Source of the DNA: Dokdonia sp. Dokd-P16
Lineage (GTDB): Bacteria > Bacteroidota > Bacteroidia > Flavobacteriales > Flavobacteriaceae
Assembly: GCF_003095655.1 (NCBI RefSeq)
Contig: NZ_CP029151.1
Coordinates: 2,107,001-2,171,000 of the forward strand
Direction of reading: 5' to 3'
Length of the DNA: 64,000 nucleotides
Of this stretch, positions 1-64,000 are shown in pieces. Every line of letters starts with the position of its first letter. Position 1 is the first letter of the stretch. The notes beneath the pieces are model-generated. The model saw only the letters and a program-made list of their open reading frames with translations, did not search any database and was not told where the DNA came from. The translations under genes were made by a program, and so were the position numbers.

Positions 1-234
1 GATGATATCTAGTAACTTCCCCGGGTGTAATCTGTGGTCATAGTCATCTGCATTCCAAAGTTGGAAATTTGCAACTTCCTCATAACGTACGGTACCTCCG
101 CAGTCAATAAAATTCTTAGTGACTTTTCCCACTTCTGTCACGTGAAAATGATTAGGAACTAAAGAGCCATCTGGCAACTGGAAAGAAATCGTTTTTAACT
201 CTTGTAATGCTGTTTTAATTTGTGATAGTTTCAT
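1..234 (-). CDS. DUF6428 family protein, N-terminal part (runs off the window)
   Basis: The reading frame starts at an ATG at 232-234 and stays open to the window edge, giving the first 78 residues. The visible protein begins MKLSQIKTALQELKTISFQL and includes LVPNHFHVTEVGKVTKNF and a DYDHRLHPGKLL stretch. This matches my memory of the DUF6428 family, which commonly sits next to ArsR regulators in Bacteroidetes; its function is unknown. It lies 47 bases downstream of the ArsR-type gene on the same strand. A 20-base motif in front of it resembles one in front of the regulator, so it is probably a target of that regulator. Confidence 0.75.
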   Translation of the reverse strand, partial: MKLSQIKTALQELKTISFQLPDGSLVPNHFHVTEVGKVTKNFIDCGGTVRYEEVANFQLWNADDYDHRLHPGKLLDII

Positions 235-249
235 AATGGTATTTGTTTA

Positions 250-271
250 TTGCGATAATACGATTAATAAG
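250..271 (-). promoter_or_regulatory. Putative ArsR-type operator upstream of the DUF6428 gene
   Basis: The plus-strand motif ATTGCGATAATACGATTAAT begins about 15 bases upstream of the DUF6428 start codon. A near copy (ATTGCAATATTACGATTAAT, 18 of 20 identical) lies at 633-652, upstream of the ArsR-type gene. Two near-identical AT-rich sites in front of a regulator and its neighbour suggest shared control. Binding is inferred. Confidence 0.5.
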
Positions 272-281
272 AATAATTTTT

Positions 282-614
282 TTAGCAGCACTCTCCGCTA
301 CTAGTAAGATCTTGGTCAAGAAAAGCTGCCATTACATTTTTCATTGCGGTCCAGTTTTCTTTGTCGATACAGTAGCAAACACTTGTACCTTCTACGTTTC
401 CTTTAATGAGACCTAAATGTTTAAGTTCCTTTAAGTGTTGTGAGATGGTAGGTTGCGCAAGTCCTATTTCTGCAACTAGGTCTCCGCATACACAAGAATC
501 TATTTTAAATAAATGCTGGAGTATGGATACCCTAGCCGGATGACCAAAAGCTTTGGCAAAAAGAGAAATCTCATTTTGCTCATCTGTAAACATCTCTGTT
601 TTTGCTAATCCCAT
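282..614 (-). CDS. ArsR/SmtB-family winged-helix transcriptional repressor
   Basis: A small DNA-binding repressor, 110 residues from the ATG at 612-614. A TTG eight codons upstream would overlap the operator-like motif and is less likely. The winged-helix core is clear: FGHPARVSILQHL, then the recognition region LAQPTISQHLKELKHLGLI and a wing around GTSVCYCI. The segment DSCVCGDL resembles the CxC metal or arsenite site of ArsR proteins, and the protein ends in GECC, so a thiol-binding inducer is plausible. It precedes the DUF6428 gene on the same strand. No arsenate reductase or efflux gene is visible here, so the inducer is unknown. Confidence 0.9.
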   Translation of the reverse strand: MGLAKTEMFTDEQNEISLFAKAFGHPARVSILQHLFKIDSCVCGDLVAEIGLAQPTISQHLKELKHLGLIKGNVEGTSVCYCIDKENWTAMKNVMAAFLDQDLTSSGECC

Positions 615-632
615 AGTTGATTTATTTGTTGA

Positions 633-656
633 TTGCAATATTACGATTAATTAATG
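633..656 (-). promoter_or_regulatory. Putative autoregulatory operator of the ArsR-type gene
   Basis: The motif ATTGCAATATTACGATTAAT starts about 18 bases upstream of the ATG at 614 and nearly repeats the one at 250-271. It contains TAATATTG on the minus strand, one mismatch from the Bacteroidetes -7 box TAnnTTTG, so bound repressor could mask the promoter. Inferred from sequence only. Confidence 0.5.
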
Positions 657-690
657 AGAAGTTTTTTGTTTTTTTTATAGTTCTTGCAAA

Positions 691-1002
691 CATCTTCCTA
701 AATCCCTCTTTGCAGAGGGACTTTTATTTTTTTTGTTTTGTGGGTTGCTCTTTGCGGATGTCTTGGTGAATCGAATTATGGGGATATATGGTATTTTTCT
801 CTTTGCGAACATCTCTCTAAATCCCTCTTCGAAGAGGGACTTTTGCTTTGTTTTGCTGTGTGGGTTGCTCTTTGCGGATATCTTTTTGAATTGAATTATA
901 GAGACATGTTATTTAGGTTTTCTTTGCGGACATCTCCCTAAATCCCTCTTCGAAGAGGGACTTTTTATTTTCTTGTGTGGGTTGCTCTTTGCAGAGGGAT
1001 TT
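691..1002. repeat. Tandem repeat of about 120 bp, two full copies and one partial, each with a hairpin
   Basis: Copies begin at 691, 810 and 931, a period of 119-121 bases. Each starts with CATCTyyCTAAATCCCTCT, then a hairpin, then a T-rich stretch and TGTGGGTTGCTCTTTGC. The hairpin in copies two and three is the perfect palindrome TCCCTCTTCGAAGAGGGA. In copy one it is TCCCTCT-TTGC-AGAGGGA. The run of T after each hairpin makes them resemble weak terminators on the plus strand. A short open frame across 738-941 is a by-product of the repeat and is not called as a gene. Confidence 0.85.
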
Positions 1003-1033
1003 TAATTGTTTTCTAAAAAGGATAATTTTAGAC

Positions 1034-1058
1034 ATTACGCTTTCGCGAAAGCGTGATA
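1034..1058. repeat. Dispersed GCTTTCGCGAAAGC palindrome
   Basis: Perfect core ACGCTTTCGCGAAAGCGT at 1037-1054, in the gap between the tandem repeat and the methyltransferase gene. Member of the family found throughout the window. Confidence 0.9.
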
Positions 1059-1167
1059 TATCAATGTTCGTATAGTATGAACAATAGCTAGATTCTTAAT
1101 CCAACTTTCTTGATGGGTTGCAGATGAGGAATAGATGTTAGTACTTTGAACTTTATAAACGTTTTAA

Positions 1168-1842
1168 ATGTCAAAAGATAATATCTCTGTAAAATCAAAA
1201 AAACCATGGCCTACAAAAAAGGCGATGGAGCAGGTGTATGATTTGAAGCTGTGGGGAGCTGGTGTTTCTGCTTTTTACTCTGGTGAAGGGTCACATCATC
1301 CTGAGATTGTTGTTCCATATGTGGAGGCAGTAACAGCTTTTCTTAGTTCTTTTGAAGAACCACTTGTAGTGTGTGATCTAGGCTGTGGAGATTTTAATAT
1401 AGGCCGCAAGCTTATTTCATACACGGAGAGATATACAGGTGTCGACATCGTAGAAGATCTCATTGCGCATAATGAAGCTAACTTTAAAAATGAAGGGCTC
1501 AGTTTTAAGTGTCTTGACATTGCCGCAGAAGAACTTCCTATAGGCGATTGTGTGATTTTGAGACAAGTATTACAACATCTATCTAATCGTGAGATAGCCA
1601 GTGTTGTAGATAAATTGACTTCGTTTAAGTATGTAATTCTCACAGAACATTTGCCTAATGGTGATTTTACACCCAATCAAGATATCATTTCTGGACAAGG
1701 AACTAGATTAAAAAAGAACAGTGGTGTCCAGCTGTTAATGGCGCCTTTTGATATGAAGGTTGTAGGAGAGCGAGAGCTGAGTGTCACCTATCCAAGTGAT
1801 GGCAAAGGGCGAATTGTTACGACACTTTATAAAATGTTTTAA
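1168..1842 (+). CDS. Class I SAM-dependent methyltransferase
   Basis: A 224-residue protein with a Rossmann-type methyltransferase core. Motif I is VVCDLGCGDFNIG (residues about 68-80), and the acidic loop that binds the ribose of SAM is YTGVDIVEDLI. A motif IV-like segment reads GDCVILRQVLQHLSN, and a late strand reads YVILTEHLPNGDF. The substrate cannot be told from sequence. The start is the ATG at 1168. The stop codon overlaps that of the convergent monooxygenase gene by four bases. Confidence 0.8.
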   Translation: MSKDNISVKSKKPWPTKKAMEQVYDLKLWGAGVSAFYSGEGSHHPEIVVPYVEAVTAFLSSFEEPLVVCDLGCGDFNIGRKLISYTERYTGVDIVEDLIAHNEANFKNEGLSFKCLDIAAEELPIGDCVILRQVLQHLSNREIASVVDKLTSFKYVILTEHLPNGDFTPNQDIISGQGTRLKKNSGVQLLMAPFDMKVVGERELSVTYPSDGKGRIVTTLYKMF

Positions 1843-3293
1843 TCCTTAGTTCTAAAGGATTTTCCGCGAGGTGCATTGTTTTTTTCAAGTACTATAGGAG
1901 AGTGTAAAAAAGCAGCTGCTTTTGAGGAGTCGGTTACTTTTGATGCGGTACGTTCTAGCATGCTTTTTTCAAAACTGTTGAGTACATTGTGTCGTAATCC
2001 TCTTTCTTGCCAGTTTGATCCCTGTTTACAGCTTACCGAGATTGCTCTGGCTAGCGCCAGCGCATCAAGAAGTGCCTGGTTTGCTCCTTGTCCCTTAAAA
2101 GGGCTCATAGGGTGCGCAGCATCGCCTAGCAAGGTGATTGCTCCAGCATTTTGTAAAGTTTCAGATGTTAAGAGTGCTCTGTCGTAAGCAGGGTAACCAG
2201 AAATTAAGGTGTCTGGAGTCATTGCCATGATTTGTGGGATAGGGTCATGCCATTGCGTCCTCTTTATAGCTTCCTTTTTAAGTGCTGCGGGACCTGCTAG
2301 GTTGAACGCTATTGCATCTTGCTCAGAGATGGGAAAGCTAAGCTGCCACATGATAGCATCTTTATCGTAAGGCATCATGTAGATGCGCTCGTGACCATTT
2401 GCTGTTTGAAAAACAGTTGCTTGATCTAGTAGCGTACTTTCTACATTATCTAGTTTGTCTAGTGAACAAATGCCTAAAATCACCATGCAATCCAGGTATT
2501 GTAATGGTGACGTTTTCTCGTCTATAATAGTATTACGCACAGTGCTGCGTATGCCGTCTGCACCTACAATGAGATGGGCGTTTGTGGTTTTAATATTTCC
2601 ATCTACTTGGAATTCTAGCGCTACAGTTCCATCTTGAGCGCTAGTATGCCCCATATATTGATGTCCCCATTGTATATGTGGTGAGTCGCCCAGTTGTTCT
2701 AGTAAAGCAAGTCGTAATGATTGCCTCGCGATGTGAATGTTTGTGCGCTTCGGGCTTGCATCCTCATCTTCTTCCATCCATTTTCTCATGCCCCATTCTC
2801 CTACGACCGTTCCTTCTGGAGTATGAACGAGGTGCCTTGTGGATACAATTCCCTCGTCTAGTTGAGTGATCCCAAAACCTTCAATCGCCTTGCTTGCTTG
2901 TTGTAAAGTTAGGCCGTAACCTTGTGAGCGTGCGTCAAAACTTTTATCACGTTCATATAACGTAAACGGAATCCCACGATGTAAGCAGGCCACCGCTAGT
3001 GCTACACCGCCTATGCCAGCACCTATAATTGCCACATGAGGGTAGTGCTCTGTATCTGGTGATGGTGGGGATGGTGCTGGGATGATACCGGAGCCGTTGC
3101 AAGCCGTGCATTTGCTTTGGTGCCTTTTTGGTCGAGTAGGAGCAATGCCTTTTCTATCTGATTCCTCATAAGCCGCAACCGCTCGCTGGTAAGCTAAGCG
3201 TACTTTCTTACGAAGTCGCTGGCTGTTGGATCCCTGCCCATTACACGCAGTACAGGCGGTCCAGCTTTGATTTGTAGGTGATGAGGTGTTCAC
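1839..3293 (-). CDS. FAD-dependent monooxygenase with an N-terminal CxxCxGxG zinc-finger-like module
   Basis: A 484-residue flavoprotein of the aromatic hydroxylase type (PHBH, TetX and UbiH relatives). FAD motifs: HVAIIGAGIGGVALA near residues 86-100, GADGIRSTVR, and LLGDAAHPMSPFKGQGAN, the GD motif that contacts the flavin ribose. It would hydroxylate an organic substrate using NAD(P)H and O2. Unusually, residues 1-70 carry two CTACNGxG units (Cys14/17 and Cys62/65) around a basic helix, like the zinc-binding repeats of DnaJ. The GTG at 3291-3293 is taken as start because any later start would cut the first Cys pair. The 3' end overlaps the convergent methyltransferase gene by four bases. 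Confidence 0.8.
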   Translation of the reverse strand: MNTSSPTNQSWTACTACNGQGSNSQRLRKKVRLAYQRAVAAYEESDRKGIAPTRPKRHQSKCTACNGSGIIPAPSPPSPDTEHYPHVAIIGAGIGGVALAVACLHRGIPFTLYERDKSFDARSQGYGLTLQQASKAIEGFGITQLDEGIVSTRHLVHTPEGTVVGEWGMRKWMEEDEDASPKRTNIHIARQSLRLALLEQLGDSPHIQWGHQYMGHTSAQDGTVALEFQVDGNIKTTNAHLIVGADGIRSTVRNTIIDEKTSPLQYLDCMVILGICSLDKLDNVESTLLDQATVFQTANGHERIYMMPYDKDAIMWQLSFPISEQDAIAFNLAGPAALKKEAIKRTQWHDPIPQIMAMTPDTLISGYPAYDRALLTSETLQNAGAITLLGDAAHPMSPFKGQGANQALLDALALARAISVSCKQGSNWQERGLRHNVLNSFEKSMLERTASKVTDSSKAAAFLHSPIVLEKNNAPRGKSFRTKD

Positions 3294-3426
3294 TCGGTTT
3301 GGGTACTAATTGCTTATTATTTTTGCGGGATAAGGTACTTATTTAGTTGGTAAGGTGGCATTTTTTAGTGCCCACGGAGTTTATTTATTTCTCAATAATA
3401 TAATGTAAAAAGAGATTTGGGTTATC

Positions 3427-3444
3427 ACGCTTTCGCGAAAGCGT
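3427..3444. repeat. Dispersed GCTTTCGCGAAAGC palindrome
   Basis: Perfect 18-base core in the 206-base gap between the monooxygenase and the CPBP protease gene. Nothing else is recognisable in that gap. Confidence 0.9.
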
Positions 3445-3499
3445 ACTCATTCCCCATAAGCTCTTATGAAATCAAGATGTCATGGTAGAAAACTGTTGG

Positions 3500-4375
3500 T
3501 TATGCTGTCGTTGAAGAGTCCTTGTTCTTGTTGTAATACCAAACTATCAGGATAATAGTAAACACCTGAAAAATGATAGAAAATATGGAGCCCTCAAAAC
3601 CGAAAAGGCCGCCGTTAAGCAGGTTGTTTTCTGTGATGCTAATTTCTATAAGGTGATACGAATCAATGCCACTCACGTTGAAACCAAACAAGGTCTGAAA
3701 AAGGTTCCAGCTTAAATGCAACGCAATAGAAAACCATAAATTCTTAGTGTACACGTATGACATTCCTAGCAAAATACCGGCAAGGAATAAGTTGGCTAGC
3801 GCAAACATATCTACGTTAGGATTTCCTGCATGAAGCAGTGAAAATAGCAGCGCCGAAACAATAAGAGCGATGTATTTATTAAAAGAACTCATCAGGTTGC
3901 GCAGTACGTAACCACGCAGCAGCGCCTCCTCTAAAATCGCAATATTTACAAACGTGAGGATGGCATACAGCAGCTGTGTAGCATCCCAATGGAAGCCCTT
4001 AAATTGAATTTCGCCCATCGATAACATGATAAGATAACCCAGCGCCATGATTGCCGCGCCTATGAGTAGACCAGCGATGATGTCTTTCTTCCTGTCCTTG
4101 AGCGTAAAACCTAGCTCAATAAATGGTTTTCTATCAACAAATTTTATAAAAATCCATATCACCGTAAGTGTTCCTAATAAGGAGAATATGGTGCCTACAA
4201 ATAACTGGAAAGGAGACTTCTGGGTAGGAAGCTCATTATAATCTATACCAATAACATAATAACCTATGAGCTGAAATATAGCAACAATGAATAGGTAAGG
4301 AAGGATAATGGCAAGTACCCGTATCCAGCCTACGTGCTTATTTATGGGAGGTTGAGGTGTGTTGTTTTGAGGCAT
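3500..4375 (-). CDS. CPBP (CAAX/Abi) family intramembrane metalloprotease
   Basis: A 291-residue polytopic membrane protein with about eight hydrophobic segments. The three motifs of the family are present: EExxxR (E149, E150, R154), FxxxH (F178, H182) and HxxxN (H220, N224), which form a metal-binding active site within the membrane. Bacterial members process peptides or act in bacteriocin self-immunity; the substrate here is unknown. The ATG at 4373-4375 directly abuts the stop codon of the gene upstream, with no gap, so the two are co-transcribed and probably translationally coupled. Confidence 0.88.
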   Translation of the reverse strand: MPQNNTPQPPINKHVGWIRVLAIILPYLFIVAIFQLIGYYVIGIDYNELPTQKSPFQLFVGTIFSLLGTLTVIWIFIKFVDRKPFIELGFTLKDRKKDIIAGLLIGAAIMALGYLIMLSMGEIQFKGFHWDATQLLYAILTFVNIAILEEALLRGYVLRNLMSSFNKYIALIVSALLFSLLHAGNPNVDMFALANLFLAGILLGMSYVYTKNLWFSIALHLSWNLFQTLFGFNVSGIDSYHLIEISITENNLLNGGLFGFEGSIFSIIFQVFTIILIVWYYNKNKDSSTTA

Positions 4376-4882
4376 TTATTTATTAAATTTCTGTAAATCT
4401 ATTTCTTCCTGTAAAAATGATAGATCGATGAAATAATCATCTAGCATTGAGTGATTATTTACGTAAACATTTACACAATCTCTTAGATTAAGTTTAAACT
4501 GAGCGACTGTAATATCAATATCTACTGTTTTTGAGAAGCTTTTTATGAGTTCTCCATTTTGAACATAATTACAGACAAACTTACTTCTGGCTACATCAAC
4601 TAGATTTACTTTATTACGGTCTTTATTCATCCAGTCAAAAAATGATTCTTCTTTATGCTGAGGTTCGTATGACGGTAAGTTTTTATCAATTTTTGTGTCA
4701 TATTTTATGACTGAGCAATTACTCGTATCTATTTCAATTTTCTCCCAATTAGCTCGGACGTTTTCTAAAAATATAGTACCGCCTTCTGATTGTAAATTGC
4801 GCTGCTTTCGCTCTGAATACTTACGATAATAGAATAGAGCAACTAACAACAAAATGCCAATGATATTAATAGTCCAAGTCAT
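4376..4882 (-). CDS. Unrecognised membrane-anchored protein coupled to the CPBP protease
   Basis: A 168-residue protein with one N-terminal hydrophobic segment (about residues 4-19) followed by a basic stretch YRKYSERKQR. This suggests an anchor with a cytoplasmic or periplasmic soluble domain of about 140 residues. No family recognised. Its stop codon touches the CPBP start codon, so the two may act together, for example as a protease and its partner. That functional link is inference from gene order. Confidence 0.65.
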   Translation of the reverse strand: MTWTINIIGILLLVALFYYRKYSERKQRNLQSEGGTIFLENVRANWEKIEIDTSNCSVIKYDTKIDKNLPSYEPQHKEESFFDWMNKDRNKVNLVDVARSKFVCNYVQNGELIKSFSKTVDIDITVAQFKLNLRDCVNVYVNNHSMLDDYFIDLSFLQEEIDLQKFNK

Positions 4883-4985
4883 GTGTCTTCTAATTATTTA
4901 AGACTTTTAATTTTCTAAATGAATAACTTCTTTGTAGTTAGTAGGTTTCAGAATTTAGGCCCTATCAATTATAAATTGATATAGT

Positions 4986-5162
4986 TTATTCTGATTTCTT
5001 ATTTCTATGTTGATTAATCACAATTGCACCAATAAGTGATGCTCCGATGACAATACCTCTTAAGGCCTCTATAAATTTATCGCCATTAAATACACCATAA
5101 AGTGCAAAAACTATGGAAGCGATACCTAATCCAATAATGAAACTTTGTAAAGGTTTACTCAT
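4986..5162 (-). CDS. Small two-segment membrane protein (58 aa)
   Basis: An intact frame from the ATG at 5160-5162 to the TAA at 4986-4988 encodes 58 residues: MSKPLQSFIIGLGIASIVFA, a short polar turn around GDKF, a second hydrophobic helix GIVIGASLIGAIVI, and a charged tail HRNKKSE. This is a typical two-helix small membrane protein. It lies on the same strand as its neighbours, between the 435-residue membrane protein and the 168-residue protein. No family recognised. Confidence 0.6.
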   Translation of the reverse strand: MSKPLQSFIIGLGIASIVFALYGVFNGDKFIEALRGIVIGASLIGAIVINQHRNKKSE

Positions 5163-5237
5163 GATTTTTGATTGATTGTATTGTTAAAGATTTGATGTTG
5201 CAGAGTTGTAGGTGAAACTTATTTAGGCTTCTATTAA

Positions 5238-6545
5238 TTACCTCAATAATTCAAATGTCCCTTCTTTAATCTCTAAAAACGCTTCGAGTTTTTGGATTTT
5301 GTTAGGCTCTAAAAAAACGATAACTCCTCCTTGACCTTCAGGAAGAACGTAGAACTTCTTATTATTATTTGTCTCTGATTTAGTTAAGTAAAGAAATTGA
5401 CTAAAAAACTTCTCATCAGTCCAATCTCTATTATGCTTAAACATCCATGTGTATTTGTCGTTTTTGTATTGAAATTTCACACCATATGGAGGTTCAATAA
5501 TATTTTCTACTTTTTCAAAAGGATATTTGTCGTTAGCTATTTGATTCATCCTTGTTGTAAAGTCACCATATTTAACATCTTCGTCTCTTTCATAATCAAA
5601 ATACCAAATATTCTTAGACAGTAATTCGTAGCTAAAAGCCTCCTGAGGATTGATTGTGATAAAAGTTCCAGACAAAAGAAAAAAGAAATATTTAAAATCT
5701 TTACCGTCTAAAGAATCCATCTCCCAATCTATCCAATTCCAATTTTTTTGTAAATGATCGAGGGTGATTTTTTTATTAAAGTGTAATCCAATTGAATGAT
5801 AAAATTCTATGTTTTTATTTACTTCTTGTTGCCTTGAATAATTTTTATCTTCTGCTAAATTGTTATTTGCATTTTGTTCCTTGACGGGAGCTACAATTCT
5901 CGGCATAAATCTAGTTGGATCCTCCTTTTCTGTACGGATACGTTCTTTCTCAAGGGCACGTATACGTTCTTCTTCTGGTGTGATTTCTGGAACTGTTGCT
6001 GCTGCTTTTTTCTTAGTGCGAGTTTTAATACTTTTAGCAGCTGTTTTAGTTTCGCTATTAAGGTCTTCGGGTGTCTTTGTGCTTTTTATGGTAGCCATCA
6101 AGGAGATAAGTAATATGATGGCGAGCACTCCCCAAACAATCCCTATAAGTAGCTCAGAAATGGAGCTGCCTTTTTCCTTTTCTCTTGCGATGGCTTCATA
6201 AGGATCTGCAGCGATAATGTTAGGGTCATCGCTTAGATAGTAGATGTTGAGTTTACTAGTATTAGGCACAGCGTTGAGCGTGATTTTACCCGTGTAAGAC
6301 TTGCCGTTGAGATCAAATCTGTAATCAAACTTATAAAGCTTAACCACACTTGCCACTGTAGACTCTGTGTACTCATTTGATAAGCTTGCAGTGACCACGG
6401 TGTTCTCACTAATCATTTGTTCTAGCTCACTTATTTTATACTCATCACCACCATGTATATAGTCTGAGACGCAGGTTTTGGCGAGCACAATAAACAAAAT
6501 CATGAAGACGATTCTGTATAAAAAGGATTTTGACTTTTCAAACAT
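5238..6545 (-). CDS. Membrane protein with a DUF3592-like extracytoplasmic domain
   Basis: A 435-residue protein. Segment one (about residues 9-25) is a membrane helix. Residues 35-120 are a small beta domain with the pattern YRFDLNGKSYTGKI and IYYLSDDPNII, which resembles DUF3592-type domains. Segment two (LLIGIVWGVLAIILLISL, about 133-150) is a second membrane helix. The rest is a Lys/Glu-rich linker and an acidic, aromatic-rich soluble C-terminal region that I cannot assign. The N-terminal half is more confidently interpretable than the C-terminal half. Function unknown. Confidence 0.6.
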   Translation of the reverse strand: MFEKSKSFLYRIVFMILFIVLAKTCVSDYIHGGDEYKISELEQMISENTVVTASLSNEYTESTVASVVKLYKFDYRFDLNGKSYTGKITLNAVPNTSKLNIYYLSDDPNIIAADPYEAIAREKEKGSSISELLIGIVWGVLAIILLISLMATIKSTKTPEDLNSETKTAAKSIKTRTKKKAAATVPEITPEEERIRALEKERIRTEKEDPTRFMPRIVAPVKEQNANNNLAEDKNYSRQQEVNKNIEFYHSIGLHFNKKITLDHLQKNWNWIDWEMDSLDGKDFKYFFFLLSGTFITINPQEAFSYELLSKNIWYFDYERDEDVKYGDFTTRMNQIANDKYPFEKVENIIEPPYGVKFQYKNDKYTWMFKHNRDWTDEKFFSQFLYLTKSETNNNKKFYVLPEGQGGVIVFLEPNKIQKLEAFLEIKEGTFELLR

Positions 6546-6614
6546 GTGGTGGTGGGTTTGTTAAGGTGAGTTTAGGAGGAGTGGTATATGGGTAGGTTAT
6601 TTTTGTGTACAGTT

Positions 6615-7475
6615 TTATTCCCAATACTTAAATTTTCTTCGAGATATTTTTATTCTTCCGCTTGATAAATACACTTTTTTTTCAATCCAGTTTTTGTTTT
6701 TGTCATACTTATATTCTGTAAGATGCGTTCTGGAACCTTTGCCAACTCCACTCGATTTTATTTCATTTCCAAAACTGTCATATTCGTGAGTTGAAATTGC
6801 AGGTGGAGCATTATATTTAGTCGAGATCCAAACTTTTACAGAAGGATTTTTGATGATTGTATCGTTATAATTTTGACTACGTAAGTTTTGGATGTAATCC
6901 TTATTTTCATATTCCTCAATGCGAGTTATCCGATTAAATTTATCATAAACGAATAGACCTTTGGTTACATAGCTGCTGTCAGAATTTGCTTTGGTGAAAT
7001 ATTCTAAATTATTAGATTGTTGATATTGGTATCGAAGATGTTTGTAAGTTTTGTCATATTGATGAATAATAGTGGTTGAATCATTAGGATATTTATAAAC
7101 CCATTGAGTTGTATCTTTAGATCTATTATTCCAATAGTAATTTTCTTCTTTTATTCTCTTTAACCCATCATACTCATAAACCCATAATCCCTTTTCAATT
7201 AAAGTATCTTTTTTACGTAAATAAGACAATTCGGTTTTAAGATTGATATAGCCATTATTATTAAATTCTATTTTGTAATTGTTTGGCGCTAAAATAAAAT
7301 TATCAACTCTCAAATCTTTTAGCGAATCCTTTTCTAGAAAAGATTGGTAATCAATATGTGAATATGATTTTACTTTAGCCATTAAGCCAAACCGTTCCAA
7401 ATCTGTCGAATTTAATCTTTGACGATGTTGGCCAAAAGCTGTAACAGTAAATAAAATTAATATTAGTATTCTCAT
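6615..7475 (-). CDS. Secreted protein with YD-type repeats
   Basis: A 286-residue protein with a short signal peptide (LILILFTVTAFGQ). It contains repeated aromatic motifs reminiscent of RHS/YD repeats: YEYDGLKRIKEENYYW, YDKFNRITRIEEY, HEYDSFGNEIKSSG and YKYDKNKNWIEKK. Such single-domain YD proteins are common in Bacteroidetes as periplasmic or surface proteins. No toxin domain follows the repeats, and the frame ends soon after the last one. It is part of the minus-strand accessory run. Confidence 0.65.
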   Translation of the reverse strand: MRILILILFTVTAFGQHRQRLNSTDLERFGLMAKVKSYSHIDYQSFLEKDSLKDLRVDNFILAPNNYKIEFNNNGYINLKTELSYLRKKDTLIEKGLWVYEYDGLKRIKEENYYWNNRSKDTTQWVYKYPNDSTTIIHQYDKTYKHLRYQYQQSNNLEYFTKANSDSSYVTKGLFVYDKFNRITRIEEYENKDYIQNLRSQNYNDTIIKNPSVKVWISTKYNAPPAISTHEYDSFGNEIKSSGVGKGSRTHLTEYKYDKNKNWIEKKVYLSSGRIKISRRKFKYWE

Positions 7476-7610
7476 AGATTTTTTAATTTTGTACGGCAGT
7501 CTTATTTATTAAACGCAATACTAAAAATAAGTCCTTAAAACAGTCCTTTGCCATCGACAGCTCAGTAATATTCTACTTCGAAAATTATAAATCAGGGTTA
7601 GCTCAAAAGC

Positions 7611-7634
7611 ATGTGCTGAGCACAGTCGAAGTTG
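7611..7634. repeat. Short dispersed flavobacterial repeat (GTGCTGAGCACAGTCGAAG)
   Basis: The gap 7476-7668 contains GTGCTGAGCACAGTCGAAGT, whose GTGCTGAGCAC half is nearly palindromic. I recall this sequence type as a frequent intergenic repeat in Flavobacteriaceae genomes. Only one copy was noticed in this window. Confidence 0.4.
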
Positions 7635-7668
7635 GCTTGTTTTAAACTTAGGTCTTTGTTGTATAACT

Positions 7669-8232
7669 TTAATTATTCAACGGAAATGTTATTCCGACTG
7701 CAAATGCTCCAACATACTGTTCAACAGAAGGCTGAAAGTAATAGGTGAATCCTAAGTCAACATTATTATTTCGTCCTAATTCTAACCCTAAGGAAAAAGG
7801 TATGTGGTAAATTATTCCGCTTTTATCAATATTATTGAAAGCCGTAAATGTTTCAAATTTCCCAATGGAACTTCCTATGCCGATTTCAACATAAGGCGCA
7901 ACCCAAGGAATTGGAGCTCTAACTCTTGCTTTTCCACCCAATAAAAATGCTTTTGATTCGGCTTTTTCATCCGTTGGATTGTCATTTAAGTCTTTTCCAT
8001 TTGAATTAGTTAAAATTAAACCAGCATACGGTCTTAATTCAAACCAAGAAGTTACTTTTAGTACTAATTCTCCTTGAGCAAAAAATCCATCATCTACTAT
8101 CTCGCTAACGCTATTATTCGGCGCGCTCAGTCCATATCCGATTTGGACGTTTATTGATTTTTCCTTTACAAACTGTGCATCAACTAAATTAGATGTAAGA
8201 ATCATTATTACTAATATCAGAGTTTTTTTCAT
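7669..8232 (-). CDS. Outer-membrane beta-barrel protein
   Basis: A 187-residue protein with a clear signal peptide (MKKTLILVIMILTSNLVDAQ). It is followed by alternating hydrophobic strands such as FELRPYAGLIL, AFLLGGKARVRAPI, VAPYVEIGIGSSIG and NVDLGFTYYFQ. The C-terminus GAFAVGITFPLNN ends in an amphipathic strand, as expected for a small eight-strand barrel of the OmpW/OmpA type. Ligand and role unknown. An attC-like element (8242-8431) lies immediately upstream of its start codon. Confidence 0.7.
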   Translation of the reverse strand: MKKTLILVIMILTSNLVDAQFVKEKSINVQIGYGLSAPNNSVSEIVDDGFFAQGELVLKVTSWFELRPYAGLILTNSNGKDLNDNPTDEKAESKAFLLGGKARVRAPIPWVAPYVEIGIGSSIGKFETFTAFNNIDKSGIIYHIPFSLGLELGRNNNVDLGFTYYFQPSVEQYVGAFAVGITFPLNN

Positions 8233-8241
8233 ATTGTTTTA

Positions 8242-8431
8242 TAACGTCTCTGTATATGGCTCGTAGCGTGCAAATTAAACAATTACTTTCGGATGAAGCA
8301 CGAGCCGAATTTTTAAATTTTACTATTTATTTTTTTTTGCGAAATCATCAAATTTAAAAATTTGGCGACTTCGCAAATATGCCTTAACTTCGATTAAGCA
8401 ACTGATTAGCTATGAGCTATATACGTTGTTA
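8242..8431 (-). other. attC-like folded element between two accessory genes
   Basis: The ends are long imperfect inverted repeats: TAACGTCTCTGTATATGGCT at 8242-8261 (continuing CGTAGCG) against GCTATGAGCTATATACGTTG at 8409-8428 (continuing TTA to 8431). The match is about 13 of 15 over the TATATrGCTCrTAGC part. Inside lies a nested hairpin, TTTGCGAA (8336-8343) with TTCGCAAA (8370-8377). A TAAC...GTTA boundary with imperfect arms between short genes is the architecture of integron attC sites. No integrase is visible in the window, so this is an architectural resemblance only. Confidence 0.4.
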
Positions 8432-8889
8432 TCTGTAGTTTCATTCGCAGCGCATTTAGATATAAATTCAATTTCACTAGATGTGTAAGAACCCTTTGTT
8501 CTATTATTAATTGAGAACTCTTGATTTAAAATTCGACGAGAATAACGCTCGTTCAAATTTTTACTGATAGTTTCGATATCTTTTCCCAAGTCGTATAAAA
8601 AACTTATTAAAAAAAATATATTTTGTTTCTTACCTTTAAATAATACAAAAGAACCTGAAATTCTCTTTTTTGATCGATCTCTTACTCCCAAAACTAAATC
8701 ATCAATAGTAGGACAATAAGATAAGTATATTTCAACATTTGAGTTTTCGACAATATCTTCAAATAATGAGTTTACATCTTGCAATACGTCTTGACTATAA
8801 ACAGTTTTGCTACCAATGATAAATGGTATTGAAAGCCCATCTCTACCTTTATTTCTCTATTCAACCAACAAAGTCTCCCAATATCTCAT
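8410..8889 (-). pseudogene. Unrecognised gene interrupted by an in-frame TAG at codon 11
   Basis: The frame from the ATG at 8887-8889, one base after the stop of the upstream gene, reads MRYWETLLVE and then TAG (8857-8859). It then continues in the same frame for 148 codons (RNKGRDGLSIPFIIGSK, then VNSLFEDIVENSNVEIYL) to a TAG at 8410-8412. Downstream of the premature stop there is no in-frame ATG near the start of the open region, only a TTG at 8784. The position right behind the upstream gene argues that 8889 is the ancestral start. The last codons overlap the attC-like right arm. A sequencing error or a remote TTG start are the alternatives. Confidence 0.6.
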
Positions 8890-8890
8890 A

Positions 8891-9658
8891 CTAATCAATA
8901 TTCCAATACGCATCAGGATGACCTCCTAACACATCATTGATAAAATCATCATCTAAATGCCCACCATATCCATCGCCTGGACCACCATAAATTTCGTATG
9001 AACTATCGTAAGAATGGTTTGCATTAGATATGTAATACTTAGGTTCAGAATTTTCAAAATTTTCGTGCATTTGATTAATATTCCCCAGAAATCTTAAGTT
9101 TAATTCTTTTACAATTTTGTTAGTGCCATAACACTTACTTCCATTAGCCATAATTTCGCCGTCCTCATAAAATGACGGATTAATAAAAGATCCTTCCAAA
9201 ATATGAAATTCTGAACTATCTAAGTTCGTTAATGCTGAAAGTCGCTTTTCAGTAACAAAAACTACATCATCATTTATGTTTTTGATGCCACAGTTTACTT
9301 TTCCATTTCTTGTGAAAGTAAATATTTGCTTTATTTTTCTAAATGGCATAAGCTTATGACTATTTTCCTCTTTAAATTCTTCATAATTATCAGGAACCAT
9401 TGTAATCCAAAAGTCTTTGATAATAATATCATCTTTAGTACAAACTTTTCCATTAAACATTGTTTCGTTTTGTTTGTAATAAATTGGTTTGATGAAAGAG
9501 TCGGTTAGCATTTCCACTTCATAAACTTCCAAATTCGTATTTTGCTTGACGTTACTGCCTGTTAAAAAAACTACTCTTGACTGATTTGCAATTTCAAAAC
9601 CGATTAGTTGTTTTCCATTAATTATTCTTGCGAAAACTCTTTTAATTTTTTTTCTCAT
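8891..9658 (-). CDS. Unrecognised protein with two internal repeats
   Basis: A 255-residue protein without signal peptide or membrane segment. Residues about 8-85 and 108-190 are diverged copies of one beta-rich unit: FARIINGKQLIGFEI.., VVFLTGS.., SFIKPIYYKQNETMFNGKVC against FTFTRNGKVNCGIKN.., VVFVTEK.., SFINPSFYEDGEIMANGSKC. The tail is acidic and glycine-rich and ends GGHPDAYWNID, an ending I associate with small cytoplasmic Bacteroidetes proteins linked to toxin-immunity or accessory loci. It is one base upstream of the broken gene and coupled to it. No function assigned. Confidence 0.6.
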   Translation of the reverse strand: MRKKIKRVFARIINGKQLIGFEIANQSRVVFLTGSNVKQNTNLEVYEVEMLTDSFIKPIYYKQNETMFNGKVCTKDDIIIKDFWITMVPDNYEEFKEENSHKLMPFRKIKQIFTFTRNGKVNCGIKNINDDVVFVTEKRLSALTNLDSSEFHILEGSFINPSFYEDGEIMANGSKCYGTNKIVKELNLRFLGNINQMHENFENSEPKYYISNANHSYDSSYEIYGGPGDGYGGHLDDDFINDVLGGHPDAYWNID

Positions 9659-9805
9659 ATTTTGTTAAGAAATTACAGATAACTTGTATATATAAGCAAT
9701 TTAGCTATTTAGGTCCCTCCATTCCAGTAAAACGGGAGTGGTTTTGGTTGTTTTTAGTATATCTGAGGTATCTCGATTTTAGTTGTATAAACGCAACTTT
9801 CCAAG

Positions 9806-9839
9806 TACAAACGATTATAAGTACTTATAATCGTTTGTA
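9806..9839. repeat. 34-bp perfect palindrome
   Basis: The left half is TACAAACGATTATAAGT and the right half is its exact reverse complement, with no spacer. The flanking base pair (G/A) does not extend it. It is unrelated to the GCTTTCGCGAAAGC family and is the longest uninterrupted palindrome I noticed here. It could form a cruciform or be a strong dyad for a dimeric protein. No T-run follows it, so it is unlikely to be a terminator. Confidence 0.85.
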
Positions 9840-9905
9840 AACGGCTATGCAATAGCACCTCAAATCATCAGCACACTAAAATACACTACTCCAACTAATC
9901 TCCTT

Positions 9906-10050
9906 TACGCATTTCCTCATTATAGCCAACTTTTTATAAGTTATTTTTAATGATGCCTTGGGAAGTATTGTGGTTCCTCACATTTTCGCGAAAGCGTACC
10001 ACAAAAAAAAATCGGCCACCCTGTGAAGGATAACCGATGTTATAGTGATT
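9906..10050. repeat. Terminator-palindrome repeat, copy A
   Basis: A 145-base block from TACGCATTTCCTCATTAT to TATAGTGATT. It aligns end to end with copy C at 12455-12599, both 145 bases. It contains a degenerate copy of the GCTTTCGCGAAAGC palindrome (TTTTCGCGAAAGCGTACC at 9983-10000) and a terminator hairpin. Confidence 0.8.
10003..10038 (-). terminator. Rho-independent terminator of the oxidoreductase gene
   Basis: Read on the minus strand: ATCGGTTATCC, loop TTCACA, GGGTGGCCGAT, then nine T. The stem pairs fully only as minus-strand RNA, where U-G wobbles fill positions that are C-A mismatches on the plus strand. That fixes the orientation. Confidence 0.85.
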
Positions 10051-10181
10051 TACTAGTGTTATTTGTTCTTATAATGATTTGATGGCTAAGGTGAGGATGA
10101 GCTATACCACGTAGCTGATTTTACAGCTGCGTGTGTTTATGGACACACATTACATCTCAACATAAAGAAACGATTGAGTAT

Positions 10182-11186
10182 TTATGTAAATGCTGCTTCG
10201 GTCATCTGGTTATTCATCATGGCACCTGCCATATTTCCCGTAGCCACAGCTTTTGAAACAGCTCTAAAAAGGCTCGAATTATCACCGCAAGCAAACACGC
10301 CATCTACCGTAGTTTTTTGAAAATCATCTACTTTGATAAGCTTTTGCTCCGTAAGCTCGCATCCTAGCATTGCTGGAATGTCGCAGTGTTGCTCAATATC
10401 TGGTCGTGCGTATATGGCTTCTAGCTCAAATGTAGTATTGTCTTTAAACACAAGTTGGTTTATTTGCCCATGATCATGTTGCACCTGCGTGATTTCCTTT
10501 TCATTTATTGAGATGTTATGTCTCTTAATTTTATCGTGTTGTTCTCTAGTGAGGGTTGACGTGCCATTTGTAAATATAGTAAGGTCTGTTGTCCAGTTAC
10601 GTATGAGTTGTGCATAGTGAAAGGCAACATCTCCATTTGCTATAATTCCTGTTTTTTTGTGCTTTACCTCGTAGCCGTGGCAGTATGGGCAATGTATGGC
10701 AGAGATACCCCAGCATTGAGAAAAACCTTTTATATCTGGCATTATATCCTTTATCCCAGTGGCAAAGATGAGTTTACTGGCTTTAAATTTTTCTCCCTTT
10801 TTTGTAGTTATACTAAAACCATCATCAGTTTTTGCCCCACTAATGGCAAGGTCATTATGTATTTGAACAGTGTTATACTGTAATACCTGAGCTGTTGCTA
10901 TTCTTGCAATTTCACTGGGCTTTTCACCATCTTGAGTGATAAAGTTGTGAGAATGTGGTGTCTGTCTATTACAAGGTAAATCGCTATCAATTATAAGTAC
11001 GTCTCGAAGGGATCTCCCTAATGCCATAGCAGCTGATAGTCCTGCATAGCTGCCGCCAATGATTATTACATCAAATTTTTTATTACTAGCCATACCTTGT
11101 ATTGTGTTAAAAGCGGTTAATGGAAGAGGTAATATCATCGCAGATAATGCAAGTGTGCCTTGCTTTATAATTATCCTCCTTCTCAT
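10182..11186 (-). CDS. Thioredoxin-reductase-like FAD/NAD(P)-dependent oxidoreductase with an N-terminal signal-like segment
   Basis: 334 residues from the ATG at 11184-11186; a TTG 19 codons upstream lies inside the operator dyad and is rejected. FAD motif DVIIIGGSYAGLSAA (about residues 39-53), redox motif CPYC (Cys166/Cys169), second dinucleotide site near GIIANGDVAFHYA, and the C-terminal FAD motif VFACGDNSS. Thioredoxin reductases shuttle electrons from NADPH through FAD to a disulphide. The first 34 residues (MRRRIIIKQGTLALSAMILP and on) look like a Tat-type signal peptide or a membrane anchor, which is unusual for the family, so it may act in the periplasm. Divergent from the Fur-family gene, with a strong dyad between. 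Confidence 0.82.
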   Translation of the reverse strand: MRRRIIIKQGTLALSAMILPLPLTAFNTIQGMASNKKFDVIIIGGSYAGLSAAMALGRSLRDVLIIDSDLPCNRQTPHSHNFITQDGEKPSEIARIATAQVLQYNTVQIHNDLAISGAKTDDGFSITTKKGEKFKASKLIFATGIKDIMPDIKGFSQCWGISAIHCPYCHGYEVKHKKTGIIANGDVAFHYAQLIRNWTTDLTIFTNGTSTLTREQHDKIKRHNISINEKEITQVQHDHGQINQLVFKDNTTFELEAIYARPDIEQHCDIPAMLGCELTEQKLIKVDDFQKTTVDGVFACGDNSSLFRAVSKAVATGNMAGAMMNNQMTEAAFT

Positions 11187-11221
11187 TGCTTTGATTTTTA
11201 GGTAAATATACAACAAGTATA

Positions 11222-11248
11222 CTTTATCGCGACATTGTCGCAATAAAG
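11222..11248. promoter_or_regulatory. Probable Fur-family operator (27-bp near-perfect dyad)
   Basis: Arms CTTTAT and GCGACA on the left mirror TGTCGC and ATAAAG on the right. There is one mismatched pair and one central base. The core is a 7-1-7 dyad around GCGACAtTGTCGC, the spacing used by Fur, Zur and PerR boxes. It lies between the divergent oxidoreductase and Fur-family genes, just upstream of the TAACTTTG promoter box of the latter. Confidence 0.65.
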
Positions 11249-11268
11249 TTAACGCGATTAATTTGCAT

Positions 11269-11276
11269 TAACTTTG
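11269..11276 (+). promoter_or_regulatory. -7 promoter box of the Fur-family gene
   Basis: TAACTTTG matches the Bacteroidetes TAnnTTTG -7 consensus. It implies a start site near 11281-11283 and a leader of about 12 bases. No good -33 TTG is visible; the operator dyad occupies that position. Confidence 0.4.
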
Positions 11277-11294
11277 CATTTTTAAAAGCAATGC

Positions 11295-11669
11295 ATGAAA
11301 CGTAGGAATACTCCATCTAAAGAGGCTGTGTTGAATTTACTTTCAAACACAGGGAAGGCGATGAGTCGTGAGGCTATCGAGCAAAAATTAAATGTAGAGA
11401 TTGATCGAGCTACCATCTATAGGGTGTTAAATCGCTTCCATGAAGATGGAATGGTACATAAAATTATTGCCGAAGATGGCAAGCAGTACTTTGCTCTTTG
11501 CATGGACTGCGATGATAAGAATATGTCTGATAATCATTTTCACTTTCGTTGTAAAAGTTGTGACACCATCGAGTGCTTGCCAGAGACAGTTCATTTTACA
11601 GTGCCAGATGGGTATAGTGTAAACAGTATAAACTGTGTGTTAAGCGGCATATGTAATGATTGCGCGTAA
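11295..11669 (+). CDS. Fur-family metalloregulator (Fur/Zur/PerR type)
   Basis: 124 residues. The N-terminal winged helix contains MSREAIEQKLNVEIDRATIYRVLNRFHEDGMVHKI. The C-terminal half has HFHFRCKSC (His81, His83, Cys86, Cys89) and a second pair CNDC (Cys120/Cys123), the structural zinc site. Additional Cys69, Cys72, Cys94 and Cys114 could serve regulatory metal binding. Which metal or oxidant it senses cannot be decided; the Cys richness slightly favours zinc. The start is the ATG at 11295; an earlier ATG at 11291 is out of frame. Divergent from the thioredoxin-reductase-like gene, with a shared dyad between them. Confidence 0.88.
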   Translation: MKRRNTPSKEAVLNLLSNTGKAMSREAIEQKLNVEIDRATIYRVLNRFHEDGMVHKIIAEDGKQYFALCMDCDDKNMSDNHFHFRCKSCDTIECLPETVHFTVPDGYSVNSINCVLSGICNDCA

Positions 11670-11729
11670 ACTCATTGTTGCTCGCATGGGTGACATTTTA
11701 TATGATGTTATATGAGTAGATTTTTAAAA

Positions 11730-11830
11730 GGAGTTTTTAATCATGATTTCTCAGATTACGCTTTCGCGAAAGAATAACGTAAAAAAAATCGGCTACCCTG
11801 TGAAGGGTGGCCGATTTGTGTGATTGATTA
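11730..11830. repeat. Terminator-palindrome repeat, copy B (diverged left part)
   Basis: Contains GATTACGCTTTCGCGAAAGA (11754-11773) and a hairpin nearly identical to those in copies A, C and D. The left flank is shorter and more diverged than in A and C. Confidence 0.7.
11781..11816 (-). terminator. Rho-independent terminator of the lipoprotein gene at 11848
   Basis: Minus-strand reading: AATCGGCCACCC, loop TTCACA, GGGTAGCCGATT, then a T-run of eight. Twelve paired positions including one G-U. The best-formed of the four related terminators. Confidence 0.88.
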
Positions 11831-11847
11831 GAGTGGCTATAAACTCT

Positions 11848-12345
11848 CTAATTAGTTTTTGTAACATCATCATAGCGAAGTTCAATTCTCTTTTTTCGCT
11901 TTCCGTATTCTACGATTATAGAGTCGGCATTAAGTCCTATGATTTTACCGTCTATGATATCGCGTTTTCTTTTAAAGACAACATTATCACCTACATTTAA
12001 TTCTATCTCTGCAGTTGCACTGGTGTTAACATTGACGTTTGCTTTTTGAATTCCCCAAACGTCACCTATGATTTTTACTTTCTTTCCGTTACTCTTAACG
12101 TAAATCTTAGTATTTCTTAAGAATTCGCCTTCATGTTCTTTAGTTAAATTGTCTACAGCTTGTTCTAAAGCATCGTTTTCGGCTGTTGCGACGGCTTCTA
12201 CTTCTCTCTCTAGCATTACATATTGCGTAGTGTCATCTATGTTTCTATTGCTTATTCCTGTGAGATCTCCAATCCTGACATATCTACCGCATGATGTGAG
12301 GGTTGTTAATAGTATTCCAATTACGAGTAGGTGACTTTTTTTCAT
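11848..12345 (-). CDS. Unrecognised lipoprotein
   Basis: 165 residues with a lipoprotein signal peptide, MKKSHLLVIGILLTTLTSCG, the lipobox Cys at residue 19. The mature part is predicted soluble with a helical region (EVEAVATAENDALEQAVDNL) and a beta-rich half (TAEIELNVGDNVVFKRKRDIIDGKIIGLNADSIIVEYGKRKKRIEL). That half looks like a small barrel of the Sm or KOW kind; this is impressionistic. It stands alone between two terminator repeats. Confidence 0.65.
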   Translation of the reverse strand: MKKSHLLVIGILLTTLTSCGRYVRIGDLTGISNRNIDDTTQYVMLEREVEAVATAENDALEQAVDNLTKEHEGEFLRNTKIYVKSNGKKVKIIGDVWGIQKANVNVNTSATAEIELNVGDNVVFKRKRDIIDGKIIGLNADSIIVEYGKRKKRIELRYDDVTKTN

Positions 12346-12454
12346 TCTTTAAAAATTATAATTATTGATTTGGGTTTATTGGTCTTTGAGAGCTCTTTTT
12401 AAAGCTCTTAGCATTAATTACGAGCTAAAATATATATTCTATTTGTTTTATGAT

Positions 12455-12599
12455 TACGCATTTCCTCATTATGGTCAATTTTTTACAAGTTATTTTTAAT
12501 GATGTCTTGGGAAGTGTTGTGGTTGCTCATATTTTCGCGAGAGCGCATAATAAAAAAAAATCGACTATCCTGTGGAGGGTGGCCGAGATTATGTGATTT
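12455..12599. repeat. Terminator-palindrome repeat, copy C
   Basis: 145 bases collinear with copy A, including TACGCATTTCCTCATTAT, AAGTTATTTTTAATGATG, a degenerate palindrome TTTTCGCGAGAGCGC (12532-12546) and the hairpin. It fills half of the gap 12346-12635, in which no gene is seen. Confidence 0.8.
12552..12586 (-). terminator. Terminator of the mobile mystery B gene
   Basis: Minus strand: TCGGCCACCC, loop TCCACA, GGATAGTCGA, then nine T. Two mismatches, so weaker than its sisters. Confidence 0.65.
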
Positions 12600-12635
12600 T
12601 AAAGTTCATTCTTTAAAAATAGACAAGGTTGCTTT

Positions 12636-13232
12636 TTAGTTTTTTGCAAATTCAATTAATTGGTTGATGTTGCCCTTATCGGCTTCTCTTAGAGCTTTTA
12701 TATATTGCTGTCTCGTCTCATTAGCTTTAACCATATTTGATTGCTGCCAAGAAAATATTTCTTTGTTAAATATTGATTCCATAATAATGTCTGCCATCAT
12801 TCGGGAATGTCTTCCATTTCCATTAGGAAAGCAATGAATGGATACGATACGATGTTTAAACCGTATTGCTATTTCTTCTGGTAAAAAAGTGTTGTTATCT
12901 ATCCAATAGGTTGTGTCGTCAAGTAAATTTTTCAACTCAATTCCTATTTGAGTCCACGGTATTCCAATGTTTTTTTCGGATTTTCTAAATACTCCAGCCC
13001 ATTTCCAAACATCTCCATACATTTTTTTGTGAACCTCTTTTACAAACTTTTCGGTTAAGATTTTTTCAAGCTTGAACTTTGTGTGAATAGTCCATTCGAC
13101 TGCTTGTTCAATATTTAATTGTTCAAATTGATCTAGTTCCCTTTGTGTAGTGATTGACTTTATTTTAAGACCTTCCTTTTCTTCCTGGTCTAAAGGTGTT
13201 TGTCCATCTTTATAATTGAATTCTAATCCCAT
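12636..13232 (-). CDS. Mobile mystery protein B (Fic-domain protein, probable toxin)
   Basis: 198 residues. The N-terminus MGLEFNYKDGQTPLDQEEKE is typical of the mobile mystery protein B family. The Fic core motif reads HCFPNGNGRHSR, which keeps the catalytic His and the phosphate-binding GNGR of adenylyltransferases. Fic enzymes transfer AMP or other nucleotide groups to target proteins; the target here is unknown. The start codon overlaps the end of the mystery A gene by ten bases, the usual A-then-B order. This pairing behaves like a toxin-antitoxin or modification module on mobile elements. Confidence 0.88.
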   Translation of the reverse strand: MGLEFNYKDGQTPLDQEEKEGLKIKSITTQRELDQFEQLNIEQAVEWTIHTKFKLEKILTEKFVKEVHKKMYGDVWKWAGVFRKSEKNIGIPWTQIGIELKNLLDDTTYWIDNNTFLPEEIAIRFKHRIVSIHCFPNGNGRHSRMMADIIMESIFNKEIFSWQQSNMVKANETRQQYIKALREADKGNINQLIEFAKN

Positions 13233-13696
13233 AACGATTTTTTCATCTCTCTCTTTATTTCATAAGCAAGTTCCTTTATGGTTTCAGCAATTTTTTCGTC
13301 TCCAATCCCTTGATCTTCTAATTTCATGTGTTGATTGGTTCTTAATACTATTTTTTTTGCCAGTTTTTCTGCTTTTAATTGGACTAAGTGATCTATAGTT
13401 CCGTCTTTGGGAACGAGCGCATACACTAATTTTAAGTCCATAGCAATAGCCACATCTTTTAAAGAGTTGAGTGTTATGGTGCCACTTGCCTCACTATCTT
13501 CTATTCTTTTTACACCTTGTCTGGTTATATTTAATGCAGTGCCTAGTTGAGCCATTGTCATATTTAATGTGGTTCTAATTGTATGTATCCATCCACGTTC
13601 TGGGACCAAAACCCTTGTAGCGCTAGAAAAAGGTTCAAGCTTATGGTCGAGCTGCTCAATTAATAGTTTTTGTTTACTTCTCATTTTTGTAACCAT
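13223..13696 (-). CDS. Mobile mystery protein A (helix-turn-helix regulator, probable antitoxin)
   Basis: 157 residues with a Cro/C1-type HTH: MTMAQLGTALNITRQGVKRIEDSE. The family pattern RGWIHTIRTTLNM precedes it. An ATG four codons in (13684) is an alternative start. The protein is expected to repress its own operon, and two 18-base dyad-like sites lie directly upstream. It is encoded just before, and overlaps, mystery protein B, so stoichiometric co-production is likely. That it neutralises the Fic enzyme is inferred from gene order and general knowledge of the pair. Confidence 0.85.
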   Translation of the reverse strand: MVTKMRSKQKLLIEQLDHKLEPFSSATRVLVPERGWIHTIRTTLNMTMAQLGTALNITRQGVKRIEDSEASGTITLNSLKDVAIAMDLKLVYALVPKDGTIDHLVQLKAEKLAKKIVLRTNQHMKLEDQGIGDEKIAETIKELAYEIKREMKKSLWD

Positions 13697-13720
13697 TTAA
13701 GTTTACAAATGAATATAAAT

Positions 13721-13770
13721 GTAAACGTATTGATTTACAAAAATATAAAAAAGTAAACATATAGATTTAC
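13721..13770 (-). promoter_or_regulatory. Paired operators flanking the mystery A promoter
   Basis: GTAAACGTATTGATTTAC at 13721-13738 and GTAAACATATAGATTTAC at 13753-13770 differ at two positions and are 32 bases apart, about three helical turns. Between them is TATTTTTG on the minus strand (13738-13745), an exact TAnnTTTG box. A further GTTTAC...GTAAAC pair overlaps at 13701-13726. The layout suits autorepression by mystery protein A. Confidence 0.6.
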
Positions 13771-13876
13771 TTTTGATGATTGAAATATGTGATGACCTAT
13801 GTGTTTTATAGTTGGGTTGCAATTCCAAAGCTTTGTATGTGGTTGTAAGTCAGCTCTTAGTTGCTATTTTTGATTA

Positions 13877-13970
13877 TTGATTTGGCGTTGTGGTTGCTCA
13901 CATTTTCGCGAAAGCGTACCACAAAAAAAATCGGCTACCCAATGAAGAATAACCGATTTTCTATTATTGA
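13877..13970. repeat. Terminator-palindrome repeat, copy D
   Basis: TTGTGGTTGCTCACATTTTC (13889-13908), then GCGAAAGCGTACCACAAAAA, closely matching copy A. It lies directly downstream of pnp. Confidence 0.8.
13923..13958 (-). terminator. Rho-independent terminator of pnp
   Basis: Minus strand: AATCGGTTATTC, loop TTCATT, GGGTAGCCGATT, then a T-run of eight. All twelve positions pair if G-U is allowed, though several are A-C mismatches on the plus strand. Confidence 0.85.
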
Positions 13971-14008
13971 CTAGTGTAAGTGTTTAAAGACTTACAGCTA
14001 TATGAGAA

Positions 14009-16210
14009 TTAATCTCTCTTACGATCGTCTCTTCTAGGTGGACGACGGTCATTATTGCGCTCTCTAGGAGCTGGAGCAACATAACCTTCTGGCTTCTCAA
14101 GCAATGCTTTACGAGAAACTTTTTCCTTACGAGTACGCTTGTCTATACCGAAGTATTTTACGTCAAGCTCGTCACCCATAGAAACTACGTCAGACGCATT
14201 TTCTGTACGTTCCCAAGCAAGCTCAGATACGTGTAGTAATACTTCGTTACCTGGAGCGTCAAGATATTCTACTACTGCACCAAAATCTAGCATCTTGATT
14301 ACCTTCACCTTGTACGTATTACCTACGACTGGCTTAAATGTAATAGAGTCTATCTTTGCAAGTACGGCGTTGATACCTTCTTGACCTGTTCCTAAGATTT
14401 CTACAATACCTTCTTCTGTTACTGGATCTTCGTTTATAACGATGGTAGTTCCAGTTGCTTTTTGAAGCTCTTGTATTACTTTTCCTCCTGGGCCTATTAA
14501 CGCACCAATGAATTCATTAGGGATACGTACACCTACCATTTTTGGAGCGTAGTCTTTTACATCCTCACGTGGAGTTGCAATAGTCTCTACAATCTTATCG
14601 AGTATGTGTAAACGACCATCTCTAGCTTGTTGTAAGGCAGCTACAAGAATCTCGTATGATAATCCTTTTACTTTAATGTCCATCTGGCAAGCTGTAATAC
14701 CGTCTGCCGTACCTGTTACTTTAAAGTCCATATCTCCTAAGTGATCTTCATCTCCAAGGATATCAGAAAGTACTGCATACTTTCCAGAAGCACCGTCAGA
14801 TATAAGTCCCATTGCGATACCAGAAACTGGCTTCGTCATCTGGATACCTGCATCCATCATTGCCATAGTACCTGCACAAACAGTTGCCATAGATGAAGAA
14901 CCGTTTGATTCTAACACCTCAGACACTACACGTACAGTATAAGGACAATCTGCTGGGATCATTCCTTTAAGACCACGTTGAGCAAGGTTACCGTGACCTA
15001 CCTCACGACGTGAAGTACCACGTATAGGTCTTGCCTCACCTGTACAGAAAGGAGGGAAGTTATAGTGAAGGTAGAAGTTTTCTTCTCCTTCGTGTGATGG
15101 CATATCTATTTTGTTTGCATCTCTAGACGTACCTAGTGTTACTGTAGCTAGTGCCTGAGTTTCTCCACGTGTGAAGATTGCAGATCCGTGTACAGATGGT
15201 AAGTAATCTATCTCACTCCAGATAGGGCGTATCTCTGTAGTCTTACGACCATCAAGACGAAGTCCTTCGTTAAGTGTAAGATCACGTATAGCAGCCTTTT
15301 CGGCAGCACGGTAATACTTAGATACAAGTCCACCAAAGTCTTCAAGTTCTTCCTCAGAAAAAGTTGCTTTGATTTCTTCTTTAATTTCTTTAAAAGCAGC
15401 GCTACGCTCATGCTTTGCAGATCCGGCTTGTGCGATTGCATATACCTTATCATACGCCATGTCGTGTACCTTTTGCTTAAGGTCTGCATCTTCTCTTTCG
15501 GCTGGGTACTCACGTACTTCTTTTTTGCCAAAAGCTTCTGCAAGACGAAGCTGTGCAGCACACTGTACTTTAATGTGATCGTGAGCAAATTTAATTGCGT
15601 CTGCCATTTCTTCTTCAGAAATTTCATCCATCTCACCTTCTACCATCATCACAGAATCTGCCGAAGCTCCAATCATCATATCGATGTCAGACTCTTCTAG
15701 CTGAGCTCTTGTAGGGTTGATGATAAACTCACCGTTTACACGTCCTACTCTAGCCTCAGAGATAGCACACTCAAATGGGAAGTCAGATAATTGGATTGCA
15801 GCACTTGCTGCAAGACCTGCCATTGCATCTGGCATAACGTCGTCATCATGAGACATTAACTGGATCATCACCTGAGTTTCAGAGTGGTAATCTTTTGGGA
15901 ATAATGGACGTAGTACACGATCCACAAGACGCATTGTTAATACTTCACCGTCAGATGGACGAGCTTCTCTTTTAAAGAAACCACCTGGGTAACGACCTGC
16001 TGCTGCAAACTTCTCACGGTAATCTACCGTAAGTGGTAAGAAGTCAAGATCTTTTTGTTCGTAGTTTGATACTACAGTACAAAGCAACATACACTTTCCA
16101 GACTGTACTACTACAGATCCGTGTGCTTGCTTTGCAAGTTTTCCTGTTTCGATAGAGATTTCTCTTCCATCACCAAGGTCGATGACCTCTTTGTAAACCT
16201 TTGGAATCAT
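14009..16210 (-). CDS. pnp: Polyribonucleotide nucleotidyltransferase (PNPase)
   Basis: 733 residues, normal for the family. Two RNase PH-like halves ([23 protein letters not shown] in the first; [13 protein letters not shown] and [11 protein letters not shown] in the second) flank a helical linker. They are followed by a KH domain ([20 protein letters not shown]) and an S1 domain ([23 protein letters not shown]), and a basic tail [18 protein letters not shown]. It degrades RNA from the 3' end by phosphorolysis. It lies downstream of rpsO on the same strand, as in many bacteria, separated by a 530-base gap that contains hairpins and could hold a leader for autoregulation. Confidence 0.97.
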
Positions 16211-16565
16211 AAAATTTGTTTTTCACCTCGATCTATGTCGAGATATTCTCACGTGCAAAGGATTATTGTAATCCCGCTTTCGCTAAAATTGTTAATGGTA
16301 GAACACCCTTCGTGGGTATTCCATGTGTCGTTGCGTTGTGTAGTTGATGTATCTGTAAAAAGATACGGGATGATTAAAGGGTAGTTACTTCCCAAAAATC
16401 GGACACCAATGAAAAACTAGCTGTGTAAGCTTTCTTTGTCGTTCTATACATAATTACTTGTGTATAAAAGGACTTGGAGTATTATATGCCTTTCGGCGAA
16501 AATCTGCTTTGTATCAAATGAAGCTTTTATAAACTTATATTTTAATACTGAGTAGATAATGATCC

Positions 16566-16619
16566 GTTCTCGTTTAAGATGAGATAGTCATGTTGTAACT
16601 ATCAAAACTAGAGGAGAAC
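16566..16619. other. Nested inverted repeat, possible structured RNA or recombination site
   Basis: GTTCTC (16566-16571) and GTTT (16572-16575), then GATAGT (16583-16588), a nine-base loop, ACTATC (16598-16603), AAAC, and GAGAAC (16614-16619). Three helices are nested around one loop over 54 bases. No T-run follows on either strand. Confidence 0.4.
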
Positions 16620-16700
16620 ATCTGTAATGTATTTATGCTTTTGCAAGAGGTTGCGATTTATAGCATTGTACTCTTGCGTGGTTTTCCTATTTAAAGGAAT

Positions 16701-16731
16701 AAAAAAGGAGCTCCGTTAGGAACTCCTTTTT
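16701..16731 (-). terminator. Rho-independent terminator of rpsO
   Basis: Minus strand: AGGAGTTCC, loop TAAC, GGAGCTCCT, followed by six T. Only ten bases downstream of the rpsO stop codon. Confidence 0.85.
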
Positions 16732-16739
16732 TTAAAATA

Positions 16740-17009
16740 TTATTTACGGATACCTAATTCCTTAATAATAGCTCTGTAACGTAAAATGTCTTTCTTGATT
16801 AAGTAATCAAGTAATGAACGACGCTTACCTACTAGCATTACTAGTGAACGCTCTGTAACATAATCTTTACGATTTGTTTTCAGGTGGTTTGATAAGTGTG
16901 AGATACGTTGTGTAAAGATTGCGATTTGACCCTCAGCAGATCCTGTATCGTGCTTTCCTTTACCGTGTTTTGCAAAAAGCTCTTGCTTTTGTTCTTTTGT
17001 TAAATACAT
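16740..17009 (-). CDS. rpsO: 30S ribosomal protein S15
   Basis: 89 residues, the standard length. Family signatures include KHDTGSAEGQIAIFTQRISHL, HLKTNRKDYVTERSLVMLVGKRRSLLDYL and the C-terminal RYRAIIKELGIRK. It binds 16S rRNA early in assembly of the small subunit. It has its own promoter at 17063-17091 and a terminator right after the stop, so it is mainly monocistronic here despite lying upstream of pnp. Confidence 0.98.
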   Translation of the reverse strand: MYLTKEQKQELFAKHGKGKHDTGSAEGQIAIFTQRISHLSNHLKTNRKDYVTERSLVMLVGKRRSLLDYLIKKDILRYRAIIKELGIRK

Positions 17010-17062
17010 TCCAGTATTATTTTAAATGAAATTCATGTATTGATAGCGTCTCTATCAGCGTG

Positions 17063-17091
17063 CAAAGATACATTATTCTTTGTATTATCAA
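17063..17091 (-). promoter_or_regulatory. Promoter of rpsO
   Basis: Minus-strand TTG (17091-17089), an 18-base spacer and TATCTTTG (17070-17063) fit the Bacteroidetes -33/-7 consensus. The leader is about 47 bases and holds a small hairpin GATAG-CGTCT-CTATC (17042-17056). Confidence 0.6.
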
Positions 17092-17188
17092 ACTGTTGGG
17101 GCTTAATTTGCAGTCAATTCTCTAAATAATAGCTTCTAGCGTTAGTTTTTCAATGAAATGATAAGGTTATGAGTTGTTTGTAAAACAC

Positions 17189-17235
17189 AAAAATCACGTT
17201 AAATGGCATGAGTAATATCTGTTAACGTGATTTTG
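17189..17235 (-). terminator. Terminator downstream of the rhodopsin gene
   Basis: AAAATCACGTTAA and TTAACGTGATTTT form a 13-bp stem around a 19-base loop. A-rich and T-rich edges allow function in both directions. It lies 33 bases after the rhodopsin stop codon. Confidence 0.7.
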
Positions 17236-17267
17236 TTATTATTGAGTTTGTGAGTTGCTACTTATAA

Positions 17268-18110
17268 TTAGCTATTTGCTTTAACCAACTCTTTGTTTTT
17301 ACTTAGTGTAATTGCAAGGTTACCTAATAGTACACCATAGATAACTTTAGAACATACATCTGCAATAGTGTATACTAGTTGTCTAGCCATCACACCGTCT
17401 TCACTGTATAAAAATCCATCTACTCCTGTGAGGTATGGCATTAAGTAAGCTCCTGGGTATAAAGTCCATGAAATTAAAAACAAGATCCAGATATTAGAAA
17501 GTATTTTTTGTCCTGCAGGAGAAATGCCTTCTTTTCCTTCTTTGATTACTTTTTTCATTACCCATAAAATATGGAAGAAAAATGCAGATGAAATAGCTCC
17601 CCATACTAAAAAGGCAGTCAAGTTACTTACTTCATAAAACTGGCCAATGTATCCAGTAATAATCATCATTGCCCCAGAAAACCAGAACTGATTGCGTACA
17701 GAGCTAAATTTTGAAGAAGTTAAGCTTACCACAAATAGAATTTGGAATAAAAGCATAGGTACATCGATGAGCCAGTTGAGATAACGATATCCATTATTAA
17801 ATAAATCTCCACTTGGATCTAGAAAATATCTTCCTACTTCCTCATTATAAGTAAAACTTGATGTCCAGTTTTGCGCCTGCGCATATAAAAGTAAAAATGC
17901 CGATACCATCACCACAGCTGATAGGATGTTCGACATTTGGAATTTTTTATCTACATTTTTGATAGTAAGAATAAAGTAGAGTAATCCTGCAAGCATCACT
18001 GCGTACCCTAACGTAAGAATATGTGATGTAAATTGATAAGCAATCTCAGAGAAGCCTTCTGTAGCGCCTATAAAGTTTTCAAAATTTGCATTTCCTAGTT
18101 CTTGTGTCAT
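17268..18110 (-). CDS. Light-driven sodium-pumping rhodopsin (NaR, KR2 type)
   Basis: A 280-residue seven-helix retinal protein. Helix C carries the NDQ motif of sodium pumps, Asn112, Asp116 and Gln123, inside LNWLIDVPMLLFQ. Retinal attaches to Lys255 in ADVCSKVIYG, and Asp251 is present. Asn61 and Gly263, at the cytoplasmic uptake region of KR2, and His30 are also conserved. The sequence is nearly identical to remembered KR2. The clearest difference is Cys instead of Ser at 253, two residues before the Schiff-base lysine. It exports Na+ in light. No retinal-producing blh gene is in the window. An inverted repeat overlaps its likely promoter. Confidence 0.96.
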   Translation of the reverse strand: MTQELGNANFENFIGATEGFSEIAYQFTSHILTLGYAVMLAGLLYFILTIKNVDKKFQMSNILSAVVMVSAFLLLYAQAQNWTSSFTYNEEVGRYFLDPSGDLFNNGYRYLNWLIDVPMLLFQILFVVSLTSSKFSSVRNQFWFSGAMMIITGYIGQFYEVSNLTAFLVWGAISSAFFFHILWVMKKVIKEGKEGISPAGQKILSNIWILFLISWTLYPGAYLMPYLTGVDGFLYSEDGVMARQLVYTIADVCSKVIYGVLLGNLAITLSKNKELVKANS

Positions 18111-18162
18111 AGCAATTTTTTTATGGTTTTTCTTTTTCCATAAAATTACGACTAACGATTAC

Positions 18163-18200
18163 TTTGTTTAATATATTTAGTATTTAATTAAACAAAATTA
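18163..18200 (-). promoter_or_regulatory. Rhodopsin promoter region with a 10-bp inverted repeat
   Basis: TTTGTTTAAT (18163-18172) and ATTAAACAAA (18187-18196) are perfect inverted arms separated by 14 bases. The right arm overlaps TAATTTTG (18200-18193 on the minus strand), an exact TAnnTTTG -7 box, about 83 bases upstream of the start codon. A regulator bound here would cover the promoter. No clear -33 TTG is found. Confidence 0.4.
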
Positions 18201-18247
18201 AGAAAACAATAAGAGTGATAAATGTATATGCGACTTATTAGGTTCTT

Positions 18248-19144
18248 TTAGGAGGAAGTGAGTTCTGTAAATAATCCCTCTAGGCTCACGTTTTTTTGAT
18301 TGAGTTGTAAGATTTTAAGGTCGTTATCATGTGCAAAGTCAAAGACCTTTGCTCTCATATCATCTTGAGTACTAAAGGTAATTTCATATATAAACCCTGT
18401 AGTGTTTTTTACAGAAGCTACTTTGTCTAGCCTGCTCAATGCTACTTCTTCTACACGGTAATCAAATTCGGCAATGACTATTTGTTGCTGTCCATCGCGT
18501 AGCTCCGTCATTTTCTTATCTGCAACTATAGTTCCTTTATTAATAATAATCACACGATCACAAATAGCTTCTACCTCTTGCATAATGTGCGTACTCATTA
18601 ATATCGTCTTTTTCTTGCCTATATCCTTAATGAGATTTCTAATGTCTAATAGCTGATTAGGATCTAGTCCCGTAGTAGGCTCATCGAGTATCAATACTTC
18701 TGGGTCATGTAGTAAAGCAGTAGCAAGACCTACACGCTGTCGGTACCCTTTTGATAGTTGGCTTATTTTTTTATGTGCCTCAGAGGTTAGTCCTGTGAGG
18801 TTGATAACTTCATCTATACGTTCTTTAGAAACTTTATAAACTCCTGCGTTAAAAGCGAGGTATTCTCGCACATACATTTCTACATATAGTGGGTTGTGTT
18901 CTGGTAAGTATCCCACAGCACGACGTACTTCTTGTACATTGCTTTTGGTGTCGTGGTGATGTACTGTTGCCGTGCCAGACGTAGGAGCAAGAAAGGTGGT
19001 GAGTATTTTCATTAATGTACTCTTGCCAGCACCATTAGGGCCGAGAAAACCTACAATTTCACCTTTTTGTAAGGAAAAAGAAATATGATCAAGCGCCTTT
19101 TGCTTGCCGTACATTTTTGTGATGTCTGTTACTACAATGGACAT
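18248..19144 (-). CDS. gldA: Gliding-motility ABC transporter ATPase GldA
   Basis: 298 residues from the ATG at 19142-19144 (MSIVVTDITKMYGKQKAL), the usual GldA start; an upstream ATG at 19195 adds 17 atypical residues. Walker A is GPNGAGKST, the signature is LSKGYRQRVGLATAL, and Walker B is LILDEPTTGLDP. The H-loop is STHIM. GldA supplies ATP hydrolysis to the GldAFG transporter needed for gliding in flavobacteria; gldF and gldG are not adjacent in this window. It lies upstream of the rhodopsin gene on the same strand but separated from it by 137 bases. Confidence 0.9.
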   Translation of the reverse strand: MSIVVTDITKMYGKQKALDHISFSLQKGEIVGFLGPNGAGKSTLMKILTTFLAPTSGTATVHHHDTKSNVQEVRRAVGYLPEHNPLYVEMYVREYLAFNAGVYKVSKERIDEVINLTGLTSEAHKKISQLSKGYRQRVGLATALLHDPEVLILDEPTTGLDPNQLLDIRNLIKDIGKKKTILMSTHIMQEVEAICDRVIIINKGTIVADKKMTELRDGQQQIVIAEFDYRVEEVALSRLDKVASVKNTTGFIYEITFSTQDDMRAKVFDFAHDNDLKILQLNQKNVSLEGLFTELTSS

Positions 19145-19344
19145 AGAGGAGTATTTAATACTGTAAATGTAAGAATTGATAACGGGAGGATACATTTAAA
19201 AGTGTGACGATCATTTATGCCGATTAGATTTTAAGATAAGGATACGTATCGTATTCTCATTTTCATTAGTTTATCAATGTTTGATTGATAATTTCTCAAA
19301 ATCTATGCTCAATAAAAAATATTTCATAAAAGGAGCTAAATTAA

Positions 19345-19374
19345 TTGGCTCATTAGATATTTTTTCTACTTTAG
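19345..19374 (+). promoter_or_regulatory. Promoter of the aromatic amino acid operon
   Basis: TTG at 19345-19347, a 19-base spacer and TACTTTAG at 19367-19374, close to the TAnnTTTG box. Predicted transcription start near 19380, about 12 bases ahead of the leader peptide. The rest of the gap 19145-19344 shows only a GATACGTATC palindrome at 19241-19250. Confidence 0.55.
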
Positions 19375-19391
19375 CAGTCAAATAACTCAAC

Positions 19392-19472
19392 ATGTTATCA
19401 AACGTTTATTATTGGAACAATTTTTTCTATTTCTTCTTTTACGGGAAGAGATCAGGATTGATATTGTGCTAA
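19392..19472 (+). CDS. Leader peptide of the pheA operon (attenuation peptide)
   Basis: A 26-residue reading frame starting ATG at 19392 and ending TAA at 19470-19472. Residues 6-17 read YYWNNFFYFFFY, so ten of twelve are aromatic (five Phe, four Tyr, one Trp). The tail is GKRSGLILC. It directly precedes a terminator hairpin and the pheA operon. Stalling of the ribosome on these codons when charged tRNA-Phe or tRNA-Tyr is scarce would control the downstream structures. The gene is too short for standard ORF callers. Identification rests on codon content, position and the mutually exclusive hairpins. Confidence 0.85.
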   Translation: MLSNVYYWNNFFYFFFYGKRSGLILC

Positions 19473-19531
19473 TTTAATAACACTCAATATTTCAATAAGT
19501 CCTGATAAATTTTTATCAGGGCTTTTTTTTT
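19451..19531 (+). terminator. Attenuator: terminator (19498-19531) with competing antiterminator
   Basis: Terminator stem AGTCCTGATAAA (19498-19509) pairs with TTTATCAGGGCT (19512-19523), followed by nine T. The left arm can instead pair with ATCAGGATT (19451-19459), about nine base pairs including one G-U. That segment lies inside the last codons of the leader peptide. A ribosome reaching the leader stop covers it and lets the terminator form. A ribosome stalled on the Phe/Tyr codons leaves it free to form the antiterminator. Confidence 0.85.
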
Positions 19532-19539
19532 GCACAATT

Positions 19540-20358
19540 ATGAAAGTAGCAATACAAGGCGTACAAGGATCATTTCATCACAAGGTAGCTCAAGAGTTTT
19601 TTGGGGCAGACGTTGCTGTGGTGGAGTGCATGTCTTTTCCTAGACTAGTAGATACACTAGTAGAAGGAGAAGTTCAAGATGCTGTAATGGCTATAGAAAA
19701 TAGTATCGCAGGGGCAATACTCCCTAACTATGCGCTGCTAGATAAACATGATTTACACATAGAAGGAGAGTTTTACCTTGACATCCAGCACCAGTTAATG
19801 GCGCTACCAGGTCAAGGAATAGAAGATATAAAAGAAGTGTGGTCACACCCTATGGCAATCTTACAATGTCGTGAGTTTTTTAGAAACTATCCAGACATCA
19901 AGCTTGTAGAAGATACAGATACCGCAGGTGTAGCACGTGAGATACAAGAAATGCAACTACAAGGAATAGCAGCGATAGCCAGTACAGCTGCAGCAAGTAT
20001 TTACAAACTGGAAATCATTAAAGAGTCCATACAGACTATAAATGAAAATGCAACCCGCTTCTTTATTTTAAATAAGGATAAGAAACAAGTAGAAGGTGTT
20101 ATTGATAAGGCATCTCTAAGATTTTCGGCAGACCATAAGCGTGGTAGCCTTGCGGCAATATTAAATGTGCTGAGTGATTGCAAGATGAATCTCACAAAAA
20201 TTCAGTCCATGCCTATTATCGAAAAGCCGTGGAAGTATGCATTTTTTGTAGATGTGACTTTTGAAAAAATAGAAAGTTTTAACAAGGCAGTACAATTACT
20301 AGAAATCATGGCAAATGATTTTAAAGTACTAGGAGTCTACAAAAACAGAAAGCAATGA
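19540..20358 (+). CDS. pheA: Prephenate dehydratase
   Basis: 272 residues without a chorismate mutase domain. It converts prephenate to phenylpyruvate. The N-terminus VAIQGVQGSFHHKVAQEFF and the catalytic Thr-Arg-Phe of ENATRFFIL are as expected. The C-terminal ACT domain (about residues 190-272) retains GSLAAILNVL. The Phe-binding ESRP motif is replaced by QSMP in LTKIQSMPIIEKPW, so allosteric inhibition by Phe may be altered. It is the first structural gene after the attenuator. Its stop overlaps the start of the aminotransferase by four bases. Confidence 0.94.
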   Translation: MKVAIQGVQGSFHHKVAQEFFGADVAVVECMSFPRLVDTLVEGEVQDAVMAIENSIAGAILPNYALLDKHDLHIEGEFYLDIQHQLMALPGQGIEDIKEVWSHPMAILQCREFFRNYPDIKLVEDTDTAGVAREIQEMQLQGIAAIASTAAASIYKLEIIKESIQTINENATRFFILNKDKKQVEGVIDKASLRFSADHKRGSLAAILNVLSDCKMNLTKIQSMPIIEKPWKYAFFVDVTFEKIESFNKAVQLLEIMANDFKVLGVYKNRKQ

Positions 20359-21497
20359 TGCAACCAGCAAATAGGTTACAGGAAACCAAGGAATACTACT
20401 TTTCGCGAAAGCTTAAGGAAGTTCGCGCACTCATTGCAGATGGTCATCCTGTGATTAATATGGGAATAGGAAGCCCAGATATGCCAGCACCACCAGCAGC
20501 AGTTGCGGCGATGCTCAAAGGATTGCATGATAGCGTAGCTCACCAGTACCAGAGTTATACTGGTATTCCTGAATTACGAGGAGCCATGGCAGATTTCTAT
20601 AAAAAACAATATGGAGTAATCGCAAATCCAGACACTGAGATATTACCACTCATGGGTTCTAAGGAAGGGATTATGCACATCTCGATGGCATTTTTGAATC
20701 CTGGAGATAAAGTCCTTTTTCCTAATCCTGGATACCCTAGTTATGCTGCGGTAACAAGACTTGTGGAGGCAGAAGCAATTACATACGATCTTAACGAAGA
20801 GAACGGTTGGTTGCCAGACTTAAAGGCACTGGCGGCTCAAGATCTTTCGGGTGTAAAGATAATGTGGGTAAATTATCCTCATATGCCTACTGGGACTAAG
20901 GTGCCAGATGGTTTTTTTGAAGAATTGATCGCTTTCGCGAAAGCGCAACACATACTAGTAATCAACGATAATCCATATAGTTTTGTGCTTAATGACAATC
21001 CGCAATCACTGCTGGCAGTACCCGGAGCGTCTGAAGTAGCCTTAGAACTCAACAGTCTTAGTAAGACCTTCAATATGTCCGGATGGCGTGTGGGAATGGT
21101 ACTAGGAAGCGCCGAAAATATAGGACACGTATTGCGTGTAAAATCTAATATGGATAGCGGTATGTTTTACGGCATACAGAAAGGAGCTGTAGCAGCCTTA
21201 GGCCTAGGAGATGACTGGTTTGAGCATATCAATACCATTTATGGACGCCGTCGTAAACTAGTTTATGAGCTAGCCGAAAGGTTAGGTTGTACGTACGACA
21301 GAGATGCTGTAGGATTATTTGTTTGGGCAAAACTTCCCGAGGGAATCGATGCCGAGACATTTATAGATAATATTTTATTAGAGAAGTACATCTTTATCAC
21401 ACCAGGAACCATTTTTGGAACGATGGGGAAAGGCTACATCAGATTTAGCCTTTGTGTAAAAGAAGAAGAAATTAAAGAAGCAATAAGCAGATTTTAA
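20355..21497 (+). CDS. Pyridoxal-phosphate aminotransferase (aspartate/aromatic type, fold I)
   Basis: 380 residues. PLP-binding lysine in LNSLSKTFNMSGWRVGM, the substrate-carboxylate Arg near YIRFSLC, and GIGSPDMPAPPA near the N-terminus. Placed between pheA and tyrA, it probably transaminates phenylpyruvate and 4-hydroxyphenylpyruvate, or prephenate; that is inference from context. The start is ATGATG at 20355, overlapping the pheA stop. Two copies of the GCTTTCGCGAAAGC family lie in the coding sequence, at 20401-20412 (coding FSRKL) and 20930-20945 (coding AFAKA). Confidence 0.87.
   Translation: MMQPANRLQETKEYYFSRKLKEVRALIADGHPVINMGIGSPDMPAPPAAVAAMLKGLHDSVAHQYQSYTGIPELRGAMADFYKKQYGVIANPDTEILPLMGSKEGIMHISMAFLNPGDKVLFPNPGYPSYAAVTRLVEAEAITYDLNEENGWLPDLKALAAQDLSGVKIMWVNYPHMPTGTKVPDGFFEELIAFAKAQHILVINDNPYSFVLNDNPQSLLAVPGASEVALELNSLSKTFNMSGWRVGMVLGSAENIGHVLRVKSNMDSGMFYGIQKGAVAALGLGDDWFEHINTIYGRRRKLVYELAERLGCTYDRDAVGLFVWAKLPEGIDAETFIDNILLEKYIFITPGTIFGTMGKGYIRFSLCVKEEEIKEAISRF
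20401..20414. repeat. Intragenic palindrome copy, partial, in the aminotransferase gene
   Basis: TTTCGCGAAAGCTT at codons for YFSRKLK, close to the N-terminus. Partly degenerate on the left side. Confidence 0.75.
20930..20945. repeat. Intragenic palindrome copy in the aminotransferase gene
   Basis: CGCTTTCGCGAAAGCG, translated as AFAKA in the segment ELIAFAKAQHI. Confidence 0.85.
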
Positions 21498-21575
21498 GAT
21501 AATTAATAGCTGGATATGAGGTGTTTTTGTTAGTAAGACATTGAATTTGAGCAATTAGAGAGTAATATTTAGATA

Positions 21576-22427
21576 ATGAAAGACATTTACATCATAGGGT
21601 TGGGGCTTATAGGAGGATCATTTGCGCGAGATTTGCGCGAGCAAGAACCTGCGGCAACTATTTATGGTATAGATGCAAGTGAATCTCACGTAACTGAGGC
21701 GTTATCATTAGGTTTTATTGACAAAAGCGCCGTACTAGAAGATATTAAAGCAGCAGACCTCGTAGTGCTGGCAATCCCAGTAGATGTGGCTATTCACGTA
21801 CTACCAGACGTTCTTAATCATATAGGAGACGATACGATTGTGGTGGATATGGGATCTACAAAGCAAGCCATTTGTGAAGTAGTATCATCACACCCTAGAC
21901 GTCGCAATTTTCTTGCATGTCATCCTATCGCAGGAACAGAATTTTCTGGGCCTAGTGCTGCGATTACAGGCTTATATAATGGGAAGACTAATATTATATG
22001 CGAGGTAGAGAAAACAGCTTTTAAGCTGCAAGAAAAGGTGCTCGACCTATTTAAGAATATGGGCATGCGCATACGTTACATGGATCCTGTGTCTCATGAT
22101 AAACATATAGCATACGTGAGTCATCTCTCACACATAAGCGCATTTATGCTAGGAAAGACGGTGATACAAAAAGAGAAAAATGAGCGTGATATTTTTGACA
22201 TGGCGGGCAGCGGATTTGCATCTACCGTACGTTTAGCAAAAAGTAATCCAGTTACATGGACCTCAATTTTTAAAGAGAATAAAGAGAATGTCTTAGAGAC
22301 GCTAACTGAATATATTGCAAATCTCAACGATTTTAAAACGCTTTTGGAAAATGACGATTTTCAAGGAGTACACGATGAGATGGAAAACACGAATCATATT
22401 AAGGAAATATTAAACGGAATTAAATAG
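21576..22427 (+). CDS. tyrA: Prephenate dehydrogenase
   Basis: 283 residues. NAD-binding motif IYIIGLGLIGGSFARDL at the N-terminus; catalytic and substrate motifs HPIAGTEFSGPSAA and DKHIAYVSHLSHISAF. It oxidatively decarboxylates prephenate to 4-hydroxyphenylpyruvate for tyrosine. No ACT or chorismate mutase domain is present. It lies 78 bases after the aminotransferase in the same operon. Confidence 0.93.
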   Translation: MKDIYIIGLGLIGGSFARDLREQEPAATIYGIDASESHVTEALSLGFIDKSAVLEDIKAADLVVLAIPVDVAIHVLPDVLNHIGDDTIVVDMGSTKQAICEVVSSHPRRRNFLACHPIAGTEFSGPSAAITGLYNGKTNIICEVEKTAFKLQEKVLDLFKNMGMRIRYMDPVSHDKHIAYVSHLSHISAFMLGKTVIQKEKNERDIFDMAGSGFASTVRLAKSNPVTWTSIFKENKENVLETLTEYIANLNDFKTLLENDDFQGVHDEMENTNHIKEILNGIK

Positions 22428-22432
22428 TTTTG

Positions 22433-22448
22433 CGCTTTCGCGAAAGCG
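22433..22448. repeat. Dispersed palindrome between tyrA and the DAHP synthase gene
   Basis: CGCTTTCGCGAAAGCG starting five bases after the tyrA stop. It makes the apparent N-terminal extension of the next frame (FRESV) and should not be translated. Confidence 0.9.
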
Positions 22449-22486
22449 TAAATATCAAAAGCCCGAAGCGGCACAAATTAAATGTT

Positions 22487-23569
22487 ATGGAAAATAAGAA
22501 AGAACTTAGAAATTGGTTAGACGCTTTTGGCCTTGATCACCCTCTTGTAATTGCGGGACCTTGTAGTGCAGAGACGGAAGCGCAGGTGCTTAAAATAGCT
22601 CACCAACTTAAAGACACAGATGCTACAGTACTACGTGCAGGGATCTGGAAACCAAGAACGCGTCCAGGAAACTTTGAAGGAGTAGGAGCACTTGGGCTTA
22701 AATGGTTGCAAAAAGCCAAAGAAGAAACAGGAATGCTTACGACTACAGAGGTTGCAAATGCAAACCATGTAGACCTAGCTCTTGAAGCAGATATTGATAT
22801 CTTATGGATAGGTGCTCGTACAACGGTGTCTCCATTTATCGTTCAGGAAATTGCAGAAGCTCTCAAAGGAACAGATAAAACGGTGCTTATTAAAAACCCA
22901 GTAAACCCAGATCTAGCTCTATGGTTAGGAGCGGTAGAGCGTTTTTATACTCAGGATATTAAAAATCTAGGAGTAATACACAGAGGTTTCTCTACGTATG
23001 AAAAGACACGTTACAGAAATAATCCAGAATGGCAGATAGCGATAGATCTTCAAAATAAATTTCCAGATCTTCCTTTAATTCTTGATCCATCACACATTGC
23101 TGGACGTCGTGATATTATTCATGATTTATGCCAGACAGGACTTGATCTTAACTATGATGGTATTATGGTAGAGACGCACTATGATCCAGATAATGCATGG
23201 AGTGATGCTGCACAGCAAATCACACCAGCGGCTTTAGTGCAGATGATGGTTGATCTTAAAATAAGAAAAGAAGTAGGTACAGAGCTTGAGTATACAAACA
23301 AGCTTAATACACTACGCACGCAGATTGATGTAATAGATCACCAGCTTATTGAAAGCTTAGGAAAGCGCATGAAAATTTCTGATAGTATAGGAGAGCTTAA
23401 AGCAGAAAATAATGTGTCTATCTTACAAACTAAACGTTGGAATGAAATTCTAGGTAAGATGATTCTAGAAGGAGAGCAAAACAATCTTAGTGAAGAGTTT
23501 ATACTACGTGTATTTAAAGCAGTACACCAAGAGTCTATAAACCACCAGAAGAAAGTGGCAAGGTCGTAA
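22487..23569 (+). CDS. Bifunctional DAHP synthase / chorismate mutase
   Basis: 360 residues from the ATG at 22487 (MENKKELRNW); an upstream in-frame start would read through the palindrome. Residues to about 265 are a type I-beta DAHP synthase with VIAGPCSAETEAQ, WKPRTRPGNFEGVG and DPSHIAGRRD. The last 90 residues (LNTLRTQIDVIDHQLIESLG through ILQTKRWNEIL) are an AroQ-type chorismate mutase. The enzyme thus performs both the entry step of the shikimate pathway and the chorismate branch step. In this fusion type, prephenate or chorismate binding to the mutase domain usually controls the synthase. Confidence 0.93.
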   Translation: MENKKELRNWLDAFGLDHPLVIAGPCSAETEAQVLKIAHQLKDTDATVLRAGIWKPRTRPGNFEGVGALGLKWLQKAKEETGMLTTTEVANANHVDLALEADIDILWIGARTTVSPFIVQEIAEALKGTDKTVLIKNPVNPDLALWLGAVERFYTQDIKNLGVIHRGFSTYEKTRYRNNPEWQIAIDLQNKFPDLPLILDPSHIAGRRDIIHDLCQTGLDLNYDGIMVETHYDPDNAWSDAAQQITPAALVQMMVDLKIRKEVGTELEYTNKLNTLRTQIDVIDHQLIESLGKRMKISDSIGELKAENNVSILQTKRWNEILGKMILEGEQNNLSEEFILRVFKAVHQESINHQKKVARS

Positions 23570-23593
23570 AATTATAGATAGCTACTTATAAAG

Positions 23594-23627
23594 AAAAAGG
23601 CTCAACATGATGTTGAGCCTTTTTTTG
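23594..23627. terminator. Bidirectional terminator after the aromatic operon
   Basis: AAAAAGGCTCAACA, loop TGA, TGTTGAGCCTTTTTTT. A perfect 14-bp stem with A-run and T-run on both sides. It serves the operon on the plus strand and the convergent gene at 23648 on the minus strand. Confidence 0.92.
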
Positions 23628-23647
23628 CTTTTTGGAAAGTGAATTGA

Positions 23648-24301
23648 TTAATCTTTCTTTGTGTAAGCAAGTCTTCTTGAAGCTTTTCTCATTAAGACAT
23701 TTACCAAGTCTTCAGGAGAGCTACCTAATCCACCACGTACTTTTTTGTTGTAGTTCCATAAAAGTTGGCCATCTTCTCCATTATTTACGTTCATGTTTAC
23801 AATAGCACTATTTGTAGAACCACCAAAGCCTATTAGTAAAGAAAGTGCAACGCTTGCTCCTTCACTCATAGGTTTGTTAGTCTCATAATCTCCAGATATG
23901 ATTGCATCTACTTCAAGAATTTTTGCAAGTTCGTCAGATGTATATTCATAAATATTGTCATAGTCAATACCTTCCTTTTTTAGTAAAGCATTTGTTCTAG
24001 AAGGTTGTTGGATTTCTAGTGTTGTAAGTTTCCCTCTTTTTTTTCTCTTTAAAAACCAAGAAAACATACCAGTTTGTAACCCCTCTCCTTCGGCTTTTTC
24101 AAGACGGCTTAGTTGCTCATCTGTCATGTCTTTCATCTGCCTAGGTCTAAGCTTTACCTGAGTTTTAAAGGGTACGATTGCGATAATTTTATGCTCCTTA
24201 GCAATTTTATCAAACGCTGGGTTTTCGTACAGGCTTGTTTGAGCTGCAAGAAATGGCGTCATCAGAATAAAAGCTGCAATAAAAAGAATTGATTTTTTCA
24301 T
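23648..24301 (-). CDS. Unrecognised exported protein
   Basis: 217 residues with a signal peptide MKKSILFIAAFILMTPFLAAQ. The mature part contains HKIIAIVPFKTQVKLRP, a segment DELAKILEVDAIISGDYET and a glycine-rich turn SLLIGFGGSTNSAIVNMNV, then LLWNYNKKVRGGLGSSPEDLV. The pattern AIVPF, then VDAIISGDYE, then a C-terminal Trp/Tyr strand resembles proteins of the GNA1162/CsgG-like periplasmic fold. I would not assign it further. Confidence 0.6.
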   Translation of the reverse strand: MKKSILFIAAFILMTPFLAAQTSLYENPAFDKIAKEHKIIAIVPFKTQVKLRPRQMKDMTDEQLSRLEKAEGEGLQTGMFSWFLKRKKRGKLTTLEIQQPSRTNALLKKEGIDYDNIYEYTSDELAKILEVDAIISGDYETNKPMSEGASVALSLLIGFGGSTNSAIVNMNVNNGEDGQLLWNYNKKVRGGLGSSPEDLVNVLMRKASRRLAYTKKD

Positions 24302-24423
24302 TAATAAAATTTTTGATTGATTTATTGCGCTAAAATATTAAAATCTTGCTGTAAATTCTTACAATTTTTAAAATTATGACTAGTAGTTTTTCTAATATTT
24401 CTAGAGAGTAACTAAAAAGAAGG

Positions 24424-24431
24424 TATTTTTG
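24424..24431 (+). promoter_or_regulatory. -7 promoter box of rsgA
   Basis: TATTTTTG matches TAnnTTTG, 17 bases upstream of the rsgA start codon. No clear -33 TTG is seen. Confidence 0.35.
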
Positions 24432-24447
24432 TACCTGACACAAACGT

Positions 24448-25404
24448 ATGACAGGAACTGTTTATAAATCTACTGGAAGTTGGTACACCGTAAAGGCGGA
24501 CGATGGCCAGTGGTTTGAATGTAGAATAAAAGGAAAATTTCGTATTCAAGGAATTAAGAGTACAAACCCAGTTTCGGTAGGTGATGTTGTAGATTTTGAT
24601 CTTGACACCAAAAGTGATGTAGAGACAGGAGTAATTACAAAAATTCACGATAGAGATAACTACATTGTACGTAAGTCTGTAAACCTCTCTAAACAAACTC
24701 ATATCATTGCTAGTAACGTAGATGCCGTGTTCCTACTAGTAACACTTAACAATCCGCCTACTTTTACGGCTTTTATAGATCGTTTTCTGGTAACTGCAGA
24801 GGCTTATCATATTAAAGCGGTTTTACTCTTTAATAAGATTGATACGTATAACGAAGAGGAAATCATGGAGATAAAATATCTTGCGGCAATGTATCGTGAG
24901 ATAGGTTATGAATGTGTAGGAATTTCGGCAATTACCGGAAAGAATATCGATACGGTAAAAGAAATGATGACGGGTAAGACGTGTATGTTTACAGGTCATT
25001 CTGGAGTGGGGAAATCTACGCTAGTAAACGCTATCGAACCTACGCTAGATCTAAAAACAAAGCAAATAAGCGTGCAGCACAGTCAAGGTCAGCACACAAC
25101 TACTTTTGCAGAGATGTTTGATCTGCATTTTGATGCACGTATTATAGATACTCCAGGAATTAAAGGTTTTGGAATAGTAGATATGGAACGCGAAGAAATA
25201 GGGGACTATTTTCCTGAGTTCTTTGCTTTAAAAAGCGAGTGTAAATTTAATAACTGTTTACACCTTGAAGAACCTAAATGTGCTGTAAAAGAAGCGCTAG
25301 ATAATGATGAACTCCACTGGTCGCGTTATAAAAGTTATACCCAAATGCTAGAAGGGGATGACGAGCAGCATTACAGAAAAGATCACTACCCAGAAGAGCA
25401 ATAA
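24448..25404 (+). CDS. rsgA: Small ribosomal subunit biogenesis GTPase RsgA
   Basis: 318 residues. N-terminal OB-fold, then a circularly permuted GTPase domain: G4 LLFNKID comes before G5 SAITG, G1 GHSGVGKS and G3 DTPG. The C-terminal zinc site is CKFNNCLHLEEPKC. RsgA acts in 30S maturation. It starts a plus-strand cluster with dtd two bases downstream. Confidence 0.95.
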   Translation: MTGTVYKSTGSWYTVKADDGQWFECRIKGKFRIQGIKSTNPVSVGDVVDFDLDTKSDVETGVITKIHDRDNYIVRKSVNLSKQTHIIASNVDAVFLLVTLNNPPTFTAFIDRFLVTAEAYHIKAVLLFNKIDTYNEEEIMEIKYLAAMYREIGYECVGISAITGKNIDTVKEMMTGKTCMFTGHSGVGKSTLVNAIEPTLDLKTKQISVQHSQGQHTTTFAEMFDLHFDARIIDTPGIKGFGIVDMEREEIGDYFPEFFALKSECKFNNCLHLEEPKCAVKEALDNDELHWSRYKSYTQMLEGDDEQHYRKDHYPEEQ

Positions 25405-25406
25405 TA

Positions 25407-25859
25407 ATGAAGGCAGTAATTCAGCGAGTAACCGAAGCGTCTGTCACTATAGACGGAGTTGTAAAATCTGAGATTAAACAAGGGTTACTGGTATTGCTAG
25501 GTGTTACTCATAATGATACTAAAGAAGATATTGAATGGCTCACAAATAAAATAATTGGTCTACGAATTTTTAGTGATGATGATGGCGCAATGAACCTTTC
25601 TGTGGGTGATGTAGAAGGAGATATTTTGGTGATTAGTCAGTTTACGTTATTTGCAAGTACAAAGAAGGGTAATCGTCCTTCATTTTTAGAAGCAGCAAAG
25701 CCTGATACAGCCATCCCAATGTATGAGGAGTTTGTAAGTACGCTTTCGCGAAAGCGTCATAAACCAACTTATACAGGAGAGTTTGGTGCAGATATGAAGG
25801 TTCAATTACTTAATGATGGGCCTGTTACGATTGTGATTGATACAAAAAACCGTATTTAA
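25407..25859 (+). CDS. dtd: D-aminoacyl-tRNA deacylase
   Basis: 150 residues, the standard length. Motifs: MKAVIQRVTEASVTIDG, the SQFTL active-site segment in ISQFTLFAST, and the C-terminal GPVT in NDGPVTIVID. The enzyme removes D-amino acids, and glycine mischarged on tRNA-Ala. An intact copy of the dispersed palindrome (25740-25757) lies within the gene and encodes TLSRKR in the region FVSTLSRKRHK. Confidence 0.95.
   Translation: MKAVIQRVTEASVTIDGVVKSEIKQGLLVLLGVTHNDTKEDIEWLTNKIIGLRIFSDDDGAMNLSVGDVEGDILVISQFTLFASTKKGNRPSFLEAAKPDTAIPMYEEFVSTLSRKRHKPTYTGEFGADMKVQLLNDGPVTIVIDTKNRI
25740..25757. repeat. Intragenic palindrome copy in dtd
   Basis: Perfect ACGCTTTCGCGAAAGCGT read as TLSRKR. The flanking codons are conserved dtd sequence. 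Confidence 0.9.
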
Positions 25860-25929
25860 TTCTTGTAGGATAATTCTTTAAGTCCTATTTTGGCGCATAA
25901 TTCATCAATCATCAATCATCAATCAATTA

Positions 25930-27831
25930 ATGCGTTTTCTTTACTTTCTTGCCTTTTTAGGCTTTACTTCTGTGATGTATAGCCAAGATTTTAACTATGC
26001 TATAACTGATATTCCTGAGGAGCTTAAAGACAATGCAGATGCAGTTGTTAGACTTCAAGAAACTCTTATTGAAATTCCAGACCATAAAACTCTTTATAGA
26101 GAAGAAAAGAGAGTTGTTACCGTACTTAATTCAAAAGGCTTAAGACATATAAATGCAGCTGAGTTCTATGATGATGATACTAAAATTTTAAGTCTTCAGG
26201 CGATTATACTTGACGCATTTGGAAATGAGGTTGAAAAAATAAAGAAAGGAGACTTTAGAGATGTAAGTGTTGTAGATGGCTTTAGCCTTTATTCAAGCTC
26301 AAGAGTTAGATATCTGGATTTTACGCCTACTACTGGTTTCCCATTTACAGTGATTTTTACATCGAAAGTAAAAACAGTTAGCACAGGTTTTATCCCACCC
26401 TTTAGATTGTACAATAATTTTCGAACTAGTATTGAGAAAACAATCTATAATATTAATGTAGCCCCTGGTCTTGGACTTCGTCATAAGATTATTGATGATA
26501 ATAATGACTTAGAAATACAGAGTCAAGCTGACTTGATAAGCATTTCGGCTATTAATAAACCAAGTGTCTCACAAGAGACTAATGGCCTTCCTATACATGA
26601 AGTAGTTCCTAGAGTTTTATTTTCTTTAGAGAAGTTTCATCTTGCAGGGGTGGATGGTAGTGCTAAGAACTGGAAAGAATTTGGCACTTGGATGAATAAT
26701 AGTCTACTTGATGGAATGACTACGCTAGAGGACGATACAGTGTCAGAAATACAGTCGTTAGTTTCTGATGCAAAAACTGATGAAGAAAAAGCGAGAATTA
26801 TCTACGATTACGTGCAGCGCAAAACGAGATATATAAGTGTGCAAATAGGTATTGGTGGATGGAAACCTACTCCCGCTCAAGAAGTTCATGACTTAGGATA
26901 CGGCGATTGTAAAGGTCTGGTGAACTATACGAAGGCTTTGTTAGAAGTTGTTGGTGTGTCTTCATTTTATACTGTGGTGTATGCGGGAGATGAAAAGAGA
27001 AGTTTAGAAAAGGACTTTGCATCACTACAGGGTAGTCATGTAATACTGGCAATACCTAAAGATGATGATTATACCTGGTTGGAATGTACAAGCCAGACAA
27101 TACCTTTTGGTTTTTTAGGGGATTTTACAGATGATAGGGATGTACTTGTGATTAAACCAGAAGGCGGATTTATAGTCCACACTCCTAAATATATTAATGA
27201 TGATAACCTTCAAGAAATCGATGGTATATACACGATTGATGTGGATGGGAAGCTTTCAGCTAGTTTAGGTATATCATCATATGGAACGCAATATGATAGT
27301 AGATCTGGATTGCTTGAGCTAGAACAAAAAAAGCAAAAAAGGTATTACTATAATTTTTTTAATAATATCAACAACTTAAAAATTGATAGTATCAATTTTA
27401 AGAATGATAGGGATAACGTGAACTTGCAAGAAAAGCTAGTTTTTACATCAAAGAATTATGCATCCAAAGTAGGCGACGATTTTACGTTAACTCTTAATGC
27501 CTTCAATAGAATAAGGCGCATGCCTAAAAAAGAGATAAAACGTACTGGCTCTTTTAGAATTGATAGAGGTTATAAGGATGTGGATGTTATAACAATTAAT
27601 ACTCCAAAAGAGTTCAAAACCCAATACTTACCAGAACCTGTGCTGTTAAACTCAGAGTTTGGGAAATATGTGCTTAATGTCGAAGTGCTTAATGAAACAA
27701 GCTTATCATATAGACGCGAATTAAATATAAAAAGCGGGACTTTTTCTAAAGAAGACTACAAAGCGTACAGGCAGTTTTTACAAACTGTTGCAAAATACGA
27801 TAACTCAAAAATTTTACTTGAAAAAAAATAA
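25930..27831 (+). CDS. Exported DUF3857 / transglutaminase-like protein (first of two)
   Basis: 633 residues with signal peptide MRFLYFLAFLGFTSVMYSQ. The DUF3857 beta domain spans roughly residues 40-210. A transglutaminase-like core follows, with the presumed catalytic Cys327 in LGYGDCKGL and a His in GSHVILAI. The C-terminal third is beta-rich. Such proteins are periplasmic and abundant in Bacteroidetes; the substrate is unknown. It is followed after eight bases by a paralogue and lies in the rsgA-dtd-aroA-queA direction. Confidence 0.82.
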   Translation: MRFLYFLAFLGFTSVMYSQDFNYAITDIPEELKDNADAVVRLQETLIEIPDHKTLYREEKRVVTVLNSKGLRHINAAEFYDDDTKILSLQAIILDAFGNEVEKIKKGDFRDVSVVDGFSLYSSSRVRYLDFTPTTGFPFTVIFTSKVKTVSTGFIPPFRLYNNFRTSIEKTIYNINVAPGLGLRHKIIDDNNDLEIQSQADLISISAINKPSVSQETNGLPIHEVVPRVLFSLEKFHLAGVDGSAKNWKEFGTWMNNSLLDGMTTLEDDTVSEIQSLVSDAKTDEEKARIIYDYVQRKTRYISVQIGIGGWKPTPAQEVHDLGYGDCKGLVNYTKALLEVVGVSSFYTVVYAGDEKRSLEKDFASLQGSHVILAIPKDDDYTWLECTSQTIPFGFLGDFTDDRDVLVIKPEGGFIVHTPKYINDDNLQEIDGIYTIDVDGKLSASLGISSYGTQYDSRSGLLELEQKKQKRYYYNFFNNINNLKIDSINFKNDRDNVNLQEKLVFTSKNYASKVGDDFTLTLNAFNRIRRMPKKEIKRTGSFRIDRGYKDVDVITINTPKEFKTQYLPEPVLLNSEFGKYVLNVEVLNETSLSYRRELNIKSGTFSKEDYKAYRQFLQTVAKYDNSKILLEKK

Positions 27832-27839
27832 ATACCAAT

Positions 27840-29849
27840 ATGAATAAATTATTACTACTCTTTTTTATTGCAAATTTTTCCACAGCAACTTGTTTAGCGC
27901 AAAATTATAAATTTGGCAAGATTTCAAAAGAGGAGTTGCTAGAAGCAGAGCATCCTAGTGAGCCTGAAGCGAAAGCTGCTATATTGTACAGGAATTTTAA
28001 GACTACTTTTATTTATACGAAAGAGAAAGGGTTTACAGGTCTTATAAAAAGACATGAGCGCATAAAGATTTATAATAAAGACAACAATGATTGGTTAACG
28101 GTGAGTGTCTATTTATATCAAGGAACTAATAATAGTGCAAATGAGGTTTTGAGTGGCCTTAAGGCATATACCTTCAACTATGATGGAGATGTAGAAAAAA
28201 TCAAACTTGATAAGAAACAGATTTATAAAGAGAAGATTAATGAGAGGTATACAAAAGTTACTTTTACAATGCCTAATATAAAAAACGGTTCTGTAATAGA
28301 GTATGAATATTCCATAAGAACACCTTATCTAAATGAATTTGATAAATTCTACTTCCAAGAATCCATACCTATAAAAAAGGTAGAATTATCTTTTAAAGCT
28401 CCAGAGTATCTTGAGTATAAAATTCATAGAAGTGGCTGGTTACCATTTAAAATTAACACAAGTTCAAGAGGCAGAAAATTATCAATTCCTTACAAGCAAA
28501 AAGCTCAAGGATTGGCTATAAAGGAGAAAAAGGGAACAAATGTATTTGAATTTAACGATATAGAATCCTCAGTTGTACAGAGTGATGTTCCATCTCTTAA
28601 GAGAGAGCCGTTTTCTGGAAATGTAAATAACTATAGGTCTACACTTCAATTTGAATTATCTGCTACCCGTTACCCTAATCAAGTACCAGAATTTTATACA
28701 TCTAGCTGGGGAGATGTAGCAAAGCAAATTTATGACTCGCCTAATTTTGGAGGACAACTAAGAAAAAAAGGATTTTTTAAAGATAATGTTGATCAACTAA
28801 TTGTTGGGTTATCCAAAAAAGAAGCAACACTTCGCATTTATGACTATGTAAAATCTAATATGGTTTGGGATGGTTTTTACGGTATATATGTCAATGACAA
28901 TTTATCTAGTGTTTATAAAGAAAATACGGGAAGTATTACGGAAATAAACTTGCTCTTAGTGTCAATGCTTCAATATGCCGGTATAGATGCATCTCCAGTA
29001 ATACTCGGAACTAAGTCTAACGGAATTTTTTTATTTCCAACTCGATCAGGATTTAATGCAGTTATTGCTTCTGCTAAAATAGGTGGAGATTTATTGTTGC
29101 TCGATGCATCAGATAAGATGTCAAGTCCTAATGTGCTTAAGCCAGAATTGCTTAATTGGTTTGGAGGTAGATTGTTAAAAGAAGATGGAGTCTCAGAAGA
29201 AATAAAACTAATTGGAAAGCAAGCTAGCCACGATGCTGTTGTTAATGTAAAAATTGACGAAGAGGGCTCGCCTATGGTTATGGCAAATAATAGATATACC
29301 AATAATGATGCATATAAAATGCGTAAAAATTTATCGGGTAAGGATGTTTCAGAAATGTCAAAATACGTTTCTACTATTTATAAAGATTACGAAATACTTG
29401 ACCTTGGGGTAAAAGAAATAGATAATGTATATAAGCCACTCAAGATGTCATTTAAAGCCAAGGCAGATGATTATTTTGAAACGATAGGTGATAAACTGTA
29501 CATAAGTCCACTATTATTTTATGGCCAAGAAATAAATGTCTTTAAAGAAGAAGAGCGTAAACTACCTATAGATTATGAATATGGACGTTTGAGTAGGTTT
29601 ATATTTAATATAGAAATTCCAGACGGCTATCAAGTAGAAAGTATACCAGAGTCATTATCTGTAAGTCTAGCTGGAAACATCGGATTTTATAAATACATTA
29701 TATCAAAAAATGTAAATGGGGTTACTATTTCTGTTCAACGATCAATTAATGAGTCATTTTTAGCACCAGATAACTACGGTGATTTAAAGAAATTCTATGA
29801 AGCAATTGTTTCTAAGGAAACAGAAAAAATAGTATTATCTAAAATCTAA
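27840..29849 (+). CDS. Exported DUF3857 / transglutaminase-like protein (second of two, catalytic Cys absent)
   Basis: 669 residues with a signal peptide ending near TATCLAQ. The DUF3857 domain is recognisable (KEKGFTGLIKRHERIKIYNKD, NIKNGSVIEYEYSIRTP). The transglutaminase-like region reads NTGSITEINLLLVSMLQYAG, where the GDC motif of the paralogue is replaced by GSI, so the catalytic Cys is missing. It is probably a binding or structural partner of its neighbour. Eight bases separate the two genes. Confidence 0.78.
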   Translation: MNKLLLLFFIANFSTATCLAQNYKFGKISKEELLEAEHPSEPEAKAAILYRNFKTTFIYTKEKGFTGLIKRHERIKIYNKDNNDWLTVSVYLYQGTNNSANEVLSGLKAYTFNYDGDVEKIKLDKKQIYKEKINERYTKVTFTMPNIKNGSVIEYEYSIRTPYLNEFDKFYFQESIPIKKVELSFKAPEYLEYKIHRSGWLPFKINTSSRGRKLSIPYKQKAQGLAIKEKKGTNVFEFNDIESSVVQSDVPSLKREPFSGNVNNYRSTLQFELSATRYPNQVPEFYTSSWGDVAKQIYDSPNFGGQLRKKGFFKDNVDQLIVGLSKKEATLRIYDYVKSNMVWDGFYGIYVNDNLSSVYKENTGSITEINLLLVSMLQYAGIDASPVILGTKSNGIFLFPTRSGFNAVIASAKIGGDLLLLDASDKMSSPNVLKPELLNWFGGRLLKEDGVSEEIKLIGKQASHDAVVNVKIDEEGSPMVMANNRYTNNDAYKMRKNLSGKDVSEMSKYVSTIYKDYEILDLGVKEIDNVYKPLKMSFKAKADDYFETIGDKLYISPLLFYGQEINVFKEEERKLPIDYEYGRLSRFIFNIEIPDGYQVESIPESLSVSLAGNIGFYKYIISKNVNGVTISVQRSINESFLAPDNYGDLKKFYEAIVSKETEKIVLSKI

Positions 29850-29861
29850 TAGTAGGATAAG

Positions 29862-29892
29862 TTTGGCTTTCGGTCAAAACAAAGTAGTTTTG
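29862..29892 (+). promoter_or_regulatory. Promoter within the operon, ahead of the MazG-like gene
   Basis: TTTG (29862-29865), a 19-base spacer and TAGTTTTG (29885-29892) fit the Bacteroidetes consensus exactly. The start site would be near 29897, leaving a leader of under ten bases before the ATG at 29905. Confidence 0.5.
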
Positions 29893-29904
29893 ATAAAAAA
29901 AAAC

Positions 29905-30231
29905 ATGAACATTTCAGACTCACAACAAGCAGTAGACGATTGGATAAAAGCTCACGGAGTGCGCTATTTTAATGAACTAACTAATATGGCTCAGCTTACT
30001 GAAGAGGTAGGAGAGGTGGCGCGCATTATTGCACGTCGCTATGGGGAGCAGAGTGAGAAAGAAAGTGATAAAGGCAAGGATCTAGGCGAGGAGCTTGCAG
30101 ATGTAATGTTTGTGGTATTATGTCTTGCCAATCAAACGGGAGTAAATCTTCAAGAAGCTTTTGATAAAAAGCTTGATATAAAGACTAAACGTGATCACGA
30201 TCGTCATCACAATAATGAGAAATTGAAGTAA
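29905..30231 (+). CDS. MazG-like nucleotide pyrophosphohydrolase
   Basis: 108 residues from the ATG at 29905; an upstream TTG would place the promoter inside the gene. Helical all-alpha NTP pyrophosphatase motifs: LTEEVGEVARIIAR (the ExxE pair) and DLGEELADVMFVVL (the ExxD pair), which bind magnesium. It hydrolyses nucleoside triphosphates to monophosphates and may remove non-canonical nucleotides. It is followed after six bases by aroA. Confidence 0.85.
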   Translation: MNISDSQQAVDDWIKAHGVRYFNELTNMAQLTEEVGEVARIIARRYGEQSEKESDKGKDLGEELADVMFVVLCLANQTGVNLQEAFDKKLDIKTKRDHDRHHNNEKLK

Positions 30232-30237
30232 TAGCCT

Positions 30238-31485
30238 ATGCTCTTAAAAGTACAACATACTACGGCAAGCACCAGTGGTGAAATACAAATCACAGGCTCA
30301 AAAAGTGAGACCAACAGACTGCTTATTTTACAAGCGCTCTTTGATGGTATTGCTGTAAAGAATATATCAAATAGTGACGATGCAGCAGTGATGCAAAAAG
30401 CACTAGCATCTACAGATAGTGAGGTAGATATTTACCACGCAGGTACGGCAATGCGTTTTTTAACGGCATATTTTAGTATACAAGAGGATAGAGAGACGGT
30501 ACTTACGGGTAGCGAGCGTATGCAACAACGCCCTATGGCAATATTGGTAGAAGCGTTGCAGCAGTTAGGTGCTCAGGTTTCTTATGTGAAAAATGATGGG
30601 TATCCGCCGCTTCGTATTAAAGGAGTTAAACTCACAAAAAGTGAGGTTAGGCTCAAAGCAAATGTGAGCAGCCAGTATATCTCTGCACTTATGATGATGG
30701 GAGCAGCACTAGAAAATGGATTTACCATTCATCTTGACGGTAAAATCACTTCGGTGCCTTATATAAACATGACGCTAGCATTATTACATCAGCTAGACAT
30801 TGAGGCTACATTTGTAGGGCAGATTATAACCATCAAACCAGGAAGAACGAGTAGCGAGCATAGAGAGATCACAGTAGAGTCAGACTGGAGTAGTGCATCT
30901 TATTTTTATAGTATTGTTGCGCTTTCGCGAAAGCGTACTTTAAACACTTCCATAACCATAAGTAGTTATAAAGAAGATAGTTTACAAGGTGATGCTGTTT
31001 TACAAGAAATTTATAAGCAGTTAGGTGTAATCAGTACGTTTAACGGAGATAAGTTAACGCTATCAATAGCTAAGGATTTTGAGCTTCCTGAAACAATCAC
31101 TTTAGATCTTGCAAACGCACCAGATATCGCACAAACGATAGCAGTTACTTGTTTAGGGCTAGGTGTTGGATGTCATCTTACGGGATTACATACCCTCAAA
31201 ATAAAGGAAACAGACAGGCTAGAAGCGTTGCGCGAGGAGATCACAAAACTAGGCGGTGGGATCATGGTAACAGATACAGATCTTACATTGCTACCTCAAG
31301 AAGCAGCGCTTAACGAGAATATTACAATAGCTACCTATCATGATCATCGTATGGCGATGGCATTTGCGCCACTTGCCTTATCAGTTTCATTATTGATAGA
31401 TGATGCTGGCGTGGTGTCTAAGTCATATCCAGATTTTTGGAAAGATTTAGAAACTTTAGGGTTTGGTCAAGAGATAATTGGCTAA
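30238..31485 (+). CDS. aroA: 3-phosphoshikimate 1-carboxyvinyltransferase (EPSP synthase)
   Basis: 415 residues, the family size. N-terminal ITGSKSETNRLLIL (the SKS phosphate site), the GTAMRFLTAYFS motif and the C-terminal LKIKETDRLEALREEITKLGG and DHRMAMAFAPLAL. It joins shikimate-3-phosphate and PEP. The segment VALSRKRTLN contains the dispersed palindrome (30920-30936) within an otherwise normal gene, so the protein carries an LSRKR insertion or replacement. It lies about 6.7 kb from the pheA operon rather than in it. Confidence 0.93.
   Translation: MLLKVQHTTASTSGEIQITGSKSETNRLLILQALFDGIAVKNISNSDDAAVMQKALASTDSEVDIYHAGTAMRFLTAYFSIQEDRETVLTGSERMQQRPMAILVEALQQLGAQVSYVKNDGYPPLRIKGVKLTKSEVRLKANVSSQYISALMMMGAALENGFTIHLDGKITSVPYINMTLALLHQLDIEATFVGQIITIKPGRTSSEHREITVESDWSSASYFYSIVALSRKRTLNTSITISSYKEDSLQGDAVLQEIYKQLGVISTFNGDKLTLSIAKDFELPETITLDLANAPDIAQTIAVTCLGLGVGCHLTGLHTLKIKETDRLEALREEITKLGGGIMVTDTDLTLLPQEAALNENITIATYHDHRMAMAFAPLALSVSLLIDDAGVVSKSYPDFWKDLETLGFGQEIIG
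30920..30936. repeat. Intragenic palindrome copy in aroA
   Basis: CGCTTTCGCGAAAGCGT read as LSRKR in IVALSRKRTL. Confidence 0.9.
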
Positions 31486-31489
31486 ACAC

Positions 31490-31521
31490 TTGACAACGCC
31501 TATCTCAAGATTGTATCTTTG
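31490..31521 (+). promoter_or_regulatory. Promoter of queA
   Basis: TTG at 31490-31492, a 21-base spacer and TATCTTTG at 31514-31521. It begins just after the aroA stop codon. Confidence 0.45.
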
Positions 31522-31585
31522 CGATCTTGCAAATGAGCGGTTCATGCTGCTTTTGTGAGCACAAAAACTAAAATAAAAACCCTTT

Positions 31586-32635
31586 ATGAAGTTATCACAT
31601 TTTAACTTTGATTTGCCAGATGAATTACTAGCAGATCGCCCAGCCGAAAATCGCGACGAGTCACGCCTTATGGTACTTAACCGAAAAGAGCAGACTATAG
31701 AGCACAAAATGTTTAAAGACATTATTGATTATTTTGAGCCGGAAGATGTGATGGTGCTTAACAACACTAAAGTTTTTCCTGCACGTTTATACGGTAATAA
31801 AGAAAAAACTGGAGCACGTATCGAGGTATTCTTACTTAGAGAACTTAACTCAGAAACACGCCTATGGGATGTTCTTGTAGATCCAGCACGTAAAATACGT
31901 ATAGGTAACAAGCTTTACTTTGGAGATGATGAGAGTCTAGTAGCAGAGGTGATTGACAACACAACATCAAGAGGACGTACACTTCGTTTCTTATATGATG
32001 GGTCTTACGAGGAGTTTAGAAAAAAGCTAACTTCACTAGGAGAGACACCATTACCTAAATATATTAATAGAGAGGTAGAGCCAGAAGATGAAGATCGCTA
32101 CCAGACTATTTATGCAACAGAAGAAGGAGCTGTAGCTGCGCCTACTGCAGGTTTACACTTCTCAAAGCACTTGCTTAAGCGTCTTGAGATAAAGGGAGTA
32201 GACTTTGCTGAGGTTACACTACACGTAGGTTTAGGAACTTTTAGCGCAGTTGAGGTAGAAGATCTATCTAAGCATAAAATGGATAGTGAAGAAGCATATA
32301 TTCATAAGCCAGCAACAGAAATCATTAACAAGGCGCTGAAGGAAAAACGTCGTATTTGTGCCGTAGGTACAACTTCAATGAGAGTGATGGAGAGTGCTGT
32401 TTCAAGTAACCATACACTTAATGAGTTTGGTGGATGGACTAACAAGTTTATCTTTCCTCCATACGATTTTAGTATTGCAAACTGTATGATTACAAACTTC
32501 CACACGCCTAAGTCTACTTTGTTAATGATGGTGTCTGCATTTGCAGGTCATGATTTCATGAAGAAGGCTTATGAAGAAGCGGTAAAAGAGAAATATAAAT
32601 TCTACTCTTACGGAGACGCAATGTTGATTATCTAA
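31586..32635 (+). CDS. queA: tRNA preQ1(34) S-adenosylmethionine ribosyltransferase-isomerase
   Basis: 349 residues. N-terminus [20 protein letters not shown] and internal [44 protein letters not shown] and [10 protein letters not shown] are typical. It transfers the ribose of SAM to preQ1 in tRNA, the penultimate step of queuosine formation. Good terminator after the stop. Confidence 0.95.
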
Positions 32636-32653
32636 TCACATTATATAATAATG

Positions 32654-32684
32654 AAAACCCAAACAGCAATGTTTGGGTTTTTTG
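32654..32684 (+). terminator. Rho-independent terminator of queA
   Basis: AAACCCAAAC, loop AGCAAT, GTTTGGGTTT, then T-rich. Perfect ten-base stem, 19 bases after the stop codon. Confidence 0.9.
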
Positions 32685-32829
32685 TTTTAGGAGCATCACC
32701 TTATAGTATTTGTGGTGTCTAGTTTCCCGCTTTCATTACAATTCCTCGCGCCGGCTTCGCCAGGCAGCTGTGGGATTTTCATTACAATCGGGGCTAGGGA
32801 GTTAAGCTCGTTTGTGTATGCTAGTGTTC

Positions 32830-34302
32830 TTAATGCTCATCGTTAAGTTGCTTCACAATGGCTGCAATTTTTTTGTTTTTTGAAGTTCGGTTTAAAACCT
32901 TAGGTGGAGCTTGTCGCACTTCGCAATCTATAATAGCACAGCGCTCGCAAGTAACTCCTACATTACGGGTGGGGATATTTAAATCTTTTAGAAATTTTAT
33001 TTTGCGCTCTAGTTGTTTGTTAATGAGGAGACCTATGCTTATACTTCTAAACTTGTCTTCTTTAAACGGGTCCTTTGTAGCGGTAGATAATACTAAGTAG
33101 CGTACACCTTCATTTTCATAATTAGAAATTTGCAAGTCAAACTTGCTATTCTCGCTACTCTTGGATAAATCTTTAAGCACTTGTAGTGACACCCATCTTC
33201 TACAATAGTGTTCATCACTCTCATTAGCTCTTGGTGCGTGCTGGTGTGCTAAGTGTAGCTCCTTTGTGAGGTGAAATTTTGTGTCGTTAAGCTTATGTGT
33301 AAACCGTAAGAAAAACAAGTTTTTAATGTTGAATTCTTTAGGTAAAATATTCGTAAGCCGCTGATAGAAAGATTCAGGTGATGCATTGAACTCATTTGTA
33401 ATATGCTCAAATGTATCTTTTTGAAAAGTACGCTCCTTAAAAATATCTTTGATTTTAGTTGTGAGATTTTTTCTTGGAATAATCAATGCTCCTGCAAAGT
33501 AAGAGGCATAAAAATTATTGAGCACTTGGTCAAAAGTTTCAAAAAGTATCCACGGGAACGTGTATAGCCTTTCTGTAATGTTCAAATAATTATAGGCTAT
33601 TTCTTTTGCGTAGATAAATGTGCGTTGTGACTCATCTATATCACCCGCGACTAGTAGCGATTGTGATTTTGGAATAAAAACAGATCGGAGGTTATCTAAG
33701 TCCTCGTGTTTGTCTAGTTCATCATTTTTTATGGTGTAGTTGTACTCTTCTATGAGAATTTCCTCTAATTCATTTGATGAGATACCCTGTCCTTGATTTA
33801 TTTGATAAGACTTTACAAAGTCGAGTACTTTTTGCTCTATGTTGTCAAAGTAGTTATTGTTTGCCTCTTGAAATGATCGTACAGAGGCTAGAAAGAAGCT
33901 TTCTCTGCTAAAGTTGTAATGTTGCGCTATCTCTATAATTGTGCTTATAAAAGCATTGACCTTAGCTGGAGCATTAGATACAATATCTATTAAGTCACTT
34001 TCCTTAATCCCAAAAAGCTCAAGAGGTATCTCTTTGAGAATCTTTGATTTTAAAATCTCTCCTATAGGAGCAAGATTTTTATCAAGTTTTAAAGAGACCA
34101 TTTGATCATATGGAATGTCTAATTTTTCAGAAAGTGTGACAATCTTATCTGGTTTCGGATATTTTTTTCCATTTTCAATTTCATTTAAATATGATTTTGA
34201 AAGCCCTGTAAGTTTTGATAGTCCAAAAAGTGATAAATTCTTGTCAGTCCTTATCTGGCGTAGCTTTAAGCCAAATATAAGTTTAATATCTTCTTCTTCC
34301 AT
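32830..34302 (-). CDS. XRE-family regulator of the ScfR/RamB type, probable glyoxylate-shunt regulator
   Basis: 490 residues from the ATG at 34300-34302 (MEEEDIKLIFG); a GTG two codons earlier is the alternative. The Cro/C1-type HTH is LRQIRTDKNLSLFGLSKLTGLSKSYLNEIENGKKYPKPD. A middle ImmA/IrrE-like region has KEIAY where HExxH is expected, followed by NNFYASYFAGALIIPRKNL, so metalloprotease activity is unlikely. The C-terminal ScfR (DUF2083) domain has the Cys cluster CERCAIIDCEV. Relatives control acetate and propionate use; RamB represses aceA and aceB in Corynebacterium. It is divergent from aceB, which supports that role. Confidence 0.82.
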   Translation of the reverse strand: MEEEDIKLIFGLKLRQIRTDKNLSLFGLSKLTGLSKSYLNEIENGKKYPKPDKIVTLSEKLDIPYDQMVSLKLDKNLAPIGEILKSKILKEIPLELFGIKESDLIDIVSNAPAKVNAFISTIIEIAQHYNFSRESFFLASVRSFQEANNNYFDNIEQKVLDFVKSYQINQGQGISSNELEEILIEEYNYTIKNDELDKHEDLDNLRSVFIPKSQSLLVAGDIDESQRTFIYAKEIAYNYLNITERLYTFPWILFETFDQVLNNFYASYFAGALIIPRKNLTTKIKDIFKERTFQKDTFEHITNEFNASPESFYQRLTNILPKEFNIKNLFFLRFTHKLNDTKFHLTKELHLAHQHAPRANESDEHYCRRWVSLQVLKDLSKSSENSKFDLQISNYENEGVRYLVLSTATKDPFKEDKFRSISIGLLINKQLERKIKFLKDLNIPTRNVGVTCERCAIIDCEVRQAPPKVLNRTSKNKKIAAIVKQLNDEH

Positions 34303-34357
34303 ATACACAAATATAACACTTTCTGCGAATAGTCTATTTTAGTGAAAATAAATATTT

Positions 34358-34371
34358 AGCGAACGTTCGCT
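34358..34371. promoter_or_regulatory. Candidate operator between the ScfR-type regulator and aceB
   Basis: AGCGAACGTTCGCT, a perfect 14-base palindrome, lies in the 116-base divergent region. It is a plausible site for the regulator. Not related to the GCTTTCGCGAAAGC repeat. Confidence 0.45.
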
Positions 34372-34418
34372 TTTTTAATCAAAGTATTTTTTTTAACATT
34401 GTGCCATAGAATTTTAAA

Positions 34419-36023
34419 ATGATAATTATGGCTCCTGAAATAAACCAACATGCACTAAGCTTTAGCAACCAAGTAAAAAGCTATTATTCAGAAATACTAA
34501 CTGATGATGCATTAGACTTCATTAAGGCACTTCATGAAAATTTTAATGCCAAACGTTTAGAATTATTACGTGCTAGAGAGCAACAGCAGCTATTGTTCGA
34601 TCAAGCTCATAAGCCTGTCTTTCCTTTAGAAACACAAGAAATAAGAGAGGGTGAGTGGACTGCGGGAGAAATTCCTCAAGATTTGCAAGATAGAAGGGTG
34701 GAGATTACAGGGCCTACAGATCGTAAGATGGTTATTAACGCACTTAACTCTGGTGCAAAAACATTTATGGCAGACCTAGAAGATAGTACTGCGCCTACAT
34801 GGAGAAATGTGATGGAAGGTCAGATTAACTTGCGAGATGCTGTAAATAAAACGATATCATATCATCACCGTACTAAGGATAAAAAATATACACTCAATGA
34901 TGCTGTTGCTACATTACTGGTAAGGCCAAGAGGGTGGCATTTGAATGAAAAACATGTTCTTGTTGATGGCGTAGAAGTGTCTGGGTCTTTGTTAGATTTC
35001 GGATTGTATTTCTTTACAAACGTACGTCAGTTGTTAGAAAATGGTACAGGACCCTATTTCTACCTAGCAAAGCTTGAGCATTACAAGGAAGCGAGACTAT
35101 GGAATCAGGTTTTTAAATTTTCTCAAGAGTATTTAAATATTCCTGAGGGAACGATTAAATGTACTGTACTAATCGAGACAATCACGGCAAGCCATCAGTT
35201 GGATGAAATTATATATGAGTTAAAAGATCATATCGTAGGTCTTAATTGCGGTCGCTGGGATTATATATTCTCGTATATCAAGAAGTTTAGAAATGATCCT
35301 GATTTCTTAGTTCCTAACAGGGATCAAGTTGGAATGACGGCACCTTTTATGGACGCATATTCTAAGTTGGTAATACAAAGATGTCACAAACGCGGAATCC
35401 TAGCAATAGGAGGTATGGCAGCACAAGTGCCTATTAAAAATGATCCTTCGGCAAACCAAGCAGCTTTAGAAAAAGTAAGAAAAGACAAAGAACGCGAGGT
35501 TATAAATGGACACGATGGTACATGGGTTGCTCATCCAGCACTTGTTCAAATTGCGATGGATGAGTTTGATAAACATATGCCTACAGCAAATCAACTGCAC
35601 ATTACAAGAGATGATGTTGTGGTAACAGCAGATGACCTAGTTGCAATTCCTGCGGGCACGGTCACAGAAGCTGGAGTGCGTAAAAATATTAATGTTGGGA
35701 TACTATATCTCAACGCATGGTTAAGTGGTCAAGGTGCGGTAGCTCTCTATCACTTAATGGAGGACGCTGCTACTGCCGAAATCTCTAGAACACAAATTTG
35801 GCATTGGATAAAAAACAAAGCAGTGCTGGATGATGGAAAAGCATTTACAAAAGAATACTTCAATGAGCTTTTTGATGAAGAAGTTGAAAAAATCATTACT
35901 GAAGTGAGTTCTCATAAAATAAAAGAAACTCAATTTGAGAATGCATTTAATCTTTTTAAAGAGCTGGTTCTAGCAGAAGACTTTGAAGAGTTCTTAACCA
36001 CGCCAGCTTATAAATTTCTTTAG
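34419..36023 (+). CDS. aceB: Malate synthase A
   Basis: 534 residues. Family segments: RRVEITGPTDRKMVINALNSGAKTFMADLEDS, LLVRPRGWHLNEKHV, VLIETITASHQLDEIIYEL, GLNCGRWDYIFSY and GHDGTWVAHPAL. It condenses glyoxylate with acetyl-CoA to malate, the second step of the glyoxylate shunt. The start at 34419 (MIIMAPEI) or the ATG at 34428 are both possible. It is followed by aceA with a 93-base gap. Confidence 0.95.
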   Translation: MIIMAPEINQHALSFSNQVKSYYSEILTDDALDFIKALHENFNAKRLELLRAREQQQLLFDQAHKPVFPLETQEIREGEWTAGEIPQDLQDRRVEITGPTDRKMVINALNSGAKTFMADLEDSTAPTWRNVMEGQINLRDAVNKTISYHHRTKDKKYTLNDAVATLLVRPRGWHLNEKHVLVDGVEVSGSLLDFGLYFFTNVRQLLENGTGPYFYLAKLEHYKEARLWNQVFKFSQEYLNIPEGTIKCTVLIETITASHQLDEIIYELKDHIVGLNCGRWDYIFSYIKKFRNDPDFLVPNRDQVGMTAPFMDAYSKLVIQRCHKRGILAIGGMAAQVPIKNDPSANQAALEKVRKDKEREVINGHDGTWVAHPALVQIAMDEFDKHMPTANQLHITRDDVVVTADDLVAIPAGTVTEAGVRKNINVGILYLNAWLSGQGAVALYHLMEDAATAEISRTQIWHWIKNKAVLDDGKAFTKEYFNELFDEEVEKIITEVSSHKIKETQFENAFNLFKELVLAEDFEEFLTTPAYKFL

Positions 36024-36116
36024 ATAAATATCCATAGGCTATTTCTCAAATAGTCATAATAAAACTATCACCGCCTTTATAGGCACTCATTAAATAAATT
36101 TTTAAAACTTAGTATT

Positions 36117-37727
36117 ATGTCAAACTACAATTCGGCTCTTGAAGTTGTTAGATCACTTAAAGCAAAGCATGGAAACTCTTGGAGTGCCATAAGTCCAGAA
36201 AATACAGCTCGTATGGCTGTTCAAAATAGATTTAAAACAGGCCTTGACATTGCAAGATATACTGCGAGTATAATGCGCAAGGATATGGAAGAGTACGATG
36301 CAAATCCTATGAGTTATACTCAGTCTCTAGGGTGCTGGCACGGGTTTGTGGCACAGCAAAAAATGATTGCAGTAAAGAAACATCATGGTACTACAAATAA
36401 AAAATACCTATACCTTTCTGGGTGGATGGTTGCCGCTTTACGTTCAGAGTTAGGTCCTTTGCCAGATCAATCTATGCATGAAAAGACTGCTGTGCCAAAA
36501 TTAATTGAAGAAATTTATACATTCTTACGTCAGGCAGATGCCGTAGAACTCAATGATTTGTTTCGTCGTCTTGATGCCGGTGAGGATGTGCAAGATCAAA
36601 TTGATAATTATGAAACGCATATAGTTCCAATTATCGCAGATATAGACGCAGGTTTTGGAAATGAAGAGGCTACTTATTTGCTAGCAAAGAAAATGATAGA
36701 AGCTGGAGCATGCGCACTGCAGATAGAAAACCAAGTTTCTGATGCAAAGCAGTGCGGTCACCAGGATGGTAAAGTGACCGTTCCTCATGAGGATTTTATT
36801 GCAAAACTTAACGCACTTCGTTATGCCTTTTTAGAGCTAGGGGTAGATGAGGGTGTTATTGTAGCTAGAACAGATTCTGAGGGTGCAGGTCTTACCCAGA
36901 AATTACCTGTAAGCCAAGAGCCAGGAGATCTCGCTTCTCAATATCTCGCTTTTGTAGAGGCAGAAGAAGTAGACATAAATAGCGCAAATGAAGATGATGT
37001 GCTTCTTAAAAGAAATGGAAAACTCGTGCGCCCAGTAAGATTGCCTAATGGTCTTTACAAGTTTAAGAGCGGTTCAAACATAGATAGAGTGGTGCTAGAT
37101 TGTATTACGAGTTTGCAAAACGGTGCAGACCTATTATGGATAGAAACGCCTACGCCTAATGTGAAGCAAATCGCTCATATGGTAAATAGAGTAAGGGCAG
37201 TAGAGCCTAGTGCAAAACTAGTTTATAATAACTCTCCTTCTTTTAACTGGACACTTAACTTTAGAAATCAAGCGTATGATGAGATGGTAGAGGAAGGTGA
37301 AAATATGACTGCATATGATCGTAATAATCTAATGGATGCAGCTTATGATCAGACGGAATTGTCTCATAGAGCAGATGAGAAAATTAAAACATTCCAAAGA
37401 GATGGGGCACTTGAAGCAGGAATATTCCACCACCTCATTACATTGCCTACCTATCATACTACTGCACTGCATATGAATAATCTTACAGAAGGTTATTTTG
37501 GAGAGCAAGGGATGCTGGCTTATGTGAAAGATGTACAAAGACAAGAGATACGCAATGGAGTTTCTTGTGTAAAACACCAGAGAATGGCGGGTTCTGATCT
37601 AGGAGATGATCACAAAACATTTTATGCAGGAGATAAAGCTTTAAAGGCTGGAGGAGCAAATAATACTAGTAATCAATTTCAAGAGAAGAAAACGGTATTA
37701 AATAATAATCCTGTTTTGACAGCGTAG
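36117..37727 (+). CDS. aceA: Isocitrate lyase (long form)
   Basis: 536 residues, longer than the roughly 430-residue enterobacterial enzyme. Substrate and metal region VPIIADIDAGFGNEEATYLL. The catalytic motif reads KQCGHQDGKVTVP, where most family members have K[KR]CGH, so the residue before Cys is Gln. IVARTDSEGA and LVYNNSPSFNW also fit. It cleaves isocitrate to succinate and glyoxylate. In Dokdonia, glyoxylate-shunt expression has been reported to rise in light, but nothing in this sequence demonstrates that. Confidence 0.94.
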   Translation: MSNYNSALEVVRSLKAKHGNSWSAISPENTARMAVQNRFKTGLDIARYTASIMRKDMEEYDANPMSYTQSLGCWHGFVAQQKMIAVKKHHGTTNKKYLYLSGWMVAALRSELGPLPDQSMHEKTAVPKLIEEIYTFLRQADAVELNDLFRRLDAGEDVQDQIDNYETHIVPIIADIDAGFGNEEATYLLAKKMIEAGACALQIENQVSDAKQCGHQDGKVTVPHEDFIAKLNALRYAFLELGVDEGVIVARTDSEGAGLTQKLPVSQEPGDLASQYLAFVEAEEVDINSANEDDVLLKRNGKLVRPVRLPNGLYKFKSGSNIDRVVLDCITSLQNGADLLWIETPTPNVKQIAHMVNRVRAVEPSAKLVYNNSPSFNWTLNFRNQAYDEMVEEGENMTAYDRNNLMDAAYDQTELSHRADEKIKTFQRDGALEAGIFHHLITLPTYHTTALHMNNLTEGYFGEQGMLAYVKDVQRQEIRNGVSCVKHQRMAGSDLGDDHKTFYAGDKALKAGGANNTSNQFQEKKTVLNNNPVLTA

Positions 37728-37753
37728 CCTCAAACAAATTGTTAATTGTTGGG

Positions 37754-37782
37754 AAGGCGGTGTCGTGTATACCGCCTTTTTC
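37754..37782 (+). terminator. Terminator of the aceBA operon
   Basis: AAGGCGGT, nine-base loop, ACCGCCTT, then TTT. 26 bases after the aceA stop. Confidence 0.8.
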
Positions 37783-37898
37783 GTTCAGAAATTCTTATTT
37801 GGGTGATAATAGTATCTACAATTGTGTCATTTTACCCTAACATTTAATTAGATTGCTATCTTGATAAATAGTTGTAGTGTATGATGTTTATTATGTTG

Positions 37899-37914
37899 CG
37901 CTTTCGCGAAAGCG
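37899..37914. repeat. Dispersed GCTTTCGCGAAAGC palindrome
   Basis: CGCTTTCGCGAAAGCG in the 260-base gap between aceA and the class V aminotransferase, about 75 bases before the latter. Confidence 0.9.
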
Positions 37915-37987
37915 TTAAATTAAGAAACATTTTTAAAGTAAATAGGAAAAGGAAAACCTAAAAAGTATCATTAAAATCTTAGCAAAA

Positions 37988-39151
37988 ATGAAAAGCAGAA
38001 AACTACTGATGATCCCTGGTCCAATAGAATTTGAACCAGATGTGTTACAAGCGATGGCAGTTCCTACTGCGAGTCATGTTGCACCAAATTTTATAGAGGT
38101 TTTTGGGAATAGTCTAGATATGATGCGTGAAGTGTGGAATGCTCCGAGTGGACAGCCTTTTGTAGTGGCAGGGAGTGGTACGCTTGCGATGGATATGGCA
38201 GCTGCAAATCTAATAGAAAAAGGAGATGCTGCGTTAGTTGTTTCTTCTGGTTATTTTGGAGAACGTTTTAAAGATATATTGGAAACCTATGGCGCAGATA
38301 CGACCATATTAAGTGCGAAAATAGGCGAGGTTGTGTCTTTAGCGGAGATAGAAGCGGCTTTTAAAACAAAAAAATATAAGGTAGTTACCTTCACGCATGT
38401 AGATACATCTACAGGTGTCATGGTTCAACCTGAGCCTCTGTGTAAACTTGCAAAGAAATATAATGTACTCACCATACTTGATGGAGTATGCTCTGTAGCT
38501 GGTCAAGAAATCTTGCAAGATGCATGGGGTGTAGATGTTGTTCTTACTGGTTCTCAAAAGGCAATAGGTGTGCCGCCAGGACTAGCATTACTAGTAGCAT
38601 CTCAAAAAGCAATAGAAGTGTGGAAAAACCGAAAAACACCTGTTCAGAATTATTATGCATCTTGGAATAACTGGTTGCCCATCATGACAGCATATGAGGA
38701 AAGGCGTCCATCTTATTTTGGTACGCCACCCGTTAACTTAATTCTTGCACTTGAAAAAAGTCTGCAATTAATTTGTAGTGAAGGAATGGTCGCAAGAATA
38801 AATAGGCATGAGCGCCTTGCTAGTGCTTTTAGGGCTGCAATCCGTTCTTTGAATTTAGATATATTACCAAAAACAGAGGAGATTGCTGCGAGTACGCTTA
38901 CTGCAGTTTACTATCCAGAGGGTCTTGATGGGGCTGCTTTGAGAGCAAATATGACGCAAGATGATGTGATTGTGGCAGGAGGCTTGCTCTCAGAAATCAA
39001 AGCCAATTACTTTAGAGTAGGGCACATGGGCTCTGTGTCGGCAAATGATCTGCTTTGTGTTCTAGGTGCTTTAGAGCGCTCCTTATCTGCATTAAATTAT
39101 TCTTTTGAATCTGGGGTGAGCTTAAAAGTTTTTCAAGATCGCTTGGATTAA
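37988..39151 (+). CDS. Class V aminotransferase, alanine-glyoxylate / serine-glyoxylate type
   Basis: 387 residues. Family features: KLLMIPGPIEFEPDVLQAM at the N-terminus, VAGSGTLAMDMA, LDGVCSVAGQEI and the PLP lysine in VLTGSQKAIGVPPG. It would transaminate glyoxylate to glycine or interconvert serine and hydroxypyruvate. Position next to the glyoxylate shunt supports glyoxylate as substrate. It has its own upstream gap, so its transcription may be independent of aceBA. Confidence 0.87.
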   Translation: MKSRKLLMIPGPIEFEPDVLQAMAVPTASHVAPNFIEVFGNSLDMMREVWNAPSGQPFVVAGSGTLAMDMAAANLIEKGDAALVVSSGYFGERFKDILETYGADTTILSAKIGEVVSLAEIEAAFKTKKYKVVTFTHVDTSTGVMVQPEPLCKLAKKYNVLTILDGVCSVAGQEILQDAWGVDVVLTGSQKAIGVPPGLALLVASQKAIEVWKNRKTPVQNYYASWNNWLPIMTAYEERRPSYFGTPPVNLILALEKSLQLICSEGMVARINRHERLASAFRAAIRSLNLDILPKTEEIAASTLTAVYYPEGLDGAALRANMTQDDVIVAGGLLSEIKANYFRVGHMGSVSANDLLCVLGALERSLSALNYSFESGVSLKVFQDRLD

Positions 39152-39305
39152 AAGTGTAATTATTTTATGAGTTGATAACGCTAGTTTCTCCCTAAGAAGT
39201 CTGGCGTTTTTATTTGAAATAGGTTTGTGTGTCTTCTTTTATTAGTATTGAAAAGCTTTTAATAGCAAGCTTGTATTCAAACGTGAAAACCAACAAACAA
39301 CTACG

Positions 39306-39313
39306 TACCTTTG
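39306..39313 (+). promoter_or_regulatory. -7 promoter box immediately before rlmN
   Basis: TACCTTTG ends five bases before the GTG start codon. If real, the transcript begins at or within a few bases of the start codon (leaderless). No -33 TTG at normal spacing. Confidence 0.35.
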
Positions 39314-39317
39314 CATT

Positions 39318-40358
39318 GTGAAAACAGATAAGAGAGACATACGTAAATTAAGTAAGGAAGAGCTTAGAGATTTTTTTGTAGCTCAAGGCGATAAATCCTT
39401 CCGCGGAAATCAGGTATATGAATGGCTGTGGCAAAAAGGCGCACACGACTTTATAGATATGACAAACCTGTCTAAGGATACTCGTATACTGCTGGATGAG
39501 AACTTTGTGATTAATCACATCCGTGTTGATCAAATGCAACGCAGTAGTGATGGCACCATAAAAAATGGAGTAGAGTTACACGATGGTCTCATGGTGGAGT
39601 CTGTATTGATTCCTACAAAAAATAGAACGACCGCTTGCGTTTCATCACAAGTGGGCTGCAGTCTTAACTGTAAGTTTTGTGCTACCGCACGTTTAAAACG
39701 TATGCGTAATCTCAATCCAGATGAGATTGTAGATCAAGTTGTAGTAATAGATAGGCAAAGTAGGCTTTACCACGACAAGCCACTCTCTAATATTGTCTTT
39801 ATGGGAATGGGAGAACCATTAATGAACTACAATAATGTCATTAAGGCGATTGATAAAATTACAGATCCAGAAGGATTAGGGATGTCTCCTAAGCGCATTA
39901 CGGTTTCTACCTCTGGAGTGCCTAAGATTATTAAGAAAATGGCAGACGATGAGGTTAAGTTTAACCTCGCCGTTTCACTACATTCTGCACTTGATGATGT
40001 GCGTACAGAGATTATGCCTTTTAATGAGCAAATGCCACTTGCAGATCTTAAAGAGGCGCTTATTTACTGGTATCAAAAAACAGGAAAACGTATAACCTAT
40101 GAATACGTGGTATGGGATGGTATTAATGATCGCCAGATAGATATTATGGCGTTGCTGGACTTTTGTAAAGCAGTACCTAGCAAAGTAAATATCATTGAGT
40201 ATAACCCTATTGATGATGGTCAGTTTCAGCAAGCAAATCCTGAAGCAATAGACCGTTATGTGTCGGTTCTAGAAGCAAATGGTGTGACAGTGACCGTGCG
40301 CAGATCAAGAGGAAAAGATATCGATGCAGCCTGCGGACAACTAGCTAATAAGCAATAG
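39318..40358 (+). CDS. rlmN: 23S rRNA (adenine-C2)-methyltransferase / tRNA methyltransferase RlmN
   Basis: 346 residues. The radical-SAM cluster motif CxxxCxxC is CSLNCKFC. Also VSTSGVPKIIKKMA, and the C-terminal catalytic Cys in DIDAACGQL. It methylates A2503 of 23S rRNA and A37 of certain tRNAs. The start is a GTG at 39318; homologues begin with the following KxDIRxLSK, which supports it. Confidence 0.95.
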   Translation: MKTDKRDIRKLSKEELRDFFVAQGDKSFRGNQVYEWLWQKGAHDFIDMTNLSKDTRILLDENFVINHIRVDQMQRSSDGTIKNGVELHDGLMVESVLIPTKNRTTACVSSQVGCSLNCKFCATARLKRMRNLNPDEIVDQVVVIDRQSRLYHDKPLSNIVFMGMGEPLMNYNNVIKAIDKITDPEGLGMSPKRITVSTSGVPKIIKKMADDEVKFNLAVSLHSALDDVRTEIMPFNEQMPLADLKEALIYWYQKTGKRITYEYVVWDGINDRQIDIMALLDFCKAVPSKVNIIEYNPIDDGQFQQANPEAIDRYVSVLEANGVTVTVRRSRGKDIDAACGQLANKQ

Positions 40359-40375
40359 AGTATTTAAGTGAATAA

Positions 40376-40406
40376 AAAAAAGGCGGCTCAGAGAGTCGCC
40401 TTTTAA
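40376..40406. terminator. Bidirectional terminator between rlmN and the T9SS cargo gene
   Basis: AAAAGGCGgCTC, loop AGA, GAGtCGCCTTTT. A-run on the left and T-run on the right; the G-T pair is a wobble. Confidence 0.85.
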
Positions 40407-40424
40407 AACAAATTTTTGGTTATT

Positions 40425-41276
40425 TTATTTGTTGAGAATTTTTAATGAAGTTGTGGCATTAGCAGAACTTATTTGAGAAACATAAAGACCCGTAGGTATT
40501 AGACTTAGGTCAACAGTATTAAAATTACCTTCTAAAGGTACTGTTTTGACATTTTGACCTAGAAGATTGAATAGTTTAATTTCTGTAAGTGATTCTGAAG
40601 AATTAATTTTTAATTGTTTAGAATCAACAAAAACATTAAGATCATTACTCAAAATGTCCTCTGTAGAAAGAGCCGCATCGACAACCAATCTGTCTATTCC
40701 AATATAGTTTGAATTACTTCCTAATGGTCCTCCGTCGGTAACCCAATATCTAAAAGCAACTTTAGTGACTAAACCTCCATCAGGAAGTCCTGAAATAGTA
40801 ACTACTTGCTGCTCCCAATCTTCTGGGTATCCACCAATTGTTAGTGTAGGGTTTATTTCTAGTAATAACTCAGTATAAGAGCCATTATCTGAGGACGTAG
40901 GAGCTGTACCTGATGCATCTGTATCTAAGCGAACTTCAAGGCGATCAGGGAAACTACTGGCAGTTGCAGTTCTAGTGTAAAAAGTTAATTCGTCGCCATT
41001 ACTCAGGTTTAATTCTGGGGTGATTACATACAAATCAATCACAGAGCCTCCTGTGGCATTAAAATTTAAACCTAAAAATGCTGTAGGATCTCCGTCAAAT
41101 GAGTCAAATACGGCTGTACTGCCTTGCAGAATATCTAAATTAGGATCATCACTTACATTTACAACTGTATAGTCTGTAAGTGTTGTAACATCATCAAAGC
41201 CTTCGTCTAGCAAAGTGTTTTGAGAGTTCATAGAAAATGCCACAATTAATGCAGCGATAAGAGTAATTTTTTTCAT
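40425..41276 (-). CDS. Secreted protein with choice-of-anchor-J-type domain and T9SS type A sorting tail
   Basis: 283 residues with signal peptide MKKITLIAALIVAFSMNSQ. The mature part is one jelly-roll-like domain (DEGFDDVTTLTDYTVVNVSD, DLYVITPELNLSNGDELTFYTRT, SNYIGIDRLVVD), reminiscent of the cleaved-adhesin/choice-of-anchor J family. From about residue 208 a T9SS C-terminal sorting domain follows: LNVFVDSKQLKINSSE, EIKLFNLLGQNVKTVPL, IPTGLYVSQISSANATTSLKILNK. It should be exported to the cell surface by the type IX secretion system. Confidence 0.85.
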   Translation of the reverse strand: MKKITLIAALIVAFSMNSQNTLLDEGFDDVTTLTDYTVVNVSDDPNLDILQGSTAVFDSFDGDPTAFLGLNFNATGGSVIDLYVITPELNLSNGDELTFYTRTATASSFPDRLEVRLDTDASGTAPTSSDNGSYTELLLEINPTLTIGGYPEDWEQQVVTISGLPDGGLVTKVAFRYWVTDGGPLGSNSNYIGIDRLVVDAALSTEDILSNDLNVFVDSKQLKINSSESLTEIKLFNLLGQNVKTVPLEGNFNTVDLSLIPTGLYVSQISSANATTSLKILNK

Positions 41277-41403
41277 AAAAATAGTTTAAGTTATTAATAA
41301 TCGCTTAATTTAGTGAAAATCAGCGATTTTATTTAATTATTTAACATTTATAGCTAATTAAACTCTAAATGTTTTACTATTTGTAAGTAGTATCTTTACT
41401 ATA

Positions 41404-42381
41404 ATGAAAATAGTAGCACAGATTAAAGAACCCATCGCTTATGAAATGGAGCTTTTTGAAGAAAAGTTTTCACTTTCTATGCGCTCTAAGGTGGCGCTTC
41501 TCAATCGTATCACACATTATATAGTAAACCGTAAGGGTAAGCAAATGCGACCTATGTTTGTCTTTCTCACCGCAAAGATGATGAACAACGGTGAGGTAAA
41601 CGACCGCACCTATCGTGGGGCTTCGGTTATAGAATTAATCCATACTGCTAGTCTCGTACATGATGATGTAGTAGATGATAGTAACATACGCAGAGGTTTT
41701 TTCTCGCTTAATGCATTGTGGAAAAATAAGATTGCAGTACTTGTTGGAGATTTTTTATTCTCAAAGGGACTGTTGCTTTCTATAGATAATGGCGATACAG
41801 ATTTATTGCAAATTATATCTGTAGCGGTGAGAGAAATCTCAGAAGGCGAATTACTCCAAATTGAGAAAGCCCGCAAGCTCGATATTACAGAAGAATTATA
41901 CTACGAGATTATCCGTCAGAAAACAGCAACGCTCATTGCAGCTTGTTGTGCTATGGGAGCTTGTGCTGTCCATGCGAAGGATAAAGAAGTAAAGCGCATG
42001 CATAAATTTGGAGAGCTTATAGGTATGGCTTTTCAAATTAAAGATGACCTATTTGATTATGGTACTGCCAAAATAGGGAAACCTACAGGTATTGATATCA
42101 AAGAGCAAAAGATGACCTTACCACTCATTTATGTGCTGAATACGGTTTCTAAAAAAGATAAAAATTGGCTCATCAATAGCATCAAGAATAAGAATACAGA
42201 CAAGAAGCGTGTAAATGAAGTAATTGCTTTTGTAAGAGATAACGGCGGCCTAGAGTATGCTGTTACAAAGATGAAGGCACTACAGCAAGAAGCCTTAGAA
42301 ATCCTAATGACATATCCTAAGTCTGTGTACCGCGACTCTCTCGAGTTGATGGTGAATTATGTGATTGATAGAAAGAAGTAA
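41404..42381 (+). CDS. trans-Polyprenyl diphosphate synthase (quinone side-chain)
   Basis: 325 residues. First aspartate-rich motif DDxxD in SLVHDDVVDDSNIRRG; the second is KDDLFDYGT. GKQMRPMFVF contains the substrate-binding Arg. Chain length cannot be told. In flavobacteria such enzymes make the menaquinone side chain, consistent with ubiE/menG elsewhere in this window. Confidence 0.9.
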   Translation: MKIVAQIKEPIAYEMELFEEKFSLSMRSKVALLNRITHYIVNRKGKQMRPMFVFLTAKMMNNGEVNDRTYRGASVIELIHTASLVHDDVVDDSNIRRGFFSLNALWKNKIAVLVGDFLFSKGLLLSIDNGDTDLLQIISVAVREISEGELLQIEKARKLDITEELYYEIIRQKTATLIAACCAMGACAVHAKDKEVKRMHKFGELIGMAFQIKDDLFDYGTAKIGKPTGIDIKEQKMTLPLIYVLNTVSKKDKNWLINSIKNKNTDKKRVNEVIAFVRDNGGLEYAVTKMKALQQEALEILMTYPKSVYRDSLELMVNYVIDRKK

Positions 42382-42385
42382 AATT

Positions 42386-42769
42386 TCATTCCATTTTCTC
42401 TAACTCTTCTTGAAAATGTTTCTTCAGAAAAGATTTTTCTCTAGTATTCAGACTGTCCAGTATCCCGACTCTTCCATAAAAACTTATGCTCACGTCTTCT
42501 TTGTGAACTAAAACTATTAAAGGATATCCTCTTTGAGCTTCAAACATATCAATATTTTCAAAACCGATAAGAGGTGGGGTCTGATCTAAGTGGTATTGGT
42601 ATCTTGTATTTTTTACTGAAGAGCGATTAAAAGGGTCGCCATCTGGAACTGCAGACATAATTAAACCTTGAACCTCATTAAAGTCATCTTCGCTGTAATC
42701 TTCGTATTTCAACTGTTTATTACAAGATAATAAACACGACATAAGAATGATAGGAATGAAAAATTTCAT
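42386..42769 (-). CDS. Unrecognised small lipoprotein
   Basis: 127 residues with lipoprotein signal MKFFIPIILMSCLLSCNKQ, lipobox Cys at about residue 16. The mature part is acidic and beta-rich (GYPLIVLVHKEDVSISFYGRVGIL). It ends four bases from the end of the convergent polyprenyl synthase gene. Confidence 0.6.
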   Translation of the reverse strand: MKFFIPIILMSCLLSCNKQLKYEDYSEDDFNEVQGLIMSAVPDGDPFNRSSVKNTRYQYHLDQTPPLIGFENIDMFEAQRGYPLIVLVHKEDVSISFYGRVGILDSLNTREKSFLKKHFQEELEKME

Positions 42770-42783
42770 TAGTAATATTACAT

Positions 42784-42818
42784 AAAAAAAAGGCTAAACA
42801 TTACGTTTAGCCTTTTTT
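42784..42818 (-). terminator. Rho-independent terminator of accD
   Basis: AAAAGGCTAAAC, loop ATTAC, GTTTAGCCTTTT: a perfect 12-base stem with A/T runs on both sides. It separates accD from the lipoprotein gene. Confidence 0.92.
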
Positions 42819-42833
42819 GATATGATATAAGAA

Positions 42834-43691
42834 TTAAGCTCTAACCGCTCGATTCATAATTAAATCTAAGTAAAGATTTACTTTGTTCTTTAATTCTTGA
42901 CGCGGAGTGATAAAGTCTAAGAAACCGTGTTCTTGTAAGAACTCTGCTGTTTGGAAACCATCTGGTAGTTCCTTTCCAGTAGTATCACGTACAATACGTG
43001 GTCCTGCAAAGCCTATAAGTGCTCCAGGCTCAGAGATGTTTATGTCCCCTAGCATTGCAAATGAAGCCGTAGTACCTCCAGTAGTAGGATCTGTACAAAG
43101 CGACACATAAGGTATACCTGCATCTGCAAGTTGTGCAAGCTTAGCACTTGTTTTTGCTAGTTGCATAAGAGACAATGCCGCTTCCATCATACGAGCACCT
43201 CCAGATTTAGAGATAATCATAAAAGGAATATTGTTTTTAAGAGAATAATCTGCAGCACGTGCAATTTTTTCACCTACAACACTTCCCATAGACCCACCTA
43301 TAAAGCTGAAGTCCATACAAGCTATTACAATATCTGCACCTTTAGACTTACCTACGGCAGTTCTAATGGCATCTTTAAGACCTGTTTTTTCTTGAGCAGC
43401 AGCGAGACGATCTACATACTTTTTCTTATCCTCAAACTTAAGAGGATCCTTAGAAGTAAGTTTGGCATCTAGCTCTTTATATTTATTATCATCAAAGAGG
43501 ATTTCAAAATATTCATTACTACCTATTCGTACGTGGTATCCATCCTCTGGTGAGATATAGAAGTTCTTTTCTAGCTCTTCTGTATCTACTATTTTTCCAG
43601 TAGGTGATTTGTACCACAGCCCTTTAGGAGTATCTTTTTTGTCCTCTGTTGCAGTGTGTATTCCTTTTTCTTTACGTTTGAACCAAGCCAT
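42834..43691 (-). CDS. accD: Acetyl-CoA carboxylase carboxyltransferase subunit beta, zinc-ribbon cysteines absent
   Basis: 285 residues. The catalytic crotonase-fold is intact ([70 protein letters not shown]). The N-terminal zinc ribbon, normally KCxxC followed by CPxCxxH, reads [20 protein letters not shown] and YISPEDGYH, so all four cysteines are replaced. I recall the same in other Flavobacteriaceae. It forms the carboxyltransferase with AccA for malonyl-CoA synthesis. Confidence 0.94.
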
Positions 43692-43720
43692 ATTGTGTTT
43701 GAATTTGGTTAATGGTATTT

Positions 43721-43738
43721 ATTCCGCTTTCGCGAAAA
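43721..43738. repeat. Dispersed palindrome, right half degenerate
   Basis: ATTCCGCTTTCGCGAAAATG: left half intact, right half decayed after GAAA. Upstream of accD. Confidence 0.6.
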
Positions 43739-43833
43739 TGTTATTACTATAAATAATTCCTTTCCACTATTAGAAAGTAAATCCTAGCATCGTTAGGACT
43801 CATTAATTACTAATGCAAGCCGTAAAAATACGG

Positions 43834-43874
43834 AAAACGGATTACATCAAATCAATTTTGATGCAATCCGTTTT
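43834..43874 (-). terminator. Long hairpin terminator of fbaA
   Basis: AAAACGGATTaCATCAAA and TTTGATGcAATCCGTTTT form an 18-bp stem with one wobble around a five-base loop. 25 bases after the fbaA stop. Confidence 0.85.
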
Positions 43875-43898
43875 TACAAATTTTATAATGTGTTGATA

Positions 43899-44966
43899 CT
43901 ATAGTGTATCGATATTATTTAAATCTTCAAAAGCCTTTTTAAGACGAGCTCCCATAGTTTGCTCTGCCTTGCGTAACCATACGCGAGGATCGTAAAACTT
44001 CTTGTTTGGAGAGTCATCACCAGTAGGGTTTCCTATCTGTGTTTTAAGATACTCAGCATTTTCTCCAAAATAATCACGGATACCTTCTGCAGTAGACCAC
44101 TGTAAATCTGTATCAATGTTCATTTTGATAACTCCGTAAGAGATTCCCTCACGTATTTCTTCTACTGTAGATCCACTTCCTCCGTGAAAAACAAAATCAA
44201 TGTGATTGTGCTCCTTTCCATACTTCTCAGAGATATGCTCTTGAGAGTTTTTAAGAATCTTCGGAGTAAGCTTTACGTTTCCTGGCTTATAAACTCCGTG
44301 TACATTTCCAAAAGCTGCAGCAATCGTAAATTGATCACTTACTTTACTTAGTTCCTCATAAGCATAAGCAACTTCTTCTGGTTGTGTGTATAATTTAGAA
44401 TCATCTACATCACTGTTATCTACACCATCTTCTTCACCACCAGTGATACCTAATTCTATTTCAAGAGTCATCTCCATCTTAGCCATGCGCTCAAGATATC
44501 CTTTACAAATCTCAATATTCTCTTCAAGTGGTTCTTCACTTAAGTCAATCATGTGAGAGCTAAAGAGTGAATGACCATGTTCTTTATAGTAAGCCTCATT
44601 TGCATCAAGCATGCCGTCCATCCAAGGAAGTAATTTTTTTGCACAGTGATCTGTGTGTAAAATCACGGTTGCTCCGTATGCTTTTGCAAGTTCGTGTACG
44701 TGCTTTGCTCCAGCTACAGCTCCTAATATGGCTGCTTTTTGGTTCTCATTATTTAATCCTTTTCCAGCATTAAACTGCGCTCCACCATTTGAAAACTGGA
44801 TAATTACAGGAGCGTTAAGCGCTGCTGCAGTCTCTAGAACCGTGTTGATACTGTTAGACCCAATTACATTAACCGCAGGAAGGGCAAAGCCTTTCTCCTT
44901 TGCATAGTTAAAAATTGCTTGTACTTCGTGGCCTGTGGCTACACCTGGTTTTATAGAATGCGACAT
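43899..44966 (-). CDS. fbaA: Class II fructose-bisphosphate aldolase
   Basis: 355 residues. Zinc ligands and active site: ILHTDHCAKK, LEIELGITGGEEDGVDNS, AAFGNVHGVYKPGNV and FVFHGGSGSTVEEI. It cleaves or forms fructose 1,6-bisphosphate in glycolysis and gluconeogenesis, the latter needed when growing through the glyoxylate shunt. Confidence 0.96.
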   Translation of the reverse strand: MSHSIKPGVATGHEVQAIFNYAKEKGFALPAVNVIGSNSINTVLETAAALNAPVIIQFSNGGAQFNAGKGLNNENQKAAILGAVAGAKHVHELAKAYGATVILHTDHCAKKLLPWMDGMLDANEAYYKEHGHSLFSSHMIDLSEEPLEENIEICKGYLERMAKMEMTLEIELGITGGEEDGVDNSDVDDSKLYTQPEEVAYAYEELSKVSDQFTIAAAFGNVHGVYKPGNVKLTPKILKNSQEHISEKYGKEHNHIDFVFHGGSGSTVEEIREGISYGVIKMNIDTDLQWSTAEGIRDYFGENAEYLKTQIGNPTGDDSPNKKFYDPRVWLRKAEQTMGARLKKAFEDLNNIDTL

Positions 44967-45334
44967 TGTTGTTGTTTAAAATTAGTAAAGTAAAAATAAC
45001 AAATATTACTCGGAAAGTAACCCGGATGTGGAGGTTACTACGACAACGTTTTAGCTAGGTTACGCTTTCGCGAAAGCGTGGTCGTTAACCATAATGCTCT
45101 TAAAAAGTGTCAGAGTCTAATGTGAATTATAGTATAGCAGTAGATGATTCGGGCAAGAGAATTATGTAGCTAATAATATTGAGATGAGTCTAAGACCTTA
45201 GCTTTCTTAGAGGATGGTTCGTAAATAAGTGTATATTTAAGCGAGTAATCAAAAATTAATGTCACGCTTACTATTTAGTAGAATACTGTCTTTAATTACT
45301 AAAATCACTTGTAAACAAACGAAATAAATTATTG
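44967..45334. other. Intergenic gap upstream of fbaA; only a palindrome recognised
   Basis: 368 bases between divergent genes. Apart from the perfect palindrome at 45062-45079 and a weak CTAAGA/TCTTAG hairpin near 45188, I see no gene and no clear promoter. Confidence 0.5.
45062..45079. repeat. Dispersed GCTTTCGCGAAAGC palindrome
   Basis: Perfect ACGCTTTCGCGAAAGCGT, about 95 bases upstream of fbaA. Confidence 0.9.
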
Positions 45335-46054
45335 ATGTTCTGGAATAAAAAGAAAAAATTACCCATTACCACAGAAGATAAAGTTTGGGTCGACTCAGAA
45401 TTAAATTGGTTACGTACAGAATTTGGAGAAGAACATTTTATGGAAATAAAAACTGTAACTCCAACCACAGACTTTTATAATAGGAAGTTTAAAGGGACTG
45501 AAGAAGATGCTGAATTTATCCTTGCGAGAACAATGGAGCTTATGAATATTCTAGATGTTGAAATTAAACTTAATTTTTTTTCAGACCAACCCGTTGAAAT
45601 GGATGACGGGACTATCTTGACCTCTCCAGCAGATATAAGTGGAGGCTGGAAAAGCGCAAGTGGAATATATGAGCAAACAGAGAATGAAACTATAATTTCA
45701 ATCGAAAGAGGGCAGTTGAAAAATCCTATTTCATTAATAGCAACGATTTCCCATGAATTATCGCATCAGATTTTACTCGGTGAAAGTAGGATAGAAGAAA
45801 ATGATGAATTCTTGACAGATTTTACTTCTATAGTTTATGGCTTTGGAATTTTTATTGGCAATTCTCGATTTCAATTTACCTCTGAAGGGTTTGGGTGGCA
45901 ATCTAGTAGTCAGGGCTATTTACCTGAACAGGTAATTGCTTATGCCATGGCTTGGCTTTCTAAAGAGAGAAATGAGAATACTGATTATGATAAATATTTG
46001 AACAAATCACTGCACAAGTTTTTCAACCAAAGTTTAGAATATTTGAAAGATTGA
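45335..46054 (+). CDS. Unrecognised protein with an HExxH zinc-protease-like motif
   Basis: 239 residues from the ATG at 45335; a TTG one codon earlier is possible. No signal peptide or membrane segment. The motif ISHELSHQILLGE (HELSH) and a downstream NDEFLTDFTSIVYGFGIF, with Glu and Asp in places expected for a third ligand, are consistent with a cytoplasmic gluzincin-like peptidase. Aromatic C-terminal region YAMAWLSKERNENTDYDKY. No family recognised, so activity is a hypothesis. Confidence 0.65.
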   Translation: MFWNKKKKLPITTEDKVWVDSELNWLRTEFGEEHFMEIKTVTPTTDFYNRKFKGTEEDAEFILARTMELMNILDVEIKLNFFSDQPVEMDDGTILTSPADISGGWKSASGIYEQTENETIISIERGQLKNPISLIATISHELSHQILLGESRIEENDEFLTDFTSIVYGFGIFIGNSRFQFTSEGFGWQSSSQGYLPEQVIAYAMAWLSKERNENTDYDKYLNKSLHKFFNQSLEYLKD

Positions 46055-46153
46055 TATGGAATAATTGACTGCATAAATGAAATCAACCTCCTTCTTTTCA
46101 GTATCAAAAGTTGTGTTGATTTTAATTTCCGATGCTTGTCTTTTTCTTTCACA

Positions 46154-46167
46154 TTTTCGCGAAAGCG
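46154..46167. repeat. Dispersed palindrome, left edge degenerate
   Basis: TTTTCGCGAAAGCG in the 176-base gap between the HExxH protein and tamL. Confidence 0.75.
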
Positions 46168-46230
46168 AAAAAAAACTATAGAAACTCTCCATAAAATGCT
46201 AGAGTAAACAATAAGAAGATGGGCTGGCTA

Positions 46231-48801
46231 CTAGAAAGGATAGTTAATCCCCACGTTATACACTGCATTTGAGAAGTTGTACTCTTTAAACCAGCGATCA
46301 CCTTCTGGAAGTGCTGGGTTGTAAGATTTAAAGCCAACGTCAAAGCGAAGGGCGAAAAAGTCGAAATCCCATCTGAGTCCAAAACCAGAGCCTACCGCAA
46401 GATCTTTTAAACTAGCGATATTATTAAAGCGCGATCTAGGGTCTTCTACATTATCAAATACATTCCAGATATTTCCGGCGTCTGTAAATAGAGCGCCTTC
46501 TATAGGGCCTATTAAATCAAAACGGTATTCAAGGTTGAAGGCAAGTTTCATATTTGCTTCATTAAATTCATTAGGACTACCGCTGCTCCCTGGGCCTAGG
46601 TCATAAGCTCTCCACGCTCTGTTGTCATTAGAACCTCCGCCAAAGAAACTACGTATAAAAGGGATGCTTGTAGAGTTTCCATAAGGAATTGCAATACCGC
46701 CAAAGGCTCTTGCTGCAATGATATTGTTACCTCCTAGATCCCAATGACGAGAGTATTCTACTTCTGTTTTTACATACTGAGAATATACAACGCCAAAAAG
46801 GCTTTTGTTTCCATCCTCGTTTTTCTCTGTATTTGCTATTCCTCCAGCAAGTGCTAGCGCATTACCAGCAAGTTCTACACGAGTTCTAAGTCTACTAAAG
46901 GTTTCATCAAATAGATTTTCTCTATTGTCATAAGTATGAGAGATATTTAATGATAAAATAAGATTATCTTCTGTAAGTCGCTCTTGGCGTTCTCCTATCG
47001 CTCGTATGTCATCTATGTCATCTTGAACTAGATTGTCTACTTGGTTGCGGTTTACGTCATTTATAAATTGCTCTGCTCCTGTGGGAATAGAGAGATTTCT
47101 ATTGCCATTCTCATCGGTTATAAAATACCCAGGGTTGATGCTTCCTTCATTATTTCGTGCGATGGTATTGAGGTCTTCATAACTATTTCTATAAATATTA
47201 AAATAGTTGTCTGGGTTTAGGTTGCGCACATATTGAGCATTGATGAGATCTACACTAAAACTGCGTTTCCACGATGGACTCCAGTTGTAGGTGAGTCCTG
47301 CAGTAACGGTTTGCTTATCGAGACCTATATTTTGTTGTACTCCTATACCAAGATTAAAACGAGTGTTAGGTTGCCATTCGGCAGGAATGAGTGCGCTTGT
47401 GCTCACCGGGAAAAATATACGTGGGAACGTGAGTCGTACATCTGCACCTATTTCTGAGATATTAAAGAAGCTATCGTCTGGATTCGCCGCATCATCTGAT
47501 GCTCCAAGGCTTCCACGAGCAGAAATTTCTAGCGTTTCTGCACCTCTGAAGATATTACGTATTAATAAAGACCCAAATCCAGCGATCCCAAAATCTTGAA
47601 TGTTTGAGGTAGACACGTCAAAGTCTGCTCTCAATTTATATTTTTCAAGAGGGGAGAGTCTTATACTCGCTATAAGATCAGACCTTGTGCTATCTGCAGG
47701 GTCTTCCATGTATTGAATACTTGGGTATTTAAAAGTGCCAAGTCTACTTAGTCTGCTTAAACTTTGAATACGATCTCTATCCTTGTAAATGTCGCCTGGT
47801 TTAAGAGGGATAATATCTGTGAGTGCCTTAGGCCTATAATTGATTTTGTCATAAGCATAGATCTTAAAACCATCTTTTACTAAGGAGTCATTAAACGGTT
47901 TGTCTCTATTGGCATAGCTGTAATCTGTAATAATATTTACTTCAGAAACATTGTGAACTTTAAACGGGACGTCATAAATCGAGTCGTTTATGTTTTCCGT
48001 AGGGTTATCTATAATGTACTCTAAGTTGGCTTTATGATTTGTGTTTACGGTATCCCCAACGAGGCGTATATATTCTGACTCAAAATGGTACAAACCATTG
48101 TTTCTAAAGAGTTCTGTAAGACGCTGTGTTTCGGCATTAATGTTTCCAGTCGCATATCGATCTCCAGCCTTAAGTAAGGAAGCACTTTTGTGAACATTAT
48201 AGATGGAATCTGCAACTGGTGAAGCTATAATAGGTGTAATACTATCTAAAAAATAGGCTTTACGTTTATTAACCTTATAGTCTACGCTGGCGCGCTGGTT
48301 GCTGTCTTTTTTAATTTCATAATCTACAGTAGCATTAAAGTAGCCATTGTTTACATAATAAGAATTGAGACGTTGTGCAGATTTTTGAGTGATTGCATCT
48401 GTAACAATAGCGGGAGCTTCACCAGTTTTTTTAATGCCTGTATTGATGCTCTTTTTAAAGTTGCGGGCAGCTTCTACTTGCTTGCGAGAAAGTACGCGTT
48501 CCCAGAAGGTAAATTTATTTTTGCTCGCCGCTCTTTGTGCATCGAGTATAGAATCTATATTAGGTCTCGCAAGATTATAAATATAAAGTCGCAGCGGAAT
48601 TCCTAAGCCAGGTAGTGTAGTGTTGGGTTTTTGATAAAGAAAATTATAAAGGCGGCTCTCACTTACTTTCTTGTCACCATCATAAATAGTGTTTTCGGTA
48701 AGCAAATGTCCATCATCTGGTACGCGCTTTGTTGCGTCACAACTTAATAGAAACACCGCCACTAGCAGAATTAGTGATATTTTTGTAAAAGTTGTTTTCA
48801 A
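46231..48801 (-). CDS. tamL: TamL, outer-membrane lipoprotein of the BamA/TamA superfamily
   Basis: 856 residues with a lipoprotein signal ending LLSC at about residue 21, the trait that separates TamL from TamA. POTRA-like repeats in the first half (GYFNATVDYEIKKDSNQRA, PLKPGDIYKDRDRIQSLSRL). The C-terminal beta-barrel includes the SFFGGGSNDNRAWRAYDLGPG motif, equivalent to the conserved RG[F/W]xxxxxGP of the superfamily, and ends with a final strand NAVYNVGINYPF. It works in outer-membrane protein assembly with TamB, which is not in the window. Its promoter overlaps the start of the TrmH-family gene. Confidence 0.88.
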   Translation of the reverse strand: MKTTFTKISLILLVAVFLLSCDATKRVPDDGHLLTENTIYDGDKKVSESRLYNFLYQKPNTTLPGLGIPLRLYIYNLARPNIDSILDAQRAASKNKFTFWERVLSRKQVEAARNFKKSINTGIKKTGEAPAIVTDAITQKSAQRLNSYYVNNGYFNATVDYEIKKDSNQRASVDYKVNKRKAYFLDSITPIIASPVADSIYNVHKSASLLKAGDRYATGNINAETQRLTELFRNNGLYHFESEYIRLVGDTVNTNHKANLEYIIDNPTENINDSIYDVPFKVHNVSEVNIITDYSYANRDKPFNDSLVKDGFKIYAYDKINYRPKALTDIIPLKPGDIYKDRDRIQSLSRLSRLGTFKYPSIQYMEDPADSTRSDLIASIRLSPLEKYKLRADFDVSTSNIQDFGIAGFGSLLIRNIFRGAETLEISARGSLGASDDAANPDDSFFNISEIGADVRLTFPRIFFPVSTSALIPAEWQPNTRFNLGIGVQQNIGLDKQTVTAGLTYNWSPSWKRSFSVDLINAQYVRNLNPDNYFNIYRNSYEDLNTIARNNEGSINPGYFITDENGNRNLSIPTGAEQFINDVNRNQVDNLVQDDIDDIRAIGERQERLTEDNLILSLNISHTYDNRENLFDETFSRLRTRVELAGNALALAGGIANTEKNEDGNKSLFGVVYSQYVKTEVEYSRHWDLGGNNIIAARAFGGIAIPYGNSTSIPFIRSFFGGGSNDNRAWRAYDLGPGSSGSPNEFNEANMKLAFNLEYRFDLIGPIEGALFTDAGNIWNVFDNVEDPRSRFNNIASLKDLAVGSGFGLRWDFDFFALRFDVGFKSYNPALPEGDRWFKEYNFSNAVYNVGINYPF

Positions 48802-48820
48802 AAGGGCGTTTTCATCATCT

Positions 48821-48849
48821 CAAAAGTACATCTTAATCGTGGTAAGCAA
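48821..48849 (-). promoter_or_regulatory. Promoter of tamL, overlapping the start of the divergent gene
   Basis: Minus-strand TTG (48849-48847), an 18-base spacer and TACTTTTG (48828-48821). The leader is about 13 bases. The -33 element lies in the first codons of the TrmH-family gene. Confidence 0.55.
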
Positions 48850-49579
48850 AAATACAATCAAACGAATAACGAGTTTAGGTCAAAAAAAGTACAGACAGCG
48901 TGAGCGCGTCTTTGTGGCCGAGGGAATTAAGGTGGTACATGAGCTGCTTAATTCGGATTTAGAGCTTGTAGAATTGTATGCAGAAGACGTTTCCGCTTTC
49001 GCGAAAGCGTTACAAAACAAAAATCAAGCGATAGTAGAGGAAGTAAGCACTGCAGACTTGAAGAAAATCACGTTCTTAAAAACTACACAAAAAGCAGTGG
49101 CGACTTTTAGAATGCCAGAAGCTGCACAGCTAGATAGATCTGGGCTTACATTATTGCTAGATGATGTGCGTGATCCTGGGAATCTAGGGACGATTATACG
49201 TTTGTGCGATTGGTTTGGGATTAAACAACTCGTGTGTTCTATAGGAACCGTAGATTGTTACAATCCTAAGGTGGTTCAAGCCACTATGGGTTCTCTGACG
49301 AGAGTAGATGTTATTTATACTAACCTAGAAGAATATCTTGAAAATGATAGTCGTGACGTCTTTGGAACCTTTATGGATGGCACAAATATTTATAAGACAA
49401 GTTTGCCTGCAGCAGGAGTTATTGTTATGGGGAATGAAGCAAACGGTATATCTCAAGAAATAGAGACCGTAGTGTCTAATCGTATTGCCATACCGAGGTT
49501 TGGAGACCTACAAGAAACAGAAAGTCTTAATGTTGCGACAGCAACTGCAATCTGCTTGAGCGAATTTAAAAGAGGGTAA
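48839..49579 (+). CDS. TrmH-family RNA ribose methyltransferase (SpoU class)
   Basis: 246 residues from the GTG at 48839 (VVSKNTIKRITSLGQKKYRQRERVF); earlier in-frame starts would overlap tamL antisense. The SpoU knot motifs are LLLDDVRDPGNLGTIIRLCDWFG, GSLTRVDVIY, VIVMGNEANGIS and ETESLNVATATAICL. An N-terminal SpoU substrate-binding domain (KKYRQRERVFVAEGIKVVHEL) is present. It probably 2'-O-methylates 23S rRNA or tRNA. The palindrome at 48994-49009 is translated as AFAKA in EDVSAFAKALQN. Confidence 0.9.
   Translation: MVSKNTIKRITSLGQKKYRQRERVFVAEGIKVVHELLNSDLELVELYAEDVSAFAKALQNKNQAIVEEVSTADLKKITFLKTTQKAVATFRMPEAAQLDRSGLTLLLDDVRDPGNLGTIIRLCDWFGIKQLVCSIGTVDCYNPKVVQATMGSLTRVDVIYTNLEEYLENDSRDVFGTFMDGTNIYKTSLPAAGVIVMGNEANGISQEIETVVSNRIAIPRFGDLQETESLNVATATAICLSEFKRG
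48994..49009. repeat. Intragenic palindrome copy in the TrmH-family gene
   Basis: CGCTTTCGCGAAAGCG, same frame (AFAKA) as the second aminotransferase copy. Confidence 0.9.
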
Positions 49580-49582
49580 TTG

Positions 49583-50287
49583 TTACTGGAAGGTAAAGTT
49601 TAAAAATACTCCTCGTGTTTGCATTTTATTGATGTTACCGGTCCATGGGCTGTTTGGGCTGTTATCTCTCACTAGCTCATCAGACATTGCAAATACTCCT
49701 TTCAAGCTAGGGATAAACTTAAAGTAGTAGAGGTAAAGCTCTACACCTATAGCCATCTCATAAAAGAAAGGACTTGAAGTAGTACGGAACTGTCCAGCAA
49801 AGTTATCATCTGGATTTTTCTCGTTACTAGAAAGGTTTGTTACCGCAGCTACGCCTAATTGAACATAAGGACGCACATTATTAAGCCTTCTAGTATTAAA
49901 TTTTAAGGCAAGTGGTAAATATATGTAGGTAGAGGGTACTTCTCTTAGTAAATCATTTTCACTATCAAAACGAGCATCTGGAGCATACATTAAATTACGT
50001 TGTGTATACACAAGTCCAGGCTCTGTACGTATACTTATAAACTCAGAAAGTCTAAGGTCGCCTACGATACCCACATTGAATCCTACAGAACGTTCTACTT
50101 GAATATCCTCTTGATCTGTCTGGTAGTCAAAATTATAATCCATAGAGTTGATACCAAAGTAGTAACCCCAAGAGATAGGTTTTTTGTCAAAATTTTGATC
50201 ATTTTGTACTCGAGCTCTAGAGAGCCATTGACCATGAACCGTTGAGAAGCTTAAAACAAGTGCTATTATAGCAATGTATGTACGCAT
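49583..50287 (-). CDS. porT: PorT-family outer-membrane protein of the type IX secretion system
   Basis: 234 residues from the ATG at 50285-50287 (MRTYIAIIALVLSFSTVHGQ, a signal peptide); an earlier start reads through the end of ubiE. Beta-barrel strands include YYFGINSMDYNF, GFNVGIVGDLRL, IRTEPGLVYTQR, YLPLALKFNTRRLNNVRPYVQLGV and GVFLNFTFQ. PorT (SprT) is needed for T9SS export, in line with the T9SS cargo at 40425. It starts five bases after the ubiE stop, an arrangement I recall from other flavobacteria. Confidence 0.88.
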   Translation of the reverse strand: MRTYIAIIALVLSFSTVHGQWLSRARVQNDQNFDKKPISWGYYFGINSMDYNFDYQTDQEDIQVERSVGFNVGIVGDLRLSEFISIRTEPGLVYTQRNLMYAPDARFDSENDLLREVPSTYIYLPLALKFNTRRLNNVRPYVQLGVAAVTNLSSNEKNPDDNFAGQFRTTSSPFFYEMAIGVELYLYYFKFIPSLKGVFAMSDELVRDNSPNSPWTGNINKMQTRGVFLNFTFQ

Positions 50288-50291
50288 AAAA

Positions 50292-51020
50292 TTATTTTGT
50301 AGCAGTATAAATTGTTGCAACTCCAAAGGTTTGGGGTTTGTGTTGCACGTCTTTAAACCCAGTTTTGCGCAAAATATTGTTTAGCTTCTCTCCAAAAGGG
50401 AATGCATTTGCACTTTCACTTAGGTAGCCGTAAGCATTTTTATCTTTAGAAAAGAGTTTGCCCACGGTAGGTAAGATTACTTTAGAGTGGAAATTATATC
50501 CTTGTTTAAATGGTGTTTTAGTAGGTACAGATGTTTCTAAGATAACAAAGATGCCACCTGGTTTAAGTACTCGTAAAATTTCGGCAAGGCCTTTTTCTAG
50601 TGTTTCAAAGTTGCGCACTCCAAAAGCGACTGTGATAGCATCAAAACTACTATCTTCAAAAGGCATATTCTCACTGTCTGCCTGCATCATCTCGATGCGG
50701 CTATCTAGTTTTTTTGCTGCTATTTTTTTTCTACCTACAGAGAGCATCCCTTCAGAAATATCTAGTCCCACTAGTCTGCTAGCATTTGTGCTTGCCATAT
50801 TAATGATGAGGTCTCCGGTACCTGTCGCAATGTCAAGAATGGACGTCGGATTTGTGTCTGCAACTAATTGCACCACCTTTTTACGCCATTTTACATCGAT
50901 ACCAAAAGAGATGACACGATTAAGTCCATCATATTCTCCAGAGATATTATCAAACATCTGCTCGACCTGATCTTTTTTTGATTGCTCAGAAGACTTATAG
51001 GGTGTTACTTTCTTAGACAT
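50292..51020 (-). CDS. ubiE: Demethylmenaquinone methyltransferase
   Basis: 242 residues. Motif I is [16 protein letters not shown], and UbiE signatures include [41 protein letters not shown] and [33 protein letters not shown]. In menaquinone-only bacteria it performs the last methylation (MenG role). First gene of a two-gene operon with porT. Confidence 0.95.
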
Positions 51021-51156
51021 TGCCTTTTTTTTACAAAGATAAGGCTTTCGTCAAAATGTGATTAACCTCACCTAAGGACATTTTGATTGTGCATATTGAG
51101 CTATAATTATGACCTTTTAAAGGGATAATGGTGTGCTTTTTATGAAAAGCATTCAA

Positions 51157-51171
51157 ATTTTCGCGAAAGCG
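51157..51171. repeat. Dispersed palindrome, left edge degenerate
   Basis: ATTTTCGCGAAAGCG between ubiE and trkA. Confidence 0.75.
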
Positions 51172-51236
51172 AACCAATAAATAAAAGTCCATCAAGAGAT
51201 TAACGGCTGCATTTTTTTAATCGGCTATCAAAGTAT

Positions 51237-51244
51237 TATCTTTG
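51237..51244 (+). promoter_or_regulatory. -7 promoter box of trkA
   Basis: TATCTTTG, an exact match to TAnnTTTG, 26 bases before the ATG. The -33 element is not clear. Confidence 0.4.
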
Positions 51245-51269
51245 TAGGCATTTTTGAGCACACCCATTT

Positions 51270-52619
51270 ATGAAAATAATCATTGCAGGAGCAGGAGAAG
51301 TAGGCTTTCACTTAGCTAAATTACTCTCTTACGAATCTCAAGATATTACGTTAATTGATACCGATAAAGAAAGTCTTTCTTATGCAGATACCCATCTGGA
51401 TATTAGGACAATAAAGGGTGATGCGACCTCCATATCGATATTGCAAGATTCTCGCGTAGATGGTGTAGATCTTCTTATTGCGGTAACTGCGAGTGAAACG
51501 ACTAATATCACGGTATGTGTACTAGCCAAACAGCTAGGTGCAAAGCGTACGATAGCGCGTATTTCTAATACGGAGTTTATAGATAATAAAGAATTAGCCG
51601 GTTTTCAAAAGTTTGGTATCGATGAGTTGATATCACCAGAAAGTCTTGCAGCTAGTGAAATTGAGTTACTGCTCAATCAAAGTGGTTTTTCTGATAGTTT
51701 TGAGTTTGATAACGGCGCACTTACTATGGTAGGTACTACCTTATCACGCACAGCTTCTTTTGTAGGTAAAAGCGTTAAGGAAGCAGCTAAGATTTTTCCA
51801 AAATTACATTTTATGCCTATCGCAATACAGCGAGAAGGTACGCAGTATACACTCATTCCTCGTGGAGATACCATCTTTAAGGAAGGAGATCATATTTACT
51901 TTGTAACAGTAAAAGGAGGAGTAGAAGAGATATATAAACTTACAGGTAAAGTAAGACAGCATATAAAGAATGTCATGATCTTAGGTGGTAGTAACATCGG
52001 GTCAAAAACTGCCAAAGATCTCTGTAGTAACAGATTTAATGTCAAACTCGTTGAGAAAAATCGCGATAAGGCAATAGATCTTGCAGATTTACTTCCCAAA
52101 GCATTAATTATAAATGGTGATGGACGTAATGTAGAGTTGCTAGATGAGGAAAATATACATGATATGGATGCATTTATCTCTGTAACAGGAGATAGTGAGA
52201 CTAATATTATGTCGTGTCTAGTTGCTAAATCTAAAGGGGTGCAAAAAACAATTGCACTGGTAGAAAACATGGATTACTTCCAGCTCTCACAGAGTATCGG
52301 GATTGATACCTTGATTAATAAAAAATTACTAGCGGCAAATAACATTTTTAGATATATCCGTAAAGGGGAAGTAGTAGCGATGACTAAGCTCAACAATATG
52401 AATGCTGAGCTACTTGAGTTTATTGTAAAAAACTCATCTGAGGTGCAAGGAAAGCGTATAAAGGATATAGATTTTCCTCGATCTGCTACCATAGCAGGAG
52501 TCGTGCGTAATGACCAAGGTCTTATTGCTTTAGGAGATTTTAGAATAGAAGTAGGAGATCGTGTAGTGGTATGCTGTTTACCACGATCGATTAAGAAAGT
52601 AGAAGAAATGTTTATCTAG
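51270..52619 (+). CDS. trkA: Trk potassium uptake regulator TrkA
   Basis: 449 residues with two tandem RCK units. N-terminal Rossmann motif IIIAGAGEVGFHLAKLL with acidic DTD end, second motif VMILGGSNIGSKTAKDL. Each is followed by a C-terminal RCK subdomain. It binds NAD(H) or nucleotides and gates TrkH, whose gene follows after four bases. Confidence 0.95.
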   Translation: MKIIIAGAGEVGFHLAKLLSYESQDITLIDTDKESLSYADTHLDIRTIKGDATSISILQDSRVDGVDLLIAVTASETTNITVCVLAKQLGAKRTIARISNTEFIDNKELAGFQKFGIDELISPESLAASEIELLLNQSGFSDSFEFDNGALTMVGTTLSRTASFVGKSVKEAAKIFPKLHFMPIAIQREGTQYTLIPRGDTIFKEGDHIYFVTVKGGVEEIYKLTGKVRQHIKNVMILGGSNIGSKTAKDLCSNRFNVKLVEKNRDKAIDLADLLPKALIINGDGRNVELLDEENIHDMDAFISVTGDSETNIMSCLVAKSKGVQKTIALVENMDYFQLSQSIGIDTLINKKLLAANNIFRYIRKGEVVAMTKLNNMNAELLEFIVKNSSEVQGKRIKDIDFPRSATIAGVVRNDQGLIALGDFRIEVGDRVVVCCLPRSIKKVEEMFI

Positions 52620-52623
52620 CCCC

Positions 52624-54120
52624 ATGCCTAAACTTAATTACAAGATTATATTTCATTTAATGGGTGTGCTGCTGTTAATCAACGGTGGCTTTATGCTTAT
52701 ATCAGCGCTCGTAAGTTTTATAACGAAGGATGGTGTGATGCTAGAAGTATCTGCAGCGGCGTTAATTACGGCACTTGTGGGTACTTTACTCATGTTTATC
52801 ACAAGAGGTCACGAAAAAGAACTCAAGAAACGTGAAGGGTATATTATTGTAACTTTTGGTTGGCTTTTTATGTCACTCAGCGGTATGCTACCTTATTTGT
52901 TTTCTGGTACTATCCCAGGAGTTGCAAATGCTTTTTTTGAAACGATAAGCGGTTATACAACTACTGGAGCCACAATTTTAAGTGAGATAGAAACATTACC
53001 TAAGAGTATTTTGTTCTGGCGTTCTATGACGCACTGGATAGGAGGAATGGGTATTATAGTACTTGCGATAGCAATACTTCCTTTACTGGGAATAGGAGGG
53101 ATGCAACTCTTTGCAGCCGAAGCTCCAGGTCCTAGTGCAGATAAGTTGCACCCAAGAATTACAGACACTGCAAAACGTCTTTGGTTAATTTATGTGAGTT
53201 TTACTGTAATAGAAACCATCTTGCTCAAGCTAGCAGGCATGTCATTTTTTGACGCAATTAATCATGCGTTAAGTACGCTGTCTACAGGTGGATTTTCAAC
53301 CAAAAATGCAAGTGTTGCATACTGGAATGACAACCCGCTTATACAGTATATAATTATCTTTTTTATGCTTCTTGCAGGTACAAACTTTGTACTTAGTTAC
53401 TTTGCTTTTAAAGGGAAGATTCAGAAGATATTGAGAGATGAAGAGTTTCGTCTGTACATGGCCTTCGTATTTGGATTTGGGATCATTGCTTCCCTTGTGA
53501 TTTACTTCAATGTAGATTTAGGAATATCAAGTATTGATCATCCTATGGTATGGGGTAAAGCAGAGGCATCTGTACGTCACGCTTTATTTCAAGTGCTGGC
53601 AGTAATTACTACTACTGGTTTTATTACCGCAGATTACACGATGTGGACGCCATTTCTTACTGTTATCTTTTTCGGGTTAATGTTTTTGGGAGGCTCTGCG
53701 GGATCTACTTCTGGAGGGATTAAAGTGGTGAGACATTTGCTTACGATACGTAATGCACTTGTAGAGTTTAAAAGAACCTTGCACCCTAACGCAATACTAC
53801 CTGTACGTTATAACACAAAATCTGTAGATAGATCTATTATCTTTAATATACTCGCGTTCTTTATACTCTATATGCTATCGTGGATTATAGGAGCTAGTGT
53901 GCTAGCTTCAATGGGACTCGATTTTAGAACAGCACTTGGAGGCGCAGCCTCTGCGCTAGGAAATGTAGGGCCTGCCTTTGGAGGTCTAGGTCCAGTAGAT
54001 AATTATGGATGGCTACCGCTTGCAGGAAAGTGGTGGATGGCATTTTTAATGCTCATAGGACGTTTAGAGTTATTTACAGTACTTATTTTACTAACCCCAT
54101 TTTTCTGGAGAAATAGATAA
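52624..54120 (+). CDS. trkH: Trk potassium channel subunit TrkH
   Basis: 498 residues, about ten to twelve membrane segments. The four selectivity-filter loops are visible: SGYTTTGATIL, LSTLSTGGFSTKN, VITTTGFITAD and LGNVGPAFGGLG. It takes up K+ driven by membrane potential. It overlaps the next gene by one base. In this organism K+ uptake would balance Na+ export by the rhodopsin. Confidence 0.95.
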   Translation: MPKLNYKIIFHLMGVLLLINGGFMLISALVSFITKDGVMLEVSAAALITALVGTLLMFITRGHEKELKKREGYIIVTFGWLFMSLSGMLPYLFSGTIPGVANAFFETISGYTTTGATILSEIETLPKSILFWRSMTHWIGGMGIIVLAIAILPLLGIGGMQLFAAEAPGPSADKLHPRITDTAKRLWLIYVSFTVIETILLKLAGMSFFDAINHALSTLSTGGFSTKNASVAYWNDNPLIQYIIIFFMLLAGTNFVLSYFAFKGKIQKILRDEEFRLYMAFVFGFGIIASLVIYFNVDLGISSIDHPMVWGKAEASVRHALFQVLAVITTTGFITADYTMWTPFLTVIFFGLMFLGGSAGSTSGGIKVVRHLLTIRNALVEFKRTLHPNAILPVRYNTKSVDRSIIFNILAFFILYMLSWIIGASVLASMGLDFRTALGGAASALGNVGPAFGGLGPVDNYGWLPLAGKWWMAFLMLIGRLELFTVLILLTPFFWRNR

Positions 54121-55094
54121 TGTTAGATAAATCATCATACGATCTCGTCATCATAGGAGCGGGTCCTATAGGTCTTGCCTGTGGAATCGCGGCACAAAAA
54201 AAAGGACTCAATTATATCATAGTTGAAAAAGGAGTGCTGGTAAATTCTTTGTATAATTTTCCTGAAAACATGACTTTTTTTAGCACCTCTGAGCTTCTGG
54301 AAATAGGAGAGGTGCCCTTTGTGTCAGATCGTGATAAGCCAACCAGGAAAGAGTCTCTAGAGTATTACCGTAGAGTCTTAGAAACGTATAAGCTTAATGT
54401 GAGCTTATATACAGCTGTAGAAAAAATGACGCCAAAGGATGGTGGTTATGAAATCGTAACAGGCAAGGGTGATGTTTTTACAAAAGCGGTCATTGTTTCA
54501 ACCGGTTTTTATGACATACCTAGAGAGCTCAATGTTCCAGGTGCAGAGCTGCCTAAAGTCAAGTACTTTTATGACAGTCCGCACCCATATGTAGATCAGC
54601 ATGTGGTGGTAATAGGTGCTGCAAACTCCGCTTGCGATGTAGCTCTAGAAACCTATTATAAAGGGGCAAAGGTAACCATGGTAGTGCGTGGGTCAGAAAT
54701 AAATAGCCGAACTAAATATTGGATCAAACCTAATATTGAGAACCGAATTAAGGAAGGTTCCATAAACGCGCACTTTAACTCAGAGGTCGTTGATATCACA
54801 GAGAGGGAAGTAACGATTAAGACTCCAAAAGGCTTAGTGACAATCGAGAATGATTTTGTGCTTGCTATGATAGGTTATAAACCTAACTACAAGCTTTTTG
54901 AGAATTTAAATCTACCAATAGGGAATGATGATTTTAAAACTCCTATTTATAATGAAGAAACCTTAGAGACACCGCTCAAAAACGTCTTTATTGCTGGTGT
55001 AGCTGCAGGAGGTCTTAAGACCAGTAGATTTTTTATAGAAAATACCCGAGTACACGCAGAGATGATTATGGAACATCTAGTGACTAAGCTTTAG
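54120..55094 (+). CDS. ypdA: YpdA-family bacillithiol-disulphide reductase (putative)
   Basis: 324 residues. FAD motif YDLVIIGAGPIGLACGIAAQKKG, NAD(P) motif VVVIGAANSACDVALE, and YNFPENMTFFSTSELLEIG typical of YpdA. The family reduces bacillithiol disulphide using NADPH. The TAATG overlap with trkH shows translational coupling. Confidence 0.85.
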   Translation: MLDKSSYDLVIIGAGPIGLACGIAAQKKGLNYIIVEKGVLVNSLYNFPENMTFFSTSELLEIGEVPFVSDRDKPTRKESLEYYRRVLETYKLNVSLYTAVEKMTPKDGGYEIVTGKGDVFTKAVIVSTGFYDIPRELNVPGAELPKVKYFYDSPHPYVDQHVVVIGAANSACDVALETYYKGAKVTMVVRGSEINSRTKYWIKPNIENRIKEGSINAHFNSEVVDITEREVTIKTPKGLVTIENDFVLAMIGYKPNYKLFENLNLPIGNDDFKTPIYNEETLETPLKNVFIAGVAAGGLKTSRFFIENTRVHAEMIMEHLVTKL

Positions 55095-55250
55095 AGCTAC
55101 TTTAACTGTTATTTGTTTCTTAAGTTTTTTGAAAAAAAGTAAGCTGAATCACGCTACATCATCAAGTTTCAAATTAACTTCGCAATCGATATAGAATTTC
55201 CTATTTCTAAGCGATTCATGCGCTAGCTATAATTTAAAGAATATAAACTC

Positions 55251-56189
55251 ATGGCATTACGACAAATTACCAATACCATCTTGATGATACGCCCTATCCA
55301 GTTTAGAATGAACGAGGAAACGGCAGTAAATAATTATTTTCAGGAAGAGCTTAATCTCAAAAATGAAGAGATTAATAAAAAAGCCCAACAGGAATTTGAT
55401 GATTTTGTAGCGAAACTGAGATTTGTGGGGGTAAATGTTATTGTGGAAGATGATGACAAGGAGGGTAATACTCCAGACTCTGTATTCCCGAATAACTGGG
55501 TTTCTTTTCATGAAAATGGTGATGTTGCATTGTACCCAATGTTTGCCGAAAATAGAAGAAGAGAGCGCAGAGAAGAAGTGCTAATACGACTTGAGAAAGA
55601 AGGTTTTGACATTAACAATGTGATTGACTACTCTGAGGCAGAAGAGGAAGATTTTTTCTTAGAAGGTACAGGAAGTATCTTAATGGATCGCCAGAATGAG
55701 CGTGCATACTGCGCACTATCTGCAAGAGCAGATGAGCAGCTTTTTATAGAATTTTGTGAGGATTTTGAATATACACCTATTGTCTTTACGGCAAATCAAA
55801 CTGTAAACGGAGAGCGTCTTCCTATTTATCATACTAATGTGATGATGTGCCTTGCAGAAGAGTTTTGTGTGATCTGTCTTGATACTATCGATGATAAGAA
55901 GGAACGTAAAAATGTGTTGAAGCATTTAAAGGCGACTAACAAGGAGATTATAGCAATCACAGAAGATCAAATGCATCACTTTGCAGGAAATATGCTGCAA
56001 GTATTAGGAGCAGATGATAAGAAGTATCTTGTGATGAGTGCAGATGCGCATCAAAGCCTTACTTCAGATCAGGTAAAGAAAATAGAAAGACACAGCAAGA
56101 TTTTAAGTAGTGATCTAGGTACTATTGAAACTTGTGGAGGTGGTAGTGCTCGTTGCATGATGGCAGAAGTTTTTCTACCTAAAAAATAG
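55251..56189 (+). CDS. ctlX: Citrulline utilisation hydrolase CtlX family (guanidine-modifying fold)
   Basis: 312 residues of the arginine-deiminase/DDAH superfamily. Substrate and active-site segments: IRPIQFRMNEET, SVFPNNWVSFH, FLEGTGSILMDR, IYHTNVMMCLA and the catalytic Cys in CGGGSARCMMAEVF. CtlX converts citrulline to ornithine; arginine deiminase-like activity is an alternative. It stands alone, with 156 featureless bases upstream. Confidence 0.85.
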   Translation: MALRQITNTILMIRPIQFRMNEETAVNNYFQEELNLKNEEINKKAQQEFDDFVAKLRFVGVNVIVEDDDKEGNTPDSVFPNNWVSFHENGDVALYPMFAENRRRERREEVLIRLEKEGFDINNVIDYSEAEEEDFFLEGTGSILMDRQNERAYCALSARADEQLFIEFCEDFEYTPIVFTANQTVNGERLPIYHTNVMMCLAEEFCVICLDTIDDKKERKNVLKHLKATNKEIIAITEDQMHHFAGNMLQVLGADDKKYLVMSADAHQSLTSDQVKKIERHSKILSSDLGTIETCGGGSARCMMAEVFLPKK

Positions 56190-56498
56190 TGATATCTCGT
56201 AGCTGCATCATGAAGGCGGCTAGTTGTAAAATCTATGGTTTGTCTTATTTTATGAATGAACACTGTGTCGTTCATCTAATGCATTGATGAATCATTGGTT
56301 TTTAAAAAATAAGACGTTATATTTATCATATAGGCGTTCTGGATATAAGTTTTGAAAGTAGCAATTTTAAAAATGTTTGTAGTTTTCATTTTTATAATTT
56401 AACTGCGTAAGCAGTACAGGTAATTTTTTTTAGTAGGATTTAAAAAGGAACCATATAATCTTTCAATCATACTTTTTCTAGTGCGCCTTTTTTATATA
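56190..56498. other. Intergenic gap without recognised features
   Basis: 309 bases between the ends of ctlX and the SDR gene. No gene, palindrome of the dispersed family or good terminator is seen. Confidence 0.5.
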
Positions 56499-57932
56499 CT
56501 ACTTAAATCTTTTAGTAGCTATATTTCTAATCATACCTCCAAAAATAAAGTAGTGAAATGGGAGCATACTGTACCAGTATAATCTGCCAAACAATCCTTT
56601 AGGTCTAAAGGTTGCTGTTTGATGCAATACGTCGTTTTCATCTATAGTAAACTCTAGCCAGGCTTCGCCAGGCACTCTCATTTCGGCAAAGAGTAGTAAT
56701 CTGGGTTCTTCTTTACTTGCTAGTAAAACTCTCCAGAAGTCAAGTACATCGCCGGTGTAAATCTTATTGCTATGCGTTCTCCCTCGGCGCAAGCCTACCC
56801 CGCCTGCAAGTTTGTCTATATACCCGCGTATTTTCCAGAGCCAGTCTGCATAATACCAGCCTCTGTCACCACCTATCGCCCAGATATTTTCTAGAGCAAG
56901 TTCTTTGTCTTTAAGCTGTATAGTTTGTTTGTCTTTGAGGCACCCATATATAGGTACTTGTATGTATTCTTCTAGGTTCGTTTTGAGTCGGCCACTTACG
57001 AGGCTATCTTTCCACGAGCTGGCTACTTGGTTTTGTTCAATTTTGGCGAAAGCCAAATTAATAGCCTCCTCATAAGAAATAGGCGTTATCTGTAGTAAAT
57101 CTTGTAGCCTCGTATCTTTTGAGACTACCTCTATTTTCATGCTATCTACGAGATTGAGTGCAAGTTTATAAGATGTAGAGGTTATAAAATACAACCAGTA
57201 AGAGGATATTTTTGGACTCATAACTGGTACGGTCAGTATGTATAATTTCAAGCCGCGCACTTTTGCATATCGTTGCATCATGTCGCGATACGTGAGTACA
57301 TCTGGACCGCCTATATCAAACTGGTCATTATATGTTTGCTCGTTACCTAGTACGCCTGTGAGGTATTGCATTACATTACGTATGGCTATGGGTTGGCATT
57401 TGGTTTGCACCCATTTTGGAGTAATCATCACTGGTAACTTCTCACATAAATCTCTTATGATTTCAAAAGATGAGCTTCCAGAACCTACTATAATTCCTGC
57501 TCTCAATACGGTAAGCGCGGCTTTACCTTTGCGCAATGTAGTCTCTACATTTTGTCTCGATTTTAAGTGCTTGCTTAGCGTTTTATCATTTGCAATACCG
57601 CCTAGATAAATGACTTGCTTGCAATTTGTGGGAGCGATGTACTTATTGAAGTTTATTGCCGAAAGTTCTTCTTTCTCGTCAAAATCTGACGTACTTGAGC
57701 TCATGGAATGGAGCAAGTAATAAGCTGCATCTATGTCTATTGGTATTTTTGAAATATCTGGTTCGTCTAGAAAGTCAATTTCTACAACGGTGATTTGCTC
57801 TCTTATTTTTTTTGATACAGAAAGTCTAGCTTCATTGCGCACCGCGCAAATAACCTCGTGCTTTGCTTCTAGTAACATGGAGAGTAGGCGCATCCCGATA
57901 TAGCCATTTGCTCCTGTGAGTAAGATTTTCAT
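56499..57932 (-). CDS. SDR-family oxidoreductase with C-terminal DUF2867
   Basis: 477 residues. NAD(P)-binding motif ILLTGANGYIGMRLLSMLLEA, atypical SDR of the NmrA/YwnB kind, followed by a DUF2867 domain from about residue 320 (WAIGGDRGWYYADWLWKIRG, LDFWRVL, EAWLEFTID, FRPKGLFGRLYWYSMLPFHYFIF). Such two-domain proteins are common in marine bacteria; the substrate is unknown. It lies five bases downstream of the 143-residue gene. Confidence 0.82.
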   Translation of the reverse strand: MKILLTGANGYIGMRLLSMLLEAKHEVICAVRNEARLSVSKKIREQITVVEIDFLDEPDISKIPIDIDAAYYLLHSMSSSTSDFDEKEELSAINFNKYIAPTNCKQVIYLGGIANDKTLSKHLKSRQNVETTLRKGKAALTVLRAGIIVGSGSSSFEIIRDLCEKLPVMITPKWVQTKCQPIAIRNVMQYLTGVLGNEQTYNDQFDIGGPDVLTYRDMMQRYAKVRGLKLYILTVPVMSPKISSYWLYFITSTSYKLALNLVDSMKIEVVSKDTRLQDLLQITPISYEEAINLAFAKIEQNQVASSWKDSLVSGRLKTNLEEYIQVPIYGCLKDKQTIQLKDKELALENIWAIGGDRGWYYADWLWKIRGYIDKLAGGVGLRRGRTHSNKIYTGDVLDFWRVLLASKEEPRLLLFAEMRVPGEAWLEFTIDENDVLHQTATFRPKGLFGRLYWYSMLPFHYFIFGGMIRNIATKRFK

Positions 57933-57937
57933 AAAGT

Positions 57938-58369
57938 TTAAAGATCGTCTATGTTAGTAGGAGCTTGTGCAGCTTTTTCTTGAAGAATGCGTTTGATAAA
58001 GTTGTGCACTTTTTTATCCTTGGCTTTTGCTTCTATCTTAATAAAATAATTGTCACGATAGATGCTATACTCCTCGGCGCGTCCTTTGTATAAGTTTAAT
58101 TTCCAGTACGGAATTATGAGTGCATAACTGTCTAGCAATGCTCTAAAGCCTACGATAATACCTCGTGGGCGCAACTCTATGTTGCACTTGTTGCGATATT
58201 TATCTAGCGCAAGAAAATTTTGAATCTGTACGCTTGATTCTGTGATCACTAGGTGGCCTATTCCTATGCCGCCTTGTTTGATGCGCTCGCGTAGTCCAAA
58301 GGCTTCACCCACCTCGGCGTCTATTTTGCGTTTTACATCTGGGTTGTTGTAAGATACATTTAATAGCAT
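57938..58369 (-). CDS. Conserved unrecognised protein upstream of the SDR gene
   Basis: 143 residues, soluble, no signal peptide. Segments: MLLNVSYNNPDVKRKIDAEVG, a basic region LALDKYRNKCNIELRPRGIIVGF and YWKLNLYKGRAEEYSIYRDNYFIKIEA. A small mixed alpha/beta fold. Operon partner of the SDR/DUF2867 protein; no function assigned. Confidence 0.65.
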   Translation of the reverse strand: MLLNVSYNNPDVKRKIDAEVGEAFGLRERIKQGGIGIGHLVITESSVQIQNFLALDKYRNKCNIELRPRGIIVGFRALLDSYALIIPYWKLNLYKGRAEEYSIYRDNYFIKIEAKAKDKKVHNFIKRILQEKAAQAPTNIDDL

Positions 58370-58430
58370 TTTTTCTTTTAAAGATACGAGTTTCGCTATG
58401 TATTCTGTGCGCTAACTTTCAATTTTCACA

Positions 58431-58438
58431 TATCTTTG
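58431..58438 (+). promoter_or_regulatory. -7 promoter box of argS
   Basis: TATCTTTG matches TAnnTTTG, about 109 bases upstream of the argS start. The resulting leader would contain the dispersed palindrome at 58493-58514. Confidence 0.4.
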
Positions 58439-58492
58439 TGCTTCACGTAATACCCGTAAATAGGGGATTTTTACGTTTTATAAATGTTTCTA

Positions 58493-58514
58493 TTACGCTT
58501 TCGCGAAAGCGTAA
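58493..58514. repeat. Dispersed GCTTTCGCGAAAGC palindrome, full 22-bp form
   Basis: A perfect 22-base palindrome, ACGCTTTCGCGAAAGCGT with TT and AA outer bases, in the argS leader. It creates an apparent N-terminal extension that is not part of the protein. Confidence 0.92.
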
Positions 58515-58546
58515 CAAACCCAACCAGTACCAATCATCAAGAATCT

Positions 58547-60325
58547 ATGTCTTTACAATCTACTATTGAAACTCACGTAAAAGCCGCAGTAAGCCAACTA
58601 TTCAACGCAACGCTTCCTGAAGTGGAATTTCAAGCTACTCGAAAAGAATTTGAAGGAGATATTACAGTAGTAGTATTCCCGATGCTTAGAGTGGTAAAAG
58701 GAAACCCTGTGCAAATAGGGACGCAAATAGGAGAATATCTTGTGGAGAATGTGGCAGAGATCACTGCGTTTAATGTGGTTAAAGGTTTCTTGAACCTTGT
58801 TATTGCAGATAGCTTTTACATGTCTTCATTTGCAGACATACAAGCAGCCGAAAATTTTGGAAGAACTCCAGAAGCTGGAAAGGCAGTAATGGTGGAGTAC
58901 TCATCTCCTAACACAAATAAGCCACTTCACTTAGGTCACGTACGTAATGTATTATTAGGATACTCTGTGTCTGAAATTATTAAAGCTGCAGGATCAAAAG
59001 TGTATAAAACACAGATTATTAATGATCGTGGGATTCATATTTGTAAATCTATGCTTGCTTGGGAGCGTTTTGGTAATGGTGAGACGCCAGAGTCGACGGG
59101 TCTTAAAGGAGATAAGTTGGTCGGGAATTATTATGTGAAGTTTGACCAAGAATATAAAAAGCAAATAGCAGATTTAATTGCTGCAGGAAAAACTGAAGAA
59201 GAAGCAAAGAAGGAAGCACCGCTTATTCTTGAAGCACAAGAAATGCTGCGCATGTGGGAAGCTGGAGATGCTGAGGTTGTTGCCTTGTGGAAGAAGATGA
59301 ACGAGTGGGTATATGCTGGTTTTGAGGTGACGTATAAAAATATAGGAGTAGATTTTGATAGTTATTATTATGAGAGTAACACATATCTACTTGGGAAAGA
59401 TAATATAGAAGAAGGTCTTGCAAAGGGAGTTTTTGAGAAAGATCCAGATGGTTCTGTATGGTGTGACCTTACAGAAGATGGACTGGATAGAAAAATTGTA
59501 TTGCGTGCAGATGGTACAGCAGTATATATGACGCAAGATATAGGAACTGCAATACAACGTGTAAAAGACCATCCAGATGTAGGTGGTATGATTTATACCG
59601 TAGGTAACGAGCAGGATTACCACTTTCAAGTATTGTTTTTAATACTTAAAAAGTTAGGATACGACTGGGCAGAAAACCTATTCCACCTAAGTTATGGAAT
59701 GGTAGATCTTCCTTCTGGAAAAATGAAATCTCGTGAAGGTACCGTAGTAGATGCAGATGATCTTATTAATGAGGTTGCACAAACAGCAGGAGAAATCTCT
59801 GAGGAATTAGGTAAGCTAGAAGGCTACTCTGACGAAGAGAAGAAAGCGCTTTATAAGACAATAGGTCTTGGAGCTCTTAAATATTACATATTAAAAGTAG
59901 ATCCTAAGAAGCGTATTTTATTTGACCCTAAGGAATCTGTAGACTTTCAAGGGAATACAGGTCCATTTATTCAATATACTTACGTACGTATCCAAGCAAT
60001 CTTGCGTAAAGCAAAAGAGATGGGTGTCCCTGTGGAAGTTGCTCAGGAGAGAACATTGCATCCTAAAGAAAAAGAATTGCTTAAGATTATTCAAGAATAT
60101 CCTGCAACCATACAGCTTGCTGCAGCACAGAAGAGTCCTGCAATCATAGCCAACTATACCTATGATTTAGTTAAAGAATATAACTCATTCTTCCAGCAAG
60201 TACAGATTCTAGGTACAGATAATATAGAGGATCAAAGTTTCCGTGTAGCGCTAAGTAAAGAAGTAGGGCAGGTTATAGAAAGTGCCTTTAATTTACTTGG
60301 GATTGAGGTTCCAGAACGTATGTAG
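58547..60325 (+). CDS. argS: Arginyl-tRNA synthetase
   Basis: 592 residues from the ATG at 58547 (MSLQSTIETHVKAAV). Class I motif HLGH in NKPLHLGHVRNVLLG and the KMSKS-like motif GKMKSREG. The N-terminal Add-1 domain and C-terminal anticodon-binding helical domain (VDFQGNTGPFIQYTYVRIQAIL through FNLLGIEVPERM) are complete. Confidence 0.97.
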   Translation: MSLQSTIETHVKAAVSQLFNATLPEVEFQATRKEFEGDITVVVFPMLRVVKGNPVQIGTQIGEYLVENVAEITAFNVVKGFLNLVIADSFYMSSFADIQAAENFGRTPEAGKAVMVEYSSPNTNKPLHLGHVRNVLLGYSVSEIIKAAGSKVYKTQIINDRGIHICKSMLAWERFGNGETPESTGLKGDKLVGNYYVKFDQEYKKQIADLIAAGKTEEEAKKEAPLILEAQEMLRMWEAGDAEVVALWKKMNEWVYAGFEVTYKNIGVDFDSYYYESNTYLLGKDNIEEGLAKGVFEKDPDGSVWCDLTEDGLDRKIVLRADGTAVYMTQDIGTAIQRVKDHPDVGGMIYTVGNEQDYHFQVLFLILKKLGYDWAENLFHLSYGMVDLPSGKMKSREGTVVDADDLINEVAQTAGEISEELGKLEGYSDEEKKALYKTIGLGALKYYILKVDPKKRILFDPKESVDFQGNTGPFIQYTYVRIQAILRKAKEMGVPVEVAQERTLHPKEKELLKIIQEYPATIQLAAAQKSPAIIANYTYDLVKEYNSFFQQVQILGTDNIEDQSFRVALSKEVGQVIESAFNLLGIEVPERM

Positions 60326-60340
60326 AAGGATAATGATATA

Positions 60341-60374
60341 AAAAAAAAGCGAGACTGAAAGTCTCGTTTTTTTT
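60341..60374. terminator. Bidirectional terminator between argS and the DUF721 gene
   Basis: CGAGACT, loop GAA, AGTCTCG, with eight A on the left and eight T on the right. Serves both convergent genes. Confidence 0.9.
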
Positions 60375-60395
60375 ATGCTTATCTGTTACGGATGC

Positions 60396-60689
60396 TTACC
60401 GCAACACAATCTTTTTTACAACCTCTCTACCTATTTCTTCATTGATCATTTTGAGTATTTTTTCCTTTCCATAAGACAATTCTTCTCTAAAAACAGAAGA
60501 GCTTAGGTTTACAAATAGTGTTTCCCTCTCAAAGCGTATGGAAGTAGTGTAGGTCTCAAAAGCAGGATTGAGTGCAAACCATGCACCAGCAACATCTACC
60601 TTATCCATTCCTTTGTTGAGTTTATTCTTTTCAACAAATTCTCCTAAGGCTTGACTTATAGATATAGGGTCTGTGTTTCTTTTTGCCAT
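60396..60689 (-). CDS. DUF721 / DciA-like protein
   Basis: 97 residues matching the DUF721 pattern: ISISQALGEFVEKNKLNKGMDKVDVAGAWFALN, then YTTSIRFERETLFVNLSSSVFREELSYGKEKILKMIN. DciA helps load the replicative helicase. Location beside recF supports a replication-associated role. It overlaps the preceding lipoprotein stop by one base. Confidence 0.85.
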   Translation of the reverse strand: MAKRNTDPISISQALGEFVEKNKLNKGMDKVDVAGAWFALNPAFETYTTSIRFERETLFVNLSSSVFREELSYGKEKILKMINEEIGREVVKKIVLR

Positions 60690-61105
60690 TAATCGAGTGC
60701 TAGGGGTGTGTATTTTCTGTAAGTATATATGAGTCCATCTTCATTGATTAAAACAAGCTCATCTGTAGTTGCTTTCTTTACAGTTTCTTGCCAGGTGTCC
60801 ATTGCGGTAGCATATTCTAGTAGTAATAAATCATCCTTATAAACTACATTGATGTTTTCGCTGGATTGAGACGTTGTAAACTCTCCTACTACGTTAGGTT
60901 GTACTTTTTTACGAACACCCTTTCCGTCTGCATTTACTTCAAAGAAGTCAATATTCTGACTCATACTGAACTCTTTTACTTGTCCTGCTGGATTTTCAAT
61001 AGAAGCTATTTCCCAATAACCGCTTATGTGGCTTAGTTTTTCTTCATTAGACTGTGTGCAGCCTAGAGTGATGGCTAGAATGAGTAGTAGGTATAAATTT
61101 TTCAC
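60689..61105 (-). CDS. Unrecognised lipoprotein between recF and DUF721
   Basis: 138 residues from the GTG at 61103-61105, giving VKNLYLLLILAITLGC, a standard lipoprotein signal. An upstream TTG would add nine atypical residues. The mature part is a small beta-rich domain (SGYWEIASIENPAGQVKEFSM, GVRKKVQPNVVGEFTTSQS, LIYTYRKYTPLALD), similar in size to lipocalin-like Bacteroidetes lipoproteins. It is flanked by recF upstream and DUF721 downstream. Confidence 0.65.
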   Translation of the reverse strand: MKNLYLLLILAITLGCTQSNEEKLSHISGYWEIASIENPAGQVKEFSMSQNIDFFEVNADGKGVRKKVQPNVVGEFTTSQSSENINVVYKDDLLLLEYATAMDTWQETVKKATTDELVLINEDGLIYTYRKYTPLALD

Positions 61106-61152
61106 GAAAGTGTAGTAAAAGTTGAAATGCAAAATACGATAAAAAGAATGTC

Positions 61153-62244
61153 TTATAGAGCGCGTTCCAGATGAAAAAGCTCATAACTCTGATGAATATT
61201 TTTAACCACACTTTCTGTACGTTCCGGATGGGTGTCACTTATAAATAGTTGGCCAAAATCATTGGTGTTTACTAGTTCGATGATATGTTGCACGCGGCTT
61301 TCATCTAGCTTGTCAAAAATATCATCAAGTAGCAGTAGCGGCGTGGTGCCACTTTCTTGTTTTATAAAGTCAAACTGCGCTAGTTTTAAGGCAATGAGAT
61401 ATGATTTTTGCTGACCTTGACTTCCAAATTTCTTTACGGGATGACCGTTAATTTCAAATTGGAGATCATCTTTATGAATACCTACGCTTGTGTATTGCAA
61501 GGATCGATCTTTTGCTAGCGAATTAGTAAGAGAGTGCTTGAGCGGCATGTCACTCAGTGTACTGCTGTAGGTAAGTGTCACATGCTCTGTGCCGCCACTT
61601 ATCGCTTTGTAGCGCTCGTTAAATATAGGAGCAAAACGTTCTAAAAACTGTTTACGCTTTTCAAAAATAGGAGTTCCAAAGCCTTCTAGTTGTTCATTGT
61701 AAACAGCGAGTGTATCTGCATTAAAGGTGCTATTTGCTGCAAAATATTTGAGCAGCGCATTTCTTTGGGTAAGTATTTTGGTATATCCTAGTAGGTTAGA
61801 CAGGTAACTTTTGTCACTTTGTGAGATTACGCCGTCTATAAATTTACGACGGGTGTCGCTTCCTTCGGTAATTAGATCTCTATCTGCAGGAGAAATAATG
61901 ACAAGTGGTAAGAAACCTATGTGATCTGCAAAGCGTTCGTATACCTTAGCATTGCGTTTTATAACTTTCTTGCTGCCTTTTTTTGCACTTACAACAACTT
62001 TCTCTTCTCGGTTATCTTTGTCGTAAACTCCATTAACCACAAAGAAGTCTGCATTGTGATTTATGTTCTGACTAGTAACCGGATTAAAGTAGCTTTTACC
62101 AAAGGATAAGTGGTAAATCGCATCGAGTATATTAGTCTTCCCCACGCCGTTATTTCCGACGAAACAATTTATTTTTGCATCAAAGGTAAAGTCCTTGGAC
62201 TCAAAATTCTTGTAGTTGATAAGAGAGAGAGATTTCAGAATCAT
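61153..62244 (-). CDS. recF: DNA replication and repair protein RecF
   Basis: 363 residues from the ATG at 62242-62244 ([19 protein letters not shown]); an earlier start gives 24 extra atypical residues. Walker [12 protein letters not shown], signature region [20 protein letters not shown], Walker [16 protein letters not shown]. RecF loads recombination proteins at gaps. Confidence 0.94.
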
Positions 62245-62357
62245 AGGGTGGTGTAGGTGTGCAACGCTTTTACAAAAGCTTAGTACATCTAGTAATAGTG
62301 CTTTATTGGTCTTCAAAATTAAGCATTAATTTCCCTTTCATAATTCAATAAATATTA

Positions 62358-62365
62358 TATTTTTG
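62358..62365 (+). promoter_or_regulatory. -7 promoter box of the TPR gene
   Basis: TATTTTTG, 22 bases ahead of the ATG at 62388. Confidence 0.35.
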
Positions 62366-62387
62366 CCCGACTAATAAACGACGAAAT

Positions 62388-63173
62388 ATGGCAACATATA
62401 ATAAAAGAGGATATAAATCGAAAACAAAGCCTGAAAAGGAAGAAGTTGAAGAGTTTATAGATGATAGCGAAAGCACAACGGCTGAAGTCTTTGGATCACT
62501 AGATGAAGGAGCGAATAAAGCAGAGGAGTGGTTTGAAAAAAACCAAAAACCTGTAATAGGAGTTATCATAGCTATCCTTGTGATTGCTTTATTGTACCTA
62601 GCATACAGTAAATTTGTTGCAGAACCTGCAAGAGCAGAAGCAGCAAATGAGCTTGTAGTTGCTCAAGAAAGTTTTACAACAGCACTGGAAGCAACAAATA
62701 CTTCTGTTAAAGATTCACTATACATGGTGGCACTTAATGGAAAGAACGGTAAGTACGGTCTTCTAGATGTAGCAGATAACTATGGAGGTACTCCTTCTGG
62801 TAACCTTGCTCACTATTATGCTGGGATGTCTTACCTTGAAATTAAAGATTATCAAAATGCAATTACTCACTTGCAAGATTTTTCTAGTGATGATAAAATG
62901 CTAGCGCCACTTGCAAAAGGAGCAATAGGTGATGCATTCATGCAACTAGGTCAAGCAGATGAGGCTCTTGATTATTATGAGAAAGCAGCAGGGATGAACG
63001 CAAATGACTTTACAACACCACGTTTCTTATTTAAAGCAGGTGTAGCAGCAATCGATCTAGGAAAGATGGATGCAGCAGTGAAGCATCTTACTCGTATTAA
63101 AGAAGAGTATGCAACATCTGAGTATGCAAGTCAAGTAGACTTATACTTAGGTCGCGCGCAAGCAGCAAAATAA
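62388..63173 (+). CDS. Membrane-anchored tetratricopeptide repeat protein (YfgM-like)
   Basis: 261 residues. A basic/acidic N-terminal cytoplasmic stretch, one membrane helix (PVIGVIIAILVIALLYLAYSKF, about 54-75), and a periplasmic TPR region: YYAGMSYLEIKDYQNAITHL, KGAIGDAFMQLGQADEALDYYEKAAG, LFKAGVAAIDLGKMDAAVKHLTRIKEEYATSEYA. YfgM relatives assist envelope protein folding near the Sec translocon. It precedes ribH by 50 bases. Confidence 0.8.
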   Translation: MATYNKRGYKSKTKPEKEEVEEFIDDSESTTAEVFGSLDEGANKAEEWFEKNQKPVIGVIIAILVIALLYLAYSKFVAEPARAEAANELVVAQESFTTALEATNTSVKDSLYMVALNGKNGKYGLLDVADNYGGTPSGNLAHYYAGMSYLEIKDYQNAITHLQDFSSDDKMLAPLAKGAIGDAFMQLGQADEALDYYEKAAGMNANDFTTPRFLFKAGVAAIDLGKMDAAVKHLTRIKEEYATSEYASQVDLYLGRAQAAK

Positions 63174-63223
63174 CATAGACTAGCGCATTTAAAGCGCTTT
63201 GTACTATAACATAAATTACTATT

Positions 63224-63721
63224 ATGGCAACAGCAGGTAACAACCTCTCGGCCTATGATAAAGCAACCATCCCAAACTCGAAAGACTTCAAGTTTGGGAT
63301 TGTTGTTTCTGAGTGGAACGATGAGATCACAGAAGGACTCTTTAAAGGCGCATTTGACGCTTTAAAGGATTGTGGGGCAATTAACGACAATATTGTACGC
63401 TGGAATGTTCCAGGAGCCTTTGAGCTCATCTATGGAGCTAAAAAGATGACACAGGCATATGACATGCTAGATGCTGTTATCGTTATCGGTACCGTGATTC
63501 AAGGTGAGACTAAGCATTTTGATTTCGTATGCGAGGGAGTGACTCAAGGAATTAAGGACCTGAACTTGCAACAAGATATTCCTGTGATTTTCTGTGTACT
63601 TACAGATAATAACATAGAGCAGTCTAGAGCTCGTAGTGGCGGTATACACGGCAATAAAGGAACAGAAGCAGCAATTGCAGCTATAAAAATGGCGCAATTG
63701 AGAAAAGATGCAAAGTTCTAA
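63224..63721 (+). CDS. ribH: 6,7-dimethyl-8-ribityllumazine synthase
   Basis: 165 residues. Motifs: FGIVVSEWNDEITEGLFKGAF, WNVPGAFELIYGAKKM, AVIVIGTVIQGETKHFDFVCEGVTQGI and PVIFCVLTDNNIEQSRARSG. It makes lumazine, the riboflavin precursor. It is followed by the dispersed palindrome and a partial conserved gene. Confidence 0.96.
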   Translation: MATAGNNLSAYDKATIPNSKDFKFGIVVSEWNDEITEGLFKGAFDALKDCGAINDNIVRWNVPGAFELIYGAKKMTQAYDMLDAVIVIGTVIQGETKHFDFVCEGVTQGIKDLNLQQDIPVIFCVLTDNNIEQSRARSGGIHGNKGTEAAIAAIKMAQLRKDAKF

Positions 63722-63732
63722 ATTTTGTAGGG

Positions 63733-63754
63733 TTACGCTTTCGCGAAAGCGTAA
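63733..63754. repeat. Dispersed GCTTTCGCGAAAGC palindrome, full 22-bp form
   Basis: Perfect palindrome of 22 bases beginning 12 bases after the ribH stop; same full form as at 58493. Confidence 0.92.
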
Positions 63755-63901
63755 TAAACAAACAACAATCTATTATATCTCATAGTAGTTGTCGTGCTAT
63801 TTGTGGTTCCTTTTGATATGATTGTTCTTAATTCTCTAGGGAGAATCAATGGAACGGTACGCTTTTTGGATACGAAATTGTATCTTTGAAACAATAGTAT
63901 T

Positions 63902-64000
63902 ATGGGAATTATAAAACGCACAAACAAGAAGTATAGTTACGAGCCGCGCTATTATAATAGCGATAAGGAAGGGAGCCCTTTTAAGATAGAAGGGCGCTTT
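63902..64000 (+). CDS. Conserved small flavobacterial protein downstream of ribH, N-terminal part
   Basis: 33 residues to the window edge, beginning MGIIKRTNKKYSYEPRYYNS and then DKEGSPFKIEGRF. I recall this short protein next to ribH in many Flavobacteriia, often labelled a riboflavin synthase subunit by position only. No function can be given. Confidence 0.7.
   Translation, partial: MGIIKRTNKKYSYEPRYYNSDKEGSPFKIEGRF

Follow-up and report, generated by a model that had tools for sequence, protein, structure and literature searches.

How the genes for aromatic amino acid synthesis headed by pheA are controlled in Dokdonia sp. Dokd-P16, and to which of these genes the control belongs, is the question raised by the DNA upstream of pheA. 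This region on the plus strand is bounded by pheA and by a divergent ABC-transporter gene, which we presume to be gldA-like. A sequence-only reading of the window (the whole stretch of 64,000 nucleotides that was analysed) had described a promoter, an aromatic leader peptide and a terminator in it and had taken them for an attenuator. The features relevant for the discussion are the following.

18248-19195, minus strand: ABC-transporter gene, divergent from pheA
19345-19374, plus strand: promoter-like site of the Bacteroidetes type, TTGG at 19345-19348, 18 nt, TACTTTAG at 19367-19374
19392-19472, plus strand: leader ORF of 26 codons, MLSNVYYWNNFFYFFFYGKRSGLILC, ATG at 19392, stop codon TAA at 19470-19472
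19407-19442, plus strand: putative control codons, residues 6-17 (Tyr Tyr Trp Asn Asn Phe Phe Tyr Phe Phe Phe Tyr)
19425-19457, plus strand: predicted hairpin 1:2 of the protector or pause type, codon run 19425-19438 paired with 19443-19452 and 19454-19457
19451-19466, plus strand: segment 2, ATCAGGATT at 19451-19459 paired with 19498-19506, and 19460-19466 with 19485-19491 (predicted antiterminator 2:3)
19497-19524, plus strand: predicted intrinsic terminator 3:4, left arm 19497-19508, loop 19509-19512, right arm 19513-19524
19523-19531, plus strand: T tract of the terminator, nine T, the first two within the stem
19540-20358, plus strand: pheA, prephenate dehydratase with ACT domain (Pfam PDT, ACT)
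20355-21497, plus strand: aminotransferase class I/II, second gene of the unit (Pfam Aminotran_1_2)
21576-22427, plus strand: tyrA, prephenate dehydrogenase (Pfam PDH_N, PDH_C)
22487-23569, plus strand: DAHP synthase fused to chorismate mutase, DAHPS-CM (Pfam DAHP_synth_1, CM_2)

The two elements of the presumed promoter, TTGG and TACTTTAG, are present where they had been read, and transcription may start from this site, which is promoter-like by the Bacteroidetes consensus TAnnTTTG / TTTG (PMC7366714) only. The octamer of the window has one mismatch to TAnnTTTG, and the window is accordingly not among the 40 of 78 leader-bearing loci compared below in which an exact TAnnTTTG lies at most 75 nt from the leader ATG (88 of 1560 in mononucleotide shuffles). 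A generic sigma-70 scan of 18800-20000 gave two sites against 4.5 expected, neither of them at 19345-19374.

The leader of 26 codons, with ten aromatics among its residues 6-17 (Y, Y, W, F, F, Y, F, F, F, Y), is found in the sequence exactly as it had been described. A run of six Phe/Tyr codons is by itself not rare in this genome, where it occurs at 48 places compared to 50 for the reversed pattern. An in-frame ATG upstream of such a run was present at only 3 of the 30 places examined (of the 48); one of the three lies in an ORF of 299 codons and the other two overlap at the pheA leader.

The terminator stem had been placed at 19498-19523; it was found at 19497-19524 with 12 pairs and the nine T, 15 nt ahead of pheA, and thus an intrinsic terminator precedes the first structural gene as is expected of an attenuator. 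A terminator scan of 18800-20000 yielded four sites where 0.5 were expected, of which the pheA leader has the longest stem (12 pairs versus 8, 8 and 5). Folding of 19484-19531, the part that a ribosome at the stop codon would leave free, gave the terminator at -15.1 kcal/mol (z -7.2). Folding of 19451-19516, the part that a stalled ribosome would leave free, gave the antiterminator at -12.5 kcal/mol, with 3 of 200 shuffles as good, and bears out the earlier proposal that ATCAGGATT in the tail of the leader can pair with the left arm of the terminator. The z value of the antiterminator is modest in the window: -2.5 in this fold and -1.6 in the fold run on the relatives. Whenever both structures are possible the terminator is the more stable one, and the switch would therefore have to be kinetic.

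The whole leader RNA folds with -35.1 kcal/mol (z -6.05; none of 200 shuffles equalled it), and its minimum free energy structure contains a further element that was absent from the sequence-only reading. In this hairpin 1:2 the aromatic codon run is paired with the purine-rich tail of the leader and with part of the antiterminator strand; folded separately (19422-19470) it reaches -10.6 kcal/mol with a z of -1.7, and 12 of 200 shuffles were as good. As judged from the folding model, hairpin 1:2 completes the classical layout of four segments, and the pairing that a ribosome-mediated attenuator calls for at this place is present as a prediction.

The sequence-only reading had suggested a comparison with relatives for conservation of the aromatic leader and covariation of both stems. 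The PheA of the window was compared with contigs of GTDB species, and the best 80 of 127 loci were used, which by their titles belong to genera of the Flavobacteriaceae except for one of the Flavobacteriales (L023). Leader and terminator were searched in 400 nt upstream of pheA in these loci and in the window. Both precede pheA in 77 of the 80 relatives as well as in the window. The exceptions are L023 and L064, with only 46 and 140 nt upstream (L064 shows a leader without start), and L039, which has a leader and no terminator by the rule used; the rule found a terminator in 78 of 81 rows (80 loci and the window). The 78 leaders represent 60 distinct peptides, all with Tyr and 42 with Trp.

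Frame and aromatic codons are kept in these relatives. In eight clusters of leaders of equal length (59 of 78 rows), 35 of 78 codon differences by a single base were synonymous versus 15% expected, and 15 of 17 such changes in aromatic codons stayed aromatic versus 22% expected for Phe/Tyr codons; the rows are related and were found by their aromatic content, and p-values of this test and of the covariation test overstate the significance. This substitution pattern argues that the leader ORF is under coding constraint, and at the level of sequence the locus has the leader with control codons that characterises a ribosome-mediated attenuator.

The expected covariation was also found, with three strands that change together. 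The core of segment 3 is AGTCCTGA in Dokdonia, AATCCCGA or AATCCTGA in Flavobacterium and AGTCTCGA in Polaribacter, Tenacibaculum and Algibacter-like genera. These differences between genera are accompanied by changes in segments 2 and 4. Core positions 2-6 of segment 3 are paired to segment 2 in 77 of 77 rows, each in its own predicted fold, and in either helix there are changes on both sides at positions 2, 5 and 6 of the core (77 of 78 rows were counted; L049, whose core differs by one base, was left out). At position 5 the pair with segment 2 is C-G in 39 and U-A in 38 rows. Antiterminator and terminator are hence mutually exclusive with compensatory change, as in known attenuators. In the covariation run, the window and L001 showed few or no pairs of segment 4, which we ascribe to the cut of the fold; the stem of the window was seen separately.

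The distance from the last aromatic codon to segment 2 is nearly fixed (9.7 nt, sd 1.3, range 4-13, n = 77; the upper bound is informative, the lower one less, as the fold begins after the last aromatic codon), and the position of the stop codon with respect to segment 2 ranges from -8 to +23 nt (sd 9.5). Such a fixed spacing is what the leading edge of a stalled ribosome would impose. The size of the ribosome footprint underlies the placement of control codons in attenuators: a stalled ribosome frees segment 2 and a ribosome at the stop codon covers it, and the spacing found here agrees with such a placement.

The survey was extended to the whole class, which we take to be Bacteroidia in GTDB. 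The sample comprised 295 genomes, 78 of them with a PF00800 match including that of the window, and the other 77 were surveyed; 6 of 145 loci without a tblastn match were left out, and a 246-genome order survey does not enter the counts. An aromatic leader lies directly before pheA in 52 of the 77 genomes; together with three f16-g76 units, which are headed by a leader, this makes 55 of 77 genomes, from 18 families, with a leader at the head of the pheA-containing unit; in the remaining 22 the pheA unit has no leader at its head. The 52 direct cases consist of 47 leaders with at least six aromatics in 12 residues, four of family f17 with five, a level that was also reached by 84 of 770 shuffles, and one that starts with GTG (G278). 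A match in family f46 (G259), an ORF of 42 codons at -384 without terminator, was left out.

Chance occurrence of an aromatic run in an AT-rich region was considered and is ruled out by shuffles and reverse strands: of the 77 genomes, 41 have a short ORF starting with ATG and having at least seven aromatics in 12 residues no more than 450 nt ahead of pheA; dinucleotide shuffles gave such an ORF in 3 of 770 cases and reverse strands in 1 of 77.

Fifty-two leaders of the class, including G259 and excluding the GTG-started one, were folded. The rule found a terminator in 48 of them, and the antiterminator had a z of -2 or below in 41 of these 48, one of which (L139) is no proper case because it has two leaders in tandem; it was left out of the class tests on spacing, segment swaps and hairpin 1:2. 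Among the four without terminator by rule, L088, L121 and L128 show a hairpin and a T run by eye; the fourth is G259. The aromatic run ends 10.2 nt ahead of segment 2 (sd 2.5) versus an sd of 9.6 for its distance to the stop codon (n = 47). In the segment-swap test each genus was represented by a single row (31 genera, 18 families). Segment 3 paired with its own segment 2 at a mean of -15.9 kcal/mol, with segment 2 of other families at -10.1 and with shuffled segment 2 at -7.8. In 30 of 31 genera the own pairing surpassed the median swap, in 20 of 31 it belonged to the best 10% of swaps, and none of 2000 permutations reached the observed mean energy. No leader was found at the 29 best-scoring new pheA loci from 11 families of the phylum outside the class.

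Hairpin 1:2 recurs less uniformly. Against controls with shuffled tails its mean z is -1.84 in the first set (-1 or below in 38 of 56 distinct rows, +1 or above in none) and -1.73 in the class (30 of 47 and none); against synonymous recoding of the Phe/Tyr codons the means are only -0.75 and -0.53. In the first set, 55 of 56 distinct rows form five or more pairs between codon run and tail; in the class, 32 of 47 leaders do so and the other 15 form fewer than five. The hairpin is partly expected from composition, with pyrimidine-rich codons and a purine-rich tail.

We conclude that 19380-19531 very probably is a classical four-segment, ribosome-mediated transcription attenuator that reads the supply of Phe and Tyr (perhaps also Trp) aminoacyl-tRNA. 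With ample charged Phe- and Tyr-tRNA the leading ribosome would reach the stop codon and cover segment 2, the 3:4 hairpin would form and RNA polymerase would stop at the nine T. In case of a shortage of Phe or Tyr the ribosome would stall on codons 6-17, mostly within segment 1; hairpin 1:2 would be blocked and segment 2, about 10 nt downstream, would be free to pair with segment 3. This 2:3 pairing would bar the terminator and allow transcription of pheA, the aminotransferase gene, tyrA and the DAHPS-CM gene, presumably as a single transcript. If the leader is not translated at all, 1:2 and 3:4 would form together and lead to termination. The earlier proposal that stalling on Phe/Tyr codons frees the antiterminator is thus consistent with the conservation of frame and codons, the covariation, the spacing and the recurrence throughout the class. 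That the attenuator is real, complete and widely conserved appears well supported by these comparisons, and its response to starvation is predicted.

Other explanations for the same elements have to be considered. The nascent aromatic peptide could itself act as a sensor and arrest the ribosome on free Phe/Tyr or another ligand, thereby setting the RNA fold; a short leader of conserved aromatic composition and the precedent of TnaC with Trp (PMC8429421) speak for such an arrest peptide. We regard it as very unlikely: only the aromatic character is conserved, and the order of F and Y, the flanks and the C-terminal tail vary between genera and families. Moreover, runs of five to eleven aromatic codons fit a reading of codons, and antitermination by an excess of the amino acid would be backwards for a biosynthetic unit. 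Just as unlikely is a constitutive partial terminator that a short ORF merely insulates or tunes, with no sensing of amino acids. In its favour, the terminator is the most stable structure; such a model leaves unexplained why aromatic codons are kept across 18 families, why a second pairing strand covaries with the terminator and why the distance from codon run to this strand is fixed. An RNA that binds a factor or a ligand, be it a riboswitch, a T-box or a leader bound by protein, and that contains an ORF only by chance is the least probable of all, extremely so in our view, because neither an Rfam match at gathering score nor an ORF free of coding constraint is found, even if a conserved structured 5′ element of pheA without Rfam match is on record for Flavobacteriaceae (PMC9723704).

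The scan of the window with the 4227 families of Rfam at gathering score gave no match at the pheA leader; the only match in the window is S15-Flavobacteria at 17007-17070. A relaxed search of 19300-19620 returned only matches below threshold, the best being a Vibrio sRNA family with 31 bits versus a cut-off of 50, at 19451-19530, a stretch that holds the terminator hairpin. No covariance model of a T-box or metabolite riboswitch matched at the leader.

Having accepted a ribosome-mediated attenuator as the most probable interpretation, we may ask which gene it accompanies. The sequence-only reading had taken the mixture of Phe and Tyr codons to fit an operon of pheA and tyrA. This part did not hold, since the Tyr codons do not track tyrA. 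Gene content was determined up to 6 kb downstream of pheA in the 77 genomes, with profiles built from the first 80 loci. A leader heads 36 of 47 units with tyrA and 18 of 29 without. With respect to DAHPS-CM, it heads 54 of 60 units that contain the fusion and none of the 16 units lacking it; one contig stops too early to be classified. Six genomes have DAHPS-CM in the unit yet no leader (f26, f46, f55, twice f64, f72). Nine pheA-tyrA units without DAHPS-CM are also without leader, eight in f13 and one in f25.

An attribution of the Tyr codons to tyrA in the operon is rejected by these leaderless tyrA units and by the Tyr share of Phe plus Tyr in the leaders, which is equal with or without tyrA (0.44 and 0.46; at a strict tyrA score of 100 bits, which excludes weak f33 matches of 26-43 bits, 0.46 and 0.44). 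No leader without Tyr was found among 32 with tyrA or 19 without detected tyrA, one of which (G005) has a contig too short to judge; at the strict score there was none among 27 and 23. The Tyr codons seem to fit DAHPS-CM better than tyrA, because its product prephenate feeds both Phe and Tyr. A Trp codon is present in 19 of 51 leaders of the class, from seven families, and sensing of all three amino acids, Phe, Tyr and Trp, is plausible because DAHP synthase also serves Trp.

The f25 genome mentioned above (G024) carries an aromatic leader and terminator before a separate DAHPS-CM gene (L351) and is the sole genome with a leader before DAHPS-CM apart from pheA. The other 15 genomes without DAHPS-CM in the pheA unit showed no clear leader upstream of their separate DAHPS-CM gene; among them, the f2 genomes are ambiguous, the upstream sequence of one locus is 101 nt long, and another has a broken gene. 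In four of five f2 genomes a frame upstream of DAHPS-CM ends in YRFYWYC-like residues with no ATG nearby; it may be the tail of another ORF. In f16-g76 the order is leader, DAHPS-CM, two genes that we take to be aroB- and aroA-like, pheA and aminotransferase, on one strand in two genomes and with identical gene order in the third; tyrA is also found in the f16-g76 units.

Formal phylogenetic support for the association of leader and DAHPS-CM is weak. On well-supported branches of the PheA tree only three independent pairs differ in DAHPS-CM; the leader follows DAHPS-CM in 2.7 of the three on average and never the opposite, a number of pairs that cannot reach significance. A wider interpretation, which we hold to be possible rather than probable and offer tentatively, is that all these leaders represent one homologous aromatic attenuator, ancestral to the class and tied to DAHPS-CM instead of pheA or tyrA. 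It would act as an OR gate over Phe-, Tyr- and often Trp-tRNA that sets entry into the whole pathway, and would stay with DAHPS-CM through rearrangements of the operon. A link to DAHPS-CM makes a sharp prediction as to which amino acids a leader must read. Translation in the phylum Bacteroidetes is initiated without Shine-Dalgarno pairing, and the breadth of a DAHPS-CM-linked attenuator, if true, would show that tight coupling of transcription and translation is general without initiation led by Shine-Dalgarno sequences.

Ribosome-mediated attenuators of the trp/his/phe type are known from trpL, hisL and pheL of E. coli. The present element resembles them in a short ORF rich in codons for the product amino acid, in segments 1:2, 2:3 and 3:4 with control codons in segment 1, and in an intrinsic terminator directly ahead of the first biosynthetic gene; it differs in belonging to a phylum that initiates translation without Shine-Dalgarno sequences, in that one run would read two, sometimes three aromatic amino acids and in having no Rfam family at gathering score. 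As with pheL, a leader with Phe codons lies ahead of pheA; unlike in E. coli, Tyr makes up about 45% of the Phe and Tyr residues throughout the class and the unit holds DAHPS-CM. The pheA gene of E. coli carries its own mutase, and the DAHP synthases are located elsewhere. An analogy in logic is provided by ilvGMEDA and thrABC, the multi-residue leaders of which read several amino acids of a shared pathway; there, one leader likewise serves several amino acids of a common pathway, those of the aspartate and branched-chain pathways in contrast to the aromatic ones here.

For the surveyed class our literature search, which covered titles, the beginnings of abstracts and few subscription papers, yielded little on attenuators, and there we found neither the anatomy nor the covariation described, and likewise nothing on the range throughout the class or on the link to DAHPS-CM. 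A transcriptome study of Flavobacterium psychrophilum from 2021 reports a 5′ element upstream of pheA, as here, that is also present in other genera of Flavobacteriaceae and has no Rfam matches. The study also states that there are strong indications of attenuation by leader peptides ahead of amino acid biosynthesis operons; its section on the pheA element gives no sequence, structure or codon content and stays at the family level, and the supplement may say more (PMC9723704). In the parts of the respective articles that we consulted, leader-peptide-like short ORFs in Bacteroides are treated in general terms (PMC7366714), and Lopatovskaya et al. 2010 is cited (PMC4833913). The element described here would be suited to curation as an RNA family and shows how the synthesis of aromatic amino acids is likely to be regulated in much of a large bacterial class. 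The leader also offers a compact assay, amenable to genetics, of whether ribosomes in Bacteroidetes keep close behind RNA polymerase.

The Dokdonia genome contains two further leaders of this kind, a His leader MINNNTHHHHTSIIAQAR before hisG (L397) and, ahead of a trpE-like gene (L418), the Trp leader MKNNTVHTWWWITQQSLS; with 432 bits, this trpE-like gene stays below the NCBIfam cut-off, which is 518. Leaders of these types were detected by simple rules at 17 of 18 hisG loci and at 13 of the 18 trpE-like loci examined (of 26), the own genome included in both counts. Because hisG and trpE-like loci carry leaders as well, attenuation looks to be in wider use in these genomes.

In the 78 rows of the first set, i.e. 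the window and the relatives fetched by PheA that have both leader and terminator, the first nine nucleotides past the aromatic run are 85% purine, against 55% past the stop codon. In the class-level leaders of Bacteroidia the corresponding spacer is 64% purine, against 57%. This purine-rich spacer is probably explained by hairpin 1:2, in which the aromatic codon run is paired with the purine-rich tail of the leader.

Two observations concern the region directly upstream of pheA. In one locus of family f50 (L139), what appear to be two aromatic leaders in tandem precede a single pheA, between about -306 and -20 relative to the gene, and a hairpin with a T run, as judged by eye, follows each of them. 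Short direct repeats resembling GTCGGATGTTGGGATGAGATTCCCGCCTTCG lie between the terminator and pheA in three Dokdonia pacifica-like loci (L006, L009 and L010), within the last 180-220 nt upstream of the gene.

The unit that holds pheA is rearranged in genus g76 of family f16, at the following loci:

L357/L352 (genome G127)
L354 (genome G095)
L355 (genome G267)

Here the leader is followed by the gene for the DAHP synthase-chorismate mutase fusion (DAHPS-CM), by two genes that we take to be aroB- and aroA-like, and then by pheA; in G127 a second DAHPS-CM-like gene is located just 5' of the leader. About 150-170 nt upstream of DAHPS-CM, four of the five f2 genomes (L335, L336, L338, L341) share a reading frame whose last residues resemble (T)YYRFYWYC and which has no ATG nearby. 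This frame could represent either the end of a different ORF or an aromatic leader that starts in an unusual way.

Leaders of other operons were found in the genome of strain Dokd-P16 itself:

L418, Trp leader MKNNTVHTWWWITQQSLS, 192 nt upstream of a trpE-like match, followed by a hairpin and a T run
L397, His leader MINNNTHHHHTSIIAQAR, 158 nt upstream of a hisG match

By a simple rule, Trp leaders resembling that of L418 are present in 13 of 18 trpE-like loci examined (out of 26), and short ORFs with at least four His residues at 17 of 18 hisG loci, at least one of these 17 (L408) being probably spurious.

Within the 64-kb window, a single Rfam match reaches the gathering score:

RF03161, the S15-Flavobacteria ribosomal protein leader, on the minus strand at 17007-17070 (60 bits)

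The gene preceded by this leader encodes 89 amino acids (16740-17009).
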